Positions 1-64,000 of a stretch of DNA of 64,000 bases are shown here, piece after piece. Numbering within the stretch: position 1 is the stretch's first letter; each line of letters begins with the position of its first letter. Under the pieces are notes generated by a model that was not told where the DNA came from, made no database searches, and saw nothing but the letters and a program-made list of their open reading frames with translations. Position numbers and translations under genes: made by a program. The stretch comes from Methanobacteriota archaeon (GTDB lineage Archaea > Halobacteriota > Methanosarcinia > Methanosarcinales > Methanosarcinaceae), in NCBI GenBank assembly GCA_016841625.1, contig JAENYU010000007.1, positions 1 to 64,000 of the forward strand, given 5' to 3'.

Positions 1-110
1 GAAGCAGGAAGCCCCTTCCTCGCTTTCATCAGAAAGCAGGTGGGGGTAGTTCACTGCAACCTCATAAAATCTGATCTCCAAAAAATCTGATCCCAATAAA
101 GGTGCAAACG

Positions 111-1580
111 ATGTGCGGAATTGCCGGTGCGGCAGGAACCCCGGACAGTGGCTCCGGAGTGAAAAAGATGCTTGAAACCCTCGGGCATAGGGGACCTGAT
201 GCCTGCGGAATCCATACTGCAGGAAACGTCAGCATCGGGAACACCCTGCTGAAAATTACGGGGGACATGCCCCAGCCCCTGGTAGGAAGAGGGGCTTTCG
301 TGCTTAACGGGGAGGCTTTTAATTTCCGGGAACTGGCATCCGAAGAGGGAATCCTGACCGATTCCGATACCGAACTGCTTTTTTCACTAATAGAAACCCG
401 GGTAGGGGAGGGAAAAACTCCCATTGATGCCGTTTATTCTGTCCTTTCCCGCGTAAACGGGGACTTTGCCCTGGCATATGCCTGTGGAAACGAACTCGTA
501 CTTGCCCGGGATCCTGTCGGGGTAAAGCCCCTTTTTTACTGCGTCAGGAATGGCACGGGAAGACCTGAAATTGCCTTTGCGTCCGAAAAAAAGGCACTCC
601 ATGCCCTGGCTTTCGGGACCGAAGCCAGATTCAAACCTTTTCCCCCGGGGCTTATCCTGAGTATCGATTCCGAAAACGGGAGAACCGCTGAGAGATCCCT
701 AAAAATCCGGCCTCCCGTGAGGCGGATTTCCGAAGAAACGGAAGCTGTTTCCAGTCTCAGGGGAGCCCTTGAAAAAGCTGTGGGATTTCGCCTTACCCCT
801 CATTCGGGAATTGCATTTTCCGGCGGCATTGACAGTGCCCTTGTGGCTGCCCTGGCCCGGGAAATAAAACCGGATCTTCCACTCTATGCGGTGGGGCTCC
901 CGGGTTCCCATGATATCGGGCAGGCAGAGTACGCGGCAGAAGCCCTGGGGCTGGAGGACTCCCTTATCACCCATCTCCTGTCGCCTGAGGAAATCGAAGC
1001 CGCGGTCCCGCAGGTAATTTACGCAACCGAATCCACGGACCCCATGAAAATTTCCATCGGGCTCCCCCTCTACATAGTATCGAAAATTGCCCGGGAAACC
1101 GGGGTCAAGGTGCTCCTCACAGGGCAGGGGGCTGACGAGCTTTTTGCCGGATACAGGCGGCACGAAGCATTCCTTGAAGAAGGCGCGGATGTGCTTGACC
1201 GGGAGATCCGGTCCGACCTTGAAAACATTTCCACGATCAACCTTGAAAGGGACGACATGGTTTCCATGGCAAACGCCGTGGAACTGCGGGTCCCATTCCT
1301 GGACAGGGAAGTGATAAAAGTGGGGCTTGCAATCCGCCCGGAACTGAAGGTCCTCAAAACGGAAGGTGGATACAGCAGGAAACACGTCCTGAGAAAAGCT
1401 GCGGAAGGGCTGCTCCCTCCGGAACTTCTCCGGAAGGAAAAGAAAGCTATGCAGTACGGGACCGGGGTACAGAAAGTCCTGGATAAGCTTGCCCGGGATG
1501 CCGGATTTTCGAAAAAGGAAGGGAAGCACATAGAAAAATACCTGGGCACGGTTGCCAGGGAAAAGGGTTTCAAACTTTAA
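111..1580 (+). CDS. asnB: Asparagine synthetase, glutamine-hydrolysing
   Basis: Makes asparagine from aspartate, ATP and glutamine in the cytoplasm. The N-terminal glutamine amidotransferase class II domain (about residues 1-170) starts MCGIAGAAG. The catalytic Cys must be residue 2, so the ATG at 111 is chosen over a GTG nine bases upstream, and AAAGGTG a few bases before fits as ribosome site. The C-terminal synthetase domain has the PP-loop SGGIDS near residue 237 and later LTGQGADELFAGY. About 490 residues, within the range of archaeal AsnB proteins. It stands alone, followed by a 217-nt spacer before the CooC gene. Family assignment is firm; physiological specificity for asparagine is inferred from the family. 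Confidence 0.93.
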   Translation: MCGIAGAAGTPDSGSGVKKMLETLGHRGPDACGIHTAGNVSIGNTLLKITGDMPQPLVGRGAFVLNGEAFNFRELASEEGILTDSDTELLFSLIETRVGEGKTPIDAVYSVLSRVNGDFALAYACGNELVLARDPVGVKPLFYCVRNGTGRPEIAFASEKKALHALAFGTEARFKPFPPGLILSIDSENGRTAERSLKIRPPVRRISEETEAVSSLRGALEKAVGFRLTPHSGIAFSGGIDSALVAALAREIKPDLPLYAVGLPGSHDIGQAEYAAEALGLEDSLITHLLSPEEIEAAVPQVIYATESTDPMKISIGLPLYIVSKIARETGVKVLLTGQGADELFAGYRRHEAFLEEGADVLDREIRSDLENISTINLERDDMVSMANAVELRVPFLDREVIKVGLAIRPELKVLKTEGGYSRKHVLRKAAEGLLPPELLRKEKKAMQYGTGVQKVLDKLARDAGFSKKEGKHIEKYLGTVAREKGFKL

Positions 1581-1711
1581 CCGCTTTTGAGTTTAATTGT
1601 GATTTAACCGGGTTCTAAACTGCAGAAAGAATGGGAGTTTAAGCCCTAGGACCGGAATACCGAAACAATTTTAATTTTTCAAGGCGTCAGGGAAAAGGCG
1701 GAAGCAAATCA

Positions 1712-1737
1712 ATAACTATAAGCAGTTTAATAGTTAT
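1712..1737. promoter_or_regulatory. 8-bp inverted repeat upstream of cooC
   Basis: ATAACTAT and ATAGTTAT form a perfect inverted repeat with a 10-nt centre, 60 bp before the CooC gene in an AT-rich stretch. It could be an operator overlapping the promoter. Function is inferred from position only. Confidence 0.3.
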
Positions 1738-1783
1738 ATTCCTGCATAGAAAGTTATCACATTCAATTTATAATCAACATTTC

Positions 1784-1790
1784 AGGGGGA
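1784..1790 (+). promoter_or_regulatory. Shine-Dalgarno site deciding the ATA start of cooC
   Basis: AGGGGGA ends 7 nt before the ATA codon at 1798. No canonical start codon lies in frame between the upstream stop and the P-loop. Confidence 0.6.
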
Positions 1791-1797
1791 ATTCCTT

Positions 1798-2610
1798 ATA
1801 AAAATAGCAATTACCGGAAAAGGCGGCGTTGGAAAGACAACTCTTTCAGGTACCCTGGCGAGAATGCTTGCAAGAGAAGGGTACGAGGTACTGGCAATCG
1901 ATGCGGACCCGGACATGAACCTGGCTTCTTCACTCGGGGTTGAGAACCCCCCGAAGCCCCTGACAGAGTACAAGGACCTGATCCAGGAACGGGCCGGGAC
2001 GGAAGGAGGAGCTTTTATCTATAACCCGAAGGTCGACGACATCGCCGGCAAATACGGGGTCATCGGGCCCGACGGGGTCAGGATGCTCGTCATGGGCACT
2101 GTGGATAGGGGAGGCAGCGGGTGCATGTGCCCGGCTTCGGCATTCCTCAGGGCACTCCTTCGCCACCTGATGCTGAAAGAAAAAAGCGCCGTGATCCTGG
2201 ACATGGAAGCCGGAATCGAGCACCTGGGAAGGGGCACCACCCGGGGCATGGACCTTATGATCGTGGTTGTGGAACCCGGGGCGAGGTCCCTGGAAACCGC
2301 AGAGCGGATCAAGAAGCTCTCCTCGGAAATCGGAGTCAATAACCTCGCAGCCGTCGTAAACAAAGGTGGGTCCGGGAAAGTTATTGAAAAGCTCGAAGAG
2401 CTCGGCATCCCGGTCCTCGGGGAAATTCCCTTCGACACCCAGCTTATGCATGCGGACCTGGAAAAACAGGCTCCCATTGACGTAGGGGGGGAAGCCGTGG
2501 AAGCCATCGGCAAGATCAAGGAAAAGCTGATGGTAATCGTTGAAGAAATCCAGGCCGAAAAAAAGAAAGAGAATGAAAAAAAAGAGAATGAAAAGAAAGT
2601 GGATAAGTGA
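1798..2610 (+). CDS. cooC: CooC-type nickel-insertion ATPase (ATA start)
   Basis: MinD/NifH-fold ATPase of the CooC family, which helps load nickel into carbon monoxide dehydrogenase/acetyl-CoA synthase. The deviant Walker A motif GKGGVGKTT lies at residues 7-15, followed by IDADPDMNLASSLGV, and a CMC motif (Cys109, Cys111) matches the CxC metal site of CooC dimers. The first ATG in frame (1864) would delete the whole P-loop. The frame is open back to a stop at 1771 with no ATG, GTG or TTG. The only sensible start is ATA at 1798, 7 nt after an AGGGGGA ribosome site, giving the usual family N-terminus (M)KIAITGKGG. The C-terminus is a Lys/Glu-rich tail with a repeated NEKK unit. No CODH genes are in the window. 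Confidence 0.87.
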   Translation: MKIAITGKGGVGKTTLSGTLARMLAREGYEVLAIDADPDMNLASSLGVENPPKPLTEYKDLIQERAGTEGGAFIYNPKVDDIAGKYGVIGPDGVRMLVMGTVDRGGSGCMCPASAFLRALLRHLMLKEKSAVILDMEAGIEHLGRGTTRGMDLMIVVVEPGARSLETAERIKKLSSEIGVNNLAAVVNKGGSGKVIEKLEELGIPVLGEIPFDTQLMHADLEKQAPIDVGGEAVEAIGKIKEKLMVIVEEIQAEKKKENEKKENEKKVDK

Positions 2611-2763
2611 GCTAAAAAGGCCGGAATATTCCGGTCCTGCTTTTTTTTACCTTGCTTTAAGCTGAATTTGGCTGAAGCCAACCCTGATCGAAGCCAACCC
2701 GGAATGAAGTCGAACCTGGTCGAAAATGGTCCGGGCTCGATTCAGCTGAAATTCAGTCAGGAT

Positions 2764-3366
2764 TCAGTTAAAATACTTATCAGGAGAATCCTCCATTTTT
2801 CCTTCGCTGTAAATAGCTCCCAGGAGTTTCATCTTTTTTTCCCTTATAAAGGCATCGGTCGGATCGATTTCGAGAGCTTTATCGAAACATTCTATCGCAT
2901 CTTTTAACTTTCCCATTGATTCGAAAGAAATGCCCTTCTGATGCCAGGCAAAAACGTTCTTGTGGTTGATTTTAAGAACCTCGTCATAGCACTCGACTGC
3001 CTTCTCAAACTTCCCTAAATTATTGAAGGCAAACCCCTTAAGGCACCAGATTCCCACATTTCCAGGATCGATTTCAAGCGCCCTATTGTAGCAGGTCAGG
3101 GATTCTTCTGATTTCCCCATCCTGTCCAGAGAAAAACCTTTCTGGAGCAGGGCATCGGTACAGGCAGGATCCAATTCCAGGGCTTCATCGTAGAGCCTGA
3201 GCTTTTCCTCGTAATCATCAACTTCTCCCGCCATTTTTATAAGCTGATGGGGACTCATTACCGTGGATCCGATCTCGGATTCTCTATCCGAGACAGCTTT
3301 CTTCGTCTTATTTATTCGGTTTTGTTCAATCCGGTCATGTTCATCCATTGAATTATCTTCTGTCAT
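2764..3366 (-). CDS. TPR repeat protein
   Basis: About 200 residues with four tandem tetratricopeptide repeats of 34 residues, recognisable by phrases such as ALEIDPGNVGIWCLKG and FEKAVECYDEVLKINHKN. TPRs are protein-protein interaction scaffolds; the partner is unknown. No signal peptide or membrane segment. I place the start at the ATG ending at 3366, which has GAGGG 7 nt upstream. An in-frame ATG at 3429 would add 21 residues but has no ribosome site. A second, larger TPR gene lies upstream in the same direction, separated by about 370 nt, so they are probably transcribed separately. Confidence 0.75.
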   Translation of the reverse strand: MTEDNSMDEHDRIEQNRINKTKKAVSDRESEIGSTVMSPHQLIKMAGEVDDYEEKLRLYDEALELDPACTDALLQKGFSLDRMGKSEESLTCYNRALEIDPGNVGIWCLKGFAFNNLGKFEKAVECYDEVLKINHKNVFAWHQKGISFESMGKLKDAIECFDKALEIDPTDAFIREKKMKLLGAIYSEGKMEDSPDKYFN

Positions 3367-3594
3367 TGTGCAACCCTCATGTTCCCCGAATTGGGTTCTA
3401 TCGGGACTCCCGTATAATTCATTATTCATTTTTCATGAATGTTTTTAGAACATGGATAGAGGCTTTAGTCCCTGTTTCTGAGGTTTATATTTTTCCCTAT
3501 TCTACTATTATTGAATTATATGGGTCATGTCTTATAATATTATAGTTCGGAAACCGGAATACCGGGCTAGAGATCCGTAAGAGCGTGAATTAAA

Positions 3595-3725
3595 ACCAAC
3601 CTGCAGGTGCAGCAATCTCGGGAGTAACGAGCTGTAGCGGGGCAATCCGCATGGGTAACAAGCTATAGAGCGCGGAGCAACACGCATGTGCAACGACCGT
3701 GGTGCAACAGGCCGCAGGTCTGAAA
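3595..3725. repeat. Degenerate GCAAC/GTAAC repeat tract
   Basis: The spacer between the two TPR genes (3430-3795) is AT-rich near the first gene. From about 3600 it then holds seven spaced copies of a GCAAC, GTAAC or GCAAT core at irregular 13-20 nt intervals, alternating with CGCATG or CCGTGG. No ORF fits. Purpose unknown; it may be a degenerate tandem repeat. Confidence 0.35.
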
Positions 3726-3795
3726 TTCCCGGGTGAGGGAAAACTCAAGCATAAAGCCCCGGACTCGAAACTCTGTCAGAAATTTTTACAAAAAT

Positions 3796-4968
3796 TCATT
3801 CTTGAGCTTTTCTTTTTTCCCGGCTGATTTCGGAAAGAACCTTGAGCTTTGCTTCCTGGGCAGGAAGAAAACCCGGCTTGATTTCCAGGGCTTTATTGTA
3901 ACTTTGAAGGGCTTCCTTATACCTGTGCATTTCGGAAAGGACCAGCCCCCTGTTGTACCAGAGCCCGGGTTCTGCCGGTACGGCCTCAAGAGCAAGGTCG
4001 TATATATCCAGAGCTTCCTCAAAACGCCCGAGCCCGGAAAGAAGGGTACCTTTGCACGCAAGGGCTTCCAGGTAGTTTGGCCTGACTTCCAGAGCTGAAG
4101 TGTAGGCTTCCAGAGCGTCTTCTTTTCGGCCAAGGGCCAAAAGGACCGAGCCTTTCCCGGCCCAGCCTTCGGCATAGTTCGGGTTTTGCCGGAGGGCACT
4201 GTCATAGGTTTCCAGGGCATCTCCCAGCCTCCCAAGCCTGGCCAGGACGACTCCTTTGTTGTCCCGGGCAACATCGAAGGCAGGTTCAAGTTCTATTGTC
4301 CGGGTGTAAGCCTCCAGTGCTTCCTCAAGCCTCCCTAGCTCGGAGAGGATGACACCCCTGTTGTACCAGACTTTATAGTCATCAGGGGCGATTTCCAGCA
4401 CCTTTCCCGTAAGCTGCAGGGCAGCCTCAGGCCTTCCCGCCTTATACAGCAGCACGGCTTTCTGGAAGAGGGCGGTGGCATTTTCCGGATCCTTTTCAAG
4501 AATTTCGGAACAGGTTTTCAATTCTTCATATGCCGGAAGGGAAGCATAAAGGTCCCTGACAGCCAGGAAGAGGGGCAGCAGTTCATATTTCCCGCCGCCA
4601 ACTGAGAGGACCTTTGCAGCAGGATCATATGCAAAACCCACAGGACCGGCTTTTTCAGAGTCCCCTTTTCCGGCTTTCAGCACTTCCTTGATCCCTGCTT
4701 CCAGCCCTGGTTTGGTTTTCAGGTTTAAGGGAGAGTCTCCTGACAGGGAAAGCACGGAGCGGAGCTCTTTTCGGTATTTCCTGTTGTTTACGTTCCAGAG
4801 AACCTTTGAAATGCTCATAAATTCCTGGAGAAATTTCTGCAGGCAGCTTAGGCCGGATGCAGGGTCTTTTGAATGGTCAAGCGTACTAAAAGCCGAGAGA
4901 GCCGATCTGCTGTGCTCCTTGAGTTCGGTCAGGTACCCTTCTGTTCTGGGAGTGGAAGCCTCCATCAT
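3796..4968 (-). CDS. Large TPR repeat protein
   Basis: 390 residues. The first 140 or so are a non-repetitive helical region. The rest carries about seven tetratricopeptide repeats, for example LEEALEAYTRTIELEPAF and KEDALEAYTSALEVRPNY. Likely a cytoplasmic scaffold or adaptor. It lies 29 nt downstream of the PASTA-domain gene on the same strand and is probably co-transcribed with it. Two ATG codons stand together at the start; the first is preceded by AAGGGATT. Repeat identity is clear; no partner or pathway can be read from the sequence. Confidence 0.8.
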   Translation of the reverse strand: MMEASTPRTEGYLTELKEHSRSALSAFSTLDHSKDPASGLSCLQKFLQEFMSISKVLWNVNNRKYRKELRSVLSLSGDSPLNLKTKPGLEAGIKEVLKAGKGDSEKAGPVGFAYDPAAKVLSVGGGKYELLPLFLAVRDLYASLPAYEELKTCSEILEKDPENATALFQKAVLLYKAGRPEAALQLTGKVLEIAPDDYKVWYNRGVILSELGRLEEALEAYTRTIELEPAFDVARDNKGVVLARLGRLGDALETYDSALRQNPNYAEGWAGKGSVLLALGRKEDALEAYTSALEVRPNYLEALACKGTLLSGLGRFEEALDIYDLALEAVPAEPGLWYNRGLVLSEMHRYKEALQSYNKALEIKPGFLPAQEAKLKVLSEISREKRKAQE

Positions 4969-4997
4969 AATCCCTTTTCGAGTTCCGATCTGCTTAT

Positions 4998-5516
4998 TTA
5001 ACCGTTGTCCGTGAAGGCGCCACAGTACGACCTGTCCCCGTCGGAGGGAAGGATTTTCCCTTTTACCGCAACTATGAGATTTACGGGGGACCCTTTTGCT
5101 ACCGCCTCCCCGGGCATAGGGGCCTGCCGGATTACATCCCCATTGATAACCCCTACAGGTAAGATGCCACGTTTTTCGGTGACCTCTCCGACCGAAAGCC
5201 CGGCTGCTACCAGGATTTCCCGGGCTTTTTCAAGCGGCTTTCTGAGGACCGTTGGTACTTCCAAGTTTTTCTCAGGGTCTGCAGGAGCGGGACTGCTCGC
5301 AGTTGTGGAAGTTCCCGGGCTCGGGGCTTCCCCGCTTTCCCCCAGTAGCTCTTCCAGCAGCTCGACTGCCCCGCTGATCCGGAGGAGGGTCTCGTTCAGG
5401 TTTTTCTTTCTGTTTTCGAGATAAACCAGTTTCTGCTCGATGTCGGTCAGGATCTTCTGCCCGGACTCGTATTCTGCCCTGAGCTCTTTCAAACGCTGTT
5501 CAAGCTGTGTTTTCAT
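4998..5516 (-). CDS. Coiled-coil protein with one PASTA domain
   Basis: 172 residues. Residues 1-60 form a charged coiled coil (heptads of Leu, Lys and Glu), then a Ser/Thr/Pro/Ala linker (about 62-85). About residues 88-155 match a PASTA domain: VPTVLRKPLEKAREIL, AAGLSVGEV, then QAPMPGEAVAKGSPVNLIV. PASTA domains usually sit outside the membrane on bacterial Ser/Thr kinases and penicillin-binding proteins and bind muropeptides. Here there is no signal peptide, membrane helix or kinase, and archaea lack murein, so the ligand must be different. First gene of a probable two-gene unit with the TPR gene downstream. Confidence 0.72.
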   Translation of the reverse strand: MKTQLEQRLKELRAEYESGQKILTDIEQKLVYLENRKKNLNETLLRISGAVELLEELLGESGEAPSPGTSTTASSPAPADPEKNLEVPTVLRKPLEKAREILVAAGLSVGEVTEKRGILPVGVINGDVIRQAPMPGEAVAKGSPVNLIVAVKGKILPSDGDRSYCGAFTDNG

Positions 5517-5843
5517 GATTTTATGAACCCCTCTTTCTTCGGTTTATTATTCTGGATGAGTAGCAATTTCAAATTTTTCTTCAGTGCATTATTCTGAAGA
5601 AATAGCCATTTTAAACTTTACTTTTATCCAATGGTTCGGCTTTTTATTCAATCCTTTTGATTTTATCCGCTCTATATTCTGTTATTCGCTATGAACAATA
5701 TTATCCAATCCATTTCAAGTTTTATATTTTTTCCCCGGAGTTTGGGAACTTCCCTCTGGCCCAAACCCGGGTCCGTGAAAAGCAAAAAAGCAAAAAAATC
5801 CTTGCATCCGGTCTATATTTATCCGATCCGGGCACAGTTCTAT

Positions 5844-5926
5844 ATGTAATTCAAGTTCGATAATATAATAGGTCGATATGTAATTCAGGTCCGATATGTA
5901 ATAGTTTGATATGCAATTCAATTTCG
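5844..5926. repeat. 15-18 bp tandem repeats in the DUF169 promoter region
   Basis: The 425-nt spacer between the divergent PASTA and DUF169 genes is AT-rich. It ends in about five imperfect direct repeats of ATATGTAATTCAAGTTCG (starting near 5842, 5859, 5876, 5894 and 5909), finishing 16 nt before the DUF169 ATG. Position suggests regulator binding or an untranslated leader repeat. Rest of the spacer: nothing convincing. Confidence 0.5.
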
Positions 5927-5941
5927 TGAAGGGGTACTCAT

Positions 5942-6664
5942 ATGGAGCCAGCAAGTCCTGAGCAGATAAAAGAGATAAACGGGTATGGAAGAGAGATCAA
6001 CGAACTATTGAAGCTTGAAACTTCCCCTGTCGCTGTGGGGCTCGTCCCGATAGGCGGGAAAATCCCTGAGGGGATCAAAAGGATCGAGAGGGGGATGAAG
6101 CACTGCCAGATGGTGGACCGGGTGCGAAGCTCCGGAGAAGAGTTCTACGCCCTCCTGGATGACCAGACCTGCAAAGGAGGCGCGGCAGCCCTGGGCCTCG
6201 GGCACATGCCCCCCAAACTTGCCAGCGGGGATTTTTACTACGAAAAATTGAAAAATTTCAAGACCCTGGAAGCCGCCCAGAAGACGATCGAGAAAATCTC
6301 GATGCTCGAAGCGGAGTCCATGGCAGGGACCATTTACGCGCCCCTGGAAAGCGCAAGTTTCATGCCGGACGTGGTGGTGATCATCTGCTCTCCGAAGCAG
6401 GTGATGCTCCTGACCCAGGCAATCCTCTACAACGAAGGAGGCAGGGTGGAAGCCGAATTCGCAGGCAAACAAAGCCTCTGCTCCGATGCCGTTGCCGAGC
6501 CCTACCTGAGCGGCAAAATGGGGATCACTGTCGGTTGCAGCGGGAGCCGGAAGCACACCAATATTGCGGACTCGGAACTGACCGTGGGCATCCCTGCCAA
6601 ACTGTTAAAAGACCTGGTCGAAGGCCTGAGAGTGATTGTCGGAAAAGAGCCGGTTCCGGCATAA
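5942..6664 (+). CDS. DUF169 family protein
   Basis: 240-residue soluble protein of the DUF169 family, common in methanogens and anaerobes; biochemical role unknown. The usual pattern is visible: an N-terminal LLKLETSPVAVGLV segment, the central cysteine-containing part GMKHCQMV and DDQTCKGGAAALGLG, then CSPKQVMLLTQAILYNEGG and a C-terminal GCSGSR. The conserved cysteines suggest metal or cofactor binding, but that is inference. Start ATG is supported by GAAGGGG 8 nt upstream. Full length for the family. It is preceded by an array of short tandem repeats that may regulate it. Confidence 0.82.
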   Translation: MEPASPEQIKEINGYGREINELLKLETSPVAVGLVPIGGKIPEGIKRIERGMKHCQMVDRVRSSGEEFYALLDDQTCKGGAAALGLGHMPPKLASGDFYYEKLKNFKTLEAAQKTIEKISMLEAESMAGTIYAPLESASFMPDVVVIICSPKQVMLLTQAILYNEGGRVEAEFAGKQSLCSDAVAEPYLSGKMGITVGCSGSRKHTNIADSELTVGIPAKLLKDLVEGLRVIVGKEPVPA

Positions 6665-6803
6665 TGTGTCCGCAGGAAACCTGCAATGCAAAATCCCACA
6701 CTCATAAATCACACTCTCATGAATCCTGCATTCTGAAATACAGGGTTCTAAAAATCCGGGCTGTTAACTTCACTAAACCGTAAACTCCAAAAGACCGTTC
6801 ACC

Positions 6804-8273
6804 TCACAGGAAATACAGGATTACTGGCAGTAAAATAACGCCCATCGCGTGCGACTTCCTGATTTTCATGAAAGAAGGGAGCATCCCGATCGGGGTCGAG
6901 ATCAGGAAGAGGAAGAAACCGAACAGGCCCGTAAAAAGGAAAACCATAACGGCAAGCCCGAGCAGGACCCCTGCACAGAGTTTCGAATAATCAAGTTTCC
7001 GGAGCAGGCGGTGGGCGTTGTTTCCGATGTAAACCGTGGAAAAGTAGGAAAACAGGGATGCCAGGAGGACTGCGGAAAAACAGAGGAGTACGGTTGGGAT
7101 GTCAAAAACTCCTACACCCAGGATTTCATTGATTGCTGCCATTGCCCCGCTCCGGGTCTTTCCTATGACCAGGAAGGCGACCAGCCCGAAAATAGCATTC
7201 GAGGTGTTTACCCCGGAGACAGAGACGATAAATTCTTTTGAACTTTCAAGGAGCTCCGGGTCGGCTTCGGGGTCCCAGAACAGAGATGTCCCGCTTTTTC
7301 CGGTACCCCCGTCTTTTTGAATTCCCTTCAGGCCCATATCCTTCAAGTCCAGACCTCTCCGATCCAAACTTTTCTGATCCGGACTTTTCTGATCCAGACC
7401 CTTCAGGTCCAGATCTTTCCGGTCAAAATCATCCTTTACGAAAAGCCGGGCAAGGAGGGCAGCAATGGAGGAAGAGATCCCGGGCAGCCAGGCGACCAGG
7501 GAACCTGCGGCACTGCCCGTCAAAATTCCCCTAATGATCCTCTTTCGGGAAAGGTTCAGCCCTGAAGTGGACTCCTCGGGAATTTCCGAACCCGTAAACA
7601 GGCTTATGACCAGCTGGGAAGCTCCGAAAAGCCCGCTAAGGAGGGGCAGGAGCACGGTTGCGGTTCCAAAATTGATGACCGGAACCAGGAGGGCTTCCCG
7701 GGCAAAGGAAAAAAGCCCCAGGAAACCTGTGATCAAAAAAAGAAATAGGGCAGAGATTTTGTACCTGTATTTCGCAAGGGGACCACTCCCGGGCATTTGC
7801 TCCCCTTTCTCCCCGACGAGCATTATGAACACAACTGAGAGCAGAACCCAGGCCATATACTCTTCAAGGAAAGGGTATGCGGCTTTGAAAAATAAAGAAA
7901 GGGGCAGCACAAAGAGGAGGGATGCTGCAACTGAACCCGCACTCCCGAGGGCTGAGAGCCGGACTGCCTCTGCCCCGGCACCTTCGAGGAGCAGCCTGTG
8001 CCCCGGGAGGACTGCCAGGGCTGTGTCCCCGTCCGGGGCTCCCAGAAAGACGGAGGGGACGATGTCGTGAAAGGTATGGGAGATGGCATTCGAAAGGACG
8101 ACGATTACGATGTAAAAGGGAGGAATGCCCTGTTCTGCCAGGAAGGGAGCAAAGGCTGCAAGGGCAAGGGCGAAGTTATTAGTGTGAATCCCCGGGAGAA
8201 GTCCTGAAAAGATCCCGAGCAGGTAGCCCCCTAAAACAGCAATAAAAAGCAAGGATAAAGAAATTTCCGGCAT
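6804..8273 (-). CDS. TctA/DUF112-type multi-pass membrane protein
   Basis: 489-residue integral membrane protein of the TctA (tripartite tricarboxylate transporter permease) superfamily, archaeal DUF112 branch. Seen: many hydrophobic helices, the N-terminal GLLPGIHTNNFAL segment and HDIVPSVFLGAPDGDTAL, both diagnostic, and a second half with GSLVAWLPGISSS. No TctB or TctC partner is adjacent, so substrate and mechanism are unknown. An unusual hydrophilic insert near residues 285-320 consists of five-residue repeats (see 7319-7425). Start is supported by GGGAGT upstream of the ATG at 8273. Confidence 0.82.
   Translation of the reverse strand: MPEISLSLLFIAVLGGYLLGIFSGLLPGIHTNNFALALAAFAPFLAEQGIPPFYIVIVVLSNAISHTFHDIVPSVFLGAPDGDTALAVLPGHRLLLEGAGAEAVRLSALGSAGSVAASLLFVLPLSLFFKAAYPFLEEYMAWVLLSVVFIMLVGEKGEQMPGSGPLAKYRYKISALFLFLITGFLGLFSFAREALLVPVINFGTATVLLPLLSGLFGASQLVISLFTGSEIPEESTSGLNLSRKRIIRGILTGSAAGSLVAWLPGISSSIAALLARLFVKDDFDRKDLDLKGLDQKSPDQKSLDRRGLDLKDMGLKGIQKDGGTGKSGTSLFWDPEADPELLESSKEFIVSVSGVNTSNAIFGLVAFLVIGKTRSGAMAAINEILGVGVFDIPTVLLCFSAVLLASLFSYFSTVYIGNNAHRLLRKLDYSKLCAGVLLGLAVMVFLFTGLFGFFLFLISTPIGMLPSFMKIRKSHAMGVILLPVILYFL
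7319..7425 (-). repeat. 15-bp in-frame repeat inside the TctA-like gene
   Basis: About seven imperfect 15-bp units encode pentapeptides such as DLKGL, DQKSL and DRRGL in a loop between membrane segments. The period keeps the frame, so copy number can vary without breaking the gene. Confidence 0.7.
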
Positions 8274-8980
8274 TTAGCTTATACTCCCGATTTAGCCTGT
8301 ACCCCTTCAAAGCCTGCCTGCTGGTCCCCCATGTATTATGATAGTTGCGGCAACCATTCCCTGGCGATCCCGTTTTCGCGGTATCAGCTCATCCTGCATC
8401 CCACGACCCCGATATTAATTCCCGGGCTGCCGTAACCCCACCTTATCCGGAAGAGCCGAGACCCTGCCAAAAAGCAGTTTGCCTGAATATGTAGCAAACA
8501 GATTCAAGTTTTTTTCTATATATAGTTATTCATGACCTTCAAAAGTGATGCTTGTGTAAAATATGTCCAGATATATGACTAAAAAATGCAGTTCGGATAA
8601 CTGAAAAAGATATGCTTCAGAATGATTCTGCCAGGTCAAGTGAATTTGAGCAAAGCCAGAAATCCGAAGGTTTTCGGGAAATTGTTCTGGGTAAAAGGTT
8701 TTCCATGTGTTCCGGACTGTTTTCCAGACACGGTGCCTTTCTACCTCACAAATATAACTAATTATATATGTAACTGGAAACAATTTAATTTTCCTTATCA
8801 GATCAGTGACTTGTAAATTTTGAATGCGCTTTATCACATCAAGGAAAAAGAAAAATCAATTCCACTTATCTTTTATACCTTATAGATAAAATATTAAATG
8901 CAGTTTTAAATGCTATTATTGAAGGGGTTCATGAGAGCATTTAGCTGAAAACAGCAGAATAAGAGCAGAACAAGGGAATA
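8274..8980. other. Gene-free spacer
   Basis: AT-rich from 8500 on. A 103-codon frame on the minus strand (8526-8837) has no family signature or ribosome site and is not accepted. Nothing else convincing before the RNA candidate. Confidence 0.4.
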
Positions 8981-9206
8981 TTGAGGTTCGCCATTCCTCA
9001 AACCCTTACCTCCATAGGCGATTAAGTCCCTGATGAGGGGCTGGCAAGGTGTGCCATTCCTTGCCCTCCGAGACCAGATGGACTAAATGCGGAAACCATG
9101 GAAAATAAGGTACGCCATTACCTTACTCTCCGATCCGAAAATCGTCTAAACCCGTGGTAGAAGTGAGAACAACCCTCTCTCAGACTTTTTTAAATCTCAC
9201 TTCTAC
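8981..9206 (+). ncRNA. Candidate structured RNA with three repeated hairpin modules
   Basis: Three modules of 61-63 nt follow each other. Each begins with a perfect hairpin whose stem closes with GG/CC around a loop containing GCCATT (GCCATT at 8990, 9053 and 9114). The stems differ in sequence but keep pairing: TTGAGG/CCTCAA, GGCAAGG/CCTTGCC, TAAGGT/ACCTTA. Each hairpin is followed by CTCC(G/A) and then a GA..(C/T)TAA(A/G) segment. The block ends in a perfect 12-bp inverted repeat (9157-9168 with 9195-9206) around a loop with a T run. Covarying stems with a fixed loop suggest RNA rather than coding DNA. No protein frame fits. Strand is inferred from the terminal hairpin; the family is not recognised. 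Confidence 0.45.
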
Positions 9207-9602
9207 TCCCATTCTATTCTACTCTCTACAGTCTTTACTCTACTCTGTCGCTCTTCAACCAGCCGAAATCCGAAAAATGCCTCATGTCTACCGGAATTAT
9301 TCTGAACGTAAAATGACCCTTCACCTGTTCACAGAATTAAATACTACCCAATACTATCCAAAAATTGAATAATGGGCAAAATATGAAATAGTGGTCAAAA
9401 ACAGACCTCGTCCCTAAAAACACACAACGGAACATAATAAGCCATATATAGAAGCGGTCCTTTTCCTAATAAAATATCGACCATAAAGAAAAATCTCAGT
9501 ACCGGAAAACCCCTCAGAACGGATTCTTCAATACGGATTTCTTAATACGTTTTCCCGTTTTTCACATCCATATCAGGGGAACGGAAGAAAAAAGGATTTC
9601 CC
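9207..9602. other. AT-rich spacer before ncsA
   Basis: Contains a 72-codon frame (9154-9372) that overlaps the RNA candidate and shows no family signature; rejected. AT-rich stretches near 9440-9480 could hold the ncsA promoter. Confidence 0.3.
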
Positions 9603-10511
9603 ATGCCTATCAAATGCAAGAAATGCAACAGTGAAGCAATCATTTTTCAGAAATATTCCGGGATGCACCTCTGCAAGAAGCATTTTGTGGAGGACGTTGA
9701 GCGGAAAATAAAGCTGACCATCCGGAAAAATTACAGCATCCGGAAAAACGACATGATAGCCGTGGCCCTGAGCGGCGGAAAGGACAGTTCTGTTGCCCTC
9801 TATATGATGCACAGGATCCTCGGGGAGAGGCCCGACATCGAGCTTGTGGCAATTTCCGTAGACGAGGGGATCCACGGGTACCGCCCGCAGTCCCTGGAGG
9901 TTGCAAAGAAGCTGACCGAAAGGCTCGGGGTGCGCCACATAATTAAGTCCTTCAAAGATGAGCACGGGACCACCATGGACGAGATCGCTGCCATGGACCG
10001 GGAAAAAGGAGCCTGTTCCTACTGCGGGGTGCTCCGGAAAAACATCCTGAACAGGATTGCACTCGATATCGGGGCAACTAAGCTTGTAACCGGGCACAAC
10101 CTGGACGACGAAGCCCAGACCATCCTCCTGAACCACTTCAGGGGAGACATGGAGCGCATGGTTCGGCTTTCTCCCCCCGCTGCCGTGGAAGGGCTGGTGC
10201 TCCGGGCAAAGCCCCTCAGGAACATCCCTGAAAAGGAAGTAGCCCTCTACGCCCTGGTAAACGACCTGCCCGTGGACTTCAGCGAATGCCCCTATGCAGG
10301 AGAAGCCATGCGCGGGGAAATCCGGGAACTTCTGAACGCTTTCGAGGCAAAACACCCCGGGACCAGGCACTCCCTGCTCCGGGGCTTTGACAAGCTGGTC
10401 GGAGCCCTTGCAAAAGAACTCCCCCCTGCAAAGATCGAAAAATGCCGGATCTGCGGAGAGACCTGTACTGAAGACCTCTGCCAGACCTGCAAACTGCTTG
10501 GCAGGGCTTGA
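9603..10511 (+). CDS. ncsA: tRNA 2-thiolation enzyme, NcsA/TtuA type
   Basis: Adenylates and thiolates uridine in tRNA (U34 or U54 type). 302 residues. An N-terminal zinc finger (CKKC at 5-8, further Cys/His near 25-29) precedes the PP-loop SGGKDSS at residue 57. The catalytic cysteines are Cys138 and Cys141 (ACSYCGVLRK) and Cys229 (ECPYAGEAMR), matching the three cysteines that hold an iron-sulfur cluster in the TtuA/NcsA family. A C-terminal zinc finger (CRICGE, CQTC) completes the usual architecture. Length is normal. Whether the target is U34 or U54 cannot be told from sequence alone. A tandem repeat follows the stop. Confidence 0.9.
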   Translation: MPIKCKKCNSEAIIFQKYSGMHLCKKHFVEDVERKIKLTIRKNYSIRKNDMIAVALSGGKDSSVALYMMHRILGERPDIELVAISVDEGIHGYRPQSLEVAKKLTERLGVRHIIKSFKDEHGTTMDEIAAMDREKGACSYCGVLRKNILNRIALDIGATKLVTGHNLDDEAQTILLNHFRGDMERMVRLSPPAAVEGLVLRAKPLRNIPEKEVALYALVNDLPVDFSECPYAGEAMRGEIRELLNAFEAKHPGTRHSLLRGFDKLVGALAKELPPAKIEKCRICGETCTEDLCQTCKLLGRA

Positions 10512-10575
10512 AAGGGCTTAAAACAGTACGTGAAAAATAGGAATCAAATTTTGGGATTCGGCCTTGAAGCCTTCT

Positions 10576-10665
10576 CCCTGAATTCCCTCACCCTGAATTC
10601 CCTCACCCGAAATTCCCTCACCCGAAATTCCCTCACCCGAAATTCCCTCACCCGAAATTCCCTCA
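10576..10665. repeat. 15-bp tandem repeat, six units
   Basis: Unit CCCGAAATTCCCTCA repeated exactly four times after two CCCTGAATTCCCTCA units, with a degenerate seventh (CCCGGGATTCTCTTC). Lies 65 nt after ncsA in a 280-nt convergent spacer. Not CRISPR, since there are no spacers. Probably slippage-prone DNA. Confidence 0.85.
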
Positions 10666-10793
10666 CCCGGGATTCTCTTCTCTTTGTTTTCGGGTTTTCT
10701 CTTCTCTAATATTCTGTTTTTCTCATCTCATCCCTCAATTATCTGATTTCGATTTCACAACCGAAGCTGTTCTGAATCCCTATCAGACGCTGC

Positions 10794-11720
10794 TTAGAAT
10801 CCCCTGTTGTTGTCCATGAATTCATGGGGGTCGCAGAGCAGTTCTTTGTGGTCGTAAAGGTCCCTGCAAGTTTTGGTGAGGTAAAGGCGCGTCCACCAGA
10901 CAGCCGTAAGCGGAGCGATGACTATGAGCGAGAAGAGGGTTGTCAGAATGATAACGAAACCGCTGTCAGAACCTATGAGCTCCTGGGCATAACTGCCCAC
11001 AAAGGAGAGGGAAAGGGAAAGCACCCAGAGGATGATGATGTCAAGCTTGTTGCCCATGAAGACCCGAAGAGCCCTGCTGATGGCTTCAAGGGGGTCGAGT
11101 TCGTCTACCACCAGCGCATACCCTACCAGGGAGAGGCTGATATTGATTATGAGGACATAGAGCACCCAGACCATGATGCCCATGGAAAGCAGCCCTGCCC
11201 CCCGGAGCGAAGCCTCCGGGTTATCCAGGAGGAGGCTCAGGTCTCCCACAGCCAGGGCTCCGGGAACAACAAACACGATTCCCGCAAGGACAAGGAGGCC
11301 CATCAGCACCGAGACCAGGAAGAGCCTGAAAGCATTTTTCTTCCCCGCAATGACCATGTCCGAAAGCACGGTATCCCCGGTTTCTGCAGCCCTCTTTGCC
11401 ATCCCGATTGCCCCTGCCGTAAAGAATGCCTGCACGAAAGTGACCAGCAGGTAAAAGGTGATACCCAGCAACAGCACCATGCCTATGTTTTCAAGAACTG
11501 CAGCCCCCATAATACTGAAAAGTTCTTCAGGAGGGAGAAGGGTAGGGTCAAGCCCGCTCTCAAGCTCCGGGCCAAGGAGCAGGACACCTATAAGGGCAAA
11601 GAAAAAGAAAGAAATTATTCCTCCGACGATCGAATTCAGGATAAAAGGGATACTGATGTTAAGATTTCTAACCCACGTTTTGAATCCCTTATTGATTATT
11701 GTTCCTATGTCTTCAGGCAT
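10794..11720 (-). CDS. Multi-pass membrane protein, DUF7847/YciC-like
   Basis: 308 residues, about six hydrophobic helices. The N-terminus MPEDIGTIINKGFKTWVRN followed by long membrane segments is typical of a large archaeal family of integral membrane proteins related to YciC and to the membrane domain of glycerophosphodiesterases. Repeated small-residue-rich helices (MAKRAAETGDTVLSDM before helix three, LVVDELDPLEAISRALRV before helix five) are characteristic. Role unknown. Monocistronic; an AAGGT ribosome site precedes the ATG. The long reading frame on the opposite strand is a shadow. Confidence 0.75.
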   Translation of the reverse strand: MPEDIGTIINKGFKTWVRNLNISIPFILNSIVGGIISFFFFALIGVLLLGPELESGLDPTLLPPEELFSIMGAAVLENIGMVLLLGITFYLLVTFVQAFFTAGAIGMAKRAAETGDTVLSDMVIAGKKNAFRLFLVSVLMGLLVLAGIVFVVPGALAVGDLSLLLDNPEASLRGAGLLSMGIMVWVLYVLIINISLSLVGYALVVDELDPLEAISRALRVFMGNKLDIIILWVLSLSLSFVGSYAQELIGSDSGFVIILTTLFSLIVIAPLTAVWWTRLYLTKTCRDLYDHKELLCDPHEFMDNNRGF

Positions 11721-12291
11721 GTAACAGGACCTTCTGATAACAAGAGGTGACTTTGGATAGTAACTTTGAATAGTAACTTTGAATAGTAAGTTGCAAGATA
11801 ACTCGAAAGTTCCGAAGCCTCAACAAAATCCGGAGAGAGAATAACATGGACAATTGTCGGGCAAAAGTAGCATCCTGCAGCAGGGGGAAACTGCACCTGA
11901 CCGGATGCAGAATTTTAAATGGACTACAGAAACACTGGCACTATTTTCTCATAATATGCGGAAGGTAAATATATAATATGCTATTTCCTGCAACTTTTGT
12001 TATAATTTATACAATTTAATTCTGTCTAATGAAATGTACATCCTTTAAAAATTCTGTTCTTAATAATTATAATGATTTTTTTTTACTATCCTTTTTAAAA
12101 AATAAGTATTATTTTCAAGACATACAGAATATAAAAAATAGTTATGTATTTATGTATCTATTGTTTCTATTTTACAAACTGTATCTGCGGGTGGAGTAAA
12201 AACAGTTATCCTGGATTGAATTAACGGGTCCGAGACATAAGAACGAGTTATTCTCTAATGTAAAAGTATTCTCCTTCTGCACTAAAAAAAT
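11721..12291. other. AT-rich spacer before the PEF-CTERM gene
   Basis: About 570 nt with very low GC from 11950 on and many TATA-like stretches. No ORF or strong hairpin seen. Probably holds the promoter and a long leader for the surface protein. Confidence 0.4.
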
Positions 12292-12292
12292 A

Positions 12293-12297
12293 GGAAG
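12293..12297 (+). promoter_or_regulatory. Shine-Dalgarno core before the ATA start of the PEF-CTERM gene
   Basis: AGGAAGTGAT (12292-12301) matches the archaeal anti-Shine-Dalgarno complement AGGAGGTGAT at nine of ten positions. Its core ends 7 nt before ATA at 12305, where a complete signal peptide begins. Confidence 0.55.
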
Positions 12298-12304
12298 TGA
12301 TGTT

Positions 12305-14200
12305 ATATATAAGGTTCAAAAAATAGCTATCCTACTTATAACATTAATTATGATTGTTTTGCCTGCATCTGCTGCAACAAAAATGTACACAATAGATGCG
12401 GATTTTAATGAAGGGGAATTAAACGGCGTCAATTATGACGTTTCGGACCAGTTACAGCTGGATGAAAATCCTACAACATACCCCTCGATGTGGATAGCAA
12501 ATGCAGGAGAAGATACTTTATCGAAATTTGATACAACAACAGGTGAGGAACTCGCACGTTATCGTACGTGGTACCAGGGAAACACACACGACGCCTGGAG
12601 CGGGCCTGCTCCTTCAAGGACTGCAGTAGATGCTGATGGTAACGTGTATGTTGCTAACCGTCATTTCGACGGTAAACCGGCATCAGTTATGAAGGTGCTG
12701 GTAGACGACTGGATTGACAGGAACGGAAACGGGGTACTCGATACATCGGTCGACTCAAATGGAGACGGAAAAATTGGCTCTACCGAGATCCTTCCAATGA
12801 CGGATACCAATCATAACGGGGTTGTCAATCCCGACGAAATAGTGGATGAAAGGATTGCCTGGATCGTGCAGGTCGGAAACCCCGACGGTTTGGGAAGGTC
12901 CCTTGCGATAGACCCGGACGGAAATATCTGGTTAGGACTGTATAACTCTAGATGCTATTATAAGCTTGACCCGACGGACGGTTCGGTTCTTGCCGGGCCT
13001 ATCGACGTAAGCCCGAATACTCCATACGGGGCTCTCGTTGACAAAGACGGGATCCTCTGGGGAGCTTCCCTGAGTACTAACTTGCTCAAGCTCGATACAA
13101 AAACAAATACGACGTTAGACGTTTATTCCGGGCCTGACAGTACTTACGGGATCGCAATCGGGAACGATAAAGTTTACATGGCTTCACAGTCAGGCAATAC
13201 ATATGTGGAGTTTGACCCGGTAAGTGAAACTTTCAGCAGACCCGCATCCACGAGGTTCTCAGCACTGGGAATAGCAGTCGATTCAGCCGGAAACATTGTA
13301 GCCGGAAGTTCGAGTGGGTACTGTGCCAAGTTCAAGCCGGACGGGACTTTGATATGGAATGTCGGAGCCAACCCTTACAATGAAATCAGAGGCATAGTCA
13401 TCGATTCTGATGATAACGTCTGGGCAGTCCACCGTGCCGTAAACAAGATCTCCAAATACCAGGGATCAGATGGGGCTCACCTCGGGACCTACGATACGGG
13501 GCGCTATCCGTACACCTACTCTGATGCAACCGGGCTTGGACTCAGGGCTTCAATGACTCCGACCGGAACCTGGAAGGCAGTCTATGATAGCGGGAGCGAT
13601 GACACGTCATGGGGAACTGTTTCCTGGAGTGAAAATGTACCCACAGGAGCAGGCATAGAGATAAAAGTAAGGACCTCAAACACGGAAGAAGTACTGGCTA
13701 CCCAGACTTACCAGGCAGTTGTAAACGGCGCAGATCTTTTGGCTTCAGGACGTTATATACAGGTGATGGCAACGTTAACCGCGAGCCCGGCAGACCAATC
13801 CCCCATTCTGCATGACCTCAGTGTAACGGAAAAAGAGCCACCAGTCACATTGGAAGCAGACGCCGGCGGTCCGTATACAATCGTGGTAGGGAATAACCTG
13901 AACCTTGATGGTTCCAACAGTATTGGAAATATTGTTTTGTATGAGTGGGACCTGGATCAGGACGGGACATACGACTACAACAGCAGTACTTCGACCTACC
14001 TGACATCCTTCTTCAATACCTCGGGCGATTATTCGGTGACGCTGCGTGTAACAGATGATGCAGGGAATACTGACACAGATATCGCTACTGTAGAAGTGAA
14101 AGTGAAAGTGAAAGTGGATGTCCCCGAATTCTCGACCGTAGCAGTCCCCATGGTCGCCATCCTGGGATTAGCCTTTGTTTTCATGCGCAGGAAGGACTGA
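12305..14200 (+). CDS. PEF-CTERM cell-surface protein with beta-propeller and PKD domain
   Basis: About 631 residues. The frame upstream of the first ATG (12350) encodes an excellent signal peptide (positively charged start, then IAILLITLIMIVLPASA) that a start at 12350 would truncate. No ATG, GTG or TTG is in frame there. ATA at 12305, 7 nt from a strong ribosome site, is the likely start. A one-base deletion in the A-run at 12317-12322 after an ATG at 12300 is the alternative. Middle: NHL/SMP-30-like repeats (AIDPDGNIWLG, AVDSAGNIVAG) interrupted near residue 130 by EF-hand/dockerin-like DRNGNGVLD and DTNHNGVVNPDEI. Then a PKD domain (YEWDLDQDGTYDY). C-terminus PEFSTVAVPMVAILGLAFVF plus MRRKD is a PEF-CTERM sorting signal. 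Exported and anchored by an archaeosortase. Confidence 0.83.
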   Translation: MYKVQKIAILLITLIMIVLPASAATKMYTIDADFNEGELNGVNYDVSDQLQLDENPTTYPSMWIANAGEDTLSKFDTTTGEELARYRTWYQGNTHDAWSGPAPSRTAVDADGNVYVANRHFDGKPASVMKVLVDDWIDRNGNGVLDTSVDSNGDGKIGSTEILPMTDTNHNGVVNPDEIVDERIAWIVQVGNPDGLGRSLAIDPDGNIWLGLYNSRCYYKLDPTDGSVLAGPIDVSPNTPYGALVDKDGILWGASLSTNLLKLDTKTNTTLDVYSGPDSTYGIAIGNDKVYMASQSGNTYVEFDPVSETFSRPASTRFSALGIAVDSAGNIVAGSSSGYCAKFKPDGTLIWNVGANPYNEIRGIVIDSDDNVWAVHRAVNKISKYQGSDGAHLGTYDTGRYPYTYSDATGLGLRASMTPTGTWKAVYDSGSDDTSWGTVSWSENVPTGAGIEIKVRTSNTEEVLATQTYQAVVNGADLLASGRYIQVMATLTASPADQSPILHDLSVTEKEPPVTLEADAGGPYTIVVGNNLNLDGSNSIGNIVLYEWDLDQDGTYDYNSSTSTYLTSFFNTSGDYSVTLRVTDDAGNTDTDIATVEVKVKVKVDVPEFSTVAVPMVAILGLAFVFMRRKD

Positions 14201-14561
14201 CGAAGAAAAGGGAATAAAACCGATAAAAAATTGTTTTCTACATAACTTGTTTCAGGTACTCCTCAGGAGTAACCTGAGATTCTTTTTTTCAACTCGTAAG
14301 ATTTGAATTTGATTTCCGGATCTTTGCAGAGCGTTTAGAGTCGATTTTCAAATCTTAATTTTTATTTTTTGCCTGTTTTGGGCCACCAGCGTGAACTTAC
14401 CCAAAAACCGTAATCCATATCCAACCGGTTAAACCCCCCAAAACAGAGGGAAAACTCAATAAACACCCGGTAAATAACTTGAGCAGAATTCAGGTAAATT
14501 ATTTCAAACGGATAAGCGTTTCAACAAAGAGAAGCATCCGAGAAACCGCGAGCGTGAAGAA
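14201..14561. other. Spacer
   Basis: AT-rich T-tracts after the PEF-CTERM gene (14280-14360) may terminate transcription. Nothing else convincing. Confidence 0.3.
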
Positions 14562-15104
14562 ATGAAGAAACTCGAAACCTATGAAATAACCCAGTGCCCC
14601 GGAAAGAAAGCAGCAGCCAGAAAACCCACCAACCAGGACCCCGGGATCCGGGAAGAAATCGTCGTCCTCGGGCACTGCCTCCTGAACCCTCCCGCCAGGA
14701 TCAAAGGCGCAAGACCTAAACCCCCCCTCGACGTTACAGGCATGAACGTAATCCAGCTCCCCTGCCCCGAAGCCATGTACCTGGGCATGAACCGGCGTGA
14801 AATTACCAAAGACCAGCTCGACTTCCCCGCCTACAGGCGCTTCTGCCGGAAAATCTTCACCCCCTACGCCGACCTCATCGAAGACTTCGCAGCCGGCGGC
14901 GCAAAAATCAGGATCCTCGGCGTCCCGAAAAGCCCCTCCTGCGGCGTGAAAATAACCAGCGTCGGCGGAGAGCCCGGAAAAGCCAAAGAGTTTCATCACA
15001 CGCATGTGGAAGGGTCGGGGGTCTTCATCGAGGAGATTAAGGAGGAGCTTGGTAAAAGGGGAGTCGTTTTTGAGATAGAAGACGCCCGCATGGGAAGAAA
15101 TTGA
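14562..15104 (+). CDS. DUF523-like cysteine-containing protein
   Basis: 180 residues, cytoplasmic. Conserved blocks GHCLLNPPARIKG, IQLPCPEAMYLG and GVPKSPSCGV resemble the DUF523 fold, in which three cysteines surround a putative cluster or substrate site (some members are thiouracil desulfurases). Here Cys residues are present in all three blocks. Actual reaction unknown. The coding region is strikingly C-rich compared with its flanks. Followed by a clean hairpin terminator at 15202. Confidence 0.7.
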   Translation: MKKLETYEITQCPGKKAAARKPTNQDPGIREEIVVLGHCLLNPPARIKGARPKPPLDVTGMNVIQLPCPEAMYLGMNRREITKDQLDFPAYRRFCRKIFTPYADLIEDFAAGGAKIRILGVPKSPSCGVKITSVGGEPGKAKEFHHTHVEGSGVFIEEIKEELGKRGVVFEIEDARMGRN

Positions 15105-15201
15105 GTGGAAATTAAGAGAAAGCCCGGGTAAAAGAACGATCTATTTTTACTTCAGCCAGAACAACCGGATTTCGATTGGGTCTAAGAACCCCGGGCACTT
15201 A

Positions 15202-15225
15202 CCGGTCAGCTTGCTGACCGGCTTT
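15202..15225 (+). terminator. Hairpin terminator after the DUF523-like gene
   Basis: CCGGTCAG / CTGACCGG perfect 8-bp stem with a CTTG loop (15202-15221), followed by CTTTT. Confidence 0.6.
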
Positions 15226-15327
15226 TCCATGAATAATCATAGAAAAAGAAGTAGAAATTTGAATATTTCAGTTTCACAGTTAATCGGACTTGTTTTCCAT
15301 AGACAGACACTTGAACATACCGAGTGC

Positions 15328-17898
15328 TTAAGATCTCCCCTTTTTCCATTTAAAATACAGTTTGACTATCTCACTTAAGTTCACTCCTACACCACAAAAG
15401 GAAGGATCTATGGTAACAACATTGTTTATTTTTTCAAACAACGTCTCTTCGGAATCGGATTCGTTCGCAATCTCTTGCAATTTTTGAAGTGTCTCAAAAA
15501 TTTCCATTCCATATTTTTTATTTATTTCCGTATTTCGCAGTATTTCCTTAACCAGTTTCATCATACTGCTGTCATTGATAACCGTTCCGAGAAGCTCACT
15601 TACATTATACTCTTTATCAGAACCGTCAGGCATGTACTCTTCAGTTCCTTTAAGCTCCAGCTTGACCAGATGCTTATAGCTCACAGTTACTTCCGGATCA
15701 TCAGGCAACGGGATTTTTTCGACAGCTTTTAATTTTTCAAAACTGTTGTTAATTTCCCGGAAGTTTTGAAGGATAACCGCAAAATAATCCCTTTTTTGAG
15801 CTCCATTTACGTAAATACTGATTCTTCTGGCGTCATTATCAGATTTGATCACAGCGGTAGCACTGAAAGCCTTAGCCTCAAGGACCACCCCCGTCCGCCA
15901 GCGCAGATCGCCTTTTATATCCATGTTCATCTTCACGATAAAACGGGGCATTACGGAAGGAGGCAGGAAATCATAATCAATGATAAACTTCAGGGCACTC
16001 CCATCATCAAATTCAAAATCAGGCTGCTGAATTTCCAGAAGAGCAGGAAGGAGCACAGTGCTGCTATCAAGTTCATAGGAGAGTTCAAATTTTTTCATCA
16101 AACTAAGGATAAAACCGTACTGATCGGGAGGATAATAGAATTTTTCCCCATTATTTTCCTTCAAAATCTCCGCGAACATGTCAAGTTTCAGGACTCCACC
16201 GGAACTTGCAACTTCCTTTGAGTTAACCATTCTATACACTGCATTGGTTACCCATTCAGGGTCCAGAACATGTGTATTCAGGAGAGGTATATCCTTAAAG
16301 TGCAGTATCACCCCCAGGTCGTGAAGAAAACCAACAAGCGTATTTTGTTCGGATTCGCCCTTTATCCCTTCTTCATCACACATCAGTTTATAGTCATTAT
16401 ACTGGATGAAATTACAGTGTTCACACGCATCCCCATCCTCAACATCAGGATTGCAATTCGGACACATTTCTTCAAGCCTGCTTTTGACATTGAACCAGCT
16501 TTTAGCCCACATGACCTCCAGATGCCGGACCTTTGTCAGTTCCTCTTCCAGATTTTTAGAAAACTCTCCTATTCCCTCTTCCGATTTGCAGGACAAACGG
16601 TAAAAACCCCTGATAGAAGGATACTTTTCCAGCAGAAACTTTCGGTTCAGGTCAAACCCGGGGTTTTCATCAACCTTATTGATCACAACCAGAACCTGGG
16701 AATCCCCACCAAAAGTTCCAATGAGTTTAAGCCAGTACTCGGGCTTTTCGTCCTTCCTCCCGTCCAGCACCAGAATATAAAGGCTCCTTTTGGACAAAAA
16801 AAACTGGTGTGTAGCGTGCATGATCTCCTGCCCACCAAAGTCCCAGAAATTAGCTTTGATTTCCCGCTCCCCATTTTTAACGGATAATTTCCGGATGTTA
16901 ATACCCTGCGTTTGAGGCTCATTTCCATCAACCTCTTCCCCGAAAATCCGCTTTCTCAGCGAAGTTTTGCCTGAACCACCTTCACCAACCAACAAAACTT
17001 TAACTTCATTCAACGGTTCTTTCTCACCTTCTAGTGACTTGAAATAATTGACAACTGCCTCCCTGCCCTGTTTCACAATCTCCACAGGAGGATTTTCGAG
17101 AGGGTTTCCTTCTAAAAATATTGAATTCGATTTCCACCTATTTTCCAAATTTATATCCAGACCCAATTCCAAAATTTCCAGAGGCAAAGAAGAAAGTTGA
17201 TTAGAAGATAGATCAAGTTGTGTAAGATTTTCCAATTTGGAAATTTCTGGTGGGAGGGAAGAAAGTTGATTGGAAGAGAGGTCAAGTTGTACAAGGTATT
17301 TCAACTCAGAGATTTCTGGAGGCAAGGAAAATAAGTGATTGTTGGATAGATCAAGTTGTGTAAGATTTTTCATCTCAGAAATTTCCGGTGGCAGGGAAGA
17401 AAGTTGATTGTAAGATAAGTCAAGTTGCATAAGATTTTTCAACTTAGAAATTTCCGGTAGCAGGGATGAAAGTCTATTGTTAGATAAGTTAAGCTGCGTA
17501 AGGTTTATCAACTCGGAAATTTCCGATGTTAAGGATGAGAGTTGATTGTAAGATAAGTTAAGTTGAGTAAGATTTTTCAACTCGGAAATTTCCGATGGCA
17601 GGGATGAGAGTTGATTAGAAGAGATTTCAAATTGTTCAAGATTTTTCAACTCGGAAATTCCTATAGGTAGTGAAGAAAGTAGATTGGAAGATATGTCAAG
17701 TTGCAAAATGTTTTTTAACTCCGATATTTTAGAAGGCAGCGAAGTCAATTTATTATCAGAGATATCAAGTTCAGTCAGATTTTTCAACTCAGAAATTTCA
17801 GAAGGCAAAGAAATGAGATTTTTGGAAGATAGGTCTAGTAAGGTTACTTTACTCCTTTGAGCCTTTATAATCAGATCTTTAATCTCATTTGATTCCAT
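15328..17898 (-). CDS. Roco family protein: LRR-Roc GTPase-COR
   Basis: About 856 residues. Residues 20-240 hold nine near-perfect 23-residue leucine-rich repeats (consensus LPxEISELKNLTQLDLSSNQLSS). The Roc GTPase domain follows, with P-loop GEGGSGKTS (near 300), switch DFGGQE and NKVD. The rest is a COR domain, the dimerisation module of Roco proteins. A Cys-rich insert CPNCNPDVEDGDACEHC between Roc and COR looks like a zinc ribbon. No kinase domain. Roco proteins from methanosarcinas serve as structural models for human LRRK2, but their cellular role is unknown. I take the ATG at 17898; a GTG nine codons upstream is possible. An IS element ends 70 bp upstream. Confidence 0.92.
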   Translation of the reverse strand: MESNEIKDLIIKAQRSKVTLLDLSSKNLISLPSEISELKNLTELDISDNKLTSLPSKISELKNILQLDISSNLLSSLPIGISELKNLEQFEISSNQLSSLPSEISELKNLTQLNLSYNQLSSLTSEISELINLTQLNLSNNRLSSLLPEISKLKNLMQLDLSYNQLSSLPPEISEMKNLTQLDLSNNHLFSLPPEISELKYLVQLDLSSNQLSSLPPEISKLENLTQLDLSSNQLSSLPLEILELGLDINLENRWKSNSIFLEGNPLENPPVEIVKQGREAVVNYFKSLEGEKEPLNEVKVLLVGEGGSGKTSLRKRIFGEEVDGNEPQTQGINIRKLSVKNGEREIKANFWDFGGQEIMHATHQFFLSKRSLYILVLDGRKDEKPEYWLKLIGTFGGDSQVLVVINKVDENPGFDLNRKFLLEKYPSIRGFYRLSCKSEEGIGEFSKNLEEELTKVRHLEVMWAKSWFNVKSRLEEMCPNCNPDVEDGDACEHCNFIQYNDYKLMCDEEGIKGESEQNTLVGFLHDLGVILHFKDIPLLNTHVLDPEWVTNAVYRMVNSKEVASSGGVLKLDMFAEILKENNGEKFYYPPDQYGFILSLMKKFELSYELDSSTVLLPALLEIQQPDFEFDDGSALKFIIDYDFLPPSVMPRFIVKMNMDIKGDLRWRTGVVLEAKAFSATAVIKSDNDARRISIYVNGAQKRDYFAVILQNFREINNSFEKLKAVEKIPLPDDPEVTVSYKHLVKLELKGTEEYMPDGSDKEYNVSELLGTVINDSSMMKLVKEILRNTEINKKYGMEIFETLQKLQEIANESDSEETLFEKINNVVTIDPSFCGVGVNLSEIVKLYFKWKKGRS

Positions 17899-17968
17899 GT
17901 ATAATCCCTGCCTCACTGTCCTCACGAGTTTGCCATATAACCACTGAAAAATTCAATATAGCATCTTA

Positions 17969-18837
17969 GAGTCTATCCGAAAAGTCCTGCTGCTCTGAAC
18001 GTTATCCATGCGCATGCGAAATGAAGCAGAGCAAAGTAATTCTCAAGCTTCTTTTCCCATCGAATAAGCAGTCTTCTGAATCTATTCAGCCAAGAATGCG
18101 TCCTTTCTACAACCCACCTTCTTGCCTTATGACCTGGTATCTTTTTTTCTATGTTTTCTTCTCCACGTCTCGGGATATGGGCAGTATATCCACATTCTTC
18201 AACCAATTTTCTGATATCAGGATAATCATATCCCTTATCCATGCATATATTCTGAATTACTTTATGTGAAGGTCTTTCAATAATTATGTCATCAAGAGTC
18301 TCTTTTACAAGCATTTTATCGTGCCGATTTGCTCCATCCACGGCAACATAAAGTGGTATGCCTTTCCCCTCAGTTAACATACTCCTTTTTGTTCCTTTTT
18401 TGCCACGGTCAGTAGGGTTAGCTCCTGTTCCATCTCCACCCAATGGCGCTTTTGTCATAGCTCCATCAATTGCTTGCCACTCCCACTCTAATCCTTTTTT
18501 ATTATCATACTCCATCAGACCAGCTTGCCACATAGTCTCAAATAAGCCTGCTCTTTGCCATTCCTGAAATCTGTCATGTACAGTGCTTGGAGCTCCATAA
18601 CATCTTGGCAAGGCTTTCCATTGACAGCCAGTACGAAGGAGATAATAAATACCATTCATTATTTTCCGATCATTCTCTCGCGGTCTTCCAGGCTTCTTTT
18701 TTGGCTTTGGGAGTGGTAGTAAAGATTTGACTATATTCCAGAATTCGTCTGAGATCTCGTAGTCATGTCCCGTTTTTCGTTTTGTCACTACTACAAATTA
18801 CCATACATAGTAGTCCTTTTACTTTTCGGATAGGCTC
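17969..18837. mobile_element. IS5-type insertion sequence, complete
   Basis: 869 bp bounded by 17-bp terminal inverted repeats GAGTCTATCCGAAAAGT (left) and its complement with one mismatch (right, 18821-18837). TTA flanks both ends (17966-17968 and 18838-18840) and is the expected 3-bp target duplication. One intact transposase gene fills it. It separates the Roco gene from its original upstream region. Confidence 0.9.
17973..18788 (-). CDS. IS5 family DDE transposase
   Basis: 271 residues, complete. N-terminal helix-turn-helix part with the block YEISDEFWNIVKSLLPLP and GRPRENDRKIMNGIYYLLRTG is typical of the IS5/IS427-IS1031 type. DDE residues lie in AIDGAMTKAPLGG, CMDKGYD and VVERTHSWLNRFRRL (the YREK-like block). 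No frameshift, so the element could be active. Codes on the same strand as the Roco gene downstream, so read-through from the transposase could transcribe it. Confidence 0.92.
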   Translation of the reverse strand: MTKRKTGHDYEISDEFWNIVKSLLPLPKPKKKPGRPRENDRKIMNGIYYLLRTGCQWKALPRCYGAPSTVHDRFQEWQRAGLFETMWQAGLMEYDNKKGLEWEWQAIDGAMTKAPLGGDGTGANPTDRGKKGTKRSMLTEGKGIPLYVAVDGANRHDKMLVKETLDDIIIERPSHKVIQNICMDKGYDYPDIRKLVEECGYTAHIPRRGEENIEKKIPGHKARRWVVERTHSWLNRFRRLLIRWEKKLENYFALLHFACAWITFRAAGLFG

Positions 18838-19041
18838 TTAGCCATTATCAAGAGATAGCTTCTACATAAAAAGAATAATTAAATCTGAAAAATAGAGGGT
18901 GTTGCTGACTAAATAAGTTTCTATTTTAGGAAATAAGACGGGAAAAGCCGCGCGAAGCGCGGGACAAGAACGACAGAATACACCATTCCGGTTGTTCCGG
19001 CACTCAAAAAAACCCAATCAACAACGGTTAACCTGAATCTC
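18838..19041. other. Spacer with GC hairpin
   Basis: Contains CCGCGC-GAA-GCGCGG, a 6-bp GC stem near 18954. No gene seen. Confidence 0.3.
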
Positions 19042-19707
19042 TCACAGACCCACTTTCTCGCCCACTGATGACCCGATTATCCTCTCAACATCCTCAACCG
19101 TATTGATATTCTCAAAAGTAAGCAATTCAGGATCAATTCCCCTGATCTCCGAAACCTCGACCTGCACCACATCCCCCATCGCATAAATCGGCGCAAGCAC
19201 AAAGCGGTCCCCCTTCTCGAAAGCCTTCTCGATCTCAGGCACCATCTTTCTGGAATAAACTGCGTGGAGGGTTTCAAACCTGCCGTTTTCCTGCTTCGGG
19301 AGGGCAGCGTCATGTTCCCTAGCTTTTTCGAAGAGGAAATCCACAACCCCGCTGTTTACGAAAGGCATGTCGCAGGCGCAGACGAAGGCGTATTCAGAGC
19401 TTGCTTCGAGCAGCCCGGCGCGGATGCCTTCAAGGGGACCGAAGTCTTCCCTGGTGTCGAAGCAGAAGCGGATATCGCGGTCCGGGAATTTTTCGATGAC
19501 GGGTTTAAGCTGGGCTTCCTGGGTGCTGTCCCTGATTGAGATGATGACCTCGTCCACGGCTTGAAAAAGAGAATTGAGCAGGCGTTCGAGGATGGTTTTT
19601 CCTTCGAATTCGAGCAGGGCTTTTTCGACCATGCCGAGGCGGCGGCCTTTGCCTCCTGCAAGGACGATTGCACTTCGAGATGCCCTGCGACCTGTTTTTT
19701 CAATCAT
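19042..19707 (-). CDS. mobA: Molybdenum cofactor guanylyltransferase
   Basis: Transfers GMP from GTP to molybdopterin to make the dinucleotide cofactor used, for example, by formylmethanofuran dehydrogenase. 221 residues with the nucleotidyltransferase signature AIVLAGGKGRRLGMVEKAL near the N-terminus, later FDTREDFGPLEGIRAGL and CACDMPFVNSGVVDFL (the metal-binding Asp). Full length. It lies 88 nt downstream of the MobB-MoaE gene on the same strand and is probably in one transcription unit with it. Confidence 0.9.
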   Translation of the reverse strand: MIEKTGRRASRSAIVLAGGKGRRLGMVEKALLEFEGKTILERLLNSLFQAVDEVIISIRDSTQEAQLKPVIEKFPDRDIRFCFDTREDFGPLEGIRAGLLEASSEYAFVCACDMPFVNSGVVDFLFEKAREHDAALPKQENGRFETLHAVYSRKMVPEIEKAFEKGDRFVLAPIYAMGDVVQVEVSEIRGIDPELLTFENINTVEDVERIIGSSVGEKVGL

Positions 19708-19795
19708 TTAATACCCAGCCCGGTTTTTTCTGCTCTTCTTCCCTTATTTCTGCTCTTTATTTCGTCTCTTCAGATCCACTCTTTTTTTACAGCCT

Positions 19796-20629
19796 TTAGT
19801 GCTCCCGGTCGTGGACCCAGAACTCTTCTTTTTCCGTGAACTCTTTTTTCCAGACCGGGACTTCGGCTTTTACCCTTTCGATGGCTTCGCTGAGGGCGGG
19901 GAAGAGTTCGGTCCTGTGGGCGGCTGCGATTACGATGTAGACGATGTCTTCCCCGGCTTCGATGACGCCGGTCTTGTGGTGGATGAGGACTTCGAGGATG
20001 CCTTCTTTTTGCTTGATTTCCTCGCGGATTCTGTCCAGGGCTTTTGAGGCTTCGGGTTCGTATTTCTCGAATTCGAGCCTGTCGGTTTTCGTGTCTCCGG
20101 TCATCTTGCGGACGATGCCGGTGAAGGTGCCTATTGCCCCTGCTTTTCTTATTTGTGGTTCCTGCCGGACTCGCTTTATGAGGTCTTCAAGGGTGTAGCG
20201 GTCGGGCTGGGCGAGGATTAGCCCGAAGATGGAAGCTGAAAGGGTCTCGTGCAGTTCAGGGTTTTCCGAAAGTCTCATAAGAACGTTGGAGAGGCCCTCG
20301 AGGTCTCCGAGGACGATTTTCGGAAGCTTGCTGTCCTTGAAACCTTCAACCACCGCAAAGTCGAGCCCGCGGTCGCAGAGGGCGTCGAGAGCCTGCTCCA
20401 GGTCAGGATCTCTCGAAAAGCTGACCATCTCGGTGTCGGTAAGCCCGATTACTGTGTCTGCACCCGCATCAAAGTGCCTGCCGGTGTCCGTGTCCTCGGG
20501 GTTGTAGCGAAATTCCCCCATATGTTTTACCGTACCCACTGACCCGAATCCGGAAAGCTTCTTTACCAGGGCGGAGACAAGCTCGGTTTTGCCTGATTTC
20601 TTGTAGCCTACTACGGAAATGACCTTCAT
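19796..20629 (-). CDS. MobB-MoaE fusion protein
   Basis: 277 residues combining two molybdopterin steps. Residues 1-150 are MobB, a P-loop GTPase (GYKKSGKTELV near the start, FAVVEGFKDSKLPKIV), that assists cofactor guanylylation. Residues 155-277 are MoaE, the large subunit of molybdopterin synthase (GAIGTFTGIVR, LEFEKYEPEA, HHKTGVIEAGEDIVYIVIAA, PVWKKEF). The usual MoaE catalytic lysines are plausible in the PVWKKE block. No MoaD is adjacent. Start at the ATG ending at 20629; a TTG one codon earlier is possible. Likely co-transcribed with mobA downstream. Confidence 0.9.
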   Translation of the reverse strand: MKVISVVGYKKSGKTELVSALVKKLSGFGSVGTVKHMGEFRYNPEDTDTGRHFDAGADTVIGLTDTEMVSFSRDPDLEQALDALCDRGLDFAVVEGFKDSKLPKIVLGDLEGLSNVLMRLSENPELHETLSASIFGLILAQPDRYTLEDLIKRVRQEPQIRKAGAIGTFTGIVRKMTGDTKTDRLEFEKYEPEASKALDRIREEIKQKEGILEVLIHHKTGVIEAGEDIVYIVIAAAHRTELFPALSEAIERVKAEVPVWKKEFTEKEEFWVHDREH

Positions 20630-20632
20630 CAA

Positions 20633-20982
20633 AGAGCGTTATGGATTTCCCAATATAAGTAAGAGCCGGACGGTGAGGTAGAAACAAGTTCGGAAAGCCA
20701 GGAAAAGGTTAAAGGGAAGAGGAATAAGCAAGGAAAATATCCTTGTGAGATGAGGATAACAGGAGAAAAGGAAAACCATGTCTCAACAACTATGGACAAG
20801 TTTGCCAATTTTTAGAAATTTTCAAATATCAAGAAGTTGATAGTACATATTCACATTAAAACAGATTTTCACTTTAACACAGATTCTCACATCAACACAG
20901 ATTTTGGTAATCAATATTGCTTGTCCATCCGGAGAGCCGGATCAGTTGAAAAATAGGGGGAAAATATGATGGGAGTGCCATT
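20633..20982. other. Divergent spacer between mobB-moaE and radC
   Basis: AT-rich. Contains three imperfect 19-nt copies of ACACAGATTTTCAC (about 20858-20908), perhaps a binding array near the radC promoter. No gene seen. Confidence 0.35.
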
Positions 20983-21672
20983 ATGGAGATAGCTAAAGTC
21001 AGGATTCACGACCTTCCCGAGGAGGAGAGGCCCAGGGAGCGGCTGGTCCGAAGCGGGCCCGAGTCCCTTTCCAATGCCGAACTGCTGGCGATCATCCTCA
21101 GGACAGGGTCGCGGGAAGAGAACGTTGTCAGCATGTCCAGCCGGATTTTGTCGGAGTACAGTATCAAGCAGCTCAGCCTGGCAAACGTCAAGAGGCTCAC
21201 GCAGATCCACGGCATAGGGGAGGCAAAAGCCACACAGATCGCTGCAGTCTTCGAACTTGCCCGGCGCCTTGAAACTTTTATCGAGGAGCCAAAAAGGAAG
21301 GTCTGCTCCCCGAAGGACGTCTATACCCTTATGTACCCGAAAATGCGCGAACAGAAGAAGGAGAGGTTCATAACCCTGTACCTGGATACGAAGAACCAGA
21401 TCCTGAAGGAAGAGACCGTGTCCATAGGCAGCCTGAACGCAAGCATCGTGCACCCACGGGAGGTTTTCAAGTCTGCCCTGCTGGAGTCTTCGGCTTCCGT
21501 CATCATGATCCACAATCACCCGTCCGGGGATCCGAGTCCGAGCAGGGAGGATATACTGGTTACGGAAAAGCTGGTCGAAGGGGGAAAGCTCCTGGGAATC
21601 GATGTCCTCGACCACATTATCATAGGGGACGGCAAATACGTGAGCTTGAAGGACGAGGGTTTTGTCCGGTAA
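20983..21672 (+). CDS. radC: RadC/JAB domain protein
   Basis: 229 residues. N-terminal UPF0758 segment (LPEEERPRERLVRSGPESLS), a helix-hairpin-helix IHGIGEAKATQI near residue 75, then the JAMM metalloprotease-like motif HNHPSGDPSPSREDI near residue 170. All metal ligands of the JAMM motif (HxH, later D) are present. The bacterial name implies DNA repair, but direct evidence is weak and the true function is open. GGGAGTG precedes the ATG. Monocistronic, followed by a small GTGCT-TTC-AGCAC hairpin at 21872. Confidence 0.88.
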   Translation: MEIAKVRIHDLPEEERPRERLVRSGPESLSNAELLAIILRTGSREENVVSMSSRILSEYSIKQLSLANVKRLTQIHGIGEAKATQIAAVFELARRLETFIEEPKRKVCSPKDVYTLMYPKMREQKKERFITLYLDTKNQILKEETVSIGSLNASIVHPREVFKSALLESSASVIMIHNHPSGDPSPSREDILVTEKLVEGGKLLGIDVLDHIIIGDGKYVSLKDEGFVR

Positions 21673-21809
21673 AGGGCAAGTATTAAAGAAGCGGATTTAC
21701 CAGGAAGGATTCCCCTCCTTTTCTTTTCGACTCTGATCTATTTTGGACTGGTCAATTTTGGACTGGTCGATTTTGGCTCTGATCTTTCTAACTAATCCCC
21801 GGTTTTGTA

Positions 21810-21851
21810 GGTTATTTTTTTCAGGTTATTTTTTTCAGGTTATTTTTTTCA
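21810..21851. repeat. 14-bp tandem repeat, three units
   Basis: GGTTATTTTTTTCA three times in a row, downstream of radC. T-rich and may help terminate transcription. Confidence 0.75.
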
Positions 21852-21911
21852 GGTTCTGTTCTTGACAGGCTGTGCTTTCAGCACCCACATATTCACTTTT
21901 GTTCAGATTAA

Positions 21912-22060
21912 TGGAGATAGGTTAAAGAGGAAAGAGGCAAACATCGTGTAACGGTGTGAACTCCGGTATTTGCTCATCTTAAATTTAGCGTGAAAATGGG
22001 CGTTGAGGTTCAAGAAACACGACTCATCACCACTAAGCGCTCTGAAAAGGAGCGAATCAT
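21912..22060. other. Possible structured RNA or leader upstream of the marker-11 gene
   Basis: In the 550-nt spacer before the methanogenesis marker gene, this GC-richer stretch can fold: GCAAA/TTTGC enclosing CATCG/CGGTG, and CGCTC/GAGCG around TGAAAAG. No protein frame. Strand and function uncertain. Confidence 0.25.
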
Positions 22061-22248
22061 ACACATTTAAATACTTATGGGTAATTGCTTTCTTTAACTT
22101 GCTAAATCTACGATAACTATATATATCTATAAGAAATGGGCATTTCGGATTAAATCAGGATTTCACTTCATGACTTCATTTTTCACCATTTCATCCCTGC
22201 GGCAAAAAGGAGGTTTTCGACATTACTAAACACATAAATGCTTGCGCA

Positions 22249-23187
22249 ATGGACAACAGGCAGACCGGGGAGATCACCCTGAACGACCCGTATACCGTGC
22301 CTTACAGAGGTATATATGCGGTCTGCGATGCAAAGAACGAATATGCGGAGATTATTGAACATTCCAACTGCTACAGCGGAGCTTCCTGGTCTCTTTACCA
22401 CTATGCAAAAGCTCCCCTTATCCTGAAAGCCCGGTCAAACGGGAACATGATTCGCTACTACGTGAAAACCGGAACCTCAAATCTCGAACTCAAGCCCTCA
22501 GTTGCCGCCGCAGGCATCGAATCCGTGGTCGTGGAAGGGGATGAGGTGCAGATTACGTACGCAGGGCTCGGAGGCGGAGGGGTCGGAGCGACCCGCTGCC
22601 GGGCGTTTGCAGACGGGGTTTTACGCTATAAGCTGACCGAATCCGGAGGAGAACGCTGCGCAAAAGGCACTGTCGTTGTTCCTCGCCGGGACCGCGTCCT
22701 GATCGGCATCGATGACACGGATTCCAAGGACACAGGGGCCACCTGGACCCTGACCCACAACATAGCAAGCGAACTGGACTGCCCGGATGCGGTCTACCTT
22801 TCCCATGCCCTTGTCCAGCTCTTCCCGGTCCCTGAAAAGACCCAGAACTGCATGTCCACGGTACTGGAGTTCGGGTGCACGGATGAAAAAGCAAAGGAAC
22901 GGCTGGTCAAAGCCTTCAAAAAGGCCCTTGAAAAATACAGCGCTTCCAGCGAAACCGGGATGGTCGTCCTCACGGACTTTTACGCCCACGAGCTCTACGA
23001 ATACAGCAACCGCTGCCGGACAGAACGGGTCTCGAAAGAATATGCCCTTAGCTGTGCCGAAGAAAACGGTGTTGAAGTCATCCTGGACGGAAACGGCGTA
23101 ATCGGAGCCATGGGTTCCCTGCCCTGGTTCGGAAGGCCCCAGGAATCAATAGTCCCGGGCACCGAAATCAAACCGCTTATCGATTAA
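22249..23187 (+). CDS. Methanogenesis marker protein 11
   Basis: 312 residues. Recognised from the block PYRGIYAVCDAKNEYAEI near the N-terminus, GAGLGG-like YAGLGGGGVGATRCRA, and the central GIDDTDSKDTGATWTL motif shared with TiaS-like nucleotide-binding proteins. Found almost only in methanogens; function unknown but possibly in cofactor or RNA modification. Start is uncertain: the ATG at 22249 has no ribosome site, while a perfect AAGGAGG (22207-22213) lies 8 nt before an in-frame ATT at 22222, and no ATG, GTG or TTG is in frame between. Followed after about 100 nt by an IorA-like gene on the same strand. Confidence 0.82.
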   Translation: MDNRQTGEITLNDPYTVPYRGIYAVCDAKNEYAEIIEHSNCYSGASWSLYHYAKAPLILKARSNGNMIRYYVKTGTSNLELKPSVAAAGIESVVVEGDEVQITYAGLGGGGVGATRCRAFADGVLRYKLTESGGERCAKGTVVVPRRDRVLIGIDDTDSKDTGATWTLTHNIASELDCPDAVYLSHALVQLFPVPEKTQNCMSTVLEFGCTDEKAKERLVKAFKKALEKYSASSETGMVVLTDFYAHELYEYSNRCRTERVSKEYALSCAEENGVEVILDGNGVIGAMGSLPWFGRPQESIVPGTEIKPLID

Positions 23188-23291
23188 AATTATAAAAGCA
23201 CCGGAGATTGGTGCGAATTTCATCAAAATCCCGGAAACATTCTGAAACATCCGGAAGTACCCGGAAACATCCTGAAATATCCTGAACAGAG

Positions 23292-24995
23292 ATGGGAGAC
23301 GTGAGCAAAGACACCGGAAAACCCGAATTAACCGGGTTTGAAGCCCTTTACCTTGCAGCCCTTGACAGCGACGTGGAACTCATAACAGGTGTTCCCGGCT
23401 ATCCTACTACCTCCCTAATGGAACTTTTTTTGGAAAAGGAACATTTTGATGCGAGATGGCTTACGAACGAGAAGGTTGCCCTGGAAATAGCCCTCGGAGC
23501 CTCTTCTTCGGGCCGAAGGTCCCTTGTGATTGTGAAACATGTGGGTATGAACCTCCTTTCTGACCCCCTGATCACTTCGGTCACCCACACGATCGGGGCT
23601 GGGCTTGTGATAATTGCAGGGGACGACCCCGGCGTGAAAGGCTCCCAGAACGAACAGGACTCCCGCTGGTACGGCAAAATAGCCGAGGTCGTAGTGTTTG
23701 ACCCGCATGACCCGATGACCGCTTACCGGGTTCTCAGGGAAGCATACGAGCTATCGGAAAAAACAAAGACCCCGGTCATCGTCCGGGTTACTGCAGGGCT
23801 CGATAAAATTGCAGGCGGGGTTACGCGCCTCCCGCCTTCCGCAAAACCCCACCCCGAATTCGACCGCTCGGTCTGGAACATACGGATGCGGGAAAAGCAC
23901 CAGCGCTTCCACAGGGAAGTGTACCCCCTGCTGGAAGAAGAAGCCGAAAATACGGAACTTAACCGGCTGAGTACTATCAAAGGACCGGGTGCGGGGGCTG
24001 GTGGAGCTTCTGACGGGCAGCGGATAGGGAGCAGTATAGGAAGCAGGGTCGGGATTCTCTCCTCAGGTTTTGCATCCTCCCTCGTGGAAAAGGTCCTGGA
24101 AAAATCGAATAAAGGCGGTACATTTTCGCAGAGCACGGTTTCACATTTATCCCTGAACCTCGTAAACCCGCTCCCACTCCGGAAAATCGGAGCTTTTCTG
24201 GAAGACAACGACAGGATACTCGTGGTCGAGGAATCCGAGCCCGTTATTGAAGACCAGCTCCGTATCGCAGGAAAGGTATACGGGAAAAACACCGGGCACA
24301 TTCCTTACGGGCAGGTCCTCGCGGAAGATATCGAGTTTGCCCTTGAGCATATCGGAGAGGAAAAGCCTTCGAAATCCGGGGATTGCGGCCTTTCAGATGC
24401 CCGGAATCAGAGCAGAACTTCAATCTGTGATGACTGCCCCTACCTACCCCTCTACCGTCTCCTCCGTTCCCTCAATGTAAGGGTTGCGGGAGACATGGGC
24501 TGTTCCATCCGGAGCGCACCCGAACCCCTTGCGGCAGTGGACGTCAGTTTTGCCCTGGGTTCCGCAATCTCGGTTGCCTGCGGTTTCGAGAAAAAAGGAA
24601 TAGCTGTAATCGGGGACTTTGCCCTGGCGCATTCCGGCATCCTGGGGCTGTTCACCGCCGTGAACTCCGGATATGAAGTGCTCGTGCTCGTACTCCAGAA
24701 CGAGGTCGCAGCCATGACAGGAGGGCAGAAAGTCCCGGACCTCACGAAAGTCGTTGAAGCTGTCGTGCCGGATGTTTCGCATATCGATCTTGATGACCTT
24801 GATGACCTTGATAACCTTGATGACCTTGATGACCTTGATGACCCTGACGGGAAAGCCAGGGAAAATGAAAGCGGAAATGAAAGTGGAAATGAAAACGAAA
24901 TTTCGGAGTCGGAACTTTCGAATTTGATCTCCGATAAACTTGCCCTTCCCGGAGTTTCCGTCATTTTTGTCAAAGGAAAATGCACAAAGTATTGA
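23292..24995 (+). CDS. IorA-like thiamine pyrophosphate enzyme without ferredoxin domain
   Basis: 567 residues. Residues 1-190 form the pyrimidine-binding half (GFEALYLAALDSDVELITG, GVPGYPTTS, NEKVALEIALGASSSG), as in the alpha subunit of indolepyruvate ferredoxin oxidoreductase. Residues about 375-510 are the TPP-binding half (CDDCPYLPLYRLLR, GDMGCS, then GDFALAHSGILGLFTAV). IorA proteins end in a two-cluster ferredoxin domain; this one instead ends in Asp/Leu repeats (about 497-515) and an acidic tail, and no IorB gene is near. It may act with another subunit or be a decarboxylase-like relative. Downstream of marker 11 and possibly co-transcribed. Confidence 0.75.
   Translation: MGDVSKDTGKPELTGFEALYLAALDSDVELITGVPGYPTTSLMELFLEKEHFDARWLTNEKVALEIALGASSSGRRSLVIVKHVGMNLLSDPLITSVTHTIGAGLVIIAGDDPGVKGSQNEQDSRWYGKIAEVVVFDPHDPMTAYRVLREAYELSEKTKTPVIVRVTAGLDKIAGGVTRLPPSAKPHPEFDRSVWNIRMREKHQRFHREVYPLLEEEAENTELNRLSTIKGPGAGAGGASDGQRIGSSIGSRVGILSSGFASSLVEKVLEKSNKGGTFSQSTVSHLSLNLVNPLPLRKIGAFLEDNDRILVVEESEPVIEDQLRIAGKVYGKNTGHIPYGQVLAEDIEFALEHIGEEKPSKSGDCGLSDARNQSRTSICDDCPYLPLYRLLRSLNVRVAGDMGCSIRSAPEPLAAVDVSFALGSAISVACGFEKKGIAVIGDFALAHSGILGLFTAVNSGYEVLVLVLQNEVAAMTGGQKVPDLTKVVEAVVPDVSHIDLDDLDDLDNLDDLDDLDDPDGKARENESGNESGNENEISESELSNLISDKLALPGVSVIFVKGKCTKY
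24786..24845 (+). repeat. 9-bp in-frame repeat encoding Asp-Asp-Leu
   Basis: CTTGATGAC repeated about six times inside the IorA-like gene, giving (DDL)n in an acidic linker. The period keeps the frame. Confidence 0.8.
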
Positions 24996-25433
24996 TTCCC
25001 GGGACTTTTTCCAGATCCTACCTTTTCCAAGCTTTCATAACCCAATCTATCCTTTTTTAGCCTTTTTTTCTCGACCGGATTCTACATTTAACTTCCATAC
25101 CAACTTTAATTTATTTTTTCCAGAGTTATTCCTCCCAAATCGTCTTTTTTTTCCCAATTCCCGTTTCTTCCATGCCTTTCACGCAGGAAGAAAGAAGCAT
25201 TCCCTTTGTTCTCAAAGTAAAAGGAAAAAAGTTTCCGAAAACATAACTTCGAACCATTTTGAAGCTTAATAAAAATATAAATCCCTTGTAAAAAATAGTA
25301 TAACTGGAACCTTTCTGAAAAATAATTGAACCGGGATACTCATTGACAGTCAAAAAATATTGAGACAAATAATGTTTATATTTGTAGCGGGAAACAATAA
25401 TATGGGACATTTAAACCCAGAATGGGACAAAAA
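24996..25433. other. AT-rich spacer
   Basis: T-rich tracts after the IorA-like gene (25055-25150) look like a termination zone. AT-rich stretches near 25270-25380 may be a promoter for the small protein at 25448. No gene accepted. Confidence 0.35.
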
Positions 25434-25447
25434 GGGGAGATAATCTA

Positions 25448-25615
25448 TTGGATAAGAAATTTCAGATTTTACTGGTAGTTGTAGCTCTGTTGCTATTTGT
25501 AGGAGCATTTGCATATTTCACCCGGAACCCTCTGTTGTGGGGAACAGGAGCTGTAGCGGTGCTTTTTATGTTCTTACTTTTCAGGATAGACCCTCTCAGC
25601 CCTGCGGAAAAATGA
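25448..25615 (+). CDS. Small two-helix membrane protein (55 aa)
   Basis: TTG start with AGGGGAG 8 nt upstream. The product begins MDKKFQILLVVVALLLFVGA, has a second hydrophobic helix (GTGAVAVLFMFLLF) after a short FTRNPLLW turn, and ends in a short DPLSPAEK tail. Length and topology suggest a small integral membrane protein of unknown role. No homologue is recognised. It lies between the IorA-like gene and the DUF3160 lipoprotein, 186 nt before the latter. Confidence 0.65.
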   Translation: MDKKFQILLVVVALLLFVGAFAYFTRNPLLWGTGAVAVLFMFLLFRIDPLSPAEK

Positions 25616-25800
25616 TAGGAAGAGCAGGGAAGGCACTTTAACTCCAAAACATTTAATGTAAAATACTCCCCATTTAATTTTTATTAGTGGCTCTCCATAG
25701 TTATTCCATAGTTGTTTCCCGGAGTTATTCCGGATTTATTCCATAGTTATTTTTCAGATTCAAGCCCGGGTTCCGGACGAAAGTTGAGATCTTATTCGGG

Positions 25801-28188
25801 ATGAAGCCTATGAAACGGAAGATCAGGATTACTGCAGTATGCTTGATGCTCCTCGTATCCACTTTTTTTGCCGGTTGTGTTGATCAGGAACCGGCTGAGG
25901 AAGGAGAAGAAGGAACAGGTGGAGAGGTTAATGGGGTAGACGGGGCAGGTTCCGGGGAAGCAAAGCCCGCCGGGGAAGAGGGGACCACCGTGCCTGGACT
26001 TGAGGGGGAAAGTGCGGGGTTTTTAAGATACTACAGCCCCGAAAAAGCTGAATTCAAAGCGGAGGTTCCTGCCTACTCCCTGCCCCTCAGCGAGTCGGGG
26101 ATTGCAAATTACGGGGATTTTTCGGGAAAGATCCCCCTTGGGGCTTTGGACCTTGAGAAACTGAGAGAAAATGGTTTCGTTGTGATCGAAAACCCCTACA
26201 ACCCCGGGGAAGAGGACATAACAGGGATGTACTCCATCCTGGAAGAAGAGGAAGTCCCGATCTTTATCACAACCGACTCCCTTCTGCACCTCTACCACAT
26301 CCAGTTTGACGAGACCCTGCGCCAGATCGAGGAAAGGGAATTTTACGCTGCGATCTGGGAAATCGATAAAGCCCTGCTGGACGCCTCCGTTGAGGAGTAC
26401 AACAGCGCGTCAGGGGAAGTTAAGGAAGCCGCAAGAAGAAACGCAGCCTATTTTTCCGTTGCTTTGAGCCTGCTCCAGCCAGAGCCCGACCAGGTACAGG
26501 ATACGGAAGACCCCTACGGTATGGAGGACGAGTCTCTCTTTCCGGCAGGTTCGGAAGAAAGCTATCAGTTTGAGGTGCCCTCGTTTGTAAAAGAAGAGGT
26601 CGAAGCCGAACTTGCCCTGATCGAAGCCCACGCAGGTTTTTCGCCTTCCCCTCTTTTCATGTACACGGAAGACTACTCCCAGTACGTGCCCCGTGGTCAT
26701 TATACCCGCTCCGCGATGCTGGAAAATTACTTCAAAGCCTTCATGTGGCACGGCAGGATTAGCATGCTCCTGAAAGGAAAGCTGATCCAGGCCGAAGACC
26801 CCGAAAAGGAAGCCAGGATCCAGACCATGCAGGCGAGCCTGATTTCTTCGGAGCTTGAATCTGACCCGGAACTCTTTGGAAAATGGGACCGGATCTACCT
26901 GGTTACGGCGTTTTACGTGGGCTTTTCCGATGACCTCGGGCCCTACGAATACCTTGAAGCCCTTGATACCGTGTTTGCCGGGGATTTCGAGCCCGAAAAG
27001 CTGGACGAAGCCAGTGTTGCGGAACTAAAAGCAAAACTTGCCGAATTCCAGGGTCCGGAGATCTACGGCGGCACCGGAGCCTGCGTGCTTGAGCCTCCCT
27101 TTTCCCCGGAACAGGTCGACGAGTGCCTTAACGATACCAGGGGCTTTCGCTTCATGGGGCAGCGCTTTATCCCGGACTCTTACATGTTCTCGAAGCTTGT
27201 GGGAGCCTATACCGGGGAATACCTGGGAGACGCAGAGCCGGCACCTTTCACCCTGGTTATCTCGGGAGCAGGCCGGCCTATCCGGGGTTTTCCCCGGGGG
27301 CTTGACGTGATGGCTCTCCTGGGTTCAAAAAGGGCTGTTTACTGGCTGGACGAACTGGACGATTCGAATTACGAAAACTACAGCGCCAGGTATGAGGAGC
27401 TGGACGCCGAATTTTCTGCCTTCAACGAGAGCGACTGGAACCGGAACCTCTACTGGGCCTGGCTCTACTCCCTCCAACCCCTGCTTGAGAAGCACGGGGA
27501 AGGCTACCCCAGCTTCATGCAGACCGAGAGCTGGCAGGACAGGGAACTAAACACGGCCCTGGCTTCCTGGACCGAGCTCAGGCACGACACCATCCTCTAC
27601 GCCAAGCAGAGCTACACCATGGTAGAGTCCGCAGCCCCGATGCCTCCGGAAGAAAAGCCAGTGGTGGGATATGTTGAGCCTGTCCCCGAGTTCTATGCCC
27701 GGCTCCTTACCCTCACCCGGATGACGAACCAGGGCCTGGACGAAATGGAAGTGCTGGATTCCGCCTCGAAACGCAGGCTCACAAACCTTGAGGACGTCCT
27801 GGCAAGGCTGCTGGAAATATCGGAAAAGGAACTTGAAAACCGGGAACTCACGGAAGAAGACTACGAGTTCATAAAGACCTTCGGAGCCCAGGTCGAGGGC
27901 GTTATATCGGACGTTGATGAAAAAGCCCGGAAGACCACCATTGCGGCTGACGTCCACACCGACGGGAACACCGGCATGGTGCTCGAAGAAGGAGTCGGGT
28001 ACGTGGACATGATGGTGGTCGCATACAAACTCCCTGACGGCCGAATCCTTGTTGGCGCGGGTCCCGTAATGAGCCACTACGAGTTCAAACAGCCCATGGA
28101 CGACCGCCTGACCGATGAAAAATGGAGAGAAATGCTGGAGGCAAACCCGCCGGAAAAACCGGAGTGGACCTCCACTTACATTTCTTAA
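25801..28188 (+). CDS. DUF3160 lipoprotein
   Basis: 795 residues. N-terminal signal with lipobox (LLVSTFFAGC, Cys near 25) followed by a Gly/Glu-rich linker to about residue 70, so it should be lipid-anchored outside the cell. The remainder is a DUF3160 domain, a large helical domain of unknown function known in archaea and bacteria; blocks such as PIFITTDSLLHLYHIQFD, RGHYTRSAMLENYFKAFMWHGR and RPIRGFPRGLDVMALLGS are typical. Start could be this ATG or the one three codons later. Monocistronic. Confidence 0.85.
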   Translation: MKPMKRKIRITAVCLMLLVSTFFAGCVDQEPAEEGEEGTGGEVNGVDGAGSGEAKPAGEEGTTVPGLEGESAGFLRYYSPEKAEFKAEVPAYSLPLSESGIANYGDFSGKIPLGALDLEKLRENGFVVIENPYNPGEEDITGMYSILEEEEVPIFITTDSLLHLYHIQFDETLRQIEEREFYAAIWEIDKALLDASVEEYNSASGEVKEAARRNAAYFSVALSLLQPEPDQVQDTEDPYGMEDESLFPAGSEESYQFEVPSFVKEEVEAELALIEAHAGFSPSPLFMYTEDYSQYVPRGHYTRSAMLENYFKAFMWHGRISMLLKGKLIQAEDPEKEARIQTMQASLISSELESDPELFGKWDRIYLVTAFYVGFSDDLGPYEYLEALDTVFAGDFEPEKLDEASVAELKAKLAEFQGPEIYGGTGACVLEPPFSPEQVDECLNDTRGFRFMGQRFIPDSYMFSKLVGAYTGEYLGDAEPAPFTLVISGAGRPIRGFPRGLDVMALLGSKRAVYWLDELDDSNYENYSARYEELDAEFSAFNESDWNRNLYWAWLYSLQPLLEKHGEGYPSFMQTESWQDRELNTALASWTELRHDTILYAKQSYTMVESAAPMPPEEKPVVGYVEPVPEFYARLLTLTRMTNQGLDEMEVLDSASKRRLTNLEDVLARLLEISEKELENRELTEEDYEFIKTFGAQVEGVISDVDEKARKTTIAADVHTDGNTGMVLEEGVGYVDMMVVAYKLPDGRILVGAGPVMSHYEFKQPMDDRLTDEKWREMLEANPPEKPEWTSTYIS

Positions 28189-28318
28189 TTTAAATAAATT
28201 TTAGTTTTTAATTTCAAAAACGATGTGAAATGAAGTAAAAAATTAAGAGAATCGGGAGAAGGAAAATTAGGAAAAAGGAACTGGGAAAAAAGAGAATCAA
28301 GAAAAAAATCGAGAGGTT

Positions 28319-29578
28319 TCAGACCGAAATCTTCTCCTCTTCCTTAATTGCGCGGGCTTTTTCCTGTTTTACTTCTTTGATCATCTTTTCCAGGTAATCT
28401 CTCGGGATGCTTTTTCGCTTTTCTTCGGTGCAGACCTTGACCTTATCGATAAGGGCACAGAGCTCGTCCCGCTCGAGGCAGAAGCCAATGCTGTTGATGA
28501 TGCCTTTCAGGGCTTTCATCCCGGTGTGCTTTCCGACGATCAGGTTGCGTTTTCCGCCTACCATTTCGGGGAGGAAGAGTTCGTAAGTCCTGGGTTCTTC
28601 CAGGATTGCGGCAACGTGGATTCCGGACTCGTGGGTAAAGGCGTTTTGCCCTACCACGGACTTGTTTATGGCGGGAGTGATCCTGGAGTATTCAGCAACC
28701 ATCCTGGAAAGTTCTGTCAGTTTGGTCGTGTCATAGCGGTCGATGCCGTACTGCACCCTGAGGGCTACCATCACTTCTTCAAGGGAGGCGTTTCCCGCCC
28801 GTTCCCCGATCCCATTGACGGTTGTGTGGAGCTGTTTTGCCCCGGCTTCGGCAGCTGCGAGGGTGTTTGCGGTTGCCATGCCAAGGTCGTCGTGACAGTG
28901 GATGCAGATCGGGGTTTTGACCGCCTTGAATATCTCGCTTACCAGGTAGCTGGTGCTGGAAGGGTTCAGGATGCCTATGGTGTCGGCAAGGCTTACGTAA
29001 GCCACCTTGTAGTCCCTTTCAACTTCCTGGAATGCCTGTTTGAGCCGGTCCACCGGAGTCCTGGTAGCATCTTCTGCTGCAAAACGAACGCTTAAACCGT
29101 GATCTGTTGCGTATTCGATAGTTTCCCTGGCACAGCCGAGCATCTCCTCAAAGCTTCTGTGGTATTTGTGCTGGAGATGCAGGTCGGACATGGCAATAAA
29201 AATACTTACAATGTCAACGTCACATTCCAGAGCAGCGTCAACATCCCCTTTTACGGACCTGGAGAGGCAGCAGATTCTTGAATCGTACCCCTGCTTTGCA
29301 ATTTCCCTGACTATTTCCTTTTCGTTGGTTGAAACTACGGGAAAACCTGCTTCTATAACCTCGATTCCCATAGAATCAAGCTCACTGGCAATTGCCAGTT
29401 TCTGCTCCCGGTCAAATACGACTCCCGGGGTCTGCTCTCCATCGCGGAGAGTCACATCACAGATTTCGATATCAAGGGGGCGGTAATCGATGAAGTCCAT
29501 CAGCGTGTTTCTGGAGTACTGCTCGCTCTCTGACATGGTACTGATTCCTGTGCTTGTTTTTGCTGCTTGTGAGGACAT
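28319..29578 (-). CDS. aksA: Homocitrate synthase, AksA type
   Basis: Condenses acetyl-CoA with 2-oxoglutarate and longer 2-oxo acids on the way to coenzyme B (7-mercaptoheptanoyl chain). 419 residues of the DRE-TIM metallolyase/LeuA superfamily: ICDVTLRDGEQTPGV near 40, metal ligands in CIHCHDDLGMATANT, NGIGERAGNASLEEV, and TPAINKSVVGQNAFTHESGI. It lacks the long C-terminal leucine regulatory domain of LeuA, consistent with AksA/NifV. The ATG at 29578 has no ribosome site; a second ATG 14 codons in follows CAGGA and may be used. NifV or LeuA specificity cannot be fully excluded. Confidence 0.82.
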   Translation of the reverse strand: MSSQAAKTSTGISTMSESEQYSRNTLMDFIDYRPLDIEICDVTLRDGEQTPGVVFDREQKLAIASELDSMGIEVIEAGFPVVSTNEKEIVREIAKQGYDSRICCLSRSVKGDVDAALECDVDIVSIFIAMSDLHLQHKYHRSFEEMLGCARETIEYATDHGLSVRFAAEDATRTPVDRLKQAFQEVERDYKVAYVSLADTIGILNPSSTSYLVSEIFKAVKTPICIHCHDDLGMATANTLAAAEAGAKQLHTTVNGIGERAGNASLEEVMVALRVQYGIDRYDTTKLTELSRMVAEYSRITPAINKSVVGQNAFTHESGIHVAAILEEPRTYELFLPEMVGGKRNLIVGKHTGMKALKGIINSIGFCLERDELCALIDKVKVCTEEKRKSIPRDYLEKMIKEVKQEKARAIKEEEKISV

Positions 29579-29872
29579 TTATGATTATTTATAATGATAG
29601 ATGTCAATTTGCCCCTGCAATAGCCCTAATGCTAGAGTGAAAACCTTTCAGGGCTGGAAAATTCTTTTAAAGGCAAAAAATGTGATATTTTAGTAAGATT
29701 AAGGATAGCTTAACCTGCATGTATATAAACGTTATCCAGAGGGGAAAACGATTTCCGGTAACCGTATAAACGTACGTTCAGAACTGAAAAAGAAGAAAAA
29801 AAGACCTCTTTTTCAGGCTGTTAACAGTATAAACGCAGGTTCTGAAGTAAAAAGAAGAAAAAAGACCTTTTA
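29579..29872. repeat. Spacer with duplicated 50-nt termination-like unit
   Basis: Two similar units (about 29764-29818 and 29829-29880) share GTATAAACG then AAAAGAAGAAAAAAGACCT. On the minus strand these give T-rich tracts right before the aksA promoter region and after nadK. Likely terminator duplication. Confidence 0.4.
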
Positions 29873-30697
29873 TCAGGAAAGTTTCCGCTGTACCTTTTCA
29901 TAAAAGCAGGTATCCGAGATCTTTACGAAACGTGCCGGAAACTTTGACTTTTTCAATTTCACCACATCCTCCGGCCGGATCCTGTAGGACTTCTGCCCGT
30001 CAATTGCGACAACAGCTTCTTTGGAGGTCGTGAGCTTCACGGTAAATTCACTGTCCGAAGGGATGACCCAGGGCCGGGAAGACAGCTTGAAAGGAGCCAC
30101 GGGCACCACAACGATAGCATTGACCCTGGGGTTCACGATCGGGCCGCCTGCGCTCATGGCATAGGCAGTGGAGCCGGTAGGGGTTGCAAAAACAACGCCG
30201 TCAGCCCGTATTTCTTCCAGGGGGCAGTCATCCACGCTTACTTCGAACTGGATGATCTTTGCGGGTTTTGCGGACATGATTGCGACTTCGTTGGTAGCAG
30301 TATCGATAATCTCCCCATTCAGGTAAACGTCAACCCGCATTCTTTCGATATAGGAAAAACCGTAAAGTACTTCTTCTATGGCTTCAATCGCGCCCTCGGG
30401 TTCCACATCTACGAGAAAGCCGAGAGTGCCCATATTGATTCCCAGGATGGGCAGGGGGTCTTTCATCTTGGCAATGTTCCGAAGGACAGTCCCGTCTCCT
30501 CCGACGCTTATGAGCAGTTCCACTCCTTCGTCCTTCATTCTTTCAACCGGGACCCCTGGAATGCCCAGGACGTCCGCAGTGGCAGTGGAGACAAGTATTT
30601 CAACTTTCGAGCTGAAACAGTCCAGGATTTCCCTGACCATTTCCACCACGTCAAGCCTGTCACAGCGGGATGCGACCCCTATTTTTTTGATAGACAA
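29873..30697 (-). CDS. nadK: NAD kinase
   Basis: Phosphorylates NAD to NADP. 274 residues with the catalytic GGDGTVLRN motif near residue 66, NMGTLGFLVDVEPE, and the second signature PTGSTAYAMSAGGPIVNP. Start is TTG (MSIKKIGVASR) close to an AGGGGA site. It begins only 10 nt after the inositol-phosphatase gene on the same strand. In Methanocaldococcus the two activities are fused in one protein (NADP phosphatase/NAD kinase), so the pair here probably acts on the same pool. Confidence 0.92.
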   Translation of the reverse strand: MSIKKIGVASRCDRLDVVEMVREILDCFSSKVEILVSTATADVLGIPGVPVERMKDEGVELLISVGGDGTVLRNIAKMKDPLPILGINMGTLGFLVDVEPEGAIEAIEEVLYGFSYIERMRVDVYLNGEIIDTATNEVAIMSAKPAKIIQFEVSVDDCPLEEIRADGVVFATPTGSTAYAMSAGGPIVNPRVNAIVVVPVAPFKLSSRPWVIPSDSEFTVKLTTSKEAVVAIDGQKSYRIRPEDVVKLKKSKFPARFVKISDTCFYEKVQRKLS

Positions 30698-30707
30698 ATT
30701 ATCCCCT

Positions 30708-31502
30708 TTAAAGCAGTTTTAAAAGTTTCCCTTGCACATGTCCGTTGGAAGCGACCATTTCCACCCTGTTCATAACATTATCCGGAAGCTTTAAAGGATT
30801 TCCGTGCCCGTCCGTAACAAGTCCCCCTGCTTCCGTTATAATGAGCTGTCCTGCAGCCACATCGGTCAGGCGAAGAGCCTGCCGGACGTCTACAAAGGCA
30901 TCCAGCCTGCCTGATGCCACGTAGCAGAGTTCGAGCGCCACGCTGCCCAGAAGCCTCACCCTCTGGACGTTTTTGTGGAGATTGAGGGCTTTTTCCGTGT
31001 TCTGCCGGTATCCGTAAACACTGATGCAGGATTTTTTCAGGTCGGTGTTCCGGGAAACACGGACAGGTTTTCCGTTCAGGTATGCCCCTTTCCCGGCTTC
31101 GGCGCAGTATTCCTCATCAATTACCAGGTTCCTTACATAACCGAAGCTGATATCCGAAAGGTCCGGGGTCGCTACAGCTATCGAAACATTGTAGAAGGGA
31201 ATCCCGGCAGAGGCGTTGTAGGTCCCGTCCAGGGGGTCCAGGACAAGGGCAAACTCGGGGGACTTCCCTATAAGGAGCTCCCCCAGTTCCTCGCTGATTA
31301 TCCTCATGGACCGCCCGTCGGCTTTCAGCACCTCCACGATAGCGTCCTCGGCTGCAATGTCGATCCCCTTGGTAGGGGTCCCGTCAGCGCCCATGCAAAT
31401 ATACTTGCCTGCAGCCTCGGTCCCTGCAAGGTCACAGGTGGCGTCCGAGGCGGCTTTAAAAGATTCTCGACAAAGTTTCAAAAAATGAAAATCGGGGGTC
31501 AT
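30708..31502 (-). CDS. suhB: Inositol monophosphatase / fructose-1,6-bisphosphatase family
   Basis: Lithium-sensitive phosphatase fold, 264 residues from the ATG at 31502 (a TTG 14 codons earlier is possible). Metal-binding motifs: SEELGEL, then DPLDGTYN near residue 85, and the C-terminal LTDVAAGQLIITEAGG. Archaeal members hydrolyse fructose-1,6-bisphosphate, inositol phosphate and, with NAD kinase, NADP. Directly upstream of nadK with a 10-nt gap, so the two are almost surely one operon. The exact substrate is inferred from the family. Confidence 0.88.
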   Translation of the reverse strand: MTPDFHFLKLCRESFKAASDATCDLAGTEAAGKYICMGADGTPTKGIDIAAEDAIVEVLKADGRSMRIISEELGELLIGKSPEFALVLDPLDGTYNASAGIPFYNVSIAVATPDLSDISFGYVRNLVIDEEYCAEAGKGAYLNGKPVRVSRNTDLKKSCISVYGYRQNTEKALNLHKNVQRVRLLGSVALELCYVASGRLDAFVDVRQALRLTDVAAGQLIITEAGGLVTDGHGNPLKLPDNVMNRVEMVASNGHVQGKLLKLL

Positions 31503-31526
31503 ATCTGGGTCGGATCTCCCGGTCTT

Positions 31527-31585
31527 TGAGTATGATGCTTCCAATAATGATGCTTCAATAATGATGCTTCAATAATGATGCTTCT
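31527..31585. repeat. 14-bp tandem repeat before the phosphatase gene
   Basis: AATAATGATGCTTC in about four imperfect copies between the GAPDH stop and the phosphatase start, partly overlapping the alternative TTG-start extension. Confidence 0.6.
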
Positions 31586-31614
31586 AATGAAAACCCGAAG
31601 CCCCTTTCAGGGGC

Positions 31615-32622
31615 TCAGAGTCCGATTGCCTTATTTGTTTTCTCGATGGACTTTGCACCGCTGCTTTCCAGTTCCATCATGGCGCGGATAGCATCCACGT
31701 TTTCGGGAACCACGTCGGATTCCTGGTGGATTGCCTGGAAGAAGTAGAGTTCCCCGTCGTCAATGGTTATGGATTCGTCCCAGATGCAGTTTTCCCACAT
31801 ATCGTTCCTGGGGCGTTTCAGGTCCCTTGCAACTTCAATGATCTCGGCGGTGGAAGTAATGCCCTGTCCCACGAAACGGATCCTGGACTGGGTGCCCAGC
31901 ACTTCTTTGACGTCCTCAGCACTGCATTCCTTTTCAAGTTTCATGTTTATGGTGTGCAGGTGCATGAGAGTTGTCGGGATCTTCATGGCCATTGTGCTTA
32001 TGTTGATATTCGGAAGCACGCTTTTTACGTCAGGCCCGTGGTGGGAAGGCAGCTTGATGGGGTTCGGGACAATTGCGTTGATCGGCCCCTTCTTCGCGTC
32101 ATTGGGGTCGGCGGCTCTCCGCACCAGGGTGACCCTGGCTTTCTTTACCCCGAATTCCTGGTCTATCGGGTAGATGACCCTGCAAAGCCCCGTAGTGTTG
32201 CAGGAAACCACCCTTACAAAGTCAAGCCCGAGAGCCCCTTCGTAGTTGGAGACCGCATTAAAGGAAAAACCGGTAAGCTCGTGCTCTTCTCCCCCCTGCC
32301 AGATGGCTTTGACGCCTGCCTTTTCGTATACTGCCTTGTTGCTTTCCCCCACTCCCCCCGGGGTGCAGTCCACGACCAGGTCGGCTTTCTCAATCATATC
32401 ATCAAGGGTCCCTGCTGCCGGAATCCCGGCCTTTTCGAAGGACTCTACCCTGTCGGCAAGGGTGTAGATATCATAGCCGAGCTGGGCGCCAACCGCAGCC
32501 TCATAGTTCGGCCTGGTCTTGGAAATCCCGATGATTTCCATGTCGTCCTGTGCCCGGACGGCGTCAGCTACTCTCTTCCCAATGGTTCCGTATCCGTTAA
32601 CTGCAATTTTTACTTTTGACAT
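31615..32622 (-). CDS. gap: Glyceraldehyde-3-phosphate dehydrogenase, archaeal type II
   Basis: Phosphorylating GAPDH of gluconeogenesis/glycolysis. 335 residues with the N-terminal Rossmann motif IAVNGYGTIGKRVADAV, the catalytic Cys in VSCNTTGLCR near residue 140, and the archaeal blocks VRRAADPNDAKKGPINAIVPN and LPSHHGPDVK. Length is standard. Preceded by GGATGATAA before the ATG. Upstream of, and co-oriented with, the phosphatase-NAD kinase pair; about 110 nt with repeats separates them. Confidence 0.94.
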   Translation of the reverse strand: MSKVKIAVNGYGTIGKRVADAVRAQDDMEIIGISKTRPNYEAAVGAQLGYDIYTLADRVESFEKAGIPAAGTLDDMIEKADLVVDCTPGGVGESNKAVYEKAGVKAIWQGGEEHELTGFSFNAVSNYEGALGLDFVRVVSCNTTGLCRVIYPIDQEFGVKKARVTLVRRAADPNDAKKGPINAIVPNPIKLPSHHGPDVKSVLPNINISTMAMKIPTTLMHLHTINMKLEKECSAEDVKEVLGTQSRIRFVGQGITSTAEIIEVARDLKRPRNDMWENCIWDESITIDDGELYFFQAIHQESDVVPENVDAIRAMMELESSGAKSIEKTNKAIGL

Positions 32623-33412
32623 TTATCATCCTGTCCTGTTTAATCCTATCCTACCCCATTCAGGATATGAACATAAATTATGAATTGTCAAATTTTTTAG
32701 CTGGTATAAGATTCCGGGCAGCTTCTTAAAAAACTTCGTGATGATGTATGGTGAACTGTCCGGTCCCTGACCTCAGGTTAATGATTAAACGCTTTTAAAG
32801 TGTTTTGATTTAATCCCCTTTTTTGATTTTCAGATCAGGTAGTGGAAAATAGATTTGATTGGTTATATATGCTTTTCTTGAGGTATCCGTTATCGAAGGA
32901 ATTTGTGGGTTTGAATGCCACACTAGCATAATTTTTTGGGGTAATAGCTAAAGCGAATTTTTTGAACGCGGTTTTGTGAGGTCGTTGAACAACAGTTTTC
33001 ATCGTTGGGATATATAGAAAAAAGCGGGTGTTTTTTGATTCTTTCTTCTGAAATGCACGTCAAAAACGGAGATATTGTTCCCCCTGGGCTCGATCCGGCC
33101 CTCACTTTCCGAACTGACCCTGCCTGTTATGACCCTTTCCAAAAAGGAGCTTCGATTTTTGTTTCCTTTTCTCTTCTTCTCTCCCTCCATACCCTCATCC
33201 ACAGAACCGAACCCGGATTTGAATCGAAAAAACAGTTTAACCATTACGTTAATGCTTTAGATCGAAAGCAAGAATTTTGAGAAAGAGGCTTAAGCTGAGT
33301 TCAGTTTCATAATATTTCAGAAACGTATCATAAATTTATTTTCAAAATCCACACCCTTTATAAGACTTGAATATTATCTTAAAGACACAAGAATAGCTTG
33401 CAGGTCCTGTTT
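32623..33412. other. Divergent AT-rich spacer
   Basis: About 790 nt between GAPDH and the AlbA_2-type gene. AT-rich promoter-like stretches at 32860-32950 and 33320-33370. Frames of 60-90 codons here show no family signature or ribosome site. No gene accepted. Confidence 0.4.
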
Positions 33413-34819
33413 ATGAACTCCTATTTCAAGCTGAAAGAATCCGAAACCCTTGAACTGAAAAAATCCACCGCACAATTAAAACCGGCCGTAATCTCCATAG
33501 TTGCCATGCTCAACAAACACCAGGAAGGAAAATTGTATTTCGGGGTCAAGGATGACGGAACTATTGTAGGGCAGGAAATTGGGAATGATACTTTGAGGAC
33601 CATTTCTCAGGCAATCTCCGCTCATATTGAACCCAGGATCTATCCGGCAATAAAGCAGGTAAACCTTCAAGGAAAAACCTGCATAGAACTTGAGTTCCGG
33701 GGAAATGAGGTGCCTTATTTTGCACACGGAAGGGCTTATATCCGAACTTCCGATGAAGATAAGCCCCTGAGTGTAAAGGAACTCGAAAACCTTATACTCA
33801 GAAAAAATAAAGATCAGTTGAAGTGGGACAGGTCCATTTGCAAGGAAGCAGGTTTAGAAGATCTTGATGAAGAAAAAGTGCGTTTTTTCTTGAAGGAGGC
33901 GGGAAGGGAATTCAGTGGCCTGGAAAATTCCCTGAAAAAGTTAAAGCTTATTGATGCCGGAAAGTTGACAAATGCGGCAGTAATTCTCTTCGGAAAGAAG
34001 CCAGAGGATTTTTTCCCGAATGCAAGACTCAGGTGCGCTGTTTTTGCTACAAACGACACTTCATATATCATTGACATGCAGGACTACACAGGTGACCTGT
34101 TCAACCTGATCGCTGAGGCTGAAAAGTACATCCTCAAGAACATCCACATTGGAATGCGGCTGGAAGGCCTGAAAAGAATCGATGTCCCGGAAATCGCGAA
34201 GGAAGCAATAAGAGAAGCCATCATAAACGCCTTTTGCCACAGGGACTACTACGAATACGATTCCGTAAATGTAGCCATCTTCAAAAACCGTTTGGAAATC
34301 AGAAACAAAGGACTTCTTTACGGCGGACTCACAATCGAACAGATCAAAACCGAAATGGTCTCCGAGCGAAGGAACGAACTGATAGCTGAGATCTTCCATG
34401 AAATCCACTGGATTGAAAAATGGGGCAGGGGAATAAGCCTGATTCTTTCAATGGAACCAGAGGCTGATTTTAAAGAGGTCGGGACTCAGTTTATTGTCAC
34501 TTTTAAGAGAAAGTACTTTGAGGAAAGTGAAGAAAGTGAAGAAAAGGTAGAAGAGAGGAAGGTAGAAGGGTGGTCTGAAAGGTGGTCTGAAAGGTGGTCT
34601 GAAAGGTGGTCTGAAAGGTGGTCTGAACTCAATGAAAACCAACGTAAGATCCTGATTTTACTACAAACAAATCCATCAATTTCAAAAATAGAACTTGCCG
34701 ATAAACTTGGAATAAATCCATCTGCAGTTCAAAAGAATCTGAACACATTAAAGAAAAAACGTTTCCTCAAAAGAGTCGGACCTGCCAGAGGTGGACACTG
34801 GGAATTAATTGACGAATGA
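33413..34819 (+). CDS. AlbA_2 / ATPase-like DNA-binding regulator with winged helix
   Basis: 468 residues. N-terminal AlbA_2 (Schlafen-like) domain: ESETLELKKS, AMLNKHQEGKLYFGVKDDG. A GHKL-like ATPase domain (HATPase_c_4) follows, with EAIREAIINAFCHRDY near 270 and KWGRGISLIL. The C-terminus is a winged helix (SKIELADKLGINPSAVQKNL) reached through a repeat of WSER tetrapeptides. Such proteins are multi-copy in methanosarcinas and are thought to be transcriptional regulators or defence-linked; the role is not established. Its 3' end and downstream flank are duplicated at 35245. Confidence 0.8.
   Translation: MNSYFKLKESETLELKKSTAQLKPAVISIVAMLNKHQEGKLYFGVKDDGTIVGQEIGNDTLRTISQAISAHIEPRIYPAIKQVNLQGKTCIELEFRGNEVPYFAHGRAYIRTSDEDKPLSVKELENLILRKNKDQLKWDRSICKEAGLEDLDEEKVRFFLKEAGREFSGLENSLKKLKLIDAGKLTNAAVILFGKKPEDFFPNARLRCAVFATNDTSYIIDMQDYTGDLFNLIAEAEKYILKNIHIGMRLEGLKRIDVPEIAKEAIREAIINAFCHRDYYEYDSVNVAIFKNRLEIRNKGLLYGGLTIEQIKTEMVSERRNELIAEIFHEIHWIEKWGRGISLILSMEPEADFKEVGTQFIVTFKRKYFEESEESEEKVEERKVEGWSERWSERWSERWSERWSELNENQRKILILLQTNPSISKIELADKLGINPSAVQKNLNTLKKKRFLKRVGPARGGHWELIDE
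34571..34627 (+). repeat. 12-bp in-frame repeat encoding WSER
   Basis: TGGTCTGAAAGG four times exactly plus a partial fifth. Forms the hinge between ATPase and winged helix. A decayed neighbour copy has a different 12-bp repeat (GEVE) at the same place. Confidence 0.9.
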
Positions 34820-35073
34820 GTAGTGGGAGCTGCCTGTGGGACCGTTTGAATATAACTTTATTATTATATTTCACCGGCGGGCTGCTCTCTAACTTCCCCG
34901 AGTACCGCCCCCCCAAAACCCGAACTCTATCCCCTGACTCTCTGGACTGCCTGAAGTAGAAATCGATTGAAAGGCAGCTCGGAGTGGAACCGGGAAATTT
35001 TAAGTTGTGCCTGGTTTTGTATGGGGAAGTTTCGTTCGCGGAAGGGGCTATGGGTGGATAGTTCTTTGAGGAA
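34727..35073. repeat. Direct repeat copy A (518-nt offset)
   Basis: The last 30 codons of the AlbA_2-type gene plus about 250 nt of its 3' flank recur almost exactly 518 nt downstream (copy B, 35245-35600). The flank part (from 34850) holds a CTGCCT/AGGCAG inverted repeat and an AT-rich ATTATTATATTTCACCGGCG stretch. Confidence 0.88.
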
Positions 35074-35337
35074 TGTGAGGAAAAGGTCGGTGAAAAGGAG
35101 GTAGAAGGGGAGGTAGAAGGGGAGGTAGAAGGGGAGGTAGAAAAACTGACTGAAACTCAAAAATTAATGCTTAAGCTTGTGAAAGAAAATCCATATGTAT
35201 CTATAAAATAAATGTCACGAATTGCACGGAGCAGTACAAGCTTTGTTCAAAAGAATCTGAACACATTAAAGAAAAAACGTTTCCTCAAAAGAGTCGGACC
35301 TGCCAGAGGTGGACACTGGGAATTAATTGACGAATGA
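35062..35337 (+). pseudogene. Decayed C-terminal end of a second AlbA_2-type gene
   Basis: One frame reads FFEECEEKVGEKEVEGEV, a GEVE tetrapeptide repeat, LTETQKLMLKLVKENP, then a TAA stop at 35209, and continues in the same frame to VQKNLNTLKKKRFLKRV and the same terminal residues as the intact gene. Aligned without gaps to the intact winged helix, the stop replaces a Glu in the recognition region. No N-terminal domains are present. It is therefore a relic of a paralogue with its own repeat type, now fused to a copy of the neighbour's end. Confidence 0.8.
35098..35144 (+). repeat. 12-bp repeat encoding GEVE in the relic
   Basis: GAGGTAGAAGGG in four copies, equivalent in position to the WSER repeat of the intact gene. 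Confidence 0.85.
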
Positions 35338-35600
35338 GTAGTGGGAGCTGCCTGTGGGACCGTTTGAATATAACTTTATTATTATATTTCACCGGCGGGC
35401 TGCTCTCTAACTTCCCCGAGTACCGCCCCCCCAAAACCCGAACTCTATCCCCTGGCTCTCCGGACTGCCTGAAGTAGAAATCGATTGAAAGGCAGCTCGG
35501 AGTGTAACCGGGAAGTTTTAAGTTGTGCCTGTTTTGAGTTCGGAAAAGGTTCTTTCGCGGAAGGGGCCGTGGGTGGAGAGTTCTTTGAGGAATTCGGGGG
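35245..35600. repeat. Direct repeat copy B
   Basis: Second copy of the unit at 34727, near-identical through the stop codon and about 220 nt of flank, diverging after 35540. Confidence 0.88.
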
Positions 35601-35630
35601 AGGGGAAGAGTGAGGAGAATCCTGCCTGAT

Positions 35631-35850
35631 ACATAACTTTATTATTATATTTCTCCGGCGGACTGCTCCCTAACTTCCCCGCCTACCGTCCCCCGAAAAC
35701 CCGAACTCTATCCCCTGGCTCTCCAGACTGCATGGAGTAGAAATCGATTGAAAGGCAGCTCGGAGTGGAACCGGGAAATTTTAAGTTGTGCCTGGTTTTG
35801 CGTTTGGGGAAGGTTCATTCGCGGGAGGGGCCGTGGGTCGAGGGGTGGCT
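35631..35850. repeat. 220-nt flank repeat, copy C
   Basis: Starts ACATAACTTTATTATTATAT and carries the same CCGGCGG, CTTCCCCG and GAAATCGATTGAAAGGCAGC landmarks as copies A and B, without any coding part. Confidence 0.8.
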
Positions 35851-35871
35851 GAATTATTGTAACCTGCAAGA

Positions 35872-35950
35872 ATCATAACTGTATTATTATATTTCGCCGG
35901 CGGCTGCTCCCTAACTTCCCCGAGTACCGACCCCCCAAAACTCGAACCCC
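35872..35950. repeat. 220-nt flank repeat, truncated copy D
   Basis: First 80 nt of the unit (ATCATAACTGTATTATTATA to CCCCCCAAAACTCGAA), then unrelated sequence. Confidence 0.7.
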
Positions 35951-35971
35951 AGAAAACCCAAACCTCAAGCC

Positions 35972-36076
35972 TCACTCCCGCACCTCAATAGCTATCCCGA
36001 ACCTGTCTTCATCAAAAATAACGAAATTGCGCGGGCTCACCCCGCTGTAAGCAAGGGGTATGTTCGCGCCACCGCT
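35972..36076 (-). pseudogene. Short C-terminal coding fragment
   Basis: A 34-codon frame ending NFVIFDEDRFGIAIEVRE looks like the end of a real protein but is closed by a stop immediately upstream. Not recognised. The following 350 nt up to the DUF4326 gene contain no convincing frame. Confidence 0.3.
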
Positions 36077-36433
36077 TCAAATTCCATAAAAGGAGACATT
36101 AAACATAATATGGTTTAGTTCGAGCAGAACTTAACAAACAAAAAGCGGAATTGAGAATTAGCATTATCATCAACGGTTCCCGGGGAAGTATCCATCCCCG
36201 CAGCAAGCTACGGGGTATTCGACTGAAATAATTTCCCTCTCGGGAACATACCACTCAGGGTTATCATGGAGCCTTTGACCCTCCACACATCGAAAGCCTG
36301 CCCGGAAGTAAGCCTTGAAAATCGTCCTGTGCTTCAACCTGGGAATGGCTGCGGAAAATTAGTCACAGTCAAAGTCCCAATATCCCGGTCCCTTCCACAT
36401 ACAAAGCTTTAGGGTCAGACTGCCTCTCCTCCC

Positions 36434-36823
36434 TCATTCAAAACTCCCAAAAGTTGACTGAACCTTCCCCTTCATCGGGTTTTTCCCCTGCTTGAATTCT
36501 TCGATCTTTTCCGGGTTGTTTGCCAGATATGCCAGTATGTCCCCATGGCATGGGTCAGGCCAGCACCAGCAGACGAGAACTTTGCCTGACAATTCCCCGG
36601 GGATTGCTCTTAGAAGGTCCGGCTTCTTTCTCAGGTAGTCCCGGTGCTTTTGCATTACTTCTTCCCTGGTCCCGTCCTTGCCTATTGCAAAGGGGCTTCC
36701 CCATTTCGTGGTACGGTCGATTGTTATGGCGTTTTCTTCCCCATAGATCGCCCTGCAGCGCTCAAGTTCCTTTGTCTGGTTTTTCCTTTTGCTTCGGACG
36801 AGGGTTTCTTTGACTTCAGCCAT
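36434..36823 (-). CDS. DUF4326 protein, copy 1
   Basis: 129 residues of the DUF4326 family. Core blocks: IYGEENAITIDRTTKWGSPF, then the cysteine motif VLVCWCWPDPCHGDILAYL near residue 85. Function unknown; the family is scattered among archaea, bacteria and phages, often near mobile DNA. The Cys/His motif suggests metal binding, by inference. Repeated almost identically 1780 nt downstream (38214-38603), and a third fragment lies at 40294. The ACAGGTAAAG upstream region is shared too. Confidence 0.82.
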   Translation of the reverse strand: MAEVKETLVRSKRKNQTKELERCRAIYGEENAITIDRTTKWGSPFAIGKDGTREEVMQKHRDYLRKKPDLLRAIPGELSGKVLVCWCWPDPCHGDILAYLANNPEKIEEFKQGKNPMKGKVQSTFGSFE

Positions 36824-37104
36824 ATTATCTACAGGTAAAGTTTACGTTTTATTAAAACATAAACTGTAGTTTTGATACTCACATTTATTCAATCGTCTCA
36901 AAAATAACCTATTTTTGAAAGCGTGGTCGAAATGTGAATCAAGACTGATTGTTGCGAAAAATAAGGCAGGGAAGGGCGGCAGAACGAGAAAGTGATCAGC
37001 GAAAAAGGAGGAGCCGGGAGGGAGGGTAGGAGGAGCCGCCCGGAAAATATATAAAAAAAGTTATCTTAGTCAGGTTGAGCGAGGAAGTGGGCGGAACGAA
37101 ACAG
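36824..37104. other. Spacer with repeat pieces
   Basis: AT-rich near the DUF4326 start. 36943-36993 (ACTGATTGTTGCGAAAAATAAG and on) recurs at about 38137-38185. No gene seen. Confidence 0.4.
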
Positions 37105-37157
37105 CCCCCCCAGAAATCAAGCTCCCAAAAATCACTAAGCAGGCTCCAGAAAGTCAA
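37105..37157. repeat. 50-nt direct repeat, left of the HepT/MntA pair
   Basis: CCCCCAGAAATCAAGCTCCC and the following 33 nt, overlapping the hepT stop codon, recur at 38086-38136 with few changes. The two copies bracket the toxin-antitoxin genes. Confidence 0.8.
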
Positions 37158-37507
37158 TTTTCTATTTCATCGAGTATTTCTTCAATTAATGGTTTTACAA
37201 TGGGAATGTTTTTAGTTATCGTTCTCCAGATGACTTCGAGGTCAACCACGAAATAACCATGAATTACCTTATCTCGAGTTCCTGCCATTTTTCTCCACGG
37301 GACTTCGGGATATTCTTCTTTTAAAGAATCCGGCAGATTTTTTGTTGCTTCCCCTATAATTTCAAGAGCTCGGATCACTGCATACGCGGTTTTATCGTCT
37401 TTCGAGAATTCATCGAAATCAAGTCCTCTCGTGAATTTCTCAATTTTCTCGATTGACTCAAGGATGTCTTTTAAAAAATCTACAAGATCCCTTTCCTCAG
37501 TATTCAC
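37154..37507 (-). CDS. hepT: HepT-like toxin (DUF86)
   Basis: 117 residues, all-helical HEPN fold. The RxxxxHxY motif is present as RDKVIHGYF near residue 80, the catalytic centre of HepT RNase toxins. Blocks IEKFTRGLDFDEFSKDDKTA and IGEATKNLPDSLKEEYPEVPW are typical. Translationally coupled to the upstream MntA gene by a 4-bp ATGA overlap. In known pairs, MntA adenylylates the tyrosine of this motif to silence the toxin. Confidence 0.9.
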   Translation of the reverse strand: MNTEERDLVDFLKDILESIEKIEKFTRGLDFDEFSKDDKTAYAVIRALEIIGEATKNLPDSLKEEYPEVPWRKMAGTRDKVIHGYFVVDLEVIWRTITKNIPIVKPLIEEILDEIEN

Positions 37508-37812
37508 AGAGCTTCGACCTCGTTCAGAATTCGCTTTCCTATATTGGGTTTAAGCGCACTTTTCATCACCAGATCCACCTTTACTCCAAGAAGTTCACTC
37601 AGGTAGTCCTCAAGTTCGATATATTCAAAAAGCCCGGGTTTTTCATCGAATTCTACAAGGACATCAAGGTCACTATCCTTTGTTTGACTCCCGCGGACAT
37701 ATGATCCGAAAACCCCGAGATAGCTTACACTGTATTTCTCCTTTATTTCCGGGAAGTAACGCTTCAGTATTTTTATGAAATAGTCAGCGTCTCTGAGTTG
37801 TTGAGCAGGCAT
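37504..37812 (-). CDS. mntA: MntA-like minimal nucleotidyltransferase antitoxin
   Basis: 102 residues from the ATG ending at 37812 (AAGGT upstream; a GTG seven codons earlier is possible). Carries the nucleotidyltransferase motif GVFGSYVRGSQTKDSDLDVL (GSxR..DxD), sufficient for AMP transfer. First gene of the HepT/MntA pair. The pair sits between duplicated DUF4326 genes and direct repeats, which fits a mobile or addiction module. Confidence 0.9.
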   Translation of the reverse strand: MPAQQLRDADYFIKILKRYFPEIKEKYSVSYLGVFGSYVRGSQTKDSDLDVLVEFDEKPGLFEYIELEDYLSELLGVKVDLVMKSALKPNIGKRILNEVEAL

Positions 37813-37833
37813 TATTCTTTTACCTTCTACCAC

Positions 37834-38085
37834 TTTGATCCTACAGATATCTCATATTAATTCCGTATTCATAAAGAATAATTTTACTATATCATATCAG
37901 GCTTCATGATTATATGATTTTTCTGTGGTTCAGCATTCTTGTTGAAACTGATACAATAACTAAAATGTGATGTATATGCATTCGATTTATAGAGGAAAAA
38001 GTTCGGCCAGTTACATAAATTGCTGGTTCTTCTTTTCCATTTTATTCAAAGAAAATTAAATCCACTTGACTGATAAGAAGCCGCT
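37834..38085. other. AT-rich spacer
   Basis: Upstream region of the MntA/HepT pair, with promoter-like AT stretches. No gene seen. Confidence 0.35.
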
Positions 38086-38136
38086 CCCCCAGAAATCAAG
38101 CTCCCAAAATCACTAAACAGGCTCCAGAGAGTCAAA
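38086..38136. repeat. 50-nt direct repeat, right of the HepT/MntA pair
   Basis: Partner of 37105-37157. Followed by the second piece shared with 36943-36993. Confidence 0.8.
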
Positions 38137-38213
38137 ACTGATTGGTACGAAAAAGAAGGCAGGGACGGGCGGCGGAATGACAACGCTTCAGGACCACTCC
38201 AACCTCTCCCCAC

Positions 38214-38603
38214 TCATTCAAAACTTCCAAAAGTAGACTGGACCTTCCCCTTCATCGGGTTTTTCCCCTGCTTGAATTCTTCGATCCTGTCCGGGTTGTT
38301 AGCCAGATATGCCAGTATGTCCCCATGGCATGGATCAGGCCAGCACCAGCAGACGAGAACTTTGCCTGACAATTCCCCGGGGATTGCTCTTAGAAGGTCC
38401 GGCTTCTTTCTCAGGTAGTCCCGGTGCTTTTGCATTACTTCTTCCCTGGTCCCGTCCTTGCCTATTGCAAAGGGGCTTCCCCATTTCGTGGTACGGTCGA
38501 TTGTTATGGCGTTTTCTTCCCCATAGATCGCCCTGCAGCGCTCAAGTTCCTTTGTCTGGTTTTTCCTTTTGCTTCGGACGAGGGTTTCTTTGACTTCAGC
38601 CAT
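38214..38603 (-). CDS. DUF4326 protein, copy 2
   Basis: 129 residues, differing from copy 1 only around NNPDRIEEF (NNPEKIEEF in copy 1). The nucleotide match runs from just inside the stop through the start and about 25 nt upstream (TTTACGTTTT), then breaks off sharply. So this is a recent segmental duplication or gene conversion. Same cysteine motif CWCWPDPCHGD. Both copies look intact. Confidence 0.82.
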   Translation of the reverse strand: MAEVKETLVRSKRKNQTKELERCRAIYGEENAITIDRTTKWGSPFAIGKDGTREEVMQKHRDYLRKKPDLLRAIPGELSGKVLVCWCWPDPCHGDILAYLANNPDRIEEFKQGKNPMKGKVQSTFGSFE

Positions 38604-38800
38604 ATTATCTACAGGTAAAGTTTACGTTTTCTATAAATTATAAACTTTATTTTTGCAGCTTTAAATGGGATAGGGTTTCAATCGTATGGGCTGGAAAAAA
38701 GTTTGTGCTTTATGCAAAAGGTAAACTAAAATACGGGTTGCAAGGCTTGAAACCCCGGTTCCAAAGTTTCAAGCGCATAAATTTGCAAGCGGGGGATTTT

Positions 38801-39982
38801 TTATGAGATTTGGATCTCCCATCCCCTGGCAGTTAAATTATTTGCATATGCTATTCCTGTATTTGATGGGGCGGCATTTCCGCTTAGATCCAGATACCCG
38901 CCCTTCGTATTATAAGAATCCAGTGTTTGGAGTACCCCATCTACTGCTGTTTGGTCCAGTGAATTACGGCTGGCGTTTAAATGAATTAAACCAGGGTCAT
39001 TGGAAATATCAAGACTTGTAAGGTCATTATTATAAATTTGCACAACAGCTCTTCTACCAGCAGGGAAACACCCGGAAAGAACAGCAGCACTATAATGATT
39101 ATCGTATGCTCGAACTTTTTTCAAACTTGTTGACTTCAGGTGTAGAGTCCCGCCTTGATTCCCGTTCCAAACGAAGAAATCTTCCAGAACCGGGAACTGA
39201 CCGGATGGTACTGTGCCGGTCATATGTACGTTAGCTCCAACACATACATGCCAGATATGAGCCCCTGTAGTGCCCCAATTTATTGTATATGTTGAACTTC
39301 TCTGGGATGCTCCACGGAGATCAGCCAGAGAAGGAGCCTCTGATAGGTCAAGATAAGAAATGTTGCATCTTTCGAGGCAAAGCCTGGTCAGAGATGGAAC
39401 GTTACGGAGCTCGATGCTAGTCAATGATGTACAATAAAAACACTCAATCGTATGCAGTGCCGTGAAGTCACTGAAATCCAGCTCAGCTATTGGATTATAA
39501 CTCGAAGCCCATACCTGGAGGTACGGTGCAACATTTTCCAAACCGGTAACAGCTATTACATTCTGTTGTTCTAAATTTTCTATTGTGCTGGGACCTGGAG
39601 TTACCCCCCCATCCGAACCATCATAACCTATATTGATCTTAGTTACTGCACTCCAGGGTGTTACTACCAGAGTGTTTGTTCTTGTCCCCTTTGAACCAAA
39701 ATTTACAGTCGGAGCCGGAGAATCAGATCTTGAGCCGTCCCCAAATACCCATTGAATTTCAGGGTTACCCGTAACTGTGATGATTGGTGAAAATGATGAC
39801 CCTGTAGTAACAAACGTAATACTTGCTTCGGGTGTTGGAGCTATCACCTGTGAATCTGGACTGGAGCTTAAATTGTTCTTATCCGAACCTGAACTCGTAC
39901 ACCCCATAGTCGAAGCAACTAAAATAATAATGGCTAATAATCCTGCAAATTTAATCCTGGAAATTCTATTGGGAAATCGCAT
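38801..39982 (-). CDS. Surface lipoprotein with LRR-like repeats
   Basis: 393 residues. Signal peptide with lipobox (LLAIIILVASTMGC, Cys near 28), a Ser/Asp-rich linker, a PKD-like segment (WVFGDGSRSDSPAPTVNFG), then irregular leucine-rich units such as LTSIELRNVPSLTRLCLERC, ISYLDLSEAP and LTSLDISNDPGLIHLNASRN. Expected outside the cell, lipid-anchored. Such BspA-like LRR surface proteins often mediate adhesion; that role is inference. It lies between DUF4326 copy 2 and the DUF4326 relic in the repeat-rich region. Confidence 0.8.
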   Translation of the reverse strand: MRFPNRISRIKFAGLLAIIILVASTMGCTSSGSDKNNLSSSPDSQVIAPTPEASITFVTTGSSFSPIITVTGNPEIQWVFGDGSRSDSPAPTVNFGSKGTRTNTLVVTPWSAVTKINIGYDGSDGGVTPGPSTIENLEQQNVIAVTGLENVAPYLQVWASSYNPIAELDFSDFTALHTIECFYCTSLTSIELRNVPSLTRLCLERCNISYLDLSEAPSLADLRGASQRSSTYTINWGTTGAHIWHVCVGANVHMTGTVPSGQFPVLEDFFVWNGNQGGTLHLKSTSLKKVRAYDNHYSAAVLSGCFPAGRRAVVQIYNNDLTSLDISNDPGLIHLNASRNSLDQTAVDGVLQTLDSYNTKGGYLDLSGNAAPSNTGIAYANNLTARGWEIQIS

Positions 39983-40293
39983 GACAGATCTCCTGATATT
40001 ATTTACTTTGAGATTGTTTTTTTCTGAAAATTTACATTGTTTTTGAATAGAGGGAGCTTAGGAAATACTTTACTTTTAATTAATAGCGGATAAGCTGATC
40101 CAAAAAATCAAACCGCGGTAACTACCTTTACAAGGCGGAAAGCAATTCATGGAAGGCTAAATGTGCAGTTCGCAAGCAACAATTTCAAGGTATTTGCAAA
40201 TGATCTGCCAAATAAATATGTTTTAATAATCAATTGATTTTAAATTATATAGACATAACTGCATCAAGTTGGAAACGATATTGAATTTCTTGT
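39983..40293. other. AT-rich spacer
   Basis: Promoter region of the lipoprotein. No gene or strong repeat seen. Confidence 0.3.
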
Positions 40294-40412
40294 CCCGGTG
40301 CTTTTGCATTACTTCTTCCCTGCTCCCGTCCTTGCCTATTGCAAAAGGGCTGCCCCAGTTGGTTGTACGGTCGATTATTATGGCATTTTCTTCCCTGTAG
40401 ATCGCCCTGCAT
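40294..40412 (-). pseudogene. DUF4326 fragment, third copy
   Basis: Encodes CRAIYREENAIIIDRTTNWG and on to EEVMQKHRD, matching the N-terminal half of the two intact DUF4326 copies with clear divergence. The start and the cysteine motif are missing on either side. A relic of an older duplication. Confidence 0.75.
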
Positions 40413-40554
40413 CTATCAAATGAGAAGCTAGAAGAAGGTAGAGAGCAAAAAATTAACAGTAGCCTGAAAAACCGGTAAGAGTGCAAAAAAAGAAATAAAT
40501 GCAATCTGCAAATACTGCTTTTTCATATCTCTTTATTATTCTCTTTTGTGAGGG

Positions 40555-40573
40555 CCGCCAGGCAAGCTGGCGG
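40555..40573. terminator. GC-rich hairpin
   Basis: CCGCCAG / CTGGCGG 7-bp stem with GCAAG loop, followed on the plus strand by AGGCATTTTTC. No plus-strand gene ends here, so it may be a stray element. Confidence 0.35.
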
Positions 40574-41033
40574 AGGCATTTTTCAACAATAGAATTGAAA
40601 AACGGTTTTCGGTTTCAAGTAATATTTCTATAACCAGGCAAGCAGTCCTCGAGCTTTAAAAAAAAGGAAAATATAATTTTTGGGACTTTGGGAACAACAT
40701 CAACCAATTAATGAGGGGGCAACTAAACTTTAGGTTCTGTGGATTATAAATGAAATCGAGGTTTCAATTGCATTGTCTGGAAAGAGGTTTCAATTGCATG
40801 GTCTGGAAAAAGGTTTATGTTTTAGGGAAAAGGTACACCTAAAATGCAGGCTACAATGCTTGAACGAACCAGAGAAAATCAGCGGCATAACCGACAATAA
40901 TCTCGTTTGTAACATCTCTCCCGAATGATTCTATGGGGTGCTTGACTTTATGCCCGTAAAAAAAACAGGAAATGAGAATTCCGGCTCCGGAATTCAGCTC
41001 TAAAACTTCGTTTTTTCAAGGAATCCGGTTTTA
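40574..41033. other. Spacer with relic repeat
   Basis: 40767-40862 (TTTCAATTGCATGGTCTGGAA and on to CAATGCTTGAA) resembles 38678-38755 near DUF4326 copy 2, so the duplication once extended further. No gene seen. Confidence 0.4.
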
Positions 41034-41219
41034 CTAGCCGAGAATAAGCGCTTCGCCTCTTGAAAAGTTAATCTCCTTGATCGAACCCGTAACCGTCTTT
41101 TTCTCCCCGAGAATGCCGGTCAGTTCTATAGAGTCCCCTTCAACCACAATTTTTGCAACGGACTCCATAATCCTTTCTTGCTTCTCTCCGCAAAGCATGA
41201 TGACGTTTATTTCGCACAT
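41034..41219 (-). CDS. cooT: CooT-type nickel-binding small protein
   Basis: 61 residues matching the CooT family: N-terminal MCEINV with the nickel-binding Cys2, then VVEGDSIELTGILGEKKTV and the closing GSIKEINF. CooT dimers bind one nickel and are linked to CO dehydrogenase maturation. GGGAG precedes the ATG. Monocistronic. With the CooC-type ATPase at 1.8 kb this is the second CODH accessory gene in the window, but no CODH structural gene is present. Confidence 0.8.
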   Translation of the reverse strand: MCEINVIMLCGEKQERIMESVAKIVVEGDSIELTGILGEKKTVTGSIKEINFSRGEALILG

Positions 41220-41362
41220 TTTCGATTTCTCCCTTTACACCTGTTTCATTTGCAGTTTTTGCAGTTTTTGCAGTTTTAATAGTATGTCTGCATTTTCAGT
41301 CGTACATTATAGTAACTGTATAGTACTTAAAACCCTGAAAATAAAAAGCTGCCGATAAAATA

Positions 41363-41393
41363 CGGCAGGCCCCAGGCTGGCGGTTTGCTGCCG
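41363..41393 (-). terminator. Hairpin after the DUF89 gene
   Basis: CGGCAG / CTGCCG arms around a GC-rich loop, followed on the minus strand by TATTTTAT and a further T-rich stretch. Confidence 0.45.
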
Positions 41394-41406
41394 GATACCG
41401 GGCCGC

Positions 41407-42282
41407 TCAGGGGCAGTTCATCAGTTTTGCAACGGCAAGGCCCTCTTCCAGGTCCAGGGATTCCGCAACACATTCGCATTTCGTAAGGAGGAGGTAGGCA
41501 ATGGGCCCGAAGTTGTGTTCGGAGAGGGTTTCGTAGTTTGCCATGCCCTTGCTGATGATCAGGGTTGCGTTTTTCATGGCTTCAAGCAGCTCATCCGGGA
41601 TTTCTTCCATGAGCACGCCTATGGCGTTGGAGCCGGTGGTCAGGACCCTGTCGACCTTTTTATCGATCTCGTACTCCCGGACATCTTCCATAGTCACGTC
41701 GGTTAGAATCGGGCCTCCCCGCACCACCAGGGTAATTTTTCCACCAAGCTTTTTGATGATGTCAAAAACGAACATGTCAAAGAGGATCTCTCCGCAGTTG
41801 TCGGCAATATAGACGACATCCTCCACGAGCCCGAGCATCTTCCGGGTCTCGTCCACATCAAGCCCTTGCTCGAAATATTTCTGGAAGGTGGCTTCAAACT
41901 TGTCCTCTCTGGCATCAAAGCCCATGATCCCGAAGTCAAAATAGTTCGCAATAACGGAGGCTAGCACGGCTCGCTTGAAAAGTTCCGCGTTATCGGGGTT
42001 TCCTTCGTAAATTTTCTCCCCTGCGAAGGGCAGGACTTTTTCCGCAGCCTGGTTGATCAGTTTCTTGGTAACTGCGTAAGGGTCGTTGTCTCCCAGGACT
42101 TCGTAGCATTTCCTGTGGACTTTGGTTGCGACTGAAGCTGAAACGGCTTCGGGGTCGTAGTGCCTGTTCATAACCTTGAGGCATTCCTGGACGGCTTTGT
42201 TTATCAGGTCTTCATCGTCGGTGGACAGCTTAGACTGGAAGTGCACTCTGGAAAGCAGACAGTAGGTACAGCGCGGGCTCAT
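41407..42282 (-). CDS. DUF89 / ARMT1-like metal-dependent phosphatase
   Basis: 291 residues from the ATG at 42282 (a second ATG lies two codons upstream). N-terminal CTYCLLSRVHFQSKL is typical of archaeal DUF89. The active-site blocks are VVYIADNCGEILFDMFVFD (metal-binding Asp/Asn), RGGPILTDVTMED, and LIISKGMANYETL near the C-terminus. The family hydrolyses phosphorylated metabolites in a cobalt- or nickel-dependent way (damage control). Substrate here unknown. Full length. Confidence 0.85.
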   Translation of the reverse strand: MSPRCTYCLLSRVHFQSKLSTDDEDLINKAVQECLKVMNRHYDPEAVSASVATKVHRKCYEVLGDNDPYAVTKKLINQAAEKVLPFAGEKIYEGNPDNAELFKRAVLASVIANYFDFGIMGFDAREDKFEATFQKYFEQGLDVDETRKMLGLVEDVVYIADNCGEILFDMFVFDIIKKLGGKITLVVRGGPILTDVTMEDVREYEIDKKVDRVLTTGSNAIGVLMEEIPDELLEAMKNATLIISKGMANYETLSEHNFGPIAYLLLTKCECVAESLDLEEGLAVAKLMNCP

Positions 42283-42288
42283 CTTCAT

Positions 42289-42704
42289 GGGAACATTTCC
42301 TGTTTTTTGGATAAAAAGTTAGATTTTTCCGGGATGTTCATGTATATTTGTGATAAATGTAATATGAATTTACGCAACCTAAAGAAAGTTCAGTGGTCAT
42401 CGGTTAAGGAATGTAAGCTACTTAATTGACCAGGTTTTAACACTATTTATACACCCCATAAACGAGGTTGAATTCGAAAAAGAATACACAGCATCACTAT
42501 TAAGCCTTCAAAAGACCGTTAAACTTGTTATTCTAAGGCCTGAAACATCACGATTCCTGCCTTAACCGATGAGCAATGAAAGAAAGTTGAACCTATGAAT
42601 TTTGAGTTTATAGGTCAGTTGCATGGAACATTTACTATATATCTATCTCTTTATATATATAGACGTTCTTAGACAATTTGACGGAAGTTGAAGGAAGTTA
42701 TTTA
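42289..42704. other. AT-rich spacer
   Basis: Contains a promoter-like TATA stretch at 42640-42660 (TTTATATATATAG), about 45-60 nt before the short ORF at 42705. No larger gene. Confidence 0.4.
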
Positions 42705-42791
42705 ATGGTTGTTTCGGGAAGTGGACGGCTTTCATCTTCCTTCTGCCAGCCTAAGGCTGTCGAGGAAGAGGACTTTCCGCCTGAGAGTTAA
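42705..42791 (+). CDS. Possible 28-codon leader ORF
   Basis: ATG with GAAGGAAG 7 nt upstream; the product begins MVVSGSGRLSSSFCQPK and ends acidic (EEEDFPPES). It lies after a strong TATA region and before the phosphatase-like gene, and overlaps a stable hairpin (42735-42769). May be a leader peptide, or chance within a structured RNA. Confidence 0.3.
   Translation: MVVSGSGRLSSSFCQPKAVEEEDFPPES
42735..42769 (+). promoter_or_regulatory. Stable hairpin upstream of the phosphatase-like gene
   Basis: TCTTCC ... CAGCC-TAA-GGCTG ... GGAAGA: two stacked stems with a small asymmetric internal loop. Sits between a TATA region and the gene at 42842, so may be an attenuator or terminator. Confidence 0.4.
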
Positions 42792-42812
42792 AAAAGGTGT
42801 AAAAGCAAATTC

Positions 42813-42819
42813 TTTATAT
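42813..42819 (+). promoter_or_regulatory. TATA box of a likely leaderless transcript
   Basis: TTTATAT centred about 26 nt before the ATG at 42842, which has no ribosome site. Spacing predicts transcription starting at or next to the ATG. Confidence 0.4.
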
Positions 42820-42841
42820 CCGGCATTCAAATTAATTTACA

Positions 42842-44398
42842 ATGAAACAAGGAATCCCAAAACACCGTTTTTTTTCAGCGGCAATCTTTTTTGTAGCTGC
42901 CTCCGTTTTTTTCGCAACATTTCCCTGCCCGGCTTCCGCCCTTACTGAAGTGGAAGTAAGCCCGGTGCATACTCCTAATGGCGCCGTGCTCCTTATCGCG
43001 GACGGCATGAGTGCTCCTTTCGTATATCCCGAACTGACCCCCCATGCCCTGGACGGTACGGTTATCGAAAGAGCCCGGCTTGATACGATTCCCGAAATCA
43101 GTGACGACAGCGCCAGGGTCCTGGAACTCCGCGTCCCCCAGACCTTCACGGAAGGGGGGCATTCGGTCCTGGTTACGGGGAACACGAAAGCAGACAGTGA
43201 GCTGGTGAGCTTCAGGGATGCCACCATTTTCGATGTTTTGCATGAGCAGGGCTACCTCTGCATCGGGGTGATGGAAAAAGGGGATTCCTGGTCAATCTGC
43301 GCCGAACACGACGCCATCCTCAGGGACAAAAATAACTCAATAAAGAAGATGACACCCGTGCTCGAAAGCTACGAACACGCCTCCGGAAGCGCCGGAAGCG
43401 CCGAACACGCCGGAAACGTAAAAGTCCCTCCGGGGCTGCCTGAACTTATGGAAGAAAAGGCAGCCAGGGCTCCCGGCTATGTGAGCTCGAAAGAGACAGG
43501 GGAAAGGTACAGCGGGTACAACAGGTGGGGTATCGAGACCGCCTGCGCAATCGTGGAGTACATGGCTGAGGAACACCCCGGACAGAAATACCTGCTCACG
43601 GTCAACGTGGGAGCCCTGGACATGAGCGGGCACTACCGCGGCAACTATGCGTACCTGGACTGCATTGAAAGCCTGGACGCCGACCTTATGCCCCTCTACG
43701 AACTCTGCACAGGGAACGATCTCGCGTTTATCCTGACCGCCGACCACGGGATGGCTTTTCCCACAGACGATTCCAGGGGAGGACACCAGGGCGAAAAATA
43801 CACCGTATCCGATGAGGCCCAGCTGGTCCCCCTGATAGTCCGGGCTCGGGATGTGGAAAGCGGAGTTATAAGAGGAGAATTCGGGCAGGAAGATGTAGCC
43901 TCGACCCTGCTGGGAGTCCTGAACGTCCCCGGAAAGCCCCGCTTTGCCGACGGAGAGCAGATTGTGCTGAAAAGCTACGTGAACCTGAAGGTAAAACTGC
44001 CCGGTAAAGGCTCTGCCCAACTCCTGAAAGCCGGGAAACCTCTTGCTTTCCCGAAGAATGATGACGAGTTTCTTTTCCTGGGCCTTGAGCCCGACTGCAC
44101 TTATACGGTAAGGGCTAGCTTCGAAGGCGAAAACGGTCCGGAAGAAAAAGAAGAAGAGCTGTTTCTGGAGACCGACTCTGTGGTCGAATTCAGGTACCTG
44201 GAGCTGAAACCCGGAGCAGAAGATGGTTCCGGAATAGAGAGTGCCACCGCTAGCGAAACCCGTATGGGGAGGAGTTCCGGCACGGGAAACAATGGAATTT
44301 TTGGAGTGAGTTTCGGGCACCTTATAGGCTATTTCCTGATAGGGATGATAAATCTGACAGGGCTGGCAATTATTGCAAAAATTCTGAAAAAACCCTGA
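42842..44398 (+). CDS. Secreted alkaline-phosphatase-fold hydrolase, membrane-anchored
   Basis: 518 residues. Signal peptide (AAIFFVAASVFFATFPCPAS), then an alkaline-phosphatase superfamily core: GAVLLIADGMSAPF (metal Asp near residue 54), a GGHSVLVTGNTK block, VNVGALDMSGHYRGNYAYL, and FILTADHGMAFPTDDSRGGH carrying the Asp-His pair. A fibronectin-like C-terminal part (VKLPGKGSAQLLKAGKP) and a final membrane helix (LIGYFLIGMINLTGLAII) should hold it to the cell surface. Substrate unknown (phosphate, sulfate or phosphoglycerate esters possible). The catalytic nucleophile is probably in the GGHSVLVTG block. Confidence 0.78.
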   Translation: MKQGIPKHRFFSAAIFFVAASVFFATFPCPASALTEVEVSPVHTPNGAVLLIADGMSAPFVYPELTPHALDGTVIERARLDTIPEISDDSARVLELRVPQTFTEGGHSVLVTGNTKADSELVSFRDATIFDVLHEQGYLCIGVMEKGDSWSICAEHDAILRDKNNSIKKMTPVLESYEHASGSAGSAEHAGNVKVPPGLPELMEEKAARAPGYVSSKETGERYSGYNRWGIETACAIVEYMAEEHPGQKYLLTVNVGALDMSGHYRGNYAYLDCIESLDADLMPLYELCTGNDLAFILTADHGMAFPTDDSRGGHQGEKYTVSDEAQLVPLIVRARDVESGVIRGEFGQEDVASTLLGVLNVPGKPRFADGEQIVLKSYVNLKVKLPGKGSAQLLKAGKPLAFPKNDDEFLFLGLEPDCTYTVRASFEGENGPEEKEEELFLETDSVVEFRYLELKPGAEDGSGIESATASETRMGRSSGTGNNGIFGVSFGHLIGYFLIGMINLTGLAIIAKILKKP

Positions 44399-44439
44399 AG
44401 GACCCTGAATAAAAACTGAAAGTGGCCAGGCCAGGGCTG

Positions 44440-44580
44440 AATGGGCTGGAGAGGCTTGAATGGGCTTGAATGGGCTTGAATGGGCTTGAGGGGCTTGAAG
44501 GGGCTTGAAGGGCTTTAATGGGCTGGAGAGGCTTGAAGGACTTTAATGGACCTGAAAAAGCCTGAAAAAGCCTGAAATGA
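44440..44580. repeat. 10-bp tandem repeat tract
   Basis: GGGCTTGAAT and variants (GGGCTGGAGA, GGGCTTTAAT, AAGCCTGAAA) in about a dozen units after the phosphatase-like gene. The rest of the 425-nt spacer up to 44823 is AT-rich and holds a promoter-like stretch near 44710. Confidence 0.75.
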
Positions 44581-44823
44581 GTTTTGAAAAGCCCCTGTGG
44601 GCCTGGATGATTTTAAAAAACTTTTTAAATAATGCCTTAAAATAATTTGAATGAAATCGGCTCTTCAGCAAGCTACACTAATAATAATAAATTAATAGGT
44701 ACAATTTTAATATATATAGCAACATATTTAATGTTTGTATATTGAGCTAACTTTAAGCCGCGAATCCCCGGGAGCAGCCAGAACCCTAAATTTTCCCGGA
44801 TTCAGCATAAGAAGGTACAGAAA

Positions 44824-45876
44824 GTGGAGAGGAGATTTTCCGAGGTATTCCCTGCAGCGGAAGTGGTCCGGAATACGAGCCAGGATGAACGTTTCGAACA
44901 GGCAATACGGGTAACGGGTGCAGGACTGTTCGTGAACCTGGGGCTGACTATTTTTAAGCTGTTTGCGGGAGTTCTGGGAAACAGCGCGGCGATGATTGCT
45001 GACGCCGTTCATTCCCTTTCCGATTTCCTGACTGACCTTGTGGTGATCCTGGGCTTCAAGATTGCCCGGAAACCCGTGGACAGGACCCATAACTACGGGC
45101 ACGGGAAGGTCGAGACCCTCTGTGCAAGCCTGGTTGGGCTCATGCTCTTCGTAGTCGCAGGGGAAACGTTTCTCTACGGGCTCCGGAAAAGCCTGCTTGT
45201 CATAAACGGGGAGACTCTCCAGCAGCCGGCCCTGATCGCCCTTTATGCAGCTATTCTTTCCATCCTCTCGAAAGAGCTGATGTACCATTACACGATCCGC
45301 CATGCGAAAAAAATCAACAGCATGGCCCTGACCGCTAACGCCTGGCACCACCGCTCGGACGCCTTCTCCTCGGTCTGCACCATGATAGGAATCGGAGCCG
45401 CTATTTTCCTGGGGGGCAGGTGGGTGATCCTCGATCCTTTGATGGCTGTTTTCCTGAGTCTCTTCATTTTCAAGGTTGCCCTGAAGATTTCCTGCAGCAG
45501 TGTAAACGAACTTATCGAAGCCTCTCTTGACGAAAATACAAACGGGGAAGTCCGGGAAATCATCCTGAACACCGAAGGGGTCCGGACCCTTTTGAACATG
45601 AAGACCCGGAAGATCGGGAGCAACATCGCCGTGGACGTCCACATAAAGGTGGACAGCGCCCTGAACATTGGCGAAGCGGACAGGATCGCCCGCCACGTCG
45701 AACATTCCCTGAAAAAAGCCTTTGGTCCCTACACCTACGTCCTTGTAAAAGCCGAACCCGACATCCCCGAGCCTCCCGCTCACCCCGGAAAAACCGGCGG
45801 GTGCCTGAGAAAAGAAGCGGAAACAGGGCCCGAAGAGTGGGGGTCCGAAGAAAGAAAACCTGAAGAAACCCGGTGA
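44824..45876 (+). CDS. Cation diffusion facilitator metal exporter
   Basis: 350 residues, six membrane helices. Metal-site motifs are present: SAAMIADAVHSLSDFLTD (HxxxD in helix 2) and NAWHHRSDAFSS (HxxxD in helix 5), the tetrahedral Zn/Mn/Fe site of CDF proteins. A cytoplasmic metallochaperone-like domain (about 230-305) follows, then a Gly/Glu-rich tail with one Cys (KTGGCLRKEAETG). GTG start has AAGGT 7 nt upstream. Exports divalent metal; which metal cannot be told. The long frame on the other strand is a shadow. Confidence 0.88.
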   Translation: MERRFSEVFPAAEVVRNTSQDERFEQAIRVTGAGLFVNLGLTIFKLFAGVLGNSAAMIADAVHSLSDFLTDLVVILGFKIARKPVDRTHNYGHGKVETLCASLVGLMLFVVAGETFLYGLRKSLLVINGETLQQPALIALYAAILSILSKELMYHYTIRHAKKINSMALTANAWHHRSDAFSSVCTMIGIGAAIFLGGRWVILDPLMAVFLSLFIFKVALKISCSSVNELIEASLDENTNGEVREIILNTEGVRTLLNMKTRKIGSNIAVDVHIKVDSALNIGEADRIARHVEHSLKKAFGPYTYVLVKAEPDIPEPPAHPGKTGGCLRKEAETGPEEWGSEERKPEETR

Positions 45877-45978
45877 CGAAGATCCCCGGATGGGAATCGG
45901 CGAAAACTGAATTTTCAGCAAACGACGGAATTCAGCAAACGACGGAATTCAGCAAATGATGCAATTCAGAAAAAAAAA

Positions 45979-46266
45979 TCAAGGCTGAAGCGAAGAATCG
46001 TCCAGGTTGCCTGTAGGTTCCATGGAAGTATAATAAACACTTTTCACGCGGGCGAATGTGGGCCCCTTCCACAGTTCTTTTATCAGGAGCTCAATTGATA
46101 CATGGTGCCCCTCGGCAATCACGAAAACCCTCCCGTCCTTGAGGTTAATGGGGTTGCACTTTATCCCCAGATGCCTGGCAGCATTTTCCGCAAACCTGCG
46201 AAACCCGACATGCTGCACCCTCCCGGAAACATAAATCTCTGCACGTATAATTTTTTCAGGGTTCAC
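45979..46266 (-). CDS. acyP: Acylphosphatase
   Basis: 95 residues. Signature GRVQHVGFRRF with the catalytic Arg near residue 23, and the second block NLKDGRVFVIAEG with the catalytic Asn. GVGFR is usual; HVGFR here is a mild variant. Hydrolyses acyl phosphates such as acetyl phosphate. GTG start. Convergent with the CDF gene; short AATTCAGCAAACGACGG repeats lie between them. Confidence 0.85.
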   Translation of the reverse strand: MNPEKIIRAEIYVSGRVQHVGFRRFAENAARHLGIKCNPINLKDGRVFVIAEGHHVSIELLIKELWKGPTFARVKSVYYTSMEPTGNLDDSSLQP

Positions 46267-46474
46267 ATCAGACTATTTTGATCGGAAACTTATAAAAATC
46301 TTTTCCCCTGATGTTGCTGCTCTCAAAAACCGCATTCGGGGGCAAAACTTTATCTCCGCAGGCGGGAAAATCAGGTTCAAATAATGCATTGCGTTTTTGT
46401 TAAATAATCGATAAAATTGGGGATAAATAAATAATAAAATGGGGATAATTAAGCAACATAATTGGGGGATACTG

Positions 46475-47776
46475 ATGCCATTAATACCTGAAAATGCCCC
46501 TCCGGCTTTTCACCTTTTAGCCAAGCCTACGGGAGCGGTTTGCAACCTGGATTGCAAATACTGTTTCTTCCTGTCCAAGGAAAAACTCTACCCTGGCAGC
46601 CGTTTTCGCATGACTGACGAGCTGCTGGAGACCTATATAAAGCAGCTGCTGGAGTCCCACCGGACCCCTGAAGTGACAATCGCCTGGCAGGGGGGGGAGC
46701 CGACCCTGATGGGCCTGGACTTCTTCCGCAGGGCGGCCGAATATGCGGAACGGTACCGGAAACCCGGAGTAAAGGTGGCATATACCATTCAGACGAACGG
46801 GACCCTTCTTGATAAAGAATGGTGCGAGTTCTTCAGGGAGCACGATTTCCTGGTCGGAATCAGCATTGACGGGCCGGAGGAAGTGCATGATGCCTACCGC
46901 ACGGACAAACAGGGAAAGGGGACTTTCGGACGGGTCATGCGGGGGCTCCGGCTCCTGCAGGAGCACGGCGTGGAGTATAACGTCCTCTGTACGGTGAATG
47001 CTGCAAACGAAAGCAAGCCCCTGGATGTTTACCGTTTCTTCAGGGACGAGGCAGGCGCCCGGTTCATCCAGTTCATCCCTATCGTTGAAAGGGACAATGA
47101 AACAGGTTTTCAAGAAGGGGGGAAGGTTACCGACAGGTCGGTAGGCCCGGAGCGATGGGGAAGCTTCCTTTCCGCTGTTTTCGACGAGTGGGTCAGGCGG
47201 GACGTCGGGACCGTCTTCGTGCAGCACTTCGATGCGGCTCTTGCGGCCTGGGCAGGGTATCCCCCGGGACTCTGCGTCTTTTCGCCGACCTGCGGAACAG
47301 CCCTGGCCCTGGAACACAACGGGGACCTCTACTCCTGCGACCACTTCGTCGAGCCGGACCATTACCTGGGAAATATCACTGAAACTTCCCTCATCGAACT
47401 CGTTGCCTCCGAAAAGCAGCTGAAATTCGGAAGAGACAAAGAGTCCACACTCCCTCAATACTGCCGTAAATGCCCGGTCCTTTTCGTCTGCCACGGAGGC
47501 TGCCCGAAGAATCGCTTCGTTGAGACCCCGGACGGTGAGACGGGACTGAATTACCTCTGCGAAAGCTACAGGGCATTCTTTACCCACATTGACCGCCCCA
47601 TGCGGATGATGGCAGACCTGCTCCGGCAGGGCCGATATGCCGATGAGGTGATGCAGGTGCTTGCCGCCGGGGAGGAGACCTCCGGAAAGAGAACGGTAAA
47701 AGCGGGCAGGAACGACCCCTGTCCCTGCGGGAGCGGCCTGAAGTACAAGAAATGCTGCGGGAAAATAAATGTATAA
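46475..47776 (+). CDS. Anaerobic sulfatase maturase, radical SAM
   Basis: Converts an active-site Cys or Ser of sulfatases to formylglycine without oxygen. 433 residues. Radical SAM motif CNLDCKYC near residue 24, then [10 protein letters not shown], a SPASM-type C-terminal cysteine set ([38 protein letters not shown]) for two auxiliary clusters, and a C-terminal SEC-C zinc motif ([19 protein letters not shown]). The ATG at 46475 is chosen because TTGGGGGA precedes it; an upstream TTG frame extension is not conserved-looking. A cysteine-type sulfatase gene begins at 63460. Confidence 0.92.
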
Positions 47777-47984
47777 TGCGAAAACAAGCAGATACGGCAA
47801 TAACCCGACAGCCCGGTTCACAGTTAGCTTTTTCTTGAAGAAATATATGAATAGAGGCAAAATTATAAATCCATTTGAATATAACTTAGGTATATTTATG
47901 TTCGGATGGGGGGAATATGTCTGAACAATTTTAGGGGGTCTTTACTATCGACATCCGGGATCATGTTCCCGATCGGACTCCTTT

Positions 47985-48164
47985 CCCGGATTCCTTACGA
48001 AGCTCACCTGGCACAGGAAGGAGCCACTGGCGCAGGCAGGACTCACTGTCAGCCTGATGATTGTGCTTGATAACACAGTATTCTCCACCATTCCCATTTA
48101 CGGAGGGGTTTTTGAGATATTAAAAGCCCCGGGACTGCGATTAAGCAAAGGGAGTGATTTTTAA
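47985..48164 (+). pseudogene. Relic of a membrane protein C-terminus
   Basis: One frame reads without stop for 60 codons, ending LMIVLDNTVFSTIPIYGGV then FEILKAPGLRLSKGSDF, and its TAA overlaps the next ATG by one base. Upstream the similarity seems to continue in a shifted frame (FPIGLLSRIPYEAHLAQEG). There is no start. Family not recognised. Confidence 0.4.
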
Positions 48165-48691
48165 TGGGACGAGTCATGGGCGGCTTCAGGGGCCGTGGAG
48201 CAGAAAGTACACAGCGCTACAAAATGCACGAAAAACTAATTTCCATCGGAGATGATTACTGGATCGAAAACGAAGCAGGAGAGAAGTCATTCTATGTGGA
48301 CGGCAAAGCTCTCCGCATACGCGAAACCCTGATCATCAAGGACGTGCAGGGAAACGAACTGTACAAACTCAAGGAGAAGATGATCAGGGTCAGGGATACG
48401 ATGAACATCCAGAACGCGGGGGGCGGAACGGCTGCAACGGTCAAAAAAGCCCTGATAACGCCCCTTCGCGACCGCTGGAAAGTGGATTTAGCTGACGGGT
48501 CTGAAATGAAAGTCCAGGGCAATATCCTGGACCACGAGTACAAAATTGAGGGAGGGAGAAGAAAAGTTGCAGAAGTCTCAAAAAAGTGGTTCCGGATACG
48601 GGATACCTACGGGGTGGAGATTTCTCCCGGGCAGGATGCCGCCCTGATCCTGGCGATTACGGTTGCAGTCGACCAGATGGCGCACGGCTGA
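48164..48691 (+). CDS. LURP-one-related (Tubby-like fold) protein
   Basis: 175 residues of the LURP-one/DUF567 family, a closed beta-barrel with a central helix related to Tubby and phospholipid scramblases. Typical blocks: YKMHEKLISIGDDYWIENE, YVDGKALRIRETLIIKD, LYKLKEKMIRVRDTMNI, KWFRIRDTYGVEI. Function in archaea unknown; may bind membrane lipids. GGGAGTG upstream of the ATG. The BASS transporter gene follows 54 nt later on the same strand, so co-transcription is likely. Confidence 0.85.
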   Translation: MGRVMGGFRGRGAESTQRYKMHEKLISIGDDYWIENEAGEKSFYVDGKALRIRETLIIKDVQGNELYKLKEKMIRVRDTMNIQNAGGGTAATVKKALITPLRDRWKVDLADGSEMKVQGNILDHEYKIEGGRRKVAEVSKKWFRIRDTYGVEISPGQDAALILAITVAVDQMAHG

Positions 48692-48745
48692 AGTGGGAGT
48701 TTTGAAAGGACGGGGGGAGAATGAGGGACAGAATGGGAGGAAAGA

Positions 48746-49657
48746 ATGGTTGAAGCTGCCTCTTTTTCGAGTTTTCTTGAGACGATTGGGGTCCTTGCCG
48801 CGCTGATTTTCGTGCTTACAAGCATGCTGGGAATGGGTTTTTCCCTGACAGTACCGCAAATAGTCGCCCCGCTGCGCAACAAGAAGCTGGTTATCCTCTC
48901 GCTGGCGGCTAATTTCATACTCGTCCCGCTGCTAACTCTCGGGATACTGCTGATCTTCCCGCTCTCAGAAGGGCTTTCCATTGGCCTCTTTCTTCTCGGC
49001 ACTTCCGCAGGAGCTCCGTTCCTGCCCAAGCTTGCACAGGTGGCGAAAGGGGACACTGCGTTTTCAGTGGGGCTGATGGTGCTCCTGATGGTGGTGACGA
49101 TTCTTTACGTACCCATAGTCCTGCCCCTGATACTCACCGGGGTTACCATCAACCCCTGGGACATAGCGAGGTCCCTTATCCTGCTGATGCTCCTTCCTCT
49201 TGCGATTGCCCTGTTTATCCGGGCCAGGTACGAGGAAGTGGCAAACGGGCTCCTGCCCTTGATGAACCAGGCTACCAGCCTTTCCATCCTTGTCCTTTTC
49301 GTGGCTTTCTTTGTGGTCTACTTTTCTGACCTGGTAGGCGTCATCGGCAGCACCGCCATTATCGCGGCAGTAGTCTTTCTGCTTATTTCGTTTGCCATCG
49401 GCTACTTTCTCGGAGGGTCTTCCGGGCCTATCAAGAGAGTGCTAGCCCTCGGGACCGCCCAGCGTAACCTCTCGGCAGCCCTGGCAATTGCCGCGCTTAA
49501 CTTCCCCGACCCGGACGTGATGGTAATGATCATGGTGGTGGCACTGGCAGGCCTTGTGGTGCTGATGGTTCTCGGGGGGGAAATGGGAAAAGTGAAGGAA
49601 TTGCCCGCACGCCCAGGGTTTAATGCTCCCGAAAATCCCCAGGGAAACTCCCGGTAG
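48746..49657 (+). CDS. Bile acid:sodium symporter (BASS) family transporter
   Basis: 303 residues, about nine or ten membrane helices. Recognisable BASS blocks: FVLTSMLGMGFSLTVPQIVAPLRN, LLGTSAGAPFLPKLAQVAKGD, and ALGTAQRNLSAALAIAA (the crossover motif that binds sodium). Methanogens have no bile acids, so the natural solute is some other organic anion. Downstream of the LURP-one gene. A second, frameshifted BASS gene lies at 56944. Confidence 0.85.
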   Translation: MVEAASFSSFLETIGVLAALIFVLTSMLGMGFSLTVPQIVAPLRNKKLVILSLAANFILVPLLTLGILLIFPLSEGLSIGLFLLGTSAGAPFLPKLAQVAKGDTAFSVGLMVLLMVVTILYVPIVLPLILTGVTINPWDIARSLILLMLLPLAIALFIRARYEEVANGLLPLMNQATSLSILVLFVAFFVVYFSDLVGVIGSTAIIAAVVFLLISFAIGYFLGGSSGPIKRVLALGTAQRNLSAALAIAALNFPDPDVMVMIMVVALAGLVVLMVLGGEMGKVKELPARPGFNAPENPQGNSR

Positions 49658-50113
49658 AGAAAGCAGTAAAGAGAAAATAGGGAAAAAGGAAAGTGGTAAA
49701 AGAAAATCAGGAAGAAGATGAAAAATTTCAAAATTATATATGTTAATTTATATATATTCTGGAATTTCTACATATAATGTGTCAATTCAGTAACCTGATA
49801 CCTTAATTAAAAAAGAGGGGAGATGGGGTTTTTACCCTCTTTCTTTAGTTAAACTGCAGCTGAAAAGCCAGGATGTAAAGTTACTGATATTTAATTTTTC
49901 TTAACTGAAATGCATGGAAATTAGAGATCAAGAAAGGGAAGTGATCAAATTGGCTCTTCGTCATTCTCTATGGATTAGGTGATTTTCACTTCAAGCCCGT
50001 GTTGGTTTTCGTGATGGCTTCACACACAAAACAACGAAGAGCCTAAAAATTTGAAAAACGAGAGTTGGGAGTAAAAGAAAAATTTGGGGTAAGAAAGATT
50101 GGGGGATATAAAT
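49658..50113. other. Spacer
   Basis: AT-rich. Contains TATATA stretches near 49735-49760 and a short AAAAAGAGGGGAGATGGGGTT-TTTACCCTC near-palindrome at 49810-49845 that may terminate transcription. No gene seen. Confidence 0.35.
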
Positions 50114-51172
50114 ATGAATGGAAATAATAGTTCAACGCCAGCCAAAGTTCTAATTTACAGCACTGCTGCAGTTCTCCTTACACTAGGTATGGAAGCAATT
50201 TCAAGTATACTTATACCGATTTTTTTCGCTATTTTTTCCTTTCTAATCTTTTCCCCTCTGGTTCACTTGCTCATTAAGAAAGGGGTTTCGGGAAAAGTTA
50301 GCGTTCTTCTGGTAATCCTTTTTTTCTTTATTGTTTTTGCTGGAACCGCGATTCTGTTCGTAAGCTCTTTAGTCCAGCTCAGTGACCAGATTCCGGACTA
50401 TGAAAATCAGTTTGATAGCACTCTGAACAGTATTTCAGCATATTTACCTACAGTTGGAGTTTCCCTGGAATCGCTCCTGCGCAATGTTGCAACATTTGCT
50501 TTCAGCGTGTCAGGAGACATTATTTCAGGAGCCTTAAATGCCGGATCAACAATTGTGCTCATTTTTGTCACGACAACATTTTTACTTCTGGATTCTGCAA
50601 GTGCGCCAAAAAAGGTGCAAAAAGAAGTTGAAGGTGAACCGGTCAAGCTTTCGAAGTTTACCCAATTAGGCAGCAGCGTCGTAAATTACATGGTCCTGAG
50701 GACTGAGACCAACCTGCTTGGGGGGATCGGAACTGCCATACTGCTCCTTATTGGAGGCATAGATTTTGCTATTCTCTGGGGACTCCTGACATTCATATTC
50801 GGTTATATCCCTTATCTGGGCTTTTATCTTGCCGCTGTTCCACCTATGCTCCTTGCCCTGTTCAAGTATGGACCTATAGGGGCAGTGGCTGTCATCGTCG
50901 GTATCAGTATAATCAATATGCTCGTAGAAAATGTCCTTTTCCCGTCGCTTGCAGGAAAAGGCCTTAAATTATCTCCGACGATAGTATTTCTTTCTTTGTT
51001 TTACTGGTCCTTCATACTGGGAGCTGCAGGTGCGCTGATTGCCGTCCCCCTCACAATGGTTGTAAAGATGATTCTGGAAAGTTCCGATGAGACACGCGTG
51101 ATGGCTAAAATGATGGAATCAAGTGGGGATAGAGATCAGGAAGAAGAAAACGAAGGGGAAAATGAATCCTGA
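50114..51172 (+). CDS. AI-2E family transporter
   Basis: 352 residues with eight hydrophobic helices in the two-long-hairpin pattern of the AI-2E (PerM/YdiK) exporter family: SSILIPIFFAIFSFLIFSPL near the start, ETNLLGGIGTAILLLIGGID, WGLLTFIFGYIPYLGFYLAA and FWSFI-like FYWSFILGAAGALIAVPLTM. Likely exports a small solute or takes part in ion flux; quorum-sensing is not implied. ATG at 50114 preceded by TTGGGGGA. Acidic C-terminal tail. Downstream hairpin at 51196. Confidence 0.87.
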   Translation: MNGNNSSTPAKVLIYSTAAVLLTLGMEAISSILIPIFFAIFSFLIFSPLVHLLIKKGVSGKVSVLLVILFFFIVFAGTAILFVSSLVQLSDQIPDYENQFDSTLNSISAYLPTVGVSLESLLRNVATFAFSVSGDIISGALNAGSTIVLIFVTTTFLLLDSASAPKKVQKEVEGEPVKLSKFTQLGSSVVNYMVLRTETNLLGGIGTAILLLIGGIDFAILWGLLTFIFGYIPYLGFYLAAVPPMLLALFKYGPIGAVAVIVGISIINMLVENVLFPSLAGKGLKLSPTIVFLSLFYWSFILGAAGALIAVPLTMVVKMILESSDETRVMAKMMESSGDRDQEEENEGENES

Positions 51173-51195
51173 GGTCCCGAGACCCTGCATCGTAT

Positions 51196-51221
51196 TCATG
51201 GGTTCATTTCCGGACCCATGA
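51196..51221 (+). terminator. Hairpin after the AI-2E gene
   Basis: TCATGGGT / ACCCATGA 8-bp stem with a 10-nt loop, 24 nt after the stop codon. No strong T-run follows. Confidence 0.4.
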
Positions 51222-51361
51222 CCCGGAAACTAGCGACCGCCTGATTGGATATTTTATTGGAGGATCTGGTTTTCAGTGTATATATCCCCTCTAAAAACCT
51301 ATTTTTTGTTCAAAAGAAGACATAACTTTCAAAGCAAAAACAACATGCTTCGAAGGCAAAC

Positions 51362-51383
51362 ATATGTATGGAGACATACATAT
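51362..51383. promoter_or_regulatory. Palindrome with GAGA centre before the DUF1269 gene
   Basis: ATATGTATG-GAGA-CATACATAT, a perfect 9-bp inverted repeat next to an AT-rich TATA zone (51380-51410), about 100 nt before the ATG. Operator-like. Confidence 0.45.
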
Positions 51384-51479
51384 ATATATATTATAAAATT
51401 ATTTTTATAATGGAATTGATATAACGAGTCCAGTCTGGATTCTATGTCCAGACCTCTAAACTAACGGGGGAAAAATATC

Positions 51480-52022
51480 ATGGGAAAAGAAGACACGGAG
51501 ACTTCAGCAGTTTATAATATTGTGGCTCTCTGCTTTGACGGGGAGAAAAAGGCAAATGAAATCCTTAAGGAAGCTAAGTCCGAAGGCATGCTGGACAACT
51601 ATGAAATTGTCGCCCAGGCAGTAGTCGAACATGATGAAAAAGGCAAGGTACACGTCCACGAGCCGGGAAGGGGAGTTCTCGGTGCAGCAATCTGAGCGGT
51701 TGGTGGCGGAATTCTGGCTCTCATAGGAGGTCCCGTCTGTGTGCTGTCCTGGGTCGTAGGCGGAGCTGTGGTCGGCGGGGTTGCCGGGAAATACCTCGGG
51801 CGCCCAATCAAGAAAGGCAACCTGGAAGAACTCGGGGACACCCTGAAGCCCGACAGCTCGGCTCTCCTGCTATTGCTTGAAGACAAATATAGTGAGGACG
51901 TCATCAACAGCATGAGCAGTTACAATGCCAGTGTGGTGACGCTGACTGTTGGGGATGAGCTTTCAGGGGAGATTGCGGCCTTTGCGGCAGGGGAAGTTGA
52001 AGAGGCTCCACCAGCACAGTAA
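51480..52022 (+). pseudogene. DUF1269-type gene with in-frame TGA
   Basis: The frame reads YNIVALCFDGEKKANEIL, then VAQAVVEHDEKGKVHVHEPG, the start of a glycine-rich helix, and meets TGA at 51693. The same frame then continues for 109 codons (AVGGGILALIGGP, GRPIKKGNLEELGDTLKPDS, SALLLLLEDKYSEDVINSM) to its normal end. It is full length for DUF1269 (general-stress, glycine-zipper) proteins if the TGA is read or repaired. Methanosarcinas read UAG as pyrrolysine but use UGA as stop and lack selenocysteine machinery. A ribosome-like GGAGG (51726) before a GTG at 51741 might allow restart. Recent point mutation is the simplest view. Confidence 0.75.
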
Positions 52023-52060
52023 ACAGCCGTTACTTGAGACATAACTGTCCTTGAAGGCAC

Positions 52061-52264
52061 GGAATCCATATTCAAGCTGGAAAAGAGTATGAACTGAAGG
52101 TGACTTTCGGAGCTGACCTGCTCTTTGATTACGGGGGTAAAAAGCAGCAGTTCCACAAGCTCACCCTTCGGAAGCAACGGCACACGTCTCCTGAAATCGC
52201 AATTTGCATCGACAAGCTGGGGGAATGCCGCTACACGGTCAACTTACCATTCTACAAGCCCTGA
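52061..52264 (+). pseudogene. Unrecognised coding-like fragment
   Basis: 68-codon frame without a start (GIHIQAGKEYELKVTFGADLL up to CRYTVNLPFYKP), looking protein-like but closed upstream by a stop. Possibly a relic. The rest of the 413-nt spacer holds no clear gene. Confidence 0.3.
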
Positions 52265-52435
52265 AAAAGAACCCTGACGGCTACTGGTCCTGTACATCCG
52301 GAAAGATTCGCCGACAGGGACAGGGAGAACAAGAGCCGTAGATAAGGAAGCACTGCAGCTACCCTCGAAAAATACCTGATAATTAACTCGGAAGGAGAGT
52401 AATCGAAACAAGACAGTAGAAAGGAGATTGAAAAG

Positions 52436-54025
52436 ATGCAAGGAAGAACAGCAATGGAAATGGAAAAACCACCCAAAATGAAGACGAGCACCGACATCCC
52501 TCCGGGGATCGCGGTACCGGACGAACTGGACACCCGGCTCGGCAAGCTGACCTTCGTTGACGGGGCGCCCTCGGACGACACCGTGGAGAAGGTCTATGAC
52601 AACCTCGACTTTACACGGGCGCTCGACGCGTACATGAACGGCTACCAGCTAGTGTCATTGTGGGCGATACACAAGGGGCTTCTCGATGCGGGCGCCAAGG
52701 ACAATGAGGGGGTTCTCCTGTTCTCAGGCCTGATGGATTCGCAATCCCTGTTCCTCACCGCCAACGCTGACACCGTTTACTACATCTTTACCATCAATGT
52801 CAAGGAGGGACCGATGGTCATCGAGACCCCACCGGACGCGCTGGGTCTTTTCGACGATTTCTGGTTCCAGCACGTCATCGACTTCGGCAGGCCGGGTCCG
52901 GATCGCGGTCAGGGGGGCAAGTTCTTAATTCTCCCGCCGGGCTACGACGGCCCGCTCCCAGACAGTGGTTACCACGTGGGGCAAAGCAGTACGTACCATG
53001 TGATAGGCTTAGGTCGCAGTTTCATGGTGGATAACAACCCCAGGCCCACGGTCGAGACGATCAGGAAGTCACTCAAGATCTACCCGTACATTCCGGGAGG
53101 CTATGGAACCAGTATCGCAACACTGCTCGAAGGCAAAATCAAGCCAGGGAAAGCTGCACCCATCACCCCGATCAAGTTCGTCGAGGGAACGGGGCTGGCC
53201 GTCAACACACTGCCCCCGAGCGACCACAGCTACTACGAAATGCTAAATGAGCTCGTACAGGATGAACCTGGAGGCACGCTTTCCCCTGAGATCATGGGCT
53301 CGTTCGCCGCCATCGGCATCGTTAAAGGCAAGCCTTTCAATCCAGATGCGCGGATGAAGAAAATCCTGACCGATGCCGCAGCGGTGGCATGCGCCACAGG
53401 ACGAGCACTCAACTTCCGTCTCCGGGAGAAAGACGGTTGGGCCTTCTATCCGGGGTCAGCCTGGTACAACATGCTGTTCGAGGGCGGCTCCGGCTTCGAA
53501 ACACCGCCCCCGGCCGTGACCGGGGAAGGGATTAAACCGTATCCTCCGACCGGTTACCGGACCCTCGACTCCCGCTTCGGGTTCTTCTCCTTTGCCACCG
53601 GGATCACCCCCGCGATGTGCATGCGCCTGACCAACATTGGCTCGCAGTACCTCATCTGCGCCGTCGACAGCGATAAGAACTATTTCGATGGCGGGAAAAA
53701 CTACAGGTGCACGCTGCCTCCGAGCATCCCGGAGAACAATTTCTGGTCGTTCACGGTATACGACAACCAGACACGCTCCATGCTCCGGACGCCGCAGCGC
53801 TGGCCAAGGGCAGGCAGCCAGTCGTATCCCTCACCGGCCGCCGTCCACAACGCCGACGGTTCGGTGGACATCTACTTTGGCCCGGAGGCCCCGGAAGGCA
53901 AGGAGAGCAACTGGATCCAGACCGTGCCCGGCAAGGGCTGGTTCACGATCCTGCGCCTCTACAGCCCACTGCAAGCGTTCTTCGACAAGAGCTGGAAAGT
54001 CGGGGAGATCGAACCTGTGGATTGA
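52436..54025 (+). CDS. DUF1254/DUF1214 protein
   Basis: 529 residues. N-terminal DUF1254 (about 60-190; YMNGYQLVSLWAIHKGLLDAG, ANADTVYYIFTINVKEGPMV) and C-terminal DUF1214 (about 405-520; NNFWSFTVYDNQTRSMLRTP, VDIYFGP, GKGWFTILRLYSPLQAFFD). The pair is widespread in bacteria; function unknown. No signal peptide is evident, although many homologues are exported. GC content and C-rich third positions differ from neighbours, suggesting transfer from bacteria. AAGGAG upstream of the ATG. Confidence 0.88.
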   Translation: MQGRTAMEMEKPPKMKTSTDIPPGIAVPDELDTRLGKLTFVDGAPSDDTVEKVYDNLDFTRALDAYMNGYQLVSLWAIHKGLLDAGAKDNEGVLLFSGLMDSQSLFLTANADTVYYIFTINVKEGPMVIETPPDALGLFDDFWFQHVIDFGRPGPDRGQGGKFLILPPGYDGPLPDSGYHVGQSSTYHVIGLGRSFMVDNNPRPTVETIRKSLKIYPYIPGGYGTSIATLLEGKIKPGKAAPITPIKFVEGTGLAVNTLPPSDHSYYEMLNELVQDEPGGTLSPEIMGSFAAIGIVKGKPFNPDARMKKILTDAAAVACATGRALNFRLREKDGWAFYPGSAWYNMLFEGGSGFETPPPAVTGEGIKPYPPTGYRTLDSRFGFFSFATGITPAMCMRLTNIGSQYLICAVDSDKNYFDGGKNYRCTLPPSIPENNFWSFTVYDNQTRSMLRTPQRWPRAGSQSYPSPAAVHNADGSVDIYFGPEAPEGKESNWIQTVPGKGWFTILRLYSPLQAFFDKSWKVGEIEPVD

Positions 54026-54228
54026 AAGGGGCGCTGCTAGTGAAAGTTAAGTGAGTGACCGGCGCGGGCAGTGTGAGAGCAGGTATGAGAGCAGAGAGCA
54101 AAGGCAAAACCTTCCTGACACACCTTTCTCAAGATGAGCCTGCCGGCACGTAAGAAAGTGAAACTACTGACGCAAAGCACGGGTCAGCATGGACCGATTT
54201 GCAAAAAGCAGGAACAGGGGAAAAGAAC

Positions 54229-55422
54229 ATGCATATCAACCTTGAAGCCTTCAATGCCCGGGCGGGTTTCCGCGGGATTATTGTCGTCTCCCTGGCGCTC
54301 TTGATGGTATCGGCATTTGGCCAGCCCGGCACGGTCCTTGCGATCAGTGCAATTTTTGTTTCACTGGCTGATAATCCCGGCCCTTATACGGCAAGGTTCA
54401 AGCGGATAGGAGAATTCACGCTGCTCGGAGCCAGCGTCACACTGCTTGCCTGGGTGTTCGGAGGGGGCATGTGGGCGGTGGTGATCTCAACTTTACTCAT
54501 CACTTTTACCTGCGGGATGGCGCTCAGCTACGGCTCGATGATAGCGATACCTGCGGTATTACTGAACCTGTGGTATGTCACTGCGATTCCCATGGTTGAT
54601 CCGATTGAACTCTGGCAGGCCGTGTTCGGGTTTATCGGAGGGGGGCTCCTGGTCGCAATAGTAGCCACCCTGAATACGGTAATTTACTCTCTCTGGCAAA
54701 AGGGGGAGGAAGAAGAGGGAAAGGCCGAACCGGACCTTGAGGCATCAAGCGAAGAAGCAGTAGAAGAAGCTACGGAAGAAGCAGAAGAGGAAATGTCCGG
54801 GACAGCAGCAGAGGAAGCAAACGAAAAAGCCGGGGAAACAGTCAGGACAGAAACCGGTACAGAAACCGAAGGAACAGAAGAGGAAAAAACAGGCGGTGCC
54901 AGAAAAGCCGACCTGCGGGCAAACCTTAGATGGACATCCCCGGTATTCCAGTTTTCAACGGTCAAGTCCCTCGCTGGCGGGCTTTCGACCCTTGCGGGAT
55001 GGCTGATCGTTAGCGGCCACCCTTTCTGGGCTGCATATGCCCCCCTTGCGATCATAAAGCCTGACGTGCACCAGACGACGGTTAGCGGCGTGGAGCGGAT
55101 AGCCGGAACTGTCATTGGCGGCCTTTTAGGGGTCCTGCTGGTCACAAGCATCGAAAACCCGGCAGTGCTGCAGCTACTCTTCATTGCATCCGTTTTCTTT
55201 ATGCTCGCCACCCTCAAGGTCAGCTATACGATATTTATCTCGTTCGTGACCCTGATGCTCGTGATATCCGGGGGAGTGGGAGGAGAAAGTTTCAGCGACA
55301 CCGGAAAGGAACGGATCATTGCCACAGTTCTCGGGGTTTTAATAACCTTTGTTGTGATCATCATCCTGTCCCGCATGGTGCATAGAAAAGATAATCAGGA
55401 GCCGGTATTAGAGAACGTCTGA
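54229..55422 (+). CDS. FUSC family membrane protein
   Basis: 397 residues from the ATG at 54229 (AGGGGAAAA upstream; an in-frame ATG-like extension at 54199 lacks a site). Two hydrophobic bundles of about five helices each, the second with the FUSC-type block SGHPFWAAYAPLAIIKPD and VERIAGTVIGGLLGVLL. They are separated by a strongly acidic, Ala/Glu/Thr-rich linker (about 165-225). FUSC proteins export aromatic acids or similar compounds. First of a likely unit with the antiporter 45 nt downstream. Confidence 0.8.
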   Translation: MHINLEAFNARAGFRGIIVVSLALLMVSAFGQPGTVLAISAIFVSLADNPGPYTARFKRIGEFTLLGASVTLLAWVFGGGMWAVVISTLLITFTCGMALSYGSMIAIPAVLLNLWYVTAIPMVDPIELWQAVFGFIGGGLLVAIVATLNTVIYSLWQKGEEEEGKAEPDLEASSEEAVEEATEEAEEEMSGTAAEEANEKAGETVRTETGTETEGTEEEKTGGARKADLRANLRWTSPVFQFSTVKSLAGGLSTLAGWLIVSGHPFWAAYAPLAIIKPDVHQTTVSGVERIAGTVIGGLLGVLLVTSIENPAVLQLLFIASVFFMLATLKVSYTIFISFVTLMLVISGGVGGESFSDTGKERIIATVLGVLITFVVIIILSRMVHRKDNQEPVLENV

Positions 55423-55467
55423 AAGATACAGAGAATTTCTAAAAGAAACAGAGAAGCTCGTGATCAG

Positions 55468-56838
55468 ATGGTAGAAGAACTGATTGTTTTCCTTACTTCG
55501 TTTGCATCGGTGCTCTTCCTGTTCAGCCTTGTTTCCCGGCGGACCAGGAGTACGGTTATCACCGCCCCGATGGTCTTTCTCAGTGCGGGTTTGCTCTTCG
55601 GGCCTGCAGGTCTGGATCTCATAAGCGTCGAGTTTGAATCAAGCCCTGTCCTGCTGATCGCTGAGGTGGCACTGGTTTTCACCCTGTTTTCCGATGCTTC
55701 CCGCATCAACCTCCGTGCCCTGAAAGGAAGCGGTATTCTCCCTGCACGCATGCTGGGGCTCGGGCTTCCCCTGACCATCGTTGCCGGGACAGTTGCCGCT
55801 CTGGCTCTCTTTTCCGACATGACGTTTCTTGAAGCCGGCATTCTCGCCTGCCTCCTTGCCCCTACCGATGCGGCACTGGGAGACGCGATTGTTTCAAGTG
55901 AGAAAGTGCCCCTGCGGATCCGCCAGGCGCTCAACGTGGAAGCGGGCTTGAATGACGGGGCTGTGATTCCGGTCCTGACAGCCCTGGTAACCCTCAGCAT
56001 CGGGGAAGCCCAGGCGCATGCGCCGGGAAACTGGCTTATCTCCGCCGTGGTCCAGATAGGAGTTGCAGTGCTGGTAGGTGCATTTGTGGGGCTTGCCGGC
56101 GGGTGGCTGGTGTCCCGGGCGGAGAGCCGGAAGTGGATAGGAGACACCTATAAATGGATTGCCCTGATGGCAATTGCCTTCATCGCCTGGATCGTCACGG
56201 ACATCCTGGGAGCGTCCGGCTTTATTGCCGCATTTGTCGCAGGATTTTCAGCAGGGGCAGTGTACCGGAATGTCGTCGAGTCGCTCGTGGATTTCACCGA
56301 AGCCGAAGGGGAAATCCTGGGACACCTGGTCTTTTTCCTGCTTGGCATCCTCTCCTATCTCCTTATCCGGAATTTCAATCCAATCCTGCTTCTGTACGCG
56401 GTGTTGAGCCTGACCATCGTCCGCATGCTGCCGGTGGCAATCTCCCTTATCGGGACCCACCTGGAAGGGAGAACGGTCCTTTTCATGGGCTGGTTCGGGC
56501 CCCGCGGTCTTGCCTCCATCGTGCTGCTGCTCACCGTAATAGAGGATATGGGAAACACGCCGGGAATGAAAACCCTCGCCCTTGCTGTCATCACCACGGT
56601 CATCCTGAGCGTGTTTGCCCACGGGATTTCGGCAAACCCCGGAATTGCCCGCTACGCCAAACACGCCAAAAACCTCCAGGAAGAAGCCCCTGAAAATAAG
56701 CCGGTGGTGGAGCTTCCCAGCCGGGGGGATGCGGGCTTCCGGGGAAACAGCCAGCGGACCGGACAGAACCGGGCAGGGAACAGTGAACAGAAACAGGACG
56801 ATCACATCAACCCCCCGGAGACGTATGGTGACACCTGA
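55468..56838 (+). CDS. Cation/proton antiporter, CPA1 type
   Basis: 456 residues, about twelve membrane helices. Typical antiporter blocks: VITAPMVFLSAGLLFGPAGL, LLAPTDAALGDAIVSS (the substrate-binding TDAALG region) and LNVEAGLNDGAVIPVL (the ND pair), then FMGWFGPRGLASIVLLL. Likely exchanges Na+ or K+ for protons. Hydrophilic C-terminal tail. 45 nt downstream of the FUSC gene and 105 nt before the second BASS gene, all on one strand. Confidence 0.9.
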   Translation: MVEELIVFLTSFASVLFLFSLVSRRTRSTVITAPMVFLSAGLLFGPAGLDLISVEFESSPVLLIAEVALVFTLFSDASRINLRALKGSGILPARMLGLGLPLTIVAGTVAALALFSDMTFLEAGILACLLAPTDAALGDAIVSSEKVPLRIRQALNVEAGLNDGAVIPVLTALVTLSIGEAQAHAPGNWLISAVVQIGVAVLVGAFVGLAGGWLVSRAESRKWIGDTYKWIALMAIAFIAWIVTDILGASGFIAAFVAGFSAGAVYRNVVESLVDFTEAEGEILGHLVFFLLGILSYLLIRNFNPILLLYAVLSLTIVRMLPVAISLIGTHLEGRTVLFMGWFGPRGLASIVLLLTVIEDMGNTPGMKTLALAVITTVILSVFAHGISANPGIARYAKHAKNLQEEAPENKPVVELPSRGDAGFRGNSQRTGQNRAGNSEQKQDDHINPPETYGDT

Positions 56839-56943
56839 AGATTATGTGTAGGGAGAGGGATGAATCCGGGAGTCATATCTGAAAGAATTGGTTCGTAAAA
56901 GGAATTGGTTCGTAAAAGGAATAGATGTGCAGGAGGAATTGGC

Positions 56944-57862
56944 ATGCAGGAAGAGTTGTTTGGAATTGATATGTACTGGATTGCGATGGCTATTGGAACT
57001 TCCCTTATCGTATCCACGCTGATCACCCTGGGCCTGAACCTGTCGGTTTCCGAACTCAGGGATGCACGAAAGCTTCCCGTGGTGAGGGCTCTTTTGTTGA
57101 ACCTCATCATCATTCCCGCAGTCGCCGTGATTATCGTCCGGGGACTGAAGCTCGAACCGGAGGTCGCTCTCGGAATTCTTCTGATAGGGGTAGCCCCGAT
57201 CATGCCGCTTTTCACCCTGTTTACATCCTTTGCCAGGTCCCGTGTGCCGGGAGACCACGGCTCCATCCTCTATGCATCGCTCCTGATGGTCGTATCCATT
57301 CCCATGACCCTCGTACTCCTGCGGGTCAGCCGGCTTGTCCCGTCTATCCCGGACCTAAATCTAGTCCCCGTCCTCCTCTTTCTTGTGGGGTTCCAGACGG
57401 TCACCATCTTGATCGGTTTCGTCATCCGTGAAAAATTCACACACAGGGCAGCCATTGCCCGAAAAATCGCGATGGGATGCGCAATTGCAACCCTGCTGAC
57501 CTTCATCGTCCTGTCCCAGATCGTCTCGCGAAAACCGTTGGCCGACCTCTACGGATCAGGCGCCCTTATCGCTTCGGCCCTGCTTGTCGTGACCTCGCTC
57601 ATTCTCGGCTGGCTCCTGGGTGGCCCGGACCCGAACGTGAGAAAAAAATCTTGCCATGGGCACGAGCCTGCGCAATGTCGGACTCTCCCTCTTCTTTGCA
57701 TGGACCTTCTTCCCGCTTACACGCGCAGCAGAGACGGTGTCGGTATACGGCACATTCATGCTGTTGTTCAACATCCTGGTAGCATACATCTGGAGAAGGC
57801 AAGCCGGAAAGGATGAAGATTCGAAAACCCCGGCGTCAGGGAAATTTGGGGAAGAAGGTTGA
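56944..57862 (+). pseudogene. BASS family transporter with frameshift
   Basis: ATG at 56944 with GGAGG 7 nt upstream. The first frame encodes GIDMYWIAMAIGTSL and helices up to LLGGPDPNVRKK, then loses similarity. The conserved BASS motif continues in the next frame as LAMGTSLRNVGLSLFFAWTF and on to a normal end at 57862. One extra A in the run of seven at 57642-57648 explains it: with six A, the frame reads NVRKNLAMGTSLRN. Either a real frameshift mutation, programmed slippage, or a homopolymer sequencing error. Otherwise full length (about 305 residues). Confidence 0.82.
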
Positions 57863-57975
57863 GAGGGGAGTTAAAAGAGGGATTGGAAGAGGGGTTGAAA
57901 AGAGGGATTGGAAGAGGGGTTGAAAAGAGGGGTTGAAAGGAGGGGCTGGAAGAGGAGTTGAAAAGGAGTTGAATA
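57863..57975. repeat. Imperfect GAGGGGTTGAAAA repeat
   Basis: About seven units of AGAGG(G/A)(G/A)TTG(A/G)AA in the convergent spacer between the BASS and YwbE genes. Confidence 0.75.
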
Positions 57976-57992
57976 AGAGTTCACTTCCCGGC

Positions 57993-58190
57993 TCAGGAAT
58001 GAATTTCCTTAACCCTTCCGACCTGCCCGTCTTCTAACTGGACCTTTATTCCATGCGGATGAGATGAGGATTTGGTTAGAATTCTCTTTACGGTGCCCTG
58101 GGTTATTTTTCCTGTTCTCTGGTCCTGCTTTAAAACGATTCCCACTTTTAGGCCGGGTTTGATGTTTGATCTGCTGGTGCCACTGTTCAT
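57993..58190 (-). CDS. YwbE family protein
   Basis: 65 residues matching the small YwbE family: IKPGLKVGIVLKQDQRTGKI, TQGTVKRILTKSSSHPHGIK and QVGRVKEI, nearly the whole protein. Function unknown; found in archaea and Gram-positive bacteria. ATG start. Convergent with the preceding transporter genes. Confidence 0.9.
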   Translation of the reverse strand: MNSGTSRSNIKPGLKVGIVLKQDQRTGKITQGTVKRILTKSSSHPHGIKVQLEDGQVGRVKEIHS

Positions 58191-58308
58191 GGTGGAAGGT
58201 GAGTTTGGGATTATATAAGGATATACATTGGAAGAAAATTGAATTTATGAATCATAATTGAATTTTAAAATATGGCATAGTTCCGGAACTCCCGTGTGAA
58301 CATGAAGA

Positions 58309-58325
58309 CCAGCCCTTCGGGCTGG
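58309..58325. terminator. GC-rich hairpin
   Basis: CCAGCCC-TTC-GGGCTGG, perfect 7-bp stem. No T-run directly after; may be an RNA element upstream of the S-layer gene. Confidence 0.35.
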
Positions 58326-58405
58326 CACTAAATTCGGACTTTGCATGCGCTCAGGTCTGGAACAGCAGGGTTGATGTTCGGGATTCACCTCTGTGAACGC
58401 TGGTT

Positions 58406-58591
58406 TTGCTCCTCGTTTTCCCATCAAAGTATTATATTATAATTAATATATATTATCAATCAAATACAAAACTGGGGTCGGGTTTCTACAAAGCCGAAAA
58501 AAGAATAGATTTAATATCTGTGTTTGCGGTTTTGATGGTCGCGTTTTCAGGCTGTGTGGACGATAATACCCCTGTAATCCATTTAGGATAA
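58406..58591 (+). pseudogene. Lipoprotein signal fragment
   Basis: The end of this frame reads LISVFAVLMVAFSGCVDDNT, a clear lipobox, but stops nine residues later. No good start. Looks like the beginning of a lipoprotein gene cut short. Confidence 0.35.
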
Positions 58592-58731
58592 GGACGGAAT
58601 GAAATCCTCTTCTGGAATAGTCAAATGGACAGGTCTGATTTGGTGAAGAATGGTGAAATCCTTTAAGGGTTTGATCCCGACACTTCTTCTTACATACGAT
58701 ATATCTTAACAAACGTGGGGGGAACAATAAA

Positions 58732-60792
58732 ATGACGAGATTTGCAGCGGTATCACTGGCTGTTCTCATGCTTCTTACTGTATTTGCATCCGTAGCAAGT
58801 GCACAGGATGTACTTGAGGTCCGCAGTTCAGTGTTCAACGGCACTGATATCGACGATATTATTGATACATATGGCAACGGTACCATCCTTCCAATCGATG
58901 GTTCTAAATTTCCAATATTCTACTATGACATTGACGACAACATATCAACCGAGCTTGTTCTAATTGCTGATGTTCCGGGCACTGAAAACAACGTCATTGG
59001 AGAGGGAGGCCTCATTTACATAACCATGATTATGCCGGTTGGATACGAATACGAAAACCCGGCTGCTGGCTGGGACAACTACAGCATGATCGGTTTCGGC
59101 GCACAGATAGCCGTCCCACTCAAACCTGACAGAGCTGATAAACTTTCCAGGCTCGTCCTTGACAGTGATGATAAGTACACCCTCAGAACCGGGGAAACTC
59201 TTGAGCTCGGGCAGGGATACACTCTAGAGGCAAAGCAGGTTGATGTTAACGGGGAGAAAGTCTGGCTCCAGTTCAACAGGGACGGAGAATATGTAGACGA
59301 TGAAATTATCTCAGTCGCTACGGGAGGCAACAATACCAGCAAAACCTGGGACGTCGAACTCGATGATATCGAGGGCGAAGATGATGTTGTTGTCCTCAGA
59401 GTCCACGTCAACCAGGTCTTCCAGGGTGCGGTCGACAGCATTGCCCAGATTGAAGGTATCTGGCTCATTGACTACGCAAATTCAAGGACCATCGAGTCTG
59501 ATGACGAATTCGGCGAATTAAATGATGTTGCCATCCTGGGACCCGCCCTCAGGCTCACCAACGAGGACACCATAACCCTTACCAGGGACGGCACAGACCA
59601 GATTCTTGAAAACGTGTCCTTCAGGACAGCTGACACCGGTTCCGATGTGCTCAGGTTCCATCTCATTAAGGAAATCAAAGATCCAGGCATCCATGTGATA
59701 GGGGGAGCAGCCTCCTTCAGTGCAGATAACTTCACCTGGAATGCATCCAGCTTCGCAGGCTTCTTCTACGACCTCGATGACAATATCGAAACAGAATCCC
59801 TCAGTGTCTCCAACATTATTGACGGAAACGTGATTGATGAAGGAGGCCTCGTCTACGAGACAAGCATTGAGAATGTCGATTACGAGTACTTCAACGTAGA
59901 TGCAGGCTGGGACCAGTACCCTGTTATCGGTTTCTTTGCAGAAGAATACGTCCCGCTCAAGGAAGACAGCGCTGACAAACTCTCAAAGCTTGTCCTGGAC
60001 AGTGATGACAAGTACACCATCAAGACCGGTGAAATTATCGAGCTTGGCGAAGGCTATTCTATCGAAGCAAAGCAGGTCGACGTTGACGGTGAGAAAGTCT
60101 GGCTCGAATTCACCCGGGACGGTGAATTTGTAGATGACGAAATCATCTCGGTCACCACTGGCTCCAACACTACCAGTAGCACCTGGGACGTCGAACTCGA
60201 TGATATCGAGGACGAAGACGATGTTCTTGTCCTCAAGGTCCACGTCAACCAGGTCTTCCAGGGCGCAGTCGACAGCATTGCCCAGATCGAAGGTATCTGG
60301 CTCATTGACTATGCAAACGCAATGACCATCGAGTCTGATGACGAATTCGGTAAGCTCGACGATGTTTCAATCCAGGGAGATACCCTTAGCATCAGCAATG
60401 AAAATACCTTCACCCTGACCATGGGCTCTGAAGAAGAAATCGCTGAAGGCATGTTCTTCATGATCGGTGACACCCCTGTCGAGGAACTCAGGTACTTCCC
60501 ATTCGTTGTGAGGATTCTCGGGGAAGTAAACGAAACCACAGGGCTTCCTGAAGGGAATGAAACCGAAACAGGAGAGAACGAAACCCAGGCTGGCGAGAAC
60601 GTAACTGAAACTCCAGGCGAGAACGTAACTGAAGAACCAGCTGAAGAACCAGCTGAAGAAGAAACTGAAGAAGAAACTGCAGGCAACAACACCACTGGGG
60701 GAGAAGAAGGAGAAGGAACTCCTGGATTTGGAATTGTCCTTTGCCTTGTCGGACTCCTTGCAGTCGTCTACCTCATCAGGAGGAAGAGCTAA
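58732..60792 (+). CDS. S-layer protein with two duplication domains and PGF-CTERM
   Basis: 686 residues. Signal peptide to about residue 25 (VLMLLTVFASVASA). Two tandem Methanosarcina S-layer duplication domains (about 30-315 and 320-605), each with FYYDIDDNI/FFYDLDDNI, LDSDDKYTLRTGE/LDSDDKYTIKTGE and VFQGAVDSIAQIEGIWLIDY. Then a Thr/Glu/Asn-rich stalk with many N-glycosylation sequons and a C-terminal TPGFGIVLCLVGLLAVVYLI followed by RRKS, a PGF-CTERM signal for archaeosortase processing. This builds the cell envelope lattice. GTGGGGGGAAC precedes the ATG. Full length for the family. Confidence 0.95.
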   Translation: MTRFAAVSLAVLMLLTVFASVASAQDVLEVRSSVFNGTDIDDIIDTYGNGTILPIDGSKFPIFYYDIDDNISTELVLIADVPGTENNVIGEGGLIYITMIMPVGYEYENPAAGWDNYSMIGFGAQIAVPLKPDRADKLSRLVLDSDDKYTLRTGETLELGQGYTLEAKQVDVNGEKVWLQFNRDGEYVDDEIISVATGGNNTSKTWDVELDDIEGEDDVVVLRVHVNQVFQGAVDSIAQIEGIWLIDYANSRTIESDDEFGELNDVAILGPALRLTNEDTITLTRDGTDQILENVSFRTADTGSDVLRFHLIKEIKDPGIHVIGGAASFSADNFTWNASSFAGFFYDLDDNIETESLSVSNIIDGNVIDEGGLVYETSIENVDYEYFNVDAGWDQYPVIGFFAEEYVPLKEDSADKLSKLVLDSDDKYTIKTGEIIELGEGYSIEAKQVDVDGEKVWLEFTRDGEFVDDEIISVTTGSNTTSSTWDVELDDIEDEDDVLVLKVHVNQVFQGAVDSIAQIEGIWLIDYANAMTIESDDEFGKLDDVSIQGDTLSISNENTFTLTMGSEEEIAEGMFFMIGDTPVEELRYFPFVVRILGEVNETTGLPEGNETETGENETQAGENVTETPGENVTEEPAEEPAEEETEEETAGNNTTGGEEGEGTPGFGIVLCLVGLLAVVYLIRRKS

Positions 60793-60993
60793 ATTCTTTG
60801 AGTGAAGGGTTTTCCTTACCCCTTCTCTCTTTTAAATTATTCCTATTTCCGGCATTTTTGATCTTATGTTTGTTTTTATATGTGCTCAATTTTATATAAA
60901 CCGTGCTTTATATATAGCATTGCTAATGCTGCTAAACTGTTTTTCGAGTGCAGAGTTCCGGAAAAGGGGGAAAGGAGAAAATAGCCGCCGGAA

Positions 60994-61170
60994 ATGAAAA
61001 GATATTCCGTAGCTTATCCGGATAATCCCCGGACCGTCGTTGAAGAACGGGAAAACGGAGAGAGAGTAAACGGAGAACAGGCAGCAGCAGAAGAAGAAAG
61101 AGAAGAAAAAGAAGAGAGAGAAGAGAAGAGAAAAGAAAAGAAAAATTTCAATGGGGGAATAAATAAATGA
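60994..61170 (+). CDS. Small charged ORF coupled to the DUF6325-type gene
   Basis: 58 codons: MKRYSVAYPDNPRTVVEERE, then a long Glu/Lys/Arg tract, ending NFNGGINK. The TGA overlaps the next ATG as ATGA, a classical coupling. AAAGGAG lies 18 nt upstream, which is long. The purine tract (61050-61145) could also be a leader feature. No homologue recognised. The spacer upstream (60793-60993) has a T-rich termination zone after the S-layer gene. Confidence 0.4.
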   Translation: MKRYSVAYPDNPRTVVEERENGERVNGEQAAAEEEREEKEEREEKRKEKKNFNGGINK

Positions 61171-61724
61171 CCGAAGTAATGTATGGACCAATGCAGCTCT
61201 TAGTTATCGTATTCGATAATCCGGAATTCCACGGCCAGATCCGCCGTGAGCTTGAATCTGTCATGGAGAAAAAGATAATCCGGCTCATTGACCTGGTGTT
61301 CGTGTGGAAGGACGCGAAAGGAGATGTCACTGCTATGGAAGCCACACAGCTCGACGAAGCGGAGAGGATGCGTTTCGGCGCCGTCGTAGGTGGAATCATG
61401 GGGTTTGGAGCTGGCGGTGAAGCTGGAGCACGTGTAGGTATGGAAGCAGGAGCCCTTGCAGCTGCCCAGGAAAACTATGGGATCACCGATGAAGATATCC
61501 TGGAGATAACCGATGCAATCCCGGAAAATAGCGCTGCTGCCCTCCTCCTCATCGAGCACCTCTGGGCAAAGAGCCTTAAACAGGCAATCGGCAATGCAGG
61601 AGGAGTACTGGTCTCCCAGGGTATGATTACACCCGAGCTGCTCGCCCTGGTAGGAGTAGAACTGGCAGAAGCAGTTGAAGCCGCGGATAAGAAGGAGCGG
61701 GAGCCTGAAGCAGCAATAGCGTGA
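61167..61724 (+). CDS. DUF6325/DUF1269-type glycine-zipper protein
   Basis: 185 residues. N-terminal ferredoxin-like part (GPMQLLVIVFDNPEFHGQI, IIRLIDLVFVWKDAKGDV), a glycine/alanine-rich central segment (FGAVVGGIMGFGAGGEAG), and a C-terminal part with AIPENSAAALLLIEHLWA. This is the DUF6325 branch of the DUF1269-like superfamily; function unknown, associated with stress or envelope genes. GGGGGA precedes the ATG. Related to the genes at 51480 and 62766. Confidence 0.82.
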   Translation: MTEVMYGPMQLLVIVFDNPEFHGQIRRELESVMEKKIIRLIDLVFVWKDAKGDVTAMEATQLDEAERMRFGAVVGGIMGFGAGGEAGARVGMEAGALAAAQENYGITDEDILEITDAIPENSAAALLLIEHLWAKSLKQAIGNAGGVLVSQGMITPELLALVGVELAEAVEAADKKEREPEAAIA

Positions 61725-62753
61725 TGAAGCGGATAGGGGGAGGCAATCAACAGTAAATCCAACTTCAGTAAAGAGATTGCTCACCCTCTTTTCATTTCTT
61801 ACCAGTTGATGATGCTGGCAGTCACAAAAGTAACTGAGAGAGCGGCACCTTGATCCCGAACTTCGCGCCATAAAAAATATTACAATTTTTATAATGCTTA
61901 AACCATAAATGATAAGCACTATAAAAGCCCTGCACCCGAACTGGGCTACCTTGATCCCTGTATTAATTAATACCTGCAAACTTTTTTGATCTCTTTTCAT
62001 ATCAGGGTTCTTACCGGCTTCGAGCCGCCGGCTATAATAGTCATCGGAATGTCTAAAAAAATTATAATGGCCAAAAAAAGGTATCTGTATGACTAAAAAA
62101 GTTAGTTGAATGACTTTTTAGACACTGAGATTCTCTGAAAGGAAAGAACTGGCACTTTAAATGGTTCGGAATATTCCCTTTAGCAACCCAATAAAATAAA
62201 TAAATATGCATAAAATAATATACATAAAAATAACATTATATAAATCGAGATATTGAACTGCGAGCCCGGGGGCGGTCTCGCAGGTTCCTCGAAAATGGGA
62301 TGGGGTAACGATCTCAAAATTTATAGGGTACAAACCCTGCATGCCGTTTCTCTGCGTAATCAGACGGAAAACGGGGGAGTTCTTAGCCCCCTGGTCCGAA
62401 CCGGTTCAGAGGATACATATCGTATGGGGCAAGCCAGACTTTTTATTCCTGATTCCGGAAAACGTGAGCTTCGGTCAGATATCAGGCTCGGGAGGACTGT
62501 GTGCCGGGGGTATAAAGTACTCCATGAATGGCTCCAGGTTCTGAAGGACTCATGGTTTGAGCAAAGCATTCTGCTGCGGCATAATGCCTGCTAAGACGCC
62601 ATAAGATGAGGGAGCCGTGAAGAAAACATAGTTGCCCTGCCTTTGTCCAGATCAGCGAAAAACAGCGAATGTGGCAGTTTCGCCCCAATTGAAGAACTGG
62701 CGTAAAAAAAGCAGCAAAAAAATCTCTGGAAAAAAAAAGTTTCAGATAAAATA
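61725..62753. other. Long spacer
   Basis: About 1 kb between the two DUF1269-type genes. 62040-62110 has short repeats of GACTAAAAAA and GACTTTTTAG. 62250-62600 is GC-richer with overlapping short frames in two phases, as in decayed coding DNA, but no family is recognised. Nothing firm. Confidence 0.35.
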
Positions 62754-62758
62754 GGAGG
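62754..62758 (+). promoter_or_regulatory. Shine-Dalgarno core before the ATA start of the DUF1269 gene
   Basis: AGGAGGT (62753-62759); its GGAGG core ends 7 nt before ATA at 62766, where the conserved N-terminus begins. Confidence 0.65.
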
Positions 62759-62765
62759 TCTGAAT

Positions 62766-63278
62766 ATAGCAACTCTATCTGTTCTAAAATTTGACACCCC
62801 TGGCGGTGCACAACATACACTCGAAGTGATCGAGGACTTGAGCAAGAGACAACTGATCACCCTGCAGGACGCAGCCATCGTCTCCTGGCCTATGGGTAAA
62901 AAGAAGCCAAAAACAGAACAATTAAGCAGCATGACCGGGGTAGGCGCACTGAGCGGCGCATTCTGGGGCATGCTGTTCGGCATGATATTCCTGATTCCGA
63001 TTTTTGGCATGGTCGTCGGAGCCGCGATGGGGGCGCTGTCAGGTTCCTTTGCCGACGTGGGTATCAGTGATGATTTCATCAAGTCAGTCCGCAGCAAAGT
63101 GACTGAAGGCACCTCAGCCCTCTTTCTACTAACCAGCGATGCCGTGCAGGATAAGGTCGTCGATGCCCTGAAGGACATCAATTTCGAAATTATTGCTTCC
63201 AACCTGTCCGAGGCAGAAGAAGACAAGATGCGGGAGATGTTTGCCGAAGAAGAGGCAGAAGTGGCTCCGGCAGCTTAA
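62766..63278 (+). CDS. DUF1269 glycine-zipper protein (ATA start)
   Basis: 170 residues. The first canonical start in frame (GTG 62826) would cut off the conserved beta-strand and helix (ATLSVLKFDTPGGAQHTLEV) that open every DUF1269 protein. ATA at 62766, 7 nt after GGAGG, restores it. Further blocks: LITLQDAAIVSWPMGKKKPK, a hydrophobic glycine-rich hairpin (GALSGAFWGMLFGMIFLIPI), and DDFIKSVRSKVTEGTSALFL near the end. A stress-associated family of unknown function. Third member of this superfamily in the 51-63 kb stretch. Confidence 0.83.
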   Translation: MATLSVLKFDTPGGAQHTLEVIEDLSKRQLITLQDAAIVSWPMGKKKPKTEQLSSMTGVGALSGAFWGMLFGMIFLIPIFGMVVGAAMGALSGSFADVGISDDFIKSVRSKVTEGTSALFLLTSDAVQDKVVDALKDINFEIIASNLSEAEEDKMREMFAEEEAEVAPAA

Positions 63279-63459
63279 ATCCTTACCTGAAAACCGTTTC
63301 TCCGGGAATACCTGCATTCTCGGAAGTTGGTCCTAAGGCAAAAAAGAACCGATTCTTGTATAAATTAAATGACGGGGAAAGGAGCAAAAAGTCAGTTCCT
63401 TTCCCCATTTTTATTTTCATGTTTTTTCCAGAAAATTCCAGCAATTAATCGGAGGATAA

Positions 63460-64000
63460 ATGTCATTAAAAGAATACAAACCCGGAACCACCTTCCCCGG
63501 AGTTAGCGGGCGCACGGCGGACCAGTCAGAACCCGCCTGGCCGGAACCCCTGCGGGCCAAAGAAGGGGCTCCAAATGTGTTATTTATCGTGCTGGACGAC
63601 ACCGGCTTTGGACAACTCGGCTGCTACGGGAGCCCCATCAAAACGCCCAACCTGAACAGCCTGGCAGAGGGAGGGCTTGTTTACAGCAATATGCACACTA
63701 CAGCGCTATGTTCACCCACCCGCACCTGTATCCTGACCGGGCGGAACCACCATTCTAACAACATGGCCTGTATCACCGAGGGCTCAACCGGCTATCCCGG
63801 CTACAACGGCTACATACCTTTTGAGAACGGTTTTTTGTCGGAGATGCTCCAGCAGCACGGCTACAACACCTATGCCGTGGGAAAATGGCACCTGACACCT
63901 GCAGACCAGATCTCGGCAGCCGGACCCTATGACCGCTGGCCTCTGGGCCGGGGTTTCGAGCGCTTCTACGGTTTTTTAGGAGGCGAAACGCACCAGTATT
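63460..64000 (+). CDS. Arylsulfatase, cysteine type, 5' part
   Basis: Runs off the window end; at least 180 residues. Sulfatase motifs: NVLFIVLDDTGFGQLGCYG (metal Asp pair) and the formylglycine site CSPTRTCILTGR with Cys84, then VGKWHLTPADQ. The Cys-type CxPxR site is the substrate of anaerobic sulfatase maturases such as the one at 46475. No signal peptide: the N-terminus is MSLKEYKPGTTFPG, so it is probably cytoplasmic. GGAGG precedes the ATG. A bacterial-type gene, probably acquired by transfer. Confidence 0.92.
   Translation, partial: MSLKEYKPGTTFPGVSGRTADQSEPAWPEPLRAKEGAPNVLFIVLDDTGFGQLGCYGSPIKTPNLNSLAEGGLVYSNMHTTALCSPTRTCILTGRNHHSNNMACITEGSTGYPGYNGYIPFENGFLSEMLQQHGYNTYAVGKWHLTPADQISAAGPYDRWPLGRGFERFYGFLGGETHQY

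Follow-up and report, generated by a model that had tools for sequence, protein, structure and literature searches.

In the 64,000-nucleotide stretch of Methanosarcinaceae DNA analysed here (the window), the gene for CooC, the nickel-insertion ATPase of CODH/ACS, is very likely translated from an ATA codon at position 1798, as one of a group of genes in which Met-tRNAi would initiate at conserved near-cognate codons anchored by strong Shine-Dalgarno (SD) sequences, probably with low yield. That initiation takes place at near-cognate codons is well supported by the comparison of sequences, but a regulatory role for such starts is put forward more cautiously, and methionine as the first residue, the low yield and a selective reason for it are likewise presumed. 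The features of the cooC locus are:

1706..1722, plus strand: probable cooC promoter, BRE/TATA-like (AAATCAATAACTATAAG), the most conserved upstream block in 13 Methanosarcina-type sequences, with a putative function
1784..1790, plus strand: SD of cooC, AGGGGGA, with a duplex energy of −9.4 kcal/mol; of 37 Methanosarcina-type genomes, 35 have its GGGG core with ATH 5–10 nt further on
1798..1800, plus strand: predicted ATA initiation codon of cooC, which is ATA in 34 genomes and ATC in 1, and aligns to the Met of relatives
1798..2610, plus strand: cooC, 270 amino acids, assigned by phmmer to 3kje_A and by a CbiA domain (PF01656)
1816..1839, plus strand: P-loop of CooC, GKGGVGKT, 5′ of the first canonical start codon
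1864..1866, plus strand: first canonical in-frame codon of cooC (ATG); a start here removes the P-loop

The cooC frame opens at 1774, directly after a stop at 1771–1773, and runs on to 2610. A scan from that stop to 1864 bears out the earlier note, which had reported no ATG, GTG or TTG in this part of the frame; none of the eight in-frame codons 5′ of the ATA is canonical, and the ATG at 1864 lies 22 codons 3′ of it. The spacer between the SD and the ATA (1791–1797) is, as had been stated, exactly 7 nt. When read from the ATA, the protein aligns with the solved CooC structure 3kje_A with an E value of 2.5e-45 (phmmer, query residues 2–221 to chain residues 2–226), and the alignment opens residue 2 on residue 2, with the ATA falling on Met1 of 3KJE, in agreement with the claim that this codon yields the N terminus of the family. 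The P-loop is indeed encoded 5′ of 1864, where it would form, with a start at the ATA, residues 7–14 at the extreme N terminus, and the C-X-C metal-binding motif is present, with CMC opposite the CYC of 3KJE. The position of the BRE/TATA-like block predicts a transcript start near 1745, in which case the leader would be about 50 nt long and contain the SD.

The alignment with CooC genes of related strains that the earlier note had called for was made with cooC from 80 contig loci and 29 other whole genomes, together with a family-wide pattern search of 112 genomes for GGGG, a spacer of 5–10 nt and ATA, ATC or ATT (ATG not being allowed), followed by the CooC N terminus. The pattern matched 35 of the 37 Methanosarcina-type genomes, which belong to three genera, and had no match in the remaining genera of that search. 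Retention of ATA or ATC with the same SD in these 35 genomes indicates that neither chance spacing nor sequencing error accounts for the codon at 1798, and supports true AUA initiation, which the earlier note had proposed as one of two readings. In the Methanosarcina-type cooC sequences that were fetched, the start is ATA in all but one, which has ATC, and in 14 of 15 such loci the frame contains no canonical codon from the upstream stop to the ATA; the exception, L008, has two, far 5′ of the SD. The start is also ATA in one further Methanosarcinaceae genome (L017), and three Methanotrichaceae loci have near-cognate starts behind an SD (L035:3001, ATA; L036:642, ATT; L038:3001, ATC). Methanolobus, Methanococcoides, ANME-2 and most Methanothrix carry ATG at this position. 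On a quick tree of CooC the near-cognate state requires four changes, at least two of them forced by well supported branches, so that it had more than one origin, or an early origin followed by loss. In the ATG-bearing relatives L019–L026 and L030–L034, TATAAT is found about 25–30 nt before the cooC ATG and there is no clear SD, suggesting that their cooC mRNA may be leaderless and that the leader and SD of Methanosarcina may be derived.

Four other accounts of the cooC start were weighed. The alternative offered in the earlier note, a G-to-A mutation that damaged the gene, or its variant, a sequencing error, has the ATG of Methanolobus, Methanococcoides, ANME-2 and most Methanothrix in its favor as a possible ancestral start, but it is refuted by conservation of the near-cognate codon in 35 genomes, several of them single-contig, and by the substitutions between cooC and its counterpart in a largely syntenic relative (G003), which number 15, 12 and 70 at the three codon positions and thus indicate a frame under purifying selection; its probability is practically nil. 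It is extremely improbable that translation begins at the ATG at 1864, even though this is the first canonical codon in the frame, because the product would lack a P-loop that aligns residue by residue with 3KJE; in addition, the best SD match for this ATG is weak and far (−3.9 kcal/mol, 11 nt), and the codons before it are conserved as protein in all relatives. A start at another nearby codon, either the second ATA (1804) or CTT (1795), is very unlikely. The ATA at 1804 is kept as codon 3 in G001, where codon 1 is ATC, but it lies 13 nt from the SD and the third codon is ATC in G017 (L092), whereas the codon corresponding to CTT varies by species (CTT, CAA, CTC, CGA or AAT); where the leader differs by one base, it is the ATA at 1798 that stays 6–7 nt from the SD.

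The remaining alternative is that the cooC mRNA is leaderless and GGGGGA is not an SD; TTTATAATC is found at 1767–1775, about 27 nt before the ATA. A TATA-like motif is present here in the window and in several relatives, and in the ATG-bearing relatives TATAAT lies similarly far from the start, with no SD. However, TTTATAATC is lost in L008, L010, L011 and L091 while GGGGG, the spacer and ATA stay, the BRE/TATA-like block at 1706–1722 is better conserved, and all the other near-cognate genes have strong SDs, so that a leaderless transcript is unlikely too. Initiation at the AUA at 1798, positioned by the SD, is the reading adopted below.

The earlier note had named two further genes of the window, at 62766 and 12305, as starting with ATA at the same spacing, and a third good case, methanogenesis marker 11 at 22222, had been overlooked. 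The features concerned are:

12305..12307, plus strand: possible ATA start (candidate) of a PKD/beta-propeller surface protein whose best homologues are 35–38% identical
22209..22213, plus strand: SD core GGAGG of the methanogenesis marker 11 gene, duplex −12.1 kcal/mol, present in all 31 matches to a pattern that required GGAGG
22222..22224, plus strand: predicted ATT initiation codon of marker 11, ATT in 31 of 31 matching genomes
22222..23187, plus strand: gene for methanogenesis marker protein 11 (TIGR03280, E = 7.3e-118), with TiaS-like domains (PF22641, PF08489)
62753..62759, plus strand: SD AGGAGGT of the DUF1269 gene, duplex −11.4 kcal/mol
62766..62768, plus strand: predicted ATA initiation codon of the DUF1269 gene, with a 6-nt spacer, kept in G002, G003 and G023
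62766..63278, plus strand: gene for a DUF1269 protein of 170 amino acids (PF06897, E = 4.5e-38)

The claim holds for the gene at 62766, in which ATA is found in four genomes and none of the 20 in-frame codons 5′ of it is canonical; the frame reads TAG-AAT-ATA in G003 and TGA-GTT-ATA in G023, and these stops two codons before the ATA make an upstream start impossible. Two DUF1269 paralogues carry ATG at the position of the ATA. For 12305, the ATA is present and is preceded in frame by 35 codons free of any canonical start. Its best SD-like match, however, stops just 2 nt short of the ATA, and the starts of the homologues differ and cannot be aligned, so that neither the ATA start nor the cooC-like spacing is confirmed. 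With marker 11, the search pattern allowed ATA and ATC as well as ATT, though not ATG, and an in-frame TGA directly precedes the ATT in 14 of the 31 genomes; relative to G003, the part of the gene that precedes the first shared canonical codon carries 1, 1 and 28 substitutions at the three codon positions. TiaS modifies the tRNA that reads AUA, and it was observed in passing that marker 11, with its TiaS-like domains, itself begins at ATT in every matching genome. Elsewhere in the window, positions 3561–3740 hold intergenic imperfect repeats of the kind GCAAC/GTAACAAGCTGTAG, and 15328–17952 on the minus strand encodes a leucine-rich-repeat protein with an apparent Roc-type GTPase domain, as judged by eye from the translation.

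The three ATA genes of the earlier note, one of them doubtful, are part of a broader phenomenon that extends to other near-cognate codons and to about 2% of the genes compared. A comparison of 1.13 Mb of the Methanosarcina-type source genome with 1.38 Mb of G003 gave 581 orthologue pairs with coding-type substitution, which were screened for protein conservation 5′ of the first canonical start that the two genomes share and then checked for an SD. Twelve pairs have a conserved near-cognate start behind a strong SD: cooC, a lipoprotein and a NifS-like cysteine desulfurase (ATA); marker 11, a Nudix protein and a sensor kinase (ATT); a polyketide-cyclase-like protein, AblB and RNA polymerase B″ (rpoB″) (ATC); a POR-like oxidoreductase and a small protein (CTG); and a DUF362/ferredoxin protein (ACG). 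With the gene at 62766 these make 13 genes, 7 of which were examined in two genomes only. Extrapolation to the whole genome would suggest about 40–70 such genes. In the longer cases, the codons that lie between the near-cognate start and the first shared canonical one have changed mostly at third positions, as in the POR-like gene (2, 0 and 11 substitutions by codon position); for rpoB″, the NifS-like gene, the lipoprotein, the sensor kinase and the Nudix gene the counts are too few or not clearly third-position, and these assignments rest on the SD, the family N terminus or a signal peptide.

Candidates were dropped when a shared ATG lay downstream (a PHP gene with AGG), when a shared ATG was present (a sensor kinase candidate with CTG), when an ATG followed six codons on (Elp3, ATC), when each genome had a separate canonical start (several pairs), or when one copy was truncated (one pair). 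Counting SD lengths was abandoned as a screen because it was too noisy, internal SD-like sites being common and 16.9% of the in-frame codons behind them being near-cognate by chance. A small lipoprotein gene (G000 C53, about 32594) has ATG in the source genome and CTG at the syntenic site in G003.

Wider conservation was followed, for marker 11, DUF362, the POR-like gene and rpoB″ as for cooC, by pattern searches that asked which start codon occurs. The POR-like gene has CTG in 19 of 19 genomes under a pattern that permitted any NTG, ATG, GTG and TTG included. In rpoB″ each of the four genomes of the genus has an ATC start, and the family profile opens at the N terminus that this codon gives; no ATG or GTG form with the same N terminus was found in 112 genomes, those of other genera not matching the N-terminal pattern. 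The DUF362 gene has ACG in 10 genomes and ATG in 15, with place and SD identical, and in four of the ACG genomes (G023, G129, G103 and G112) an in-frame stop lies directly 5′ of the ACG. This natural exchange is the clearest sign, at the level of sequence, that a near-cognate codon may do the job of ATG.

The SDs of the 13 near-cognate genes are strong, their median duplex energy being −11.3 kcal/mol as compared with −5.6 kcal/mol at the first shared canonical codons of 565 genes (Mann-Whitney p = 9e-7). The comparison is partly biased, since the SD had served to pick out a few of the 13 and not every “first shared canonical” codon is a true start, but strong SDs are seen also in the cases that conservation alone had revealed. 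In the mechanism envisaged, the small subunit with aIF1, aIF1A and aIF2-GTP-Met-tRNAi would be held by AGGGGGA 7 nt 5′ of the cooC AUA, which Met-tRNAi would read with a third-position mismatch. The other conserved genes would start likewise on AUA, AUU, AUC, CUG or ACG, every one of them after an SD far above the usual strength; the mismatch would be at the third position in AUA, AUU and AUC, the first in CUG and the second in ACG. Since aIF1 destabilises initiation complexes on non-AUG mRNA (PMC6237735), the strong SD is a plausible compensation. The genes for aIF1 and the initiator tRNA were not found within the genome stretches taken for comparison.

The likely effect is less protein per mRNA, and selection may use the weak start to hold some proteins low, as suggested by the near-fixed codon in three genes over 19–35 genomes; the alternation of ACG and ATG in DUF362 indicates that this is not always so, the weak start there being simply interchangeable with AUG among species. 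The same alternation favors a reading in which near-cognate initiation is real but the codons reflect neutral drift that strong SDs permit, without significance for regulation or dosage, and to this we give substantial weight, though short of an even chance. Against drift is the absence of ATG in place of the cooC ATA (35 genomes), the marker 11 ATT (31) and the POR-like CTG (19), although one substitution would suffice, a point that for cooC and marker 11 rests on the few unmatched genomes because their patterns excluded ATG. A bolder proposal, which we advance tentatively and would sooner doubt than assert, is that Methanosarcina, and in part Methanotrichaceae, have a selected, genus-wide class of genes that initiate weakly at AUA, AUU, AUC, CUG and ACG, with a core RNA polymerase subunit among their products. 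Strong SDs, and perhaps relaxed start-codon checking (by aIF1, initiator tRNA or rRNA), would make such a class possible, and the identity of the start codon would then tune the expression of genes for metal centres and methanogenesis.

Archaeal genome annotation by the common gene finders essentially uses ATG, GTG and TTG starts, and near-cognate starts would escape it. Should about 2% of Methanosarcina genes indeed begin at other codons, database entries would likely be truncated for dozens of proteins in each genome, among them CooC, which would lack its P-loop. The natural ATG/ACG pairs and the fixed ATA, ATT and CTG starts would also be material for studying how aIF1 and the SD set archaeal start choice.

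Conserved near-cognate starts have precedents. The infC gene of Escherichia coli starts with AUU, through which IF3 is autoregulated, a case that PMC13009471 mentions too. The cooC start resembles it as a conserved near-cognate codon thought to keep expression low, but infC encodes the discriminating factor itself, whereas the product of cooC, from its match to 3KJE, is a metal-insertion ATPase, and autoregulation of the infC type is therefore not expected. We know of no RNA editing in archaea that would convert AUA to AUG. A review of archaeal initiation names AUG, GUG and UUG only (PMC7531240), a Ribo-seq paper on M. mazei gives, solely for new small ORFs, ATG, GTG, TTG and 5% CTG, and a survey of annotated starts in 36 prokaryote groups lists two switches from AUG to CUG and one to AUU among 61,358 (PMC5622118). 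In the open-access literature no report was found of AUA or AUU starts, or of conserved near-cognate starts, in archaea or Methanosarcina. Chloroplast genes with evolutionarily conserved non-AUG starts share the prokaryote-like translation but belong to an organelle (PMC9845219). The closest parallel is Staphylococcus aureus, in which infC, ccpN and citZ start with AUA and cvfC1 with AUU behind strong or extended SDs, yielding about 10% of the AUG level in poor medium in the three genes tested (PMC13009471). The Methanosarcina genes are like that set in their conserved AUA or AUU, unusually strong SD and lack of a canonical start; they differ in that S. aureus is a bacterium with IF3 and four such genes, whereas Methanosarcina is a methane-making archaeon with aIF1, about 2% of the compared genes are involved, and AUC, CUG and ACG occur as well. 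Conserved near-cognate starts with strong SDs are thus already known in bacteria, and what we would call new here is a set that spans an archaeal genus and comprises five near-cognate codons.

Follow-up and report, generated by a model that had tools for sequence, protein, structure and literature searches.

A candidate standalone RNA gene displaying three copies of one hairpin, conserved in Methanosarcina and one sister genus

The bacterial RNAs CsrB/CsrC and RsmX/Y/Z are single standalone RNAs in which several hairpins carry one fixed loop motif, and tandem hairpins of ~60 to 70 nt are also found in archaeal H/ACA guide RNAs, which exist with two and three hairpins and are built from units of similar size. 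To our knowledge, there are few archaeal small RNAs with known mechanisms, and those characterized in Methanosarcina, whose methanogens are genetically tractable, act by base pairing. Of the intergenic RNAs of Methanosarcina mazei, sRNA162 masks ribosome binding sites (PMC3510493), as do sRNA154 and sRNA41, according to a review (PMC5867862). The locus described here resembles each of these groups in part. It differs from the CsrB and Rsm RNAs in that its loop reads GCCAUU and not GGA, it has exactly three modules, it is archaeal, and it has no Rfam match. The three M. mazei RNAs are likewise intergenic and come from the same or a close genus, but the published accounts that we consulted describe no repeated hairpin module for them, and sRNA162 sits at the MM2441/MM2442 locus, whereas the three-hairpin RNA lies between a TctA gene and pirin/TtuA genes.

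The locus was found in a 64,000-nt stretch of archaeal DNA (the window), on the + strand, where a TATA box (TTTTATACC, 8871 to 8879; TTTTATAT at the aligned position of nearly all relatives) lies within a conserved promoter block (~8810 to 8899). With the transcription start placed ~25 nt past the TATA box and the 3′ end placed at a U-tract, the whole RNA would extend from approximately 8900 to 9192. It would include a 5′ hairpin (TTAAATGCT...AGCATTTAG, 8906 to 8944), the inner part of which, TTGAA(T)GGGGTTCATGAG, is near invariant, and a 3′ stem (GTAGAAGTGAGA/TCTCACTTCTAC, 9157 to 9206) with CCCTCTC and a six-T tract (9186 to 9191) between its arms. This stem is retained with double changes in relatives, CCCTCTC is invariant (27 of 27), and the stem and its U-tract together are probably a terminator.

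Sequence conservation has sharp edges at the same places. Within the sister genus, mean pairwise identity is ~29 to 32% at 200 to 400 nt upstream and 47% between −200 and −100, rises in the promoter to 80% (−100 to −60) and 84% (−60 to 0), reaches 92% in the 5′ hairpin, the most conserved part, stands at 75% over the modules and the 3′ stem, and falls beyond the 3′ stem to 38% and then 30%. Because the conserved block is bounded by the promoter and the U-tract, we took the TATA box and the U-tract to mark the gene limits (~8900 and ~9192), and we read this discrete unit as a + strand RNA gene of ~290 nt. Judged by sequence, the array RNA thus has its own promoter and terminator as well as an intergenic position.

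The neighboring genes are a TctA-family gene (Pfam PF01970), upstream and divergent on the opposite strand, and a TtuA-like gene downstream, together with, in most relatives, a convergent gene that we take from its sequence to encode pirin. This synteny is conserved in most relatives, and the divergent TctA gene upstream and, in most of them, the convergent pirin gene downstream make it unlikely that the RNA serves as a leader for its neighbors. In many relatives, including two loci from the window's genus (L003 and L004), the pirin gene stands between the RNA and the TtuA-like gene; no pirin gene was found in the window (9210 to 9600; compare L003, L004, and L036).

Between the 5′ hairpin and the 3′ stem lie three modules, each an outer stem enclosing an apical hairpin. 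Module 1 (8971 to 9008) holds the hairpin TTGAGG-TTCGCCATT-CCTCAA (8981 to 9001; arms 8981 to 8986 and 8996 to 9001), module 2 (9025 to 9086) has a long covarying outer stem around GGCAAGG-TGTGCCATT-CCTTGCC (9043 to 9065; arms 9043 to 9049 and 9059 to 9065), and module 3 (9090 to 9140) encloses TAAGGTA-CGCCAT-TACCTTA (9106 to 9125; arms 9106 to 9112 and 9119 to 9125), with perfect pairing of the two arms in all three. GCCATT starts at 8990, 9053, and 9114, at spacings of 63 and 61 nt. The original prediction, made from the letters of the window, of three perfectly paired hairpins at 61- to 63-nt intervals with GCCATT loops is thus confirmed at 8981 to 9125, although the interval it had marked, 8981 to 9155, contains the hairpins but covers only the middle of a larger RNA gene. 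It had also described CTCC(G/A) and a GA..(C/T)TAA(A/G) segment after each hairpin, which holds largely within the window's genus but is not kept across wider relatives. The window itself carries ~10 extra bases, an AGCAGAA repeat, between the 5′ hairpin and module 1 (8950 to 8972), and its closest relatives are without them.

The apical hairpin is a signature of this locus. In the 3.76-Mb genome to which the window belongs, zero-mismatch matches to the apical-hairpin consensus, RAGGTNYGCCATTCCTY, occurred only in the array. The pattern GAGGN{2,7}GCCATTCCTC was run against 31 related genomes and gave two or three matches per positive genome, essentially at the array locus only, versus zero or one match per genome for its reversed control, showing that the three-hairpin motif is not a product of chance. 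Neither in the window's own genome nor in the 31 related ones did we find the apical hairpin in other mRNAs, or elsewhere, beyond chance.

A DNA search found one locus per genome in all four genomes (four species) of the window's genus, and a search with a sister-genus query found one locus per genome in 25 of the 31 genomes of the sister genus, the named public records of whose loci are Methanosarcina. The sister-genus genomes that gave no match are for the most part incomplete assemblies, but one of them (G085) is 99% complete. In the 186 genomes of the remainder of the order, a covariance model built from the 5′ hairpin together with module 1 gave no convincing match; the sole match outside the two genera, a weak one in G012, was rejected because the array is absent there. 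By these searches, the RNA is specific to Methanosarcina and one sister genus, and the absence of stem conservation in relatives, which the original prediction had named, together with the lack of a transcript, as grounds for giving it up, is the opposite of what we found in the two genera. Nor does the number of modules vary, a point it had proposed for checking between strains: each of the 28 copies in the alignment has exactly three. A 29th copy (G098, L115) is disrupted by an insertion, and its 5′ end is partly missing. Here ~100 bp, with inverted TAGTGTCG/CGACACTA on either side, stand between modules 1 and 2 (L115:1401-1520), and the insert looks like a small mobile insertion. With the array interrupted and the 5′ part of the RNA damaged, this copy is probably dead.

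Across the 28 aligned copies, all 84 modules have GCCAT and 79 of the 84 have GCCATT, so that, as in the CsrB-type RNAs, several hairpins share a conserved loop motif; GGA, the CsrA site, is not what these loops contain, as they read UUCGCCAUU, UUUUUUGCCAUU, and the like. The apical stem is nearly fixed in both of its arms, as is the loop, while the outer stems of modules 2 and 3 covary. We refolded outer stems in which the left arm of one species was combined with the right arm of another, and found that cognate arms of module 2 folded at −24.3 kcal/mol versus −18.4 kcal/mol for mixed arms (P ≈ 1e−4, by a permutation that ignores relatedness) and that those of module 3 did so at −19.6 versus −17.9 kcal/mol, a modest effect (P ≈ 1e−3, relatedness again not being modeled). 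The outer stem of module 1 did not pass this test (P = 0.27). Within the sister genus, RNAalifold counted doubly substituted pairs in every module (two in module 1, nine in module 2, and four in module 3), and the covarying stems include G-U pairs. The proposal that compensatory differences between the modules mark a selected RNA structure is thereby supported across species, in the outer stems of modules 2 and 3. Single-sequence minimum free energy z-scores averaged ~−3 on both strands, and consensus folding of both strands did not separate them; since the structural scores are not strand specific, we assigned the RNA to the + strand from its promoter and terminator. One tertiary contact was considered and rejected: a kissing pair between the 5′ loop GAAUGG and the CCAUUC loops is broken without compensation in lineages with GAACGGGG, GAAUAGGG, or GAAGGGG.

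The reading that we favor, with confidence that stops somewhat short of even, is that this is a standalone small RNA that displays three copies of one hairpin to an RNA-binding protein, titrating or scaffolding it. The RNA would be made from its own promoter, capped by the 5′ hairpin, and ended at the U-tract terminator. Its three outer stems, whose sequence is free to vary with compensation, would hold out the apical hairpin GAGG-NNN-GCCAUU-CCUC in three copies, and these would serve as repeated docking sites for one protein, which would be titrated or scaffolded by the RNA as with bacterial CsrB/RsmZ, to which it is unrelated in sequence. A fixed apical stem and loop on free outer stems is the pattern expected if the partner reads both stem and loop. 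We favor protein display because there are three fixed modules in a sharp-edged block, because the hairpin occurs inside only one RNA, and because no long antisense target turned up in the genomes searched; what counts against it is that no other mRNA carries the apical hairpin, and hence regulated targets are not visible, that the structural scores are alike on the two strands, and that the arm-mixing test fails for module 1 and gives a modest effect for module 3. The titrating sponge of the original prediction accordingly goes further than our data, in which the module number is constant and mRNA-borne copies of the hairpin were not found, and titration stands as the leading candidate mechanism. 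The comparative data support the gene unit, its structure, the three-fold repetition, its conservation, and its independence from the neighboring genes; transcription, the transcript ends, protein binding, and titration are what we infer. It is conceivable, if rather unlikely, that this would be the first archaeal protein-titrating (CsrB-like) regulatory RNA, setting the activity of its bound protein across Methanosarcina, and the conserved three-hairpin RNA offers a direct handle on whether archaea titrate regulatory proteins by RNA.

The main rival, which we regard as a real possibility, is a trans-acting antisense small RNA that masks the ribosome binding sites of several mRNAs, its GCCAUU loops pairing with AAUGGC at start codons (AUG plus an alanine codon) and its CU-rich segments (CUCC and CCCUCUC) pairing with Shine-Dalgarno sequences. 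It holds this place because the loops contain GCCAU, the reverse complement of AUGGC, and because the characterized M. mazei RNAs sRNA162, sRNA154, and sRNA41 work by such masking. Furthermore, CAU and CUCC in two of the window's modules (2 and 3) are ordered and spaced (8 to 9 nt apart) like a start codon and a Shine-Dalgarno sequence in antisense, but CUCC is not maintained among relatives. Few sites other than the array itself are exact 12-mer complements, and the one that recurs falls within repeated coding sequence resembling a transposase: with the complement AGGAATGGCRAA, the 36 matches in five genomes were the array itself, this transposase-like sequence, and isolated sites. The sole plausible match at a start codon belongs to a gene that is presumably DUF427-like and that is missing from 30 of the 31 sister-genus genomes, so that the exact 12-mer search of the five genomes yielded no convincing conserved antisense target at mRNA start regions; pairing through 6-nt seeds would escape a search of this kind. 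Nor would a seed confined to the loop account for the fixed sequence of the two apical-stem arms.

We consider it improbable that the locus encodes a known kind of structural RNA, such as a housekeeping RNA or an archaeal modification guide of the H/ACA or C/D type, although the two- and three-hairpin H/ACA RNAs have units of similar size and an ACA follows module 1 in some relatives. An H/ACA guide is unlikely, since ACA is missing behind modules 2 and 3 and is present behind module 1 in only some species; no k-turn or k-loop was evident in the alignment by eye. There are no conserved C/D boxes either, UGAUGA at 9031 to 9036 being present only in the window's genus. The window gave no match to Rfam at the gathering score, and a permissive search (E up to 5) of 8850 to 9260 gave chance matches only, which bears out the original remark that the family was not a recognized one.

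Very little speaks for a functional minus strand, on which the window does contain three micro-ORFs with a Shine-Dalgarno sequence and an ATG-GC start (GGAG...ATGGC.., with a stop after 11 to 17 codons; MAYLIFHGFRI, MAHLASPSSGT, and MANLNIPLFCSYSAVFS): we rejected them because the U-run of the module 2 loop varies by single bases in relatives (four, five, or six T), breaking the frame, and, in addition, the stop codons are not kept, the conserved promoter is on the + side, and the sequence past the 3′ stem is not conserved. Equally improbable is a DNA element (a mobile or tandem repeat or an attachment or replication site), which the repeated palindromes might suggest but which is at odds with a single conserved locus of fixed copy number, a conserved promoter and terminator, asymmetric and fixed loops, and covarying stems with G-U pairs.

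With 28 aligned members and covarying stems, the RNA is a good candidate for a new Rfam family. The literature accessible to us yielded no description of this RNA, which may be among the unnamed candidates of the 2009 M. mazei small RNA catalogue. In one genome (G001), tandem repeats of ~40 to 47 bp (ACTGGATTGAAGATTGTAGAAGAGT...) lie just past the 3′ end of the RNA gene (L004:1381-1505).
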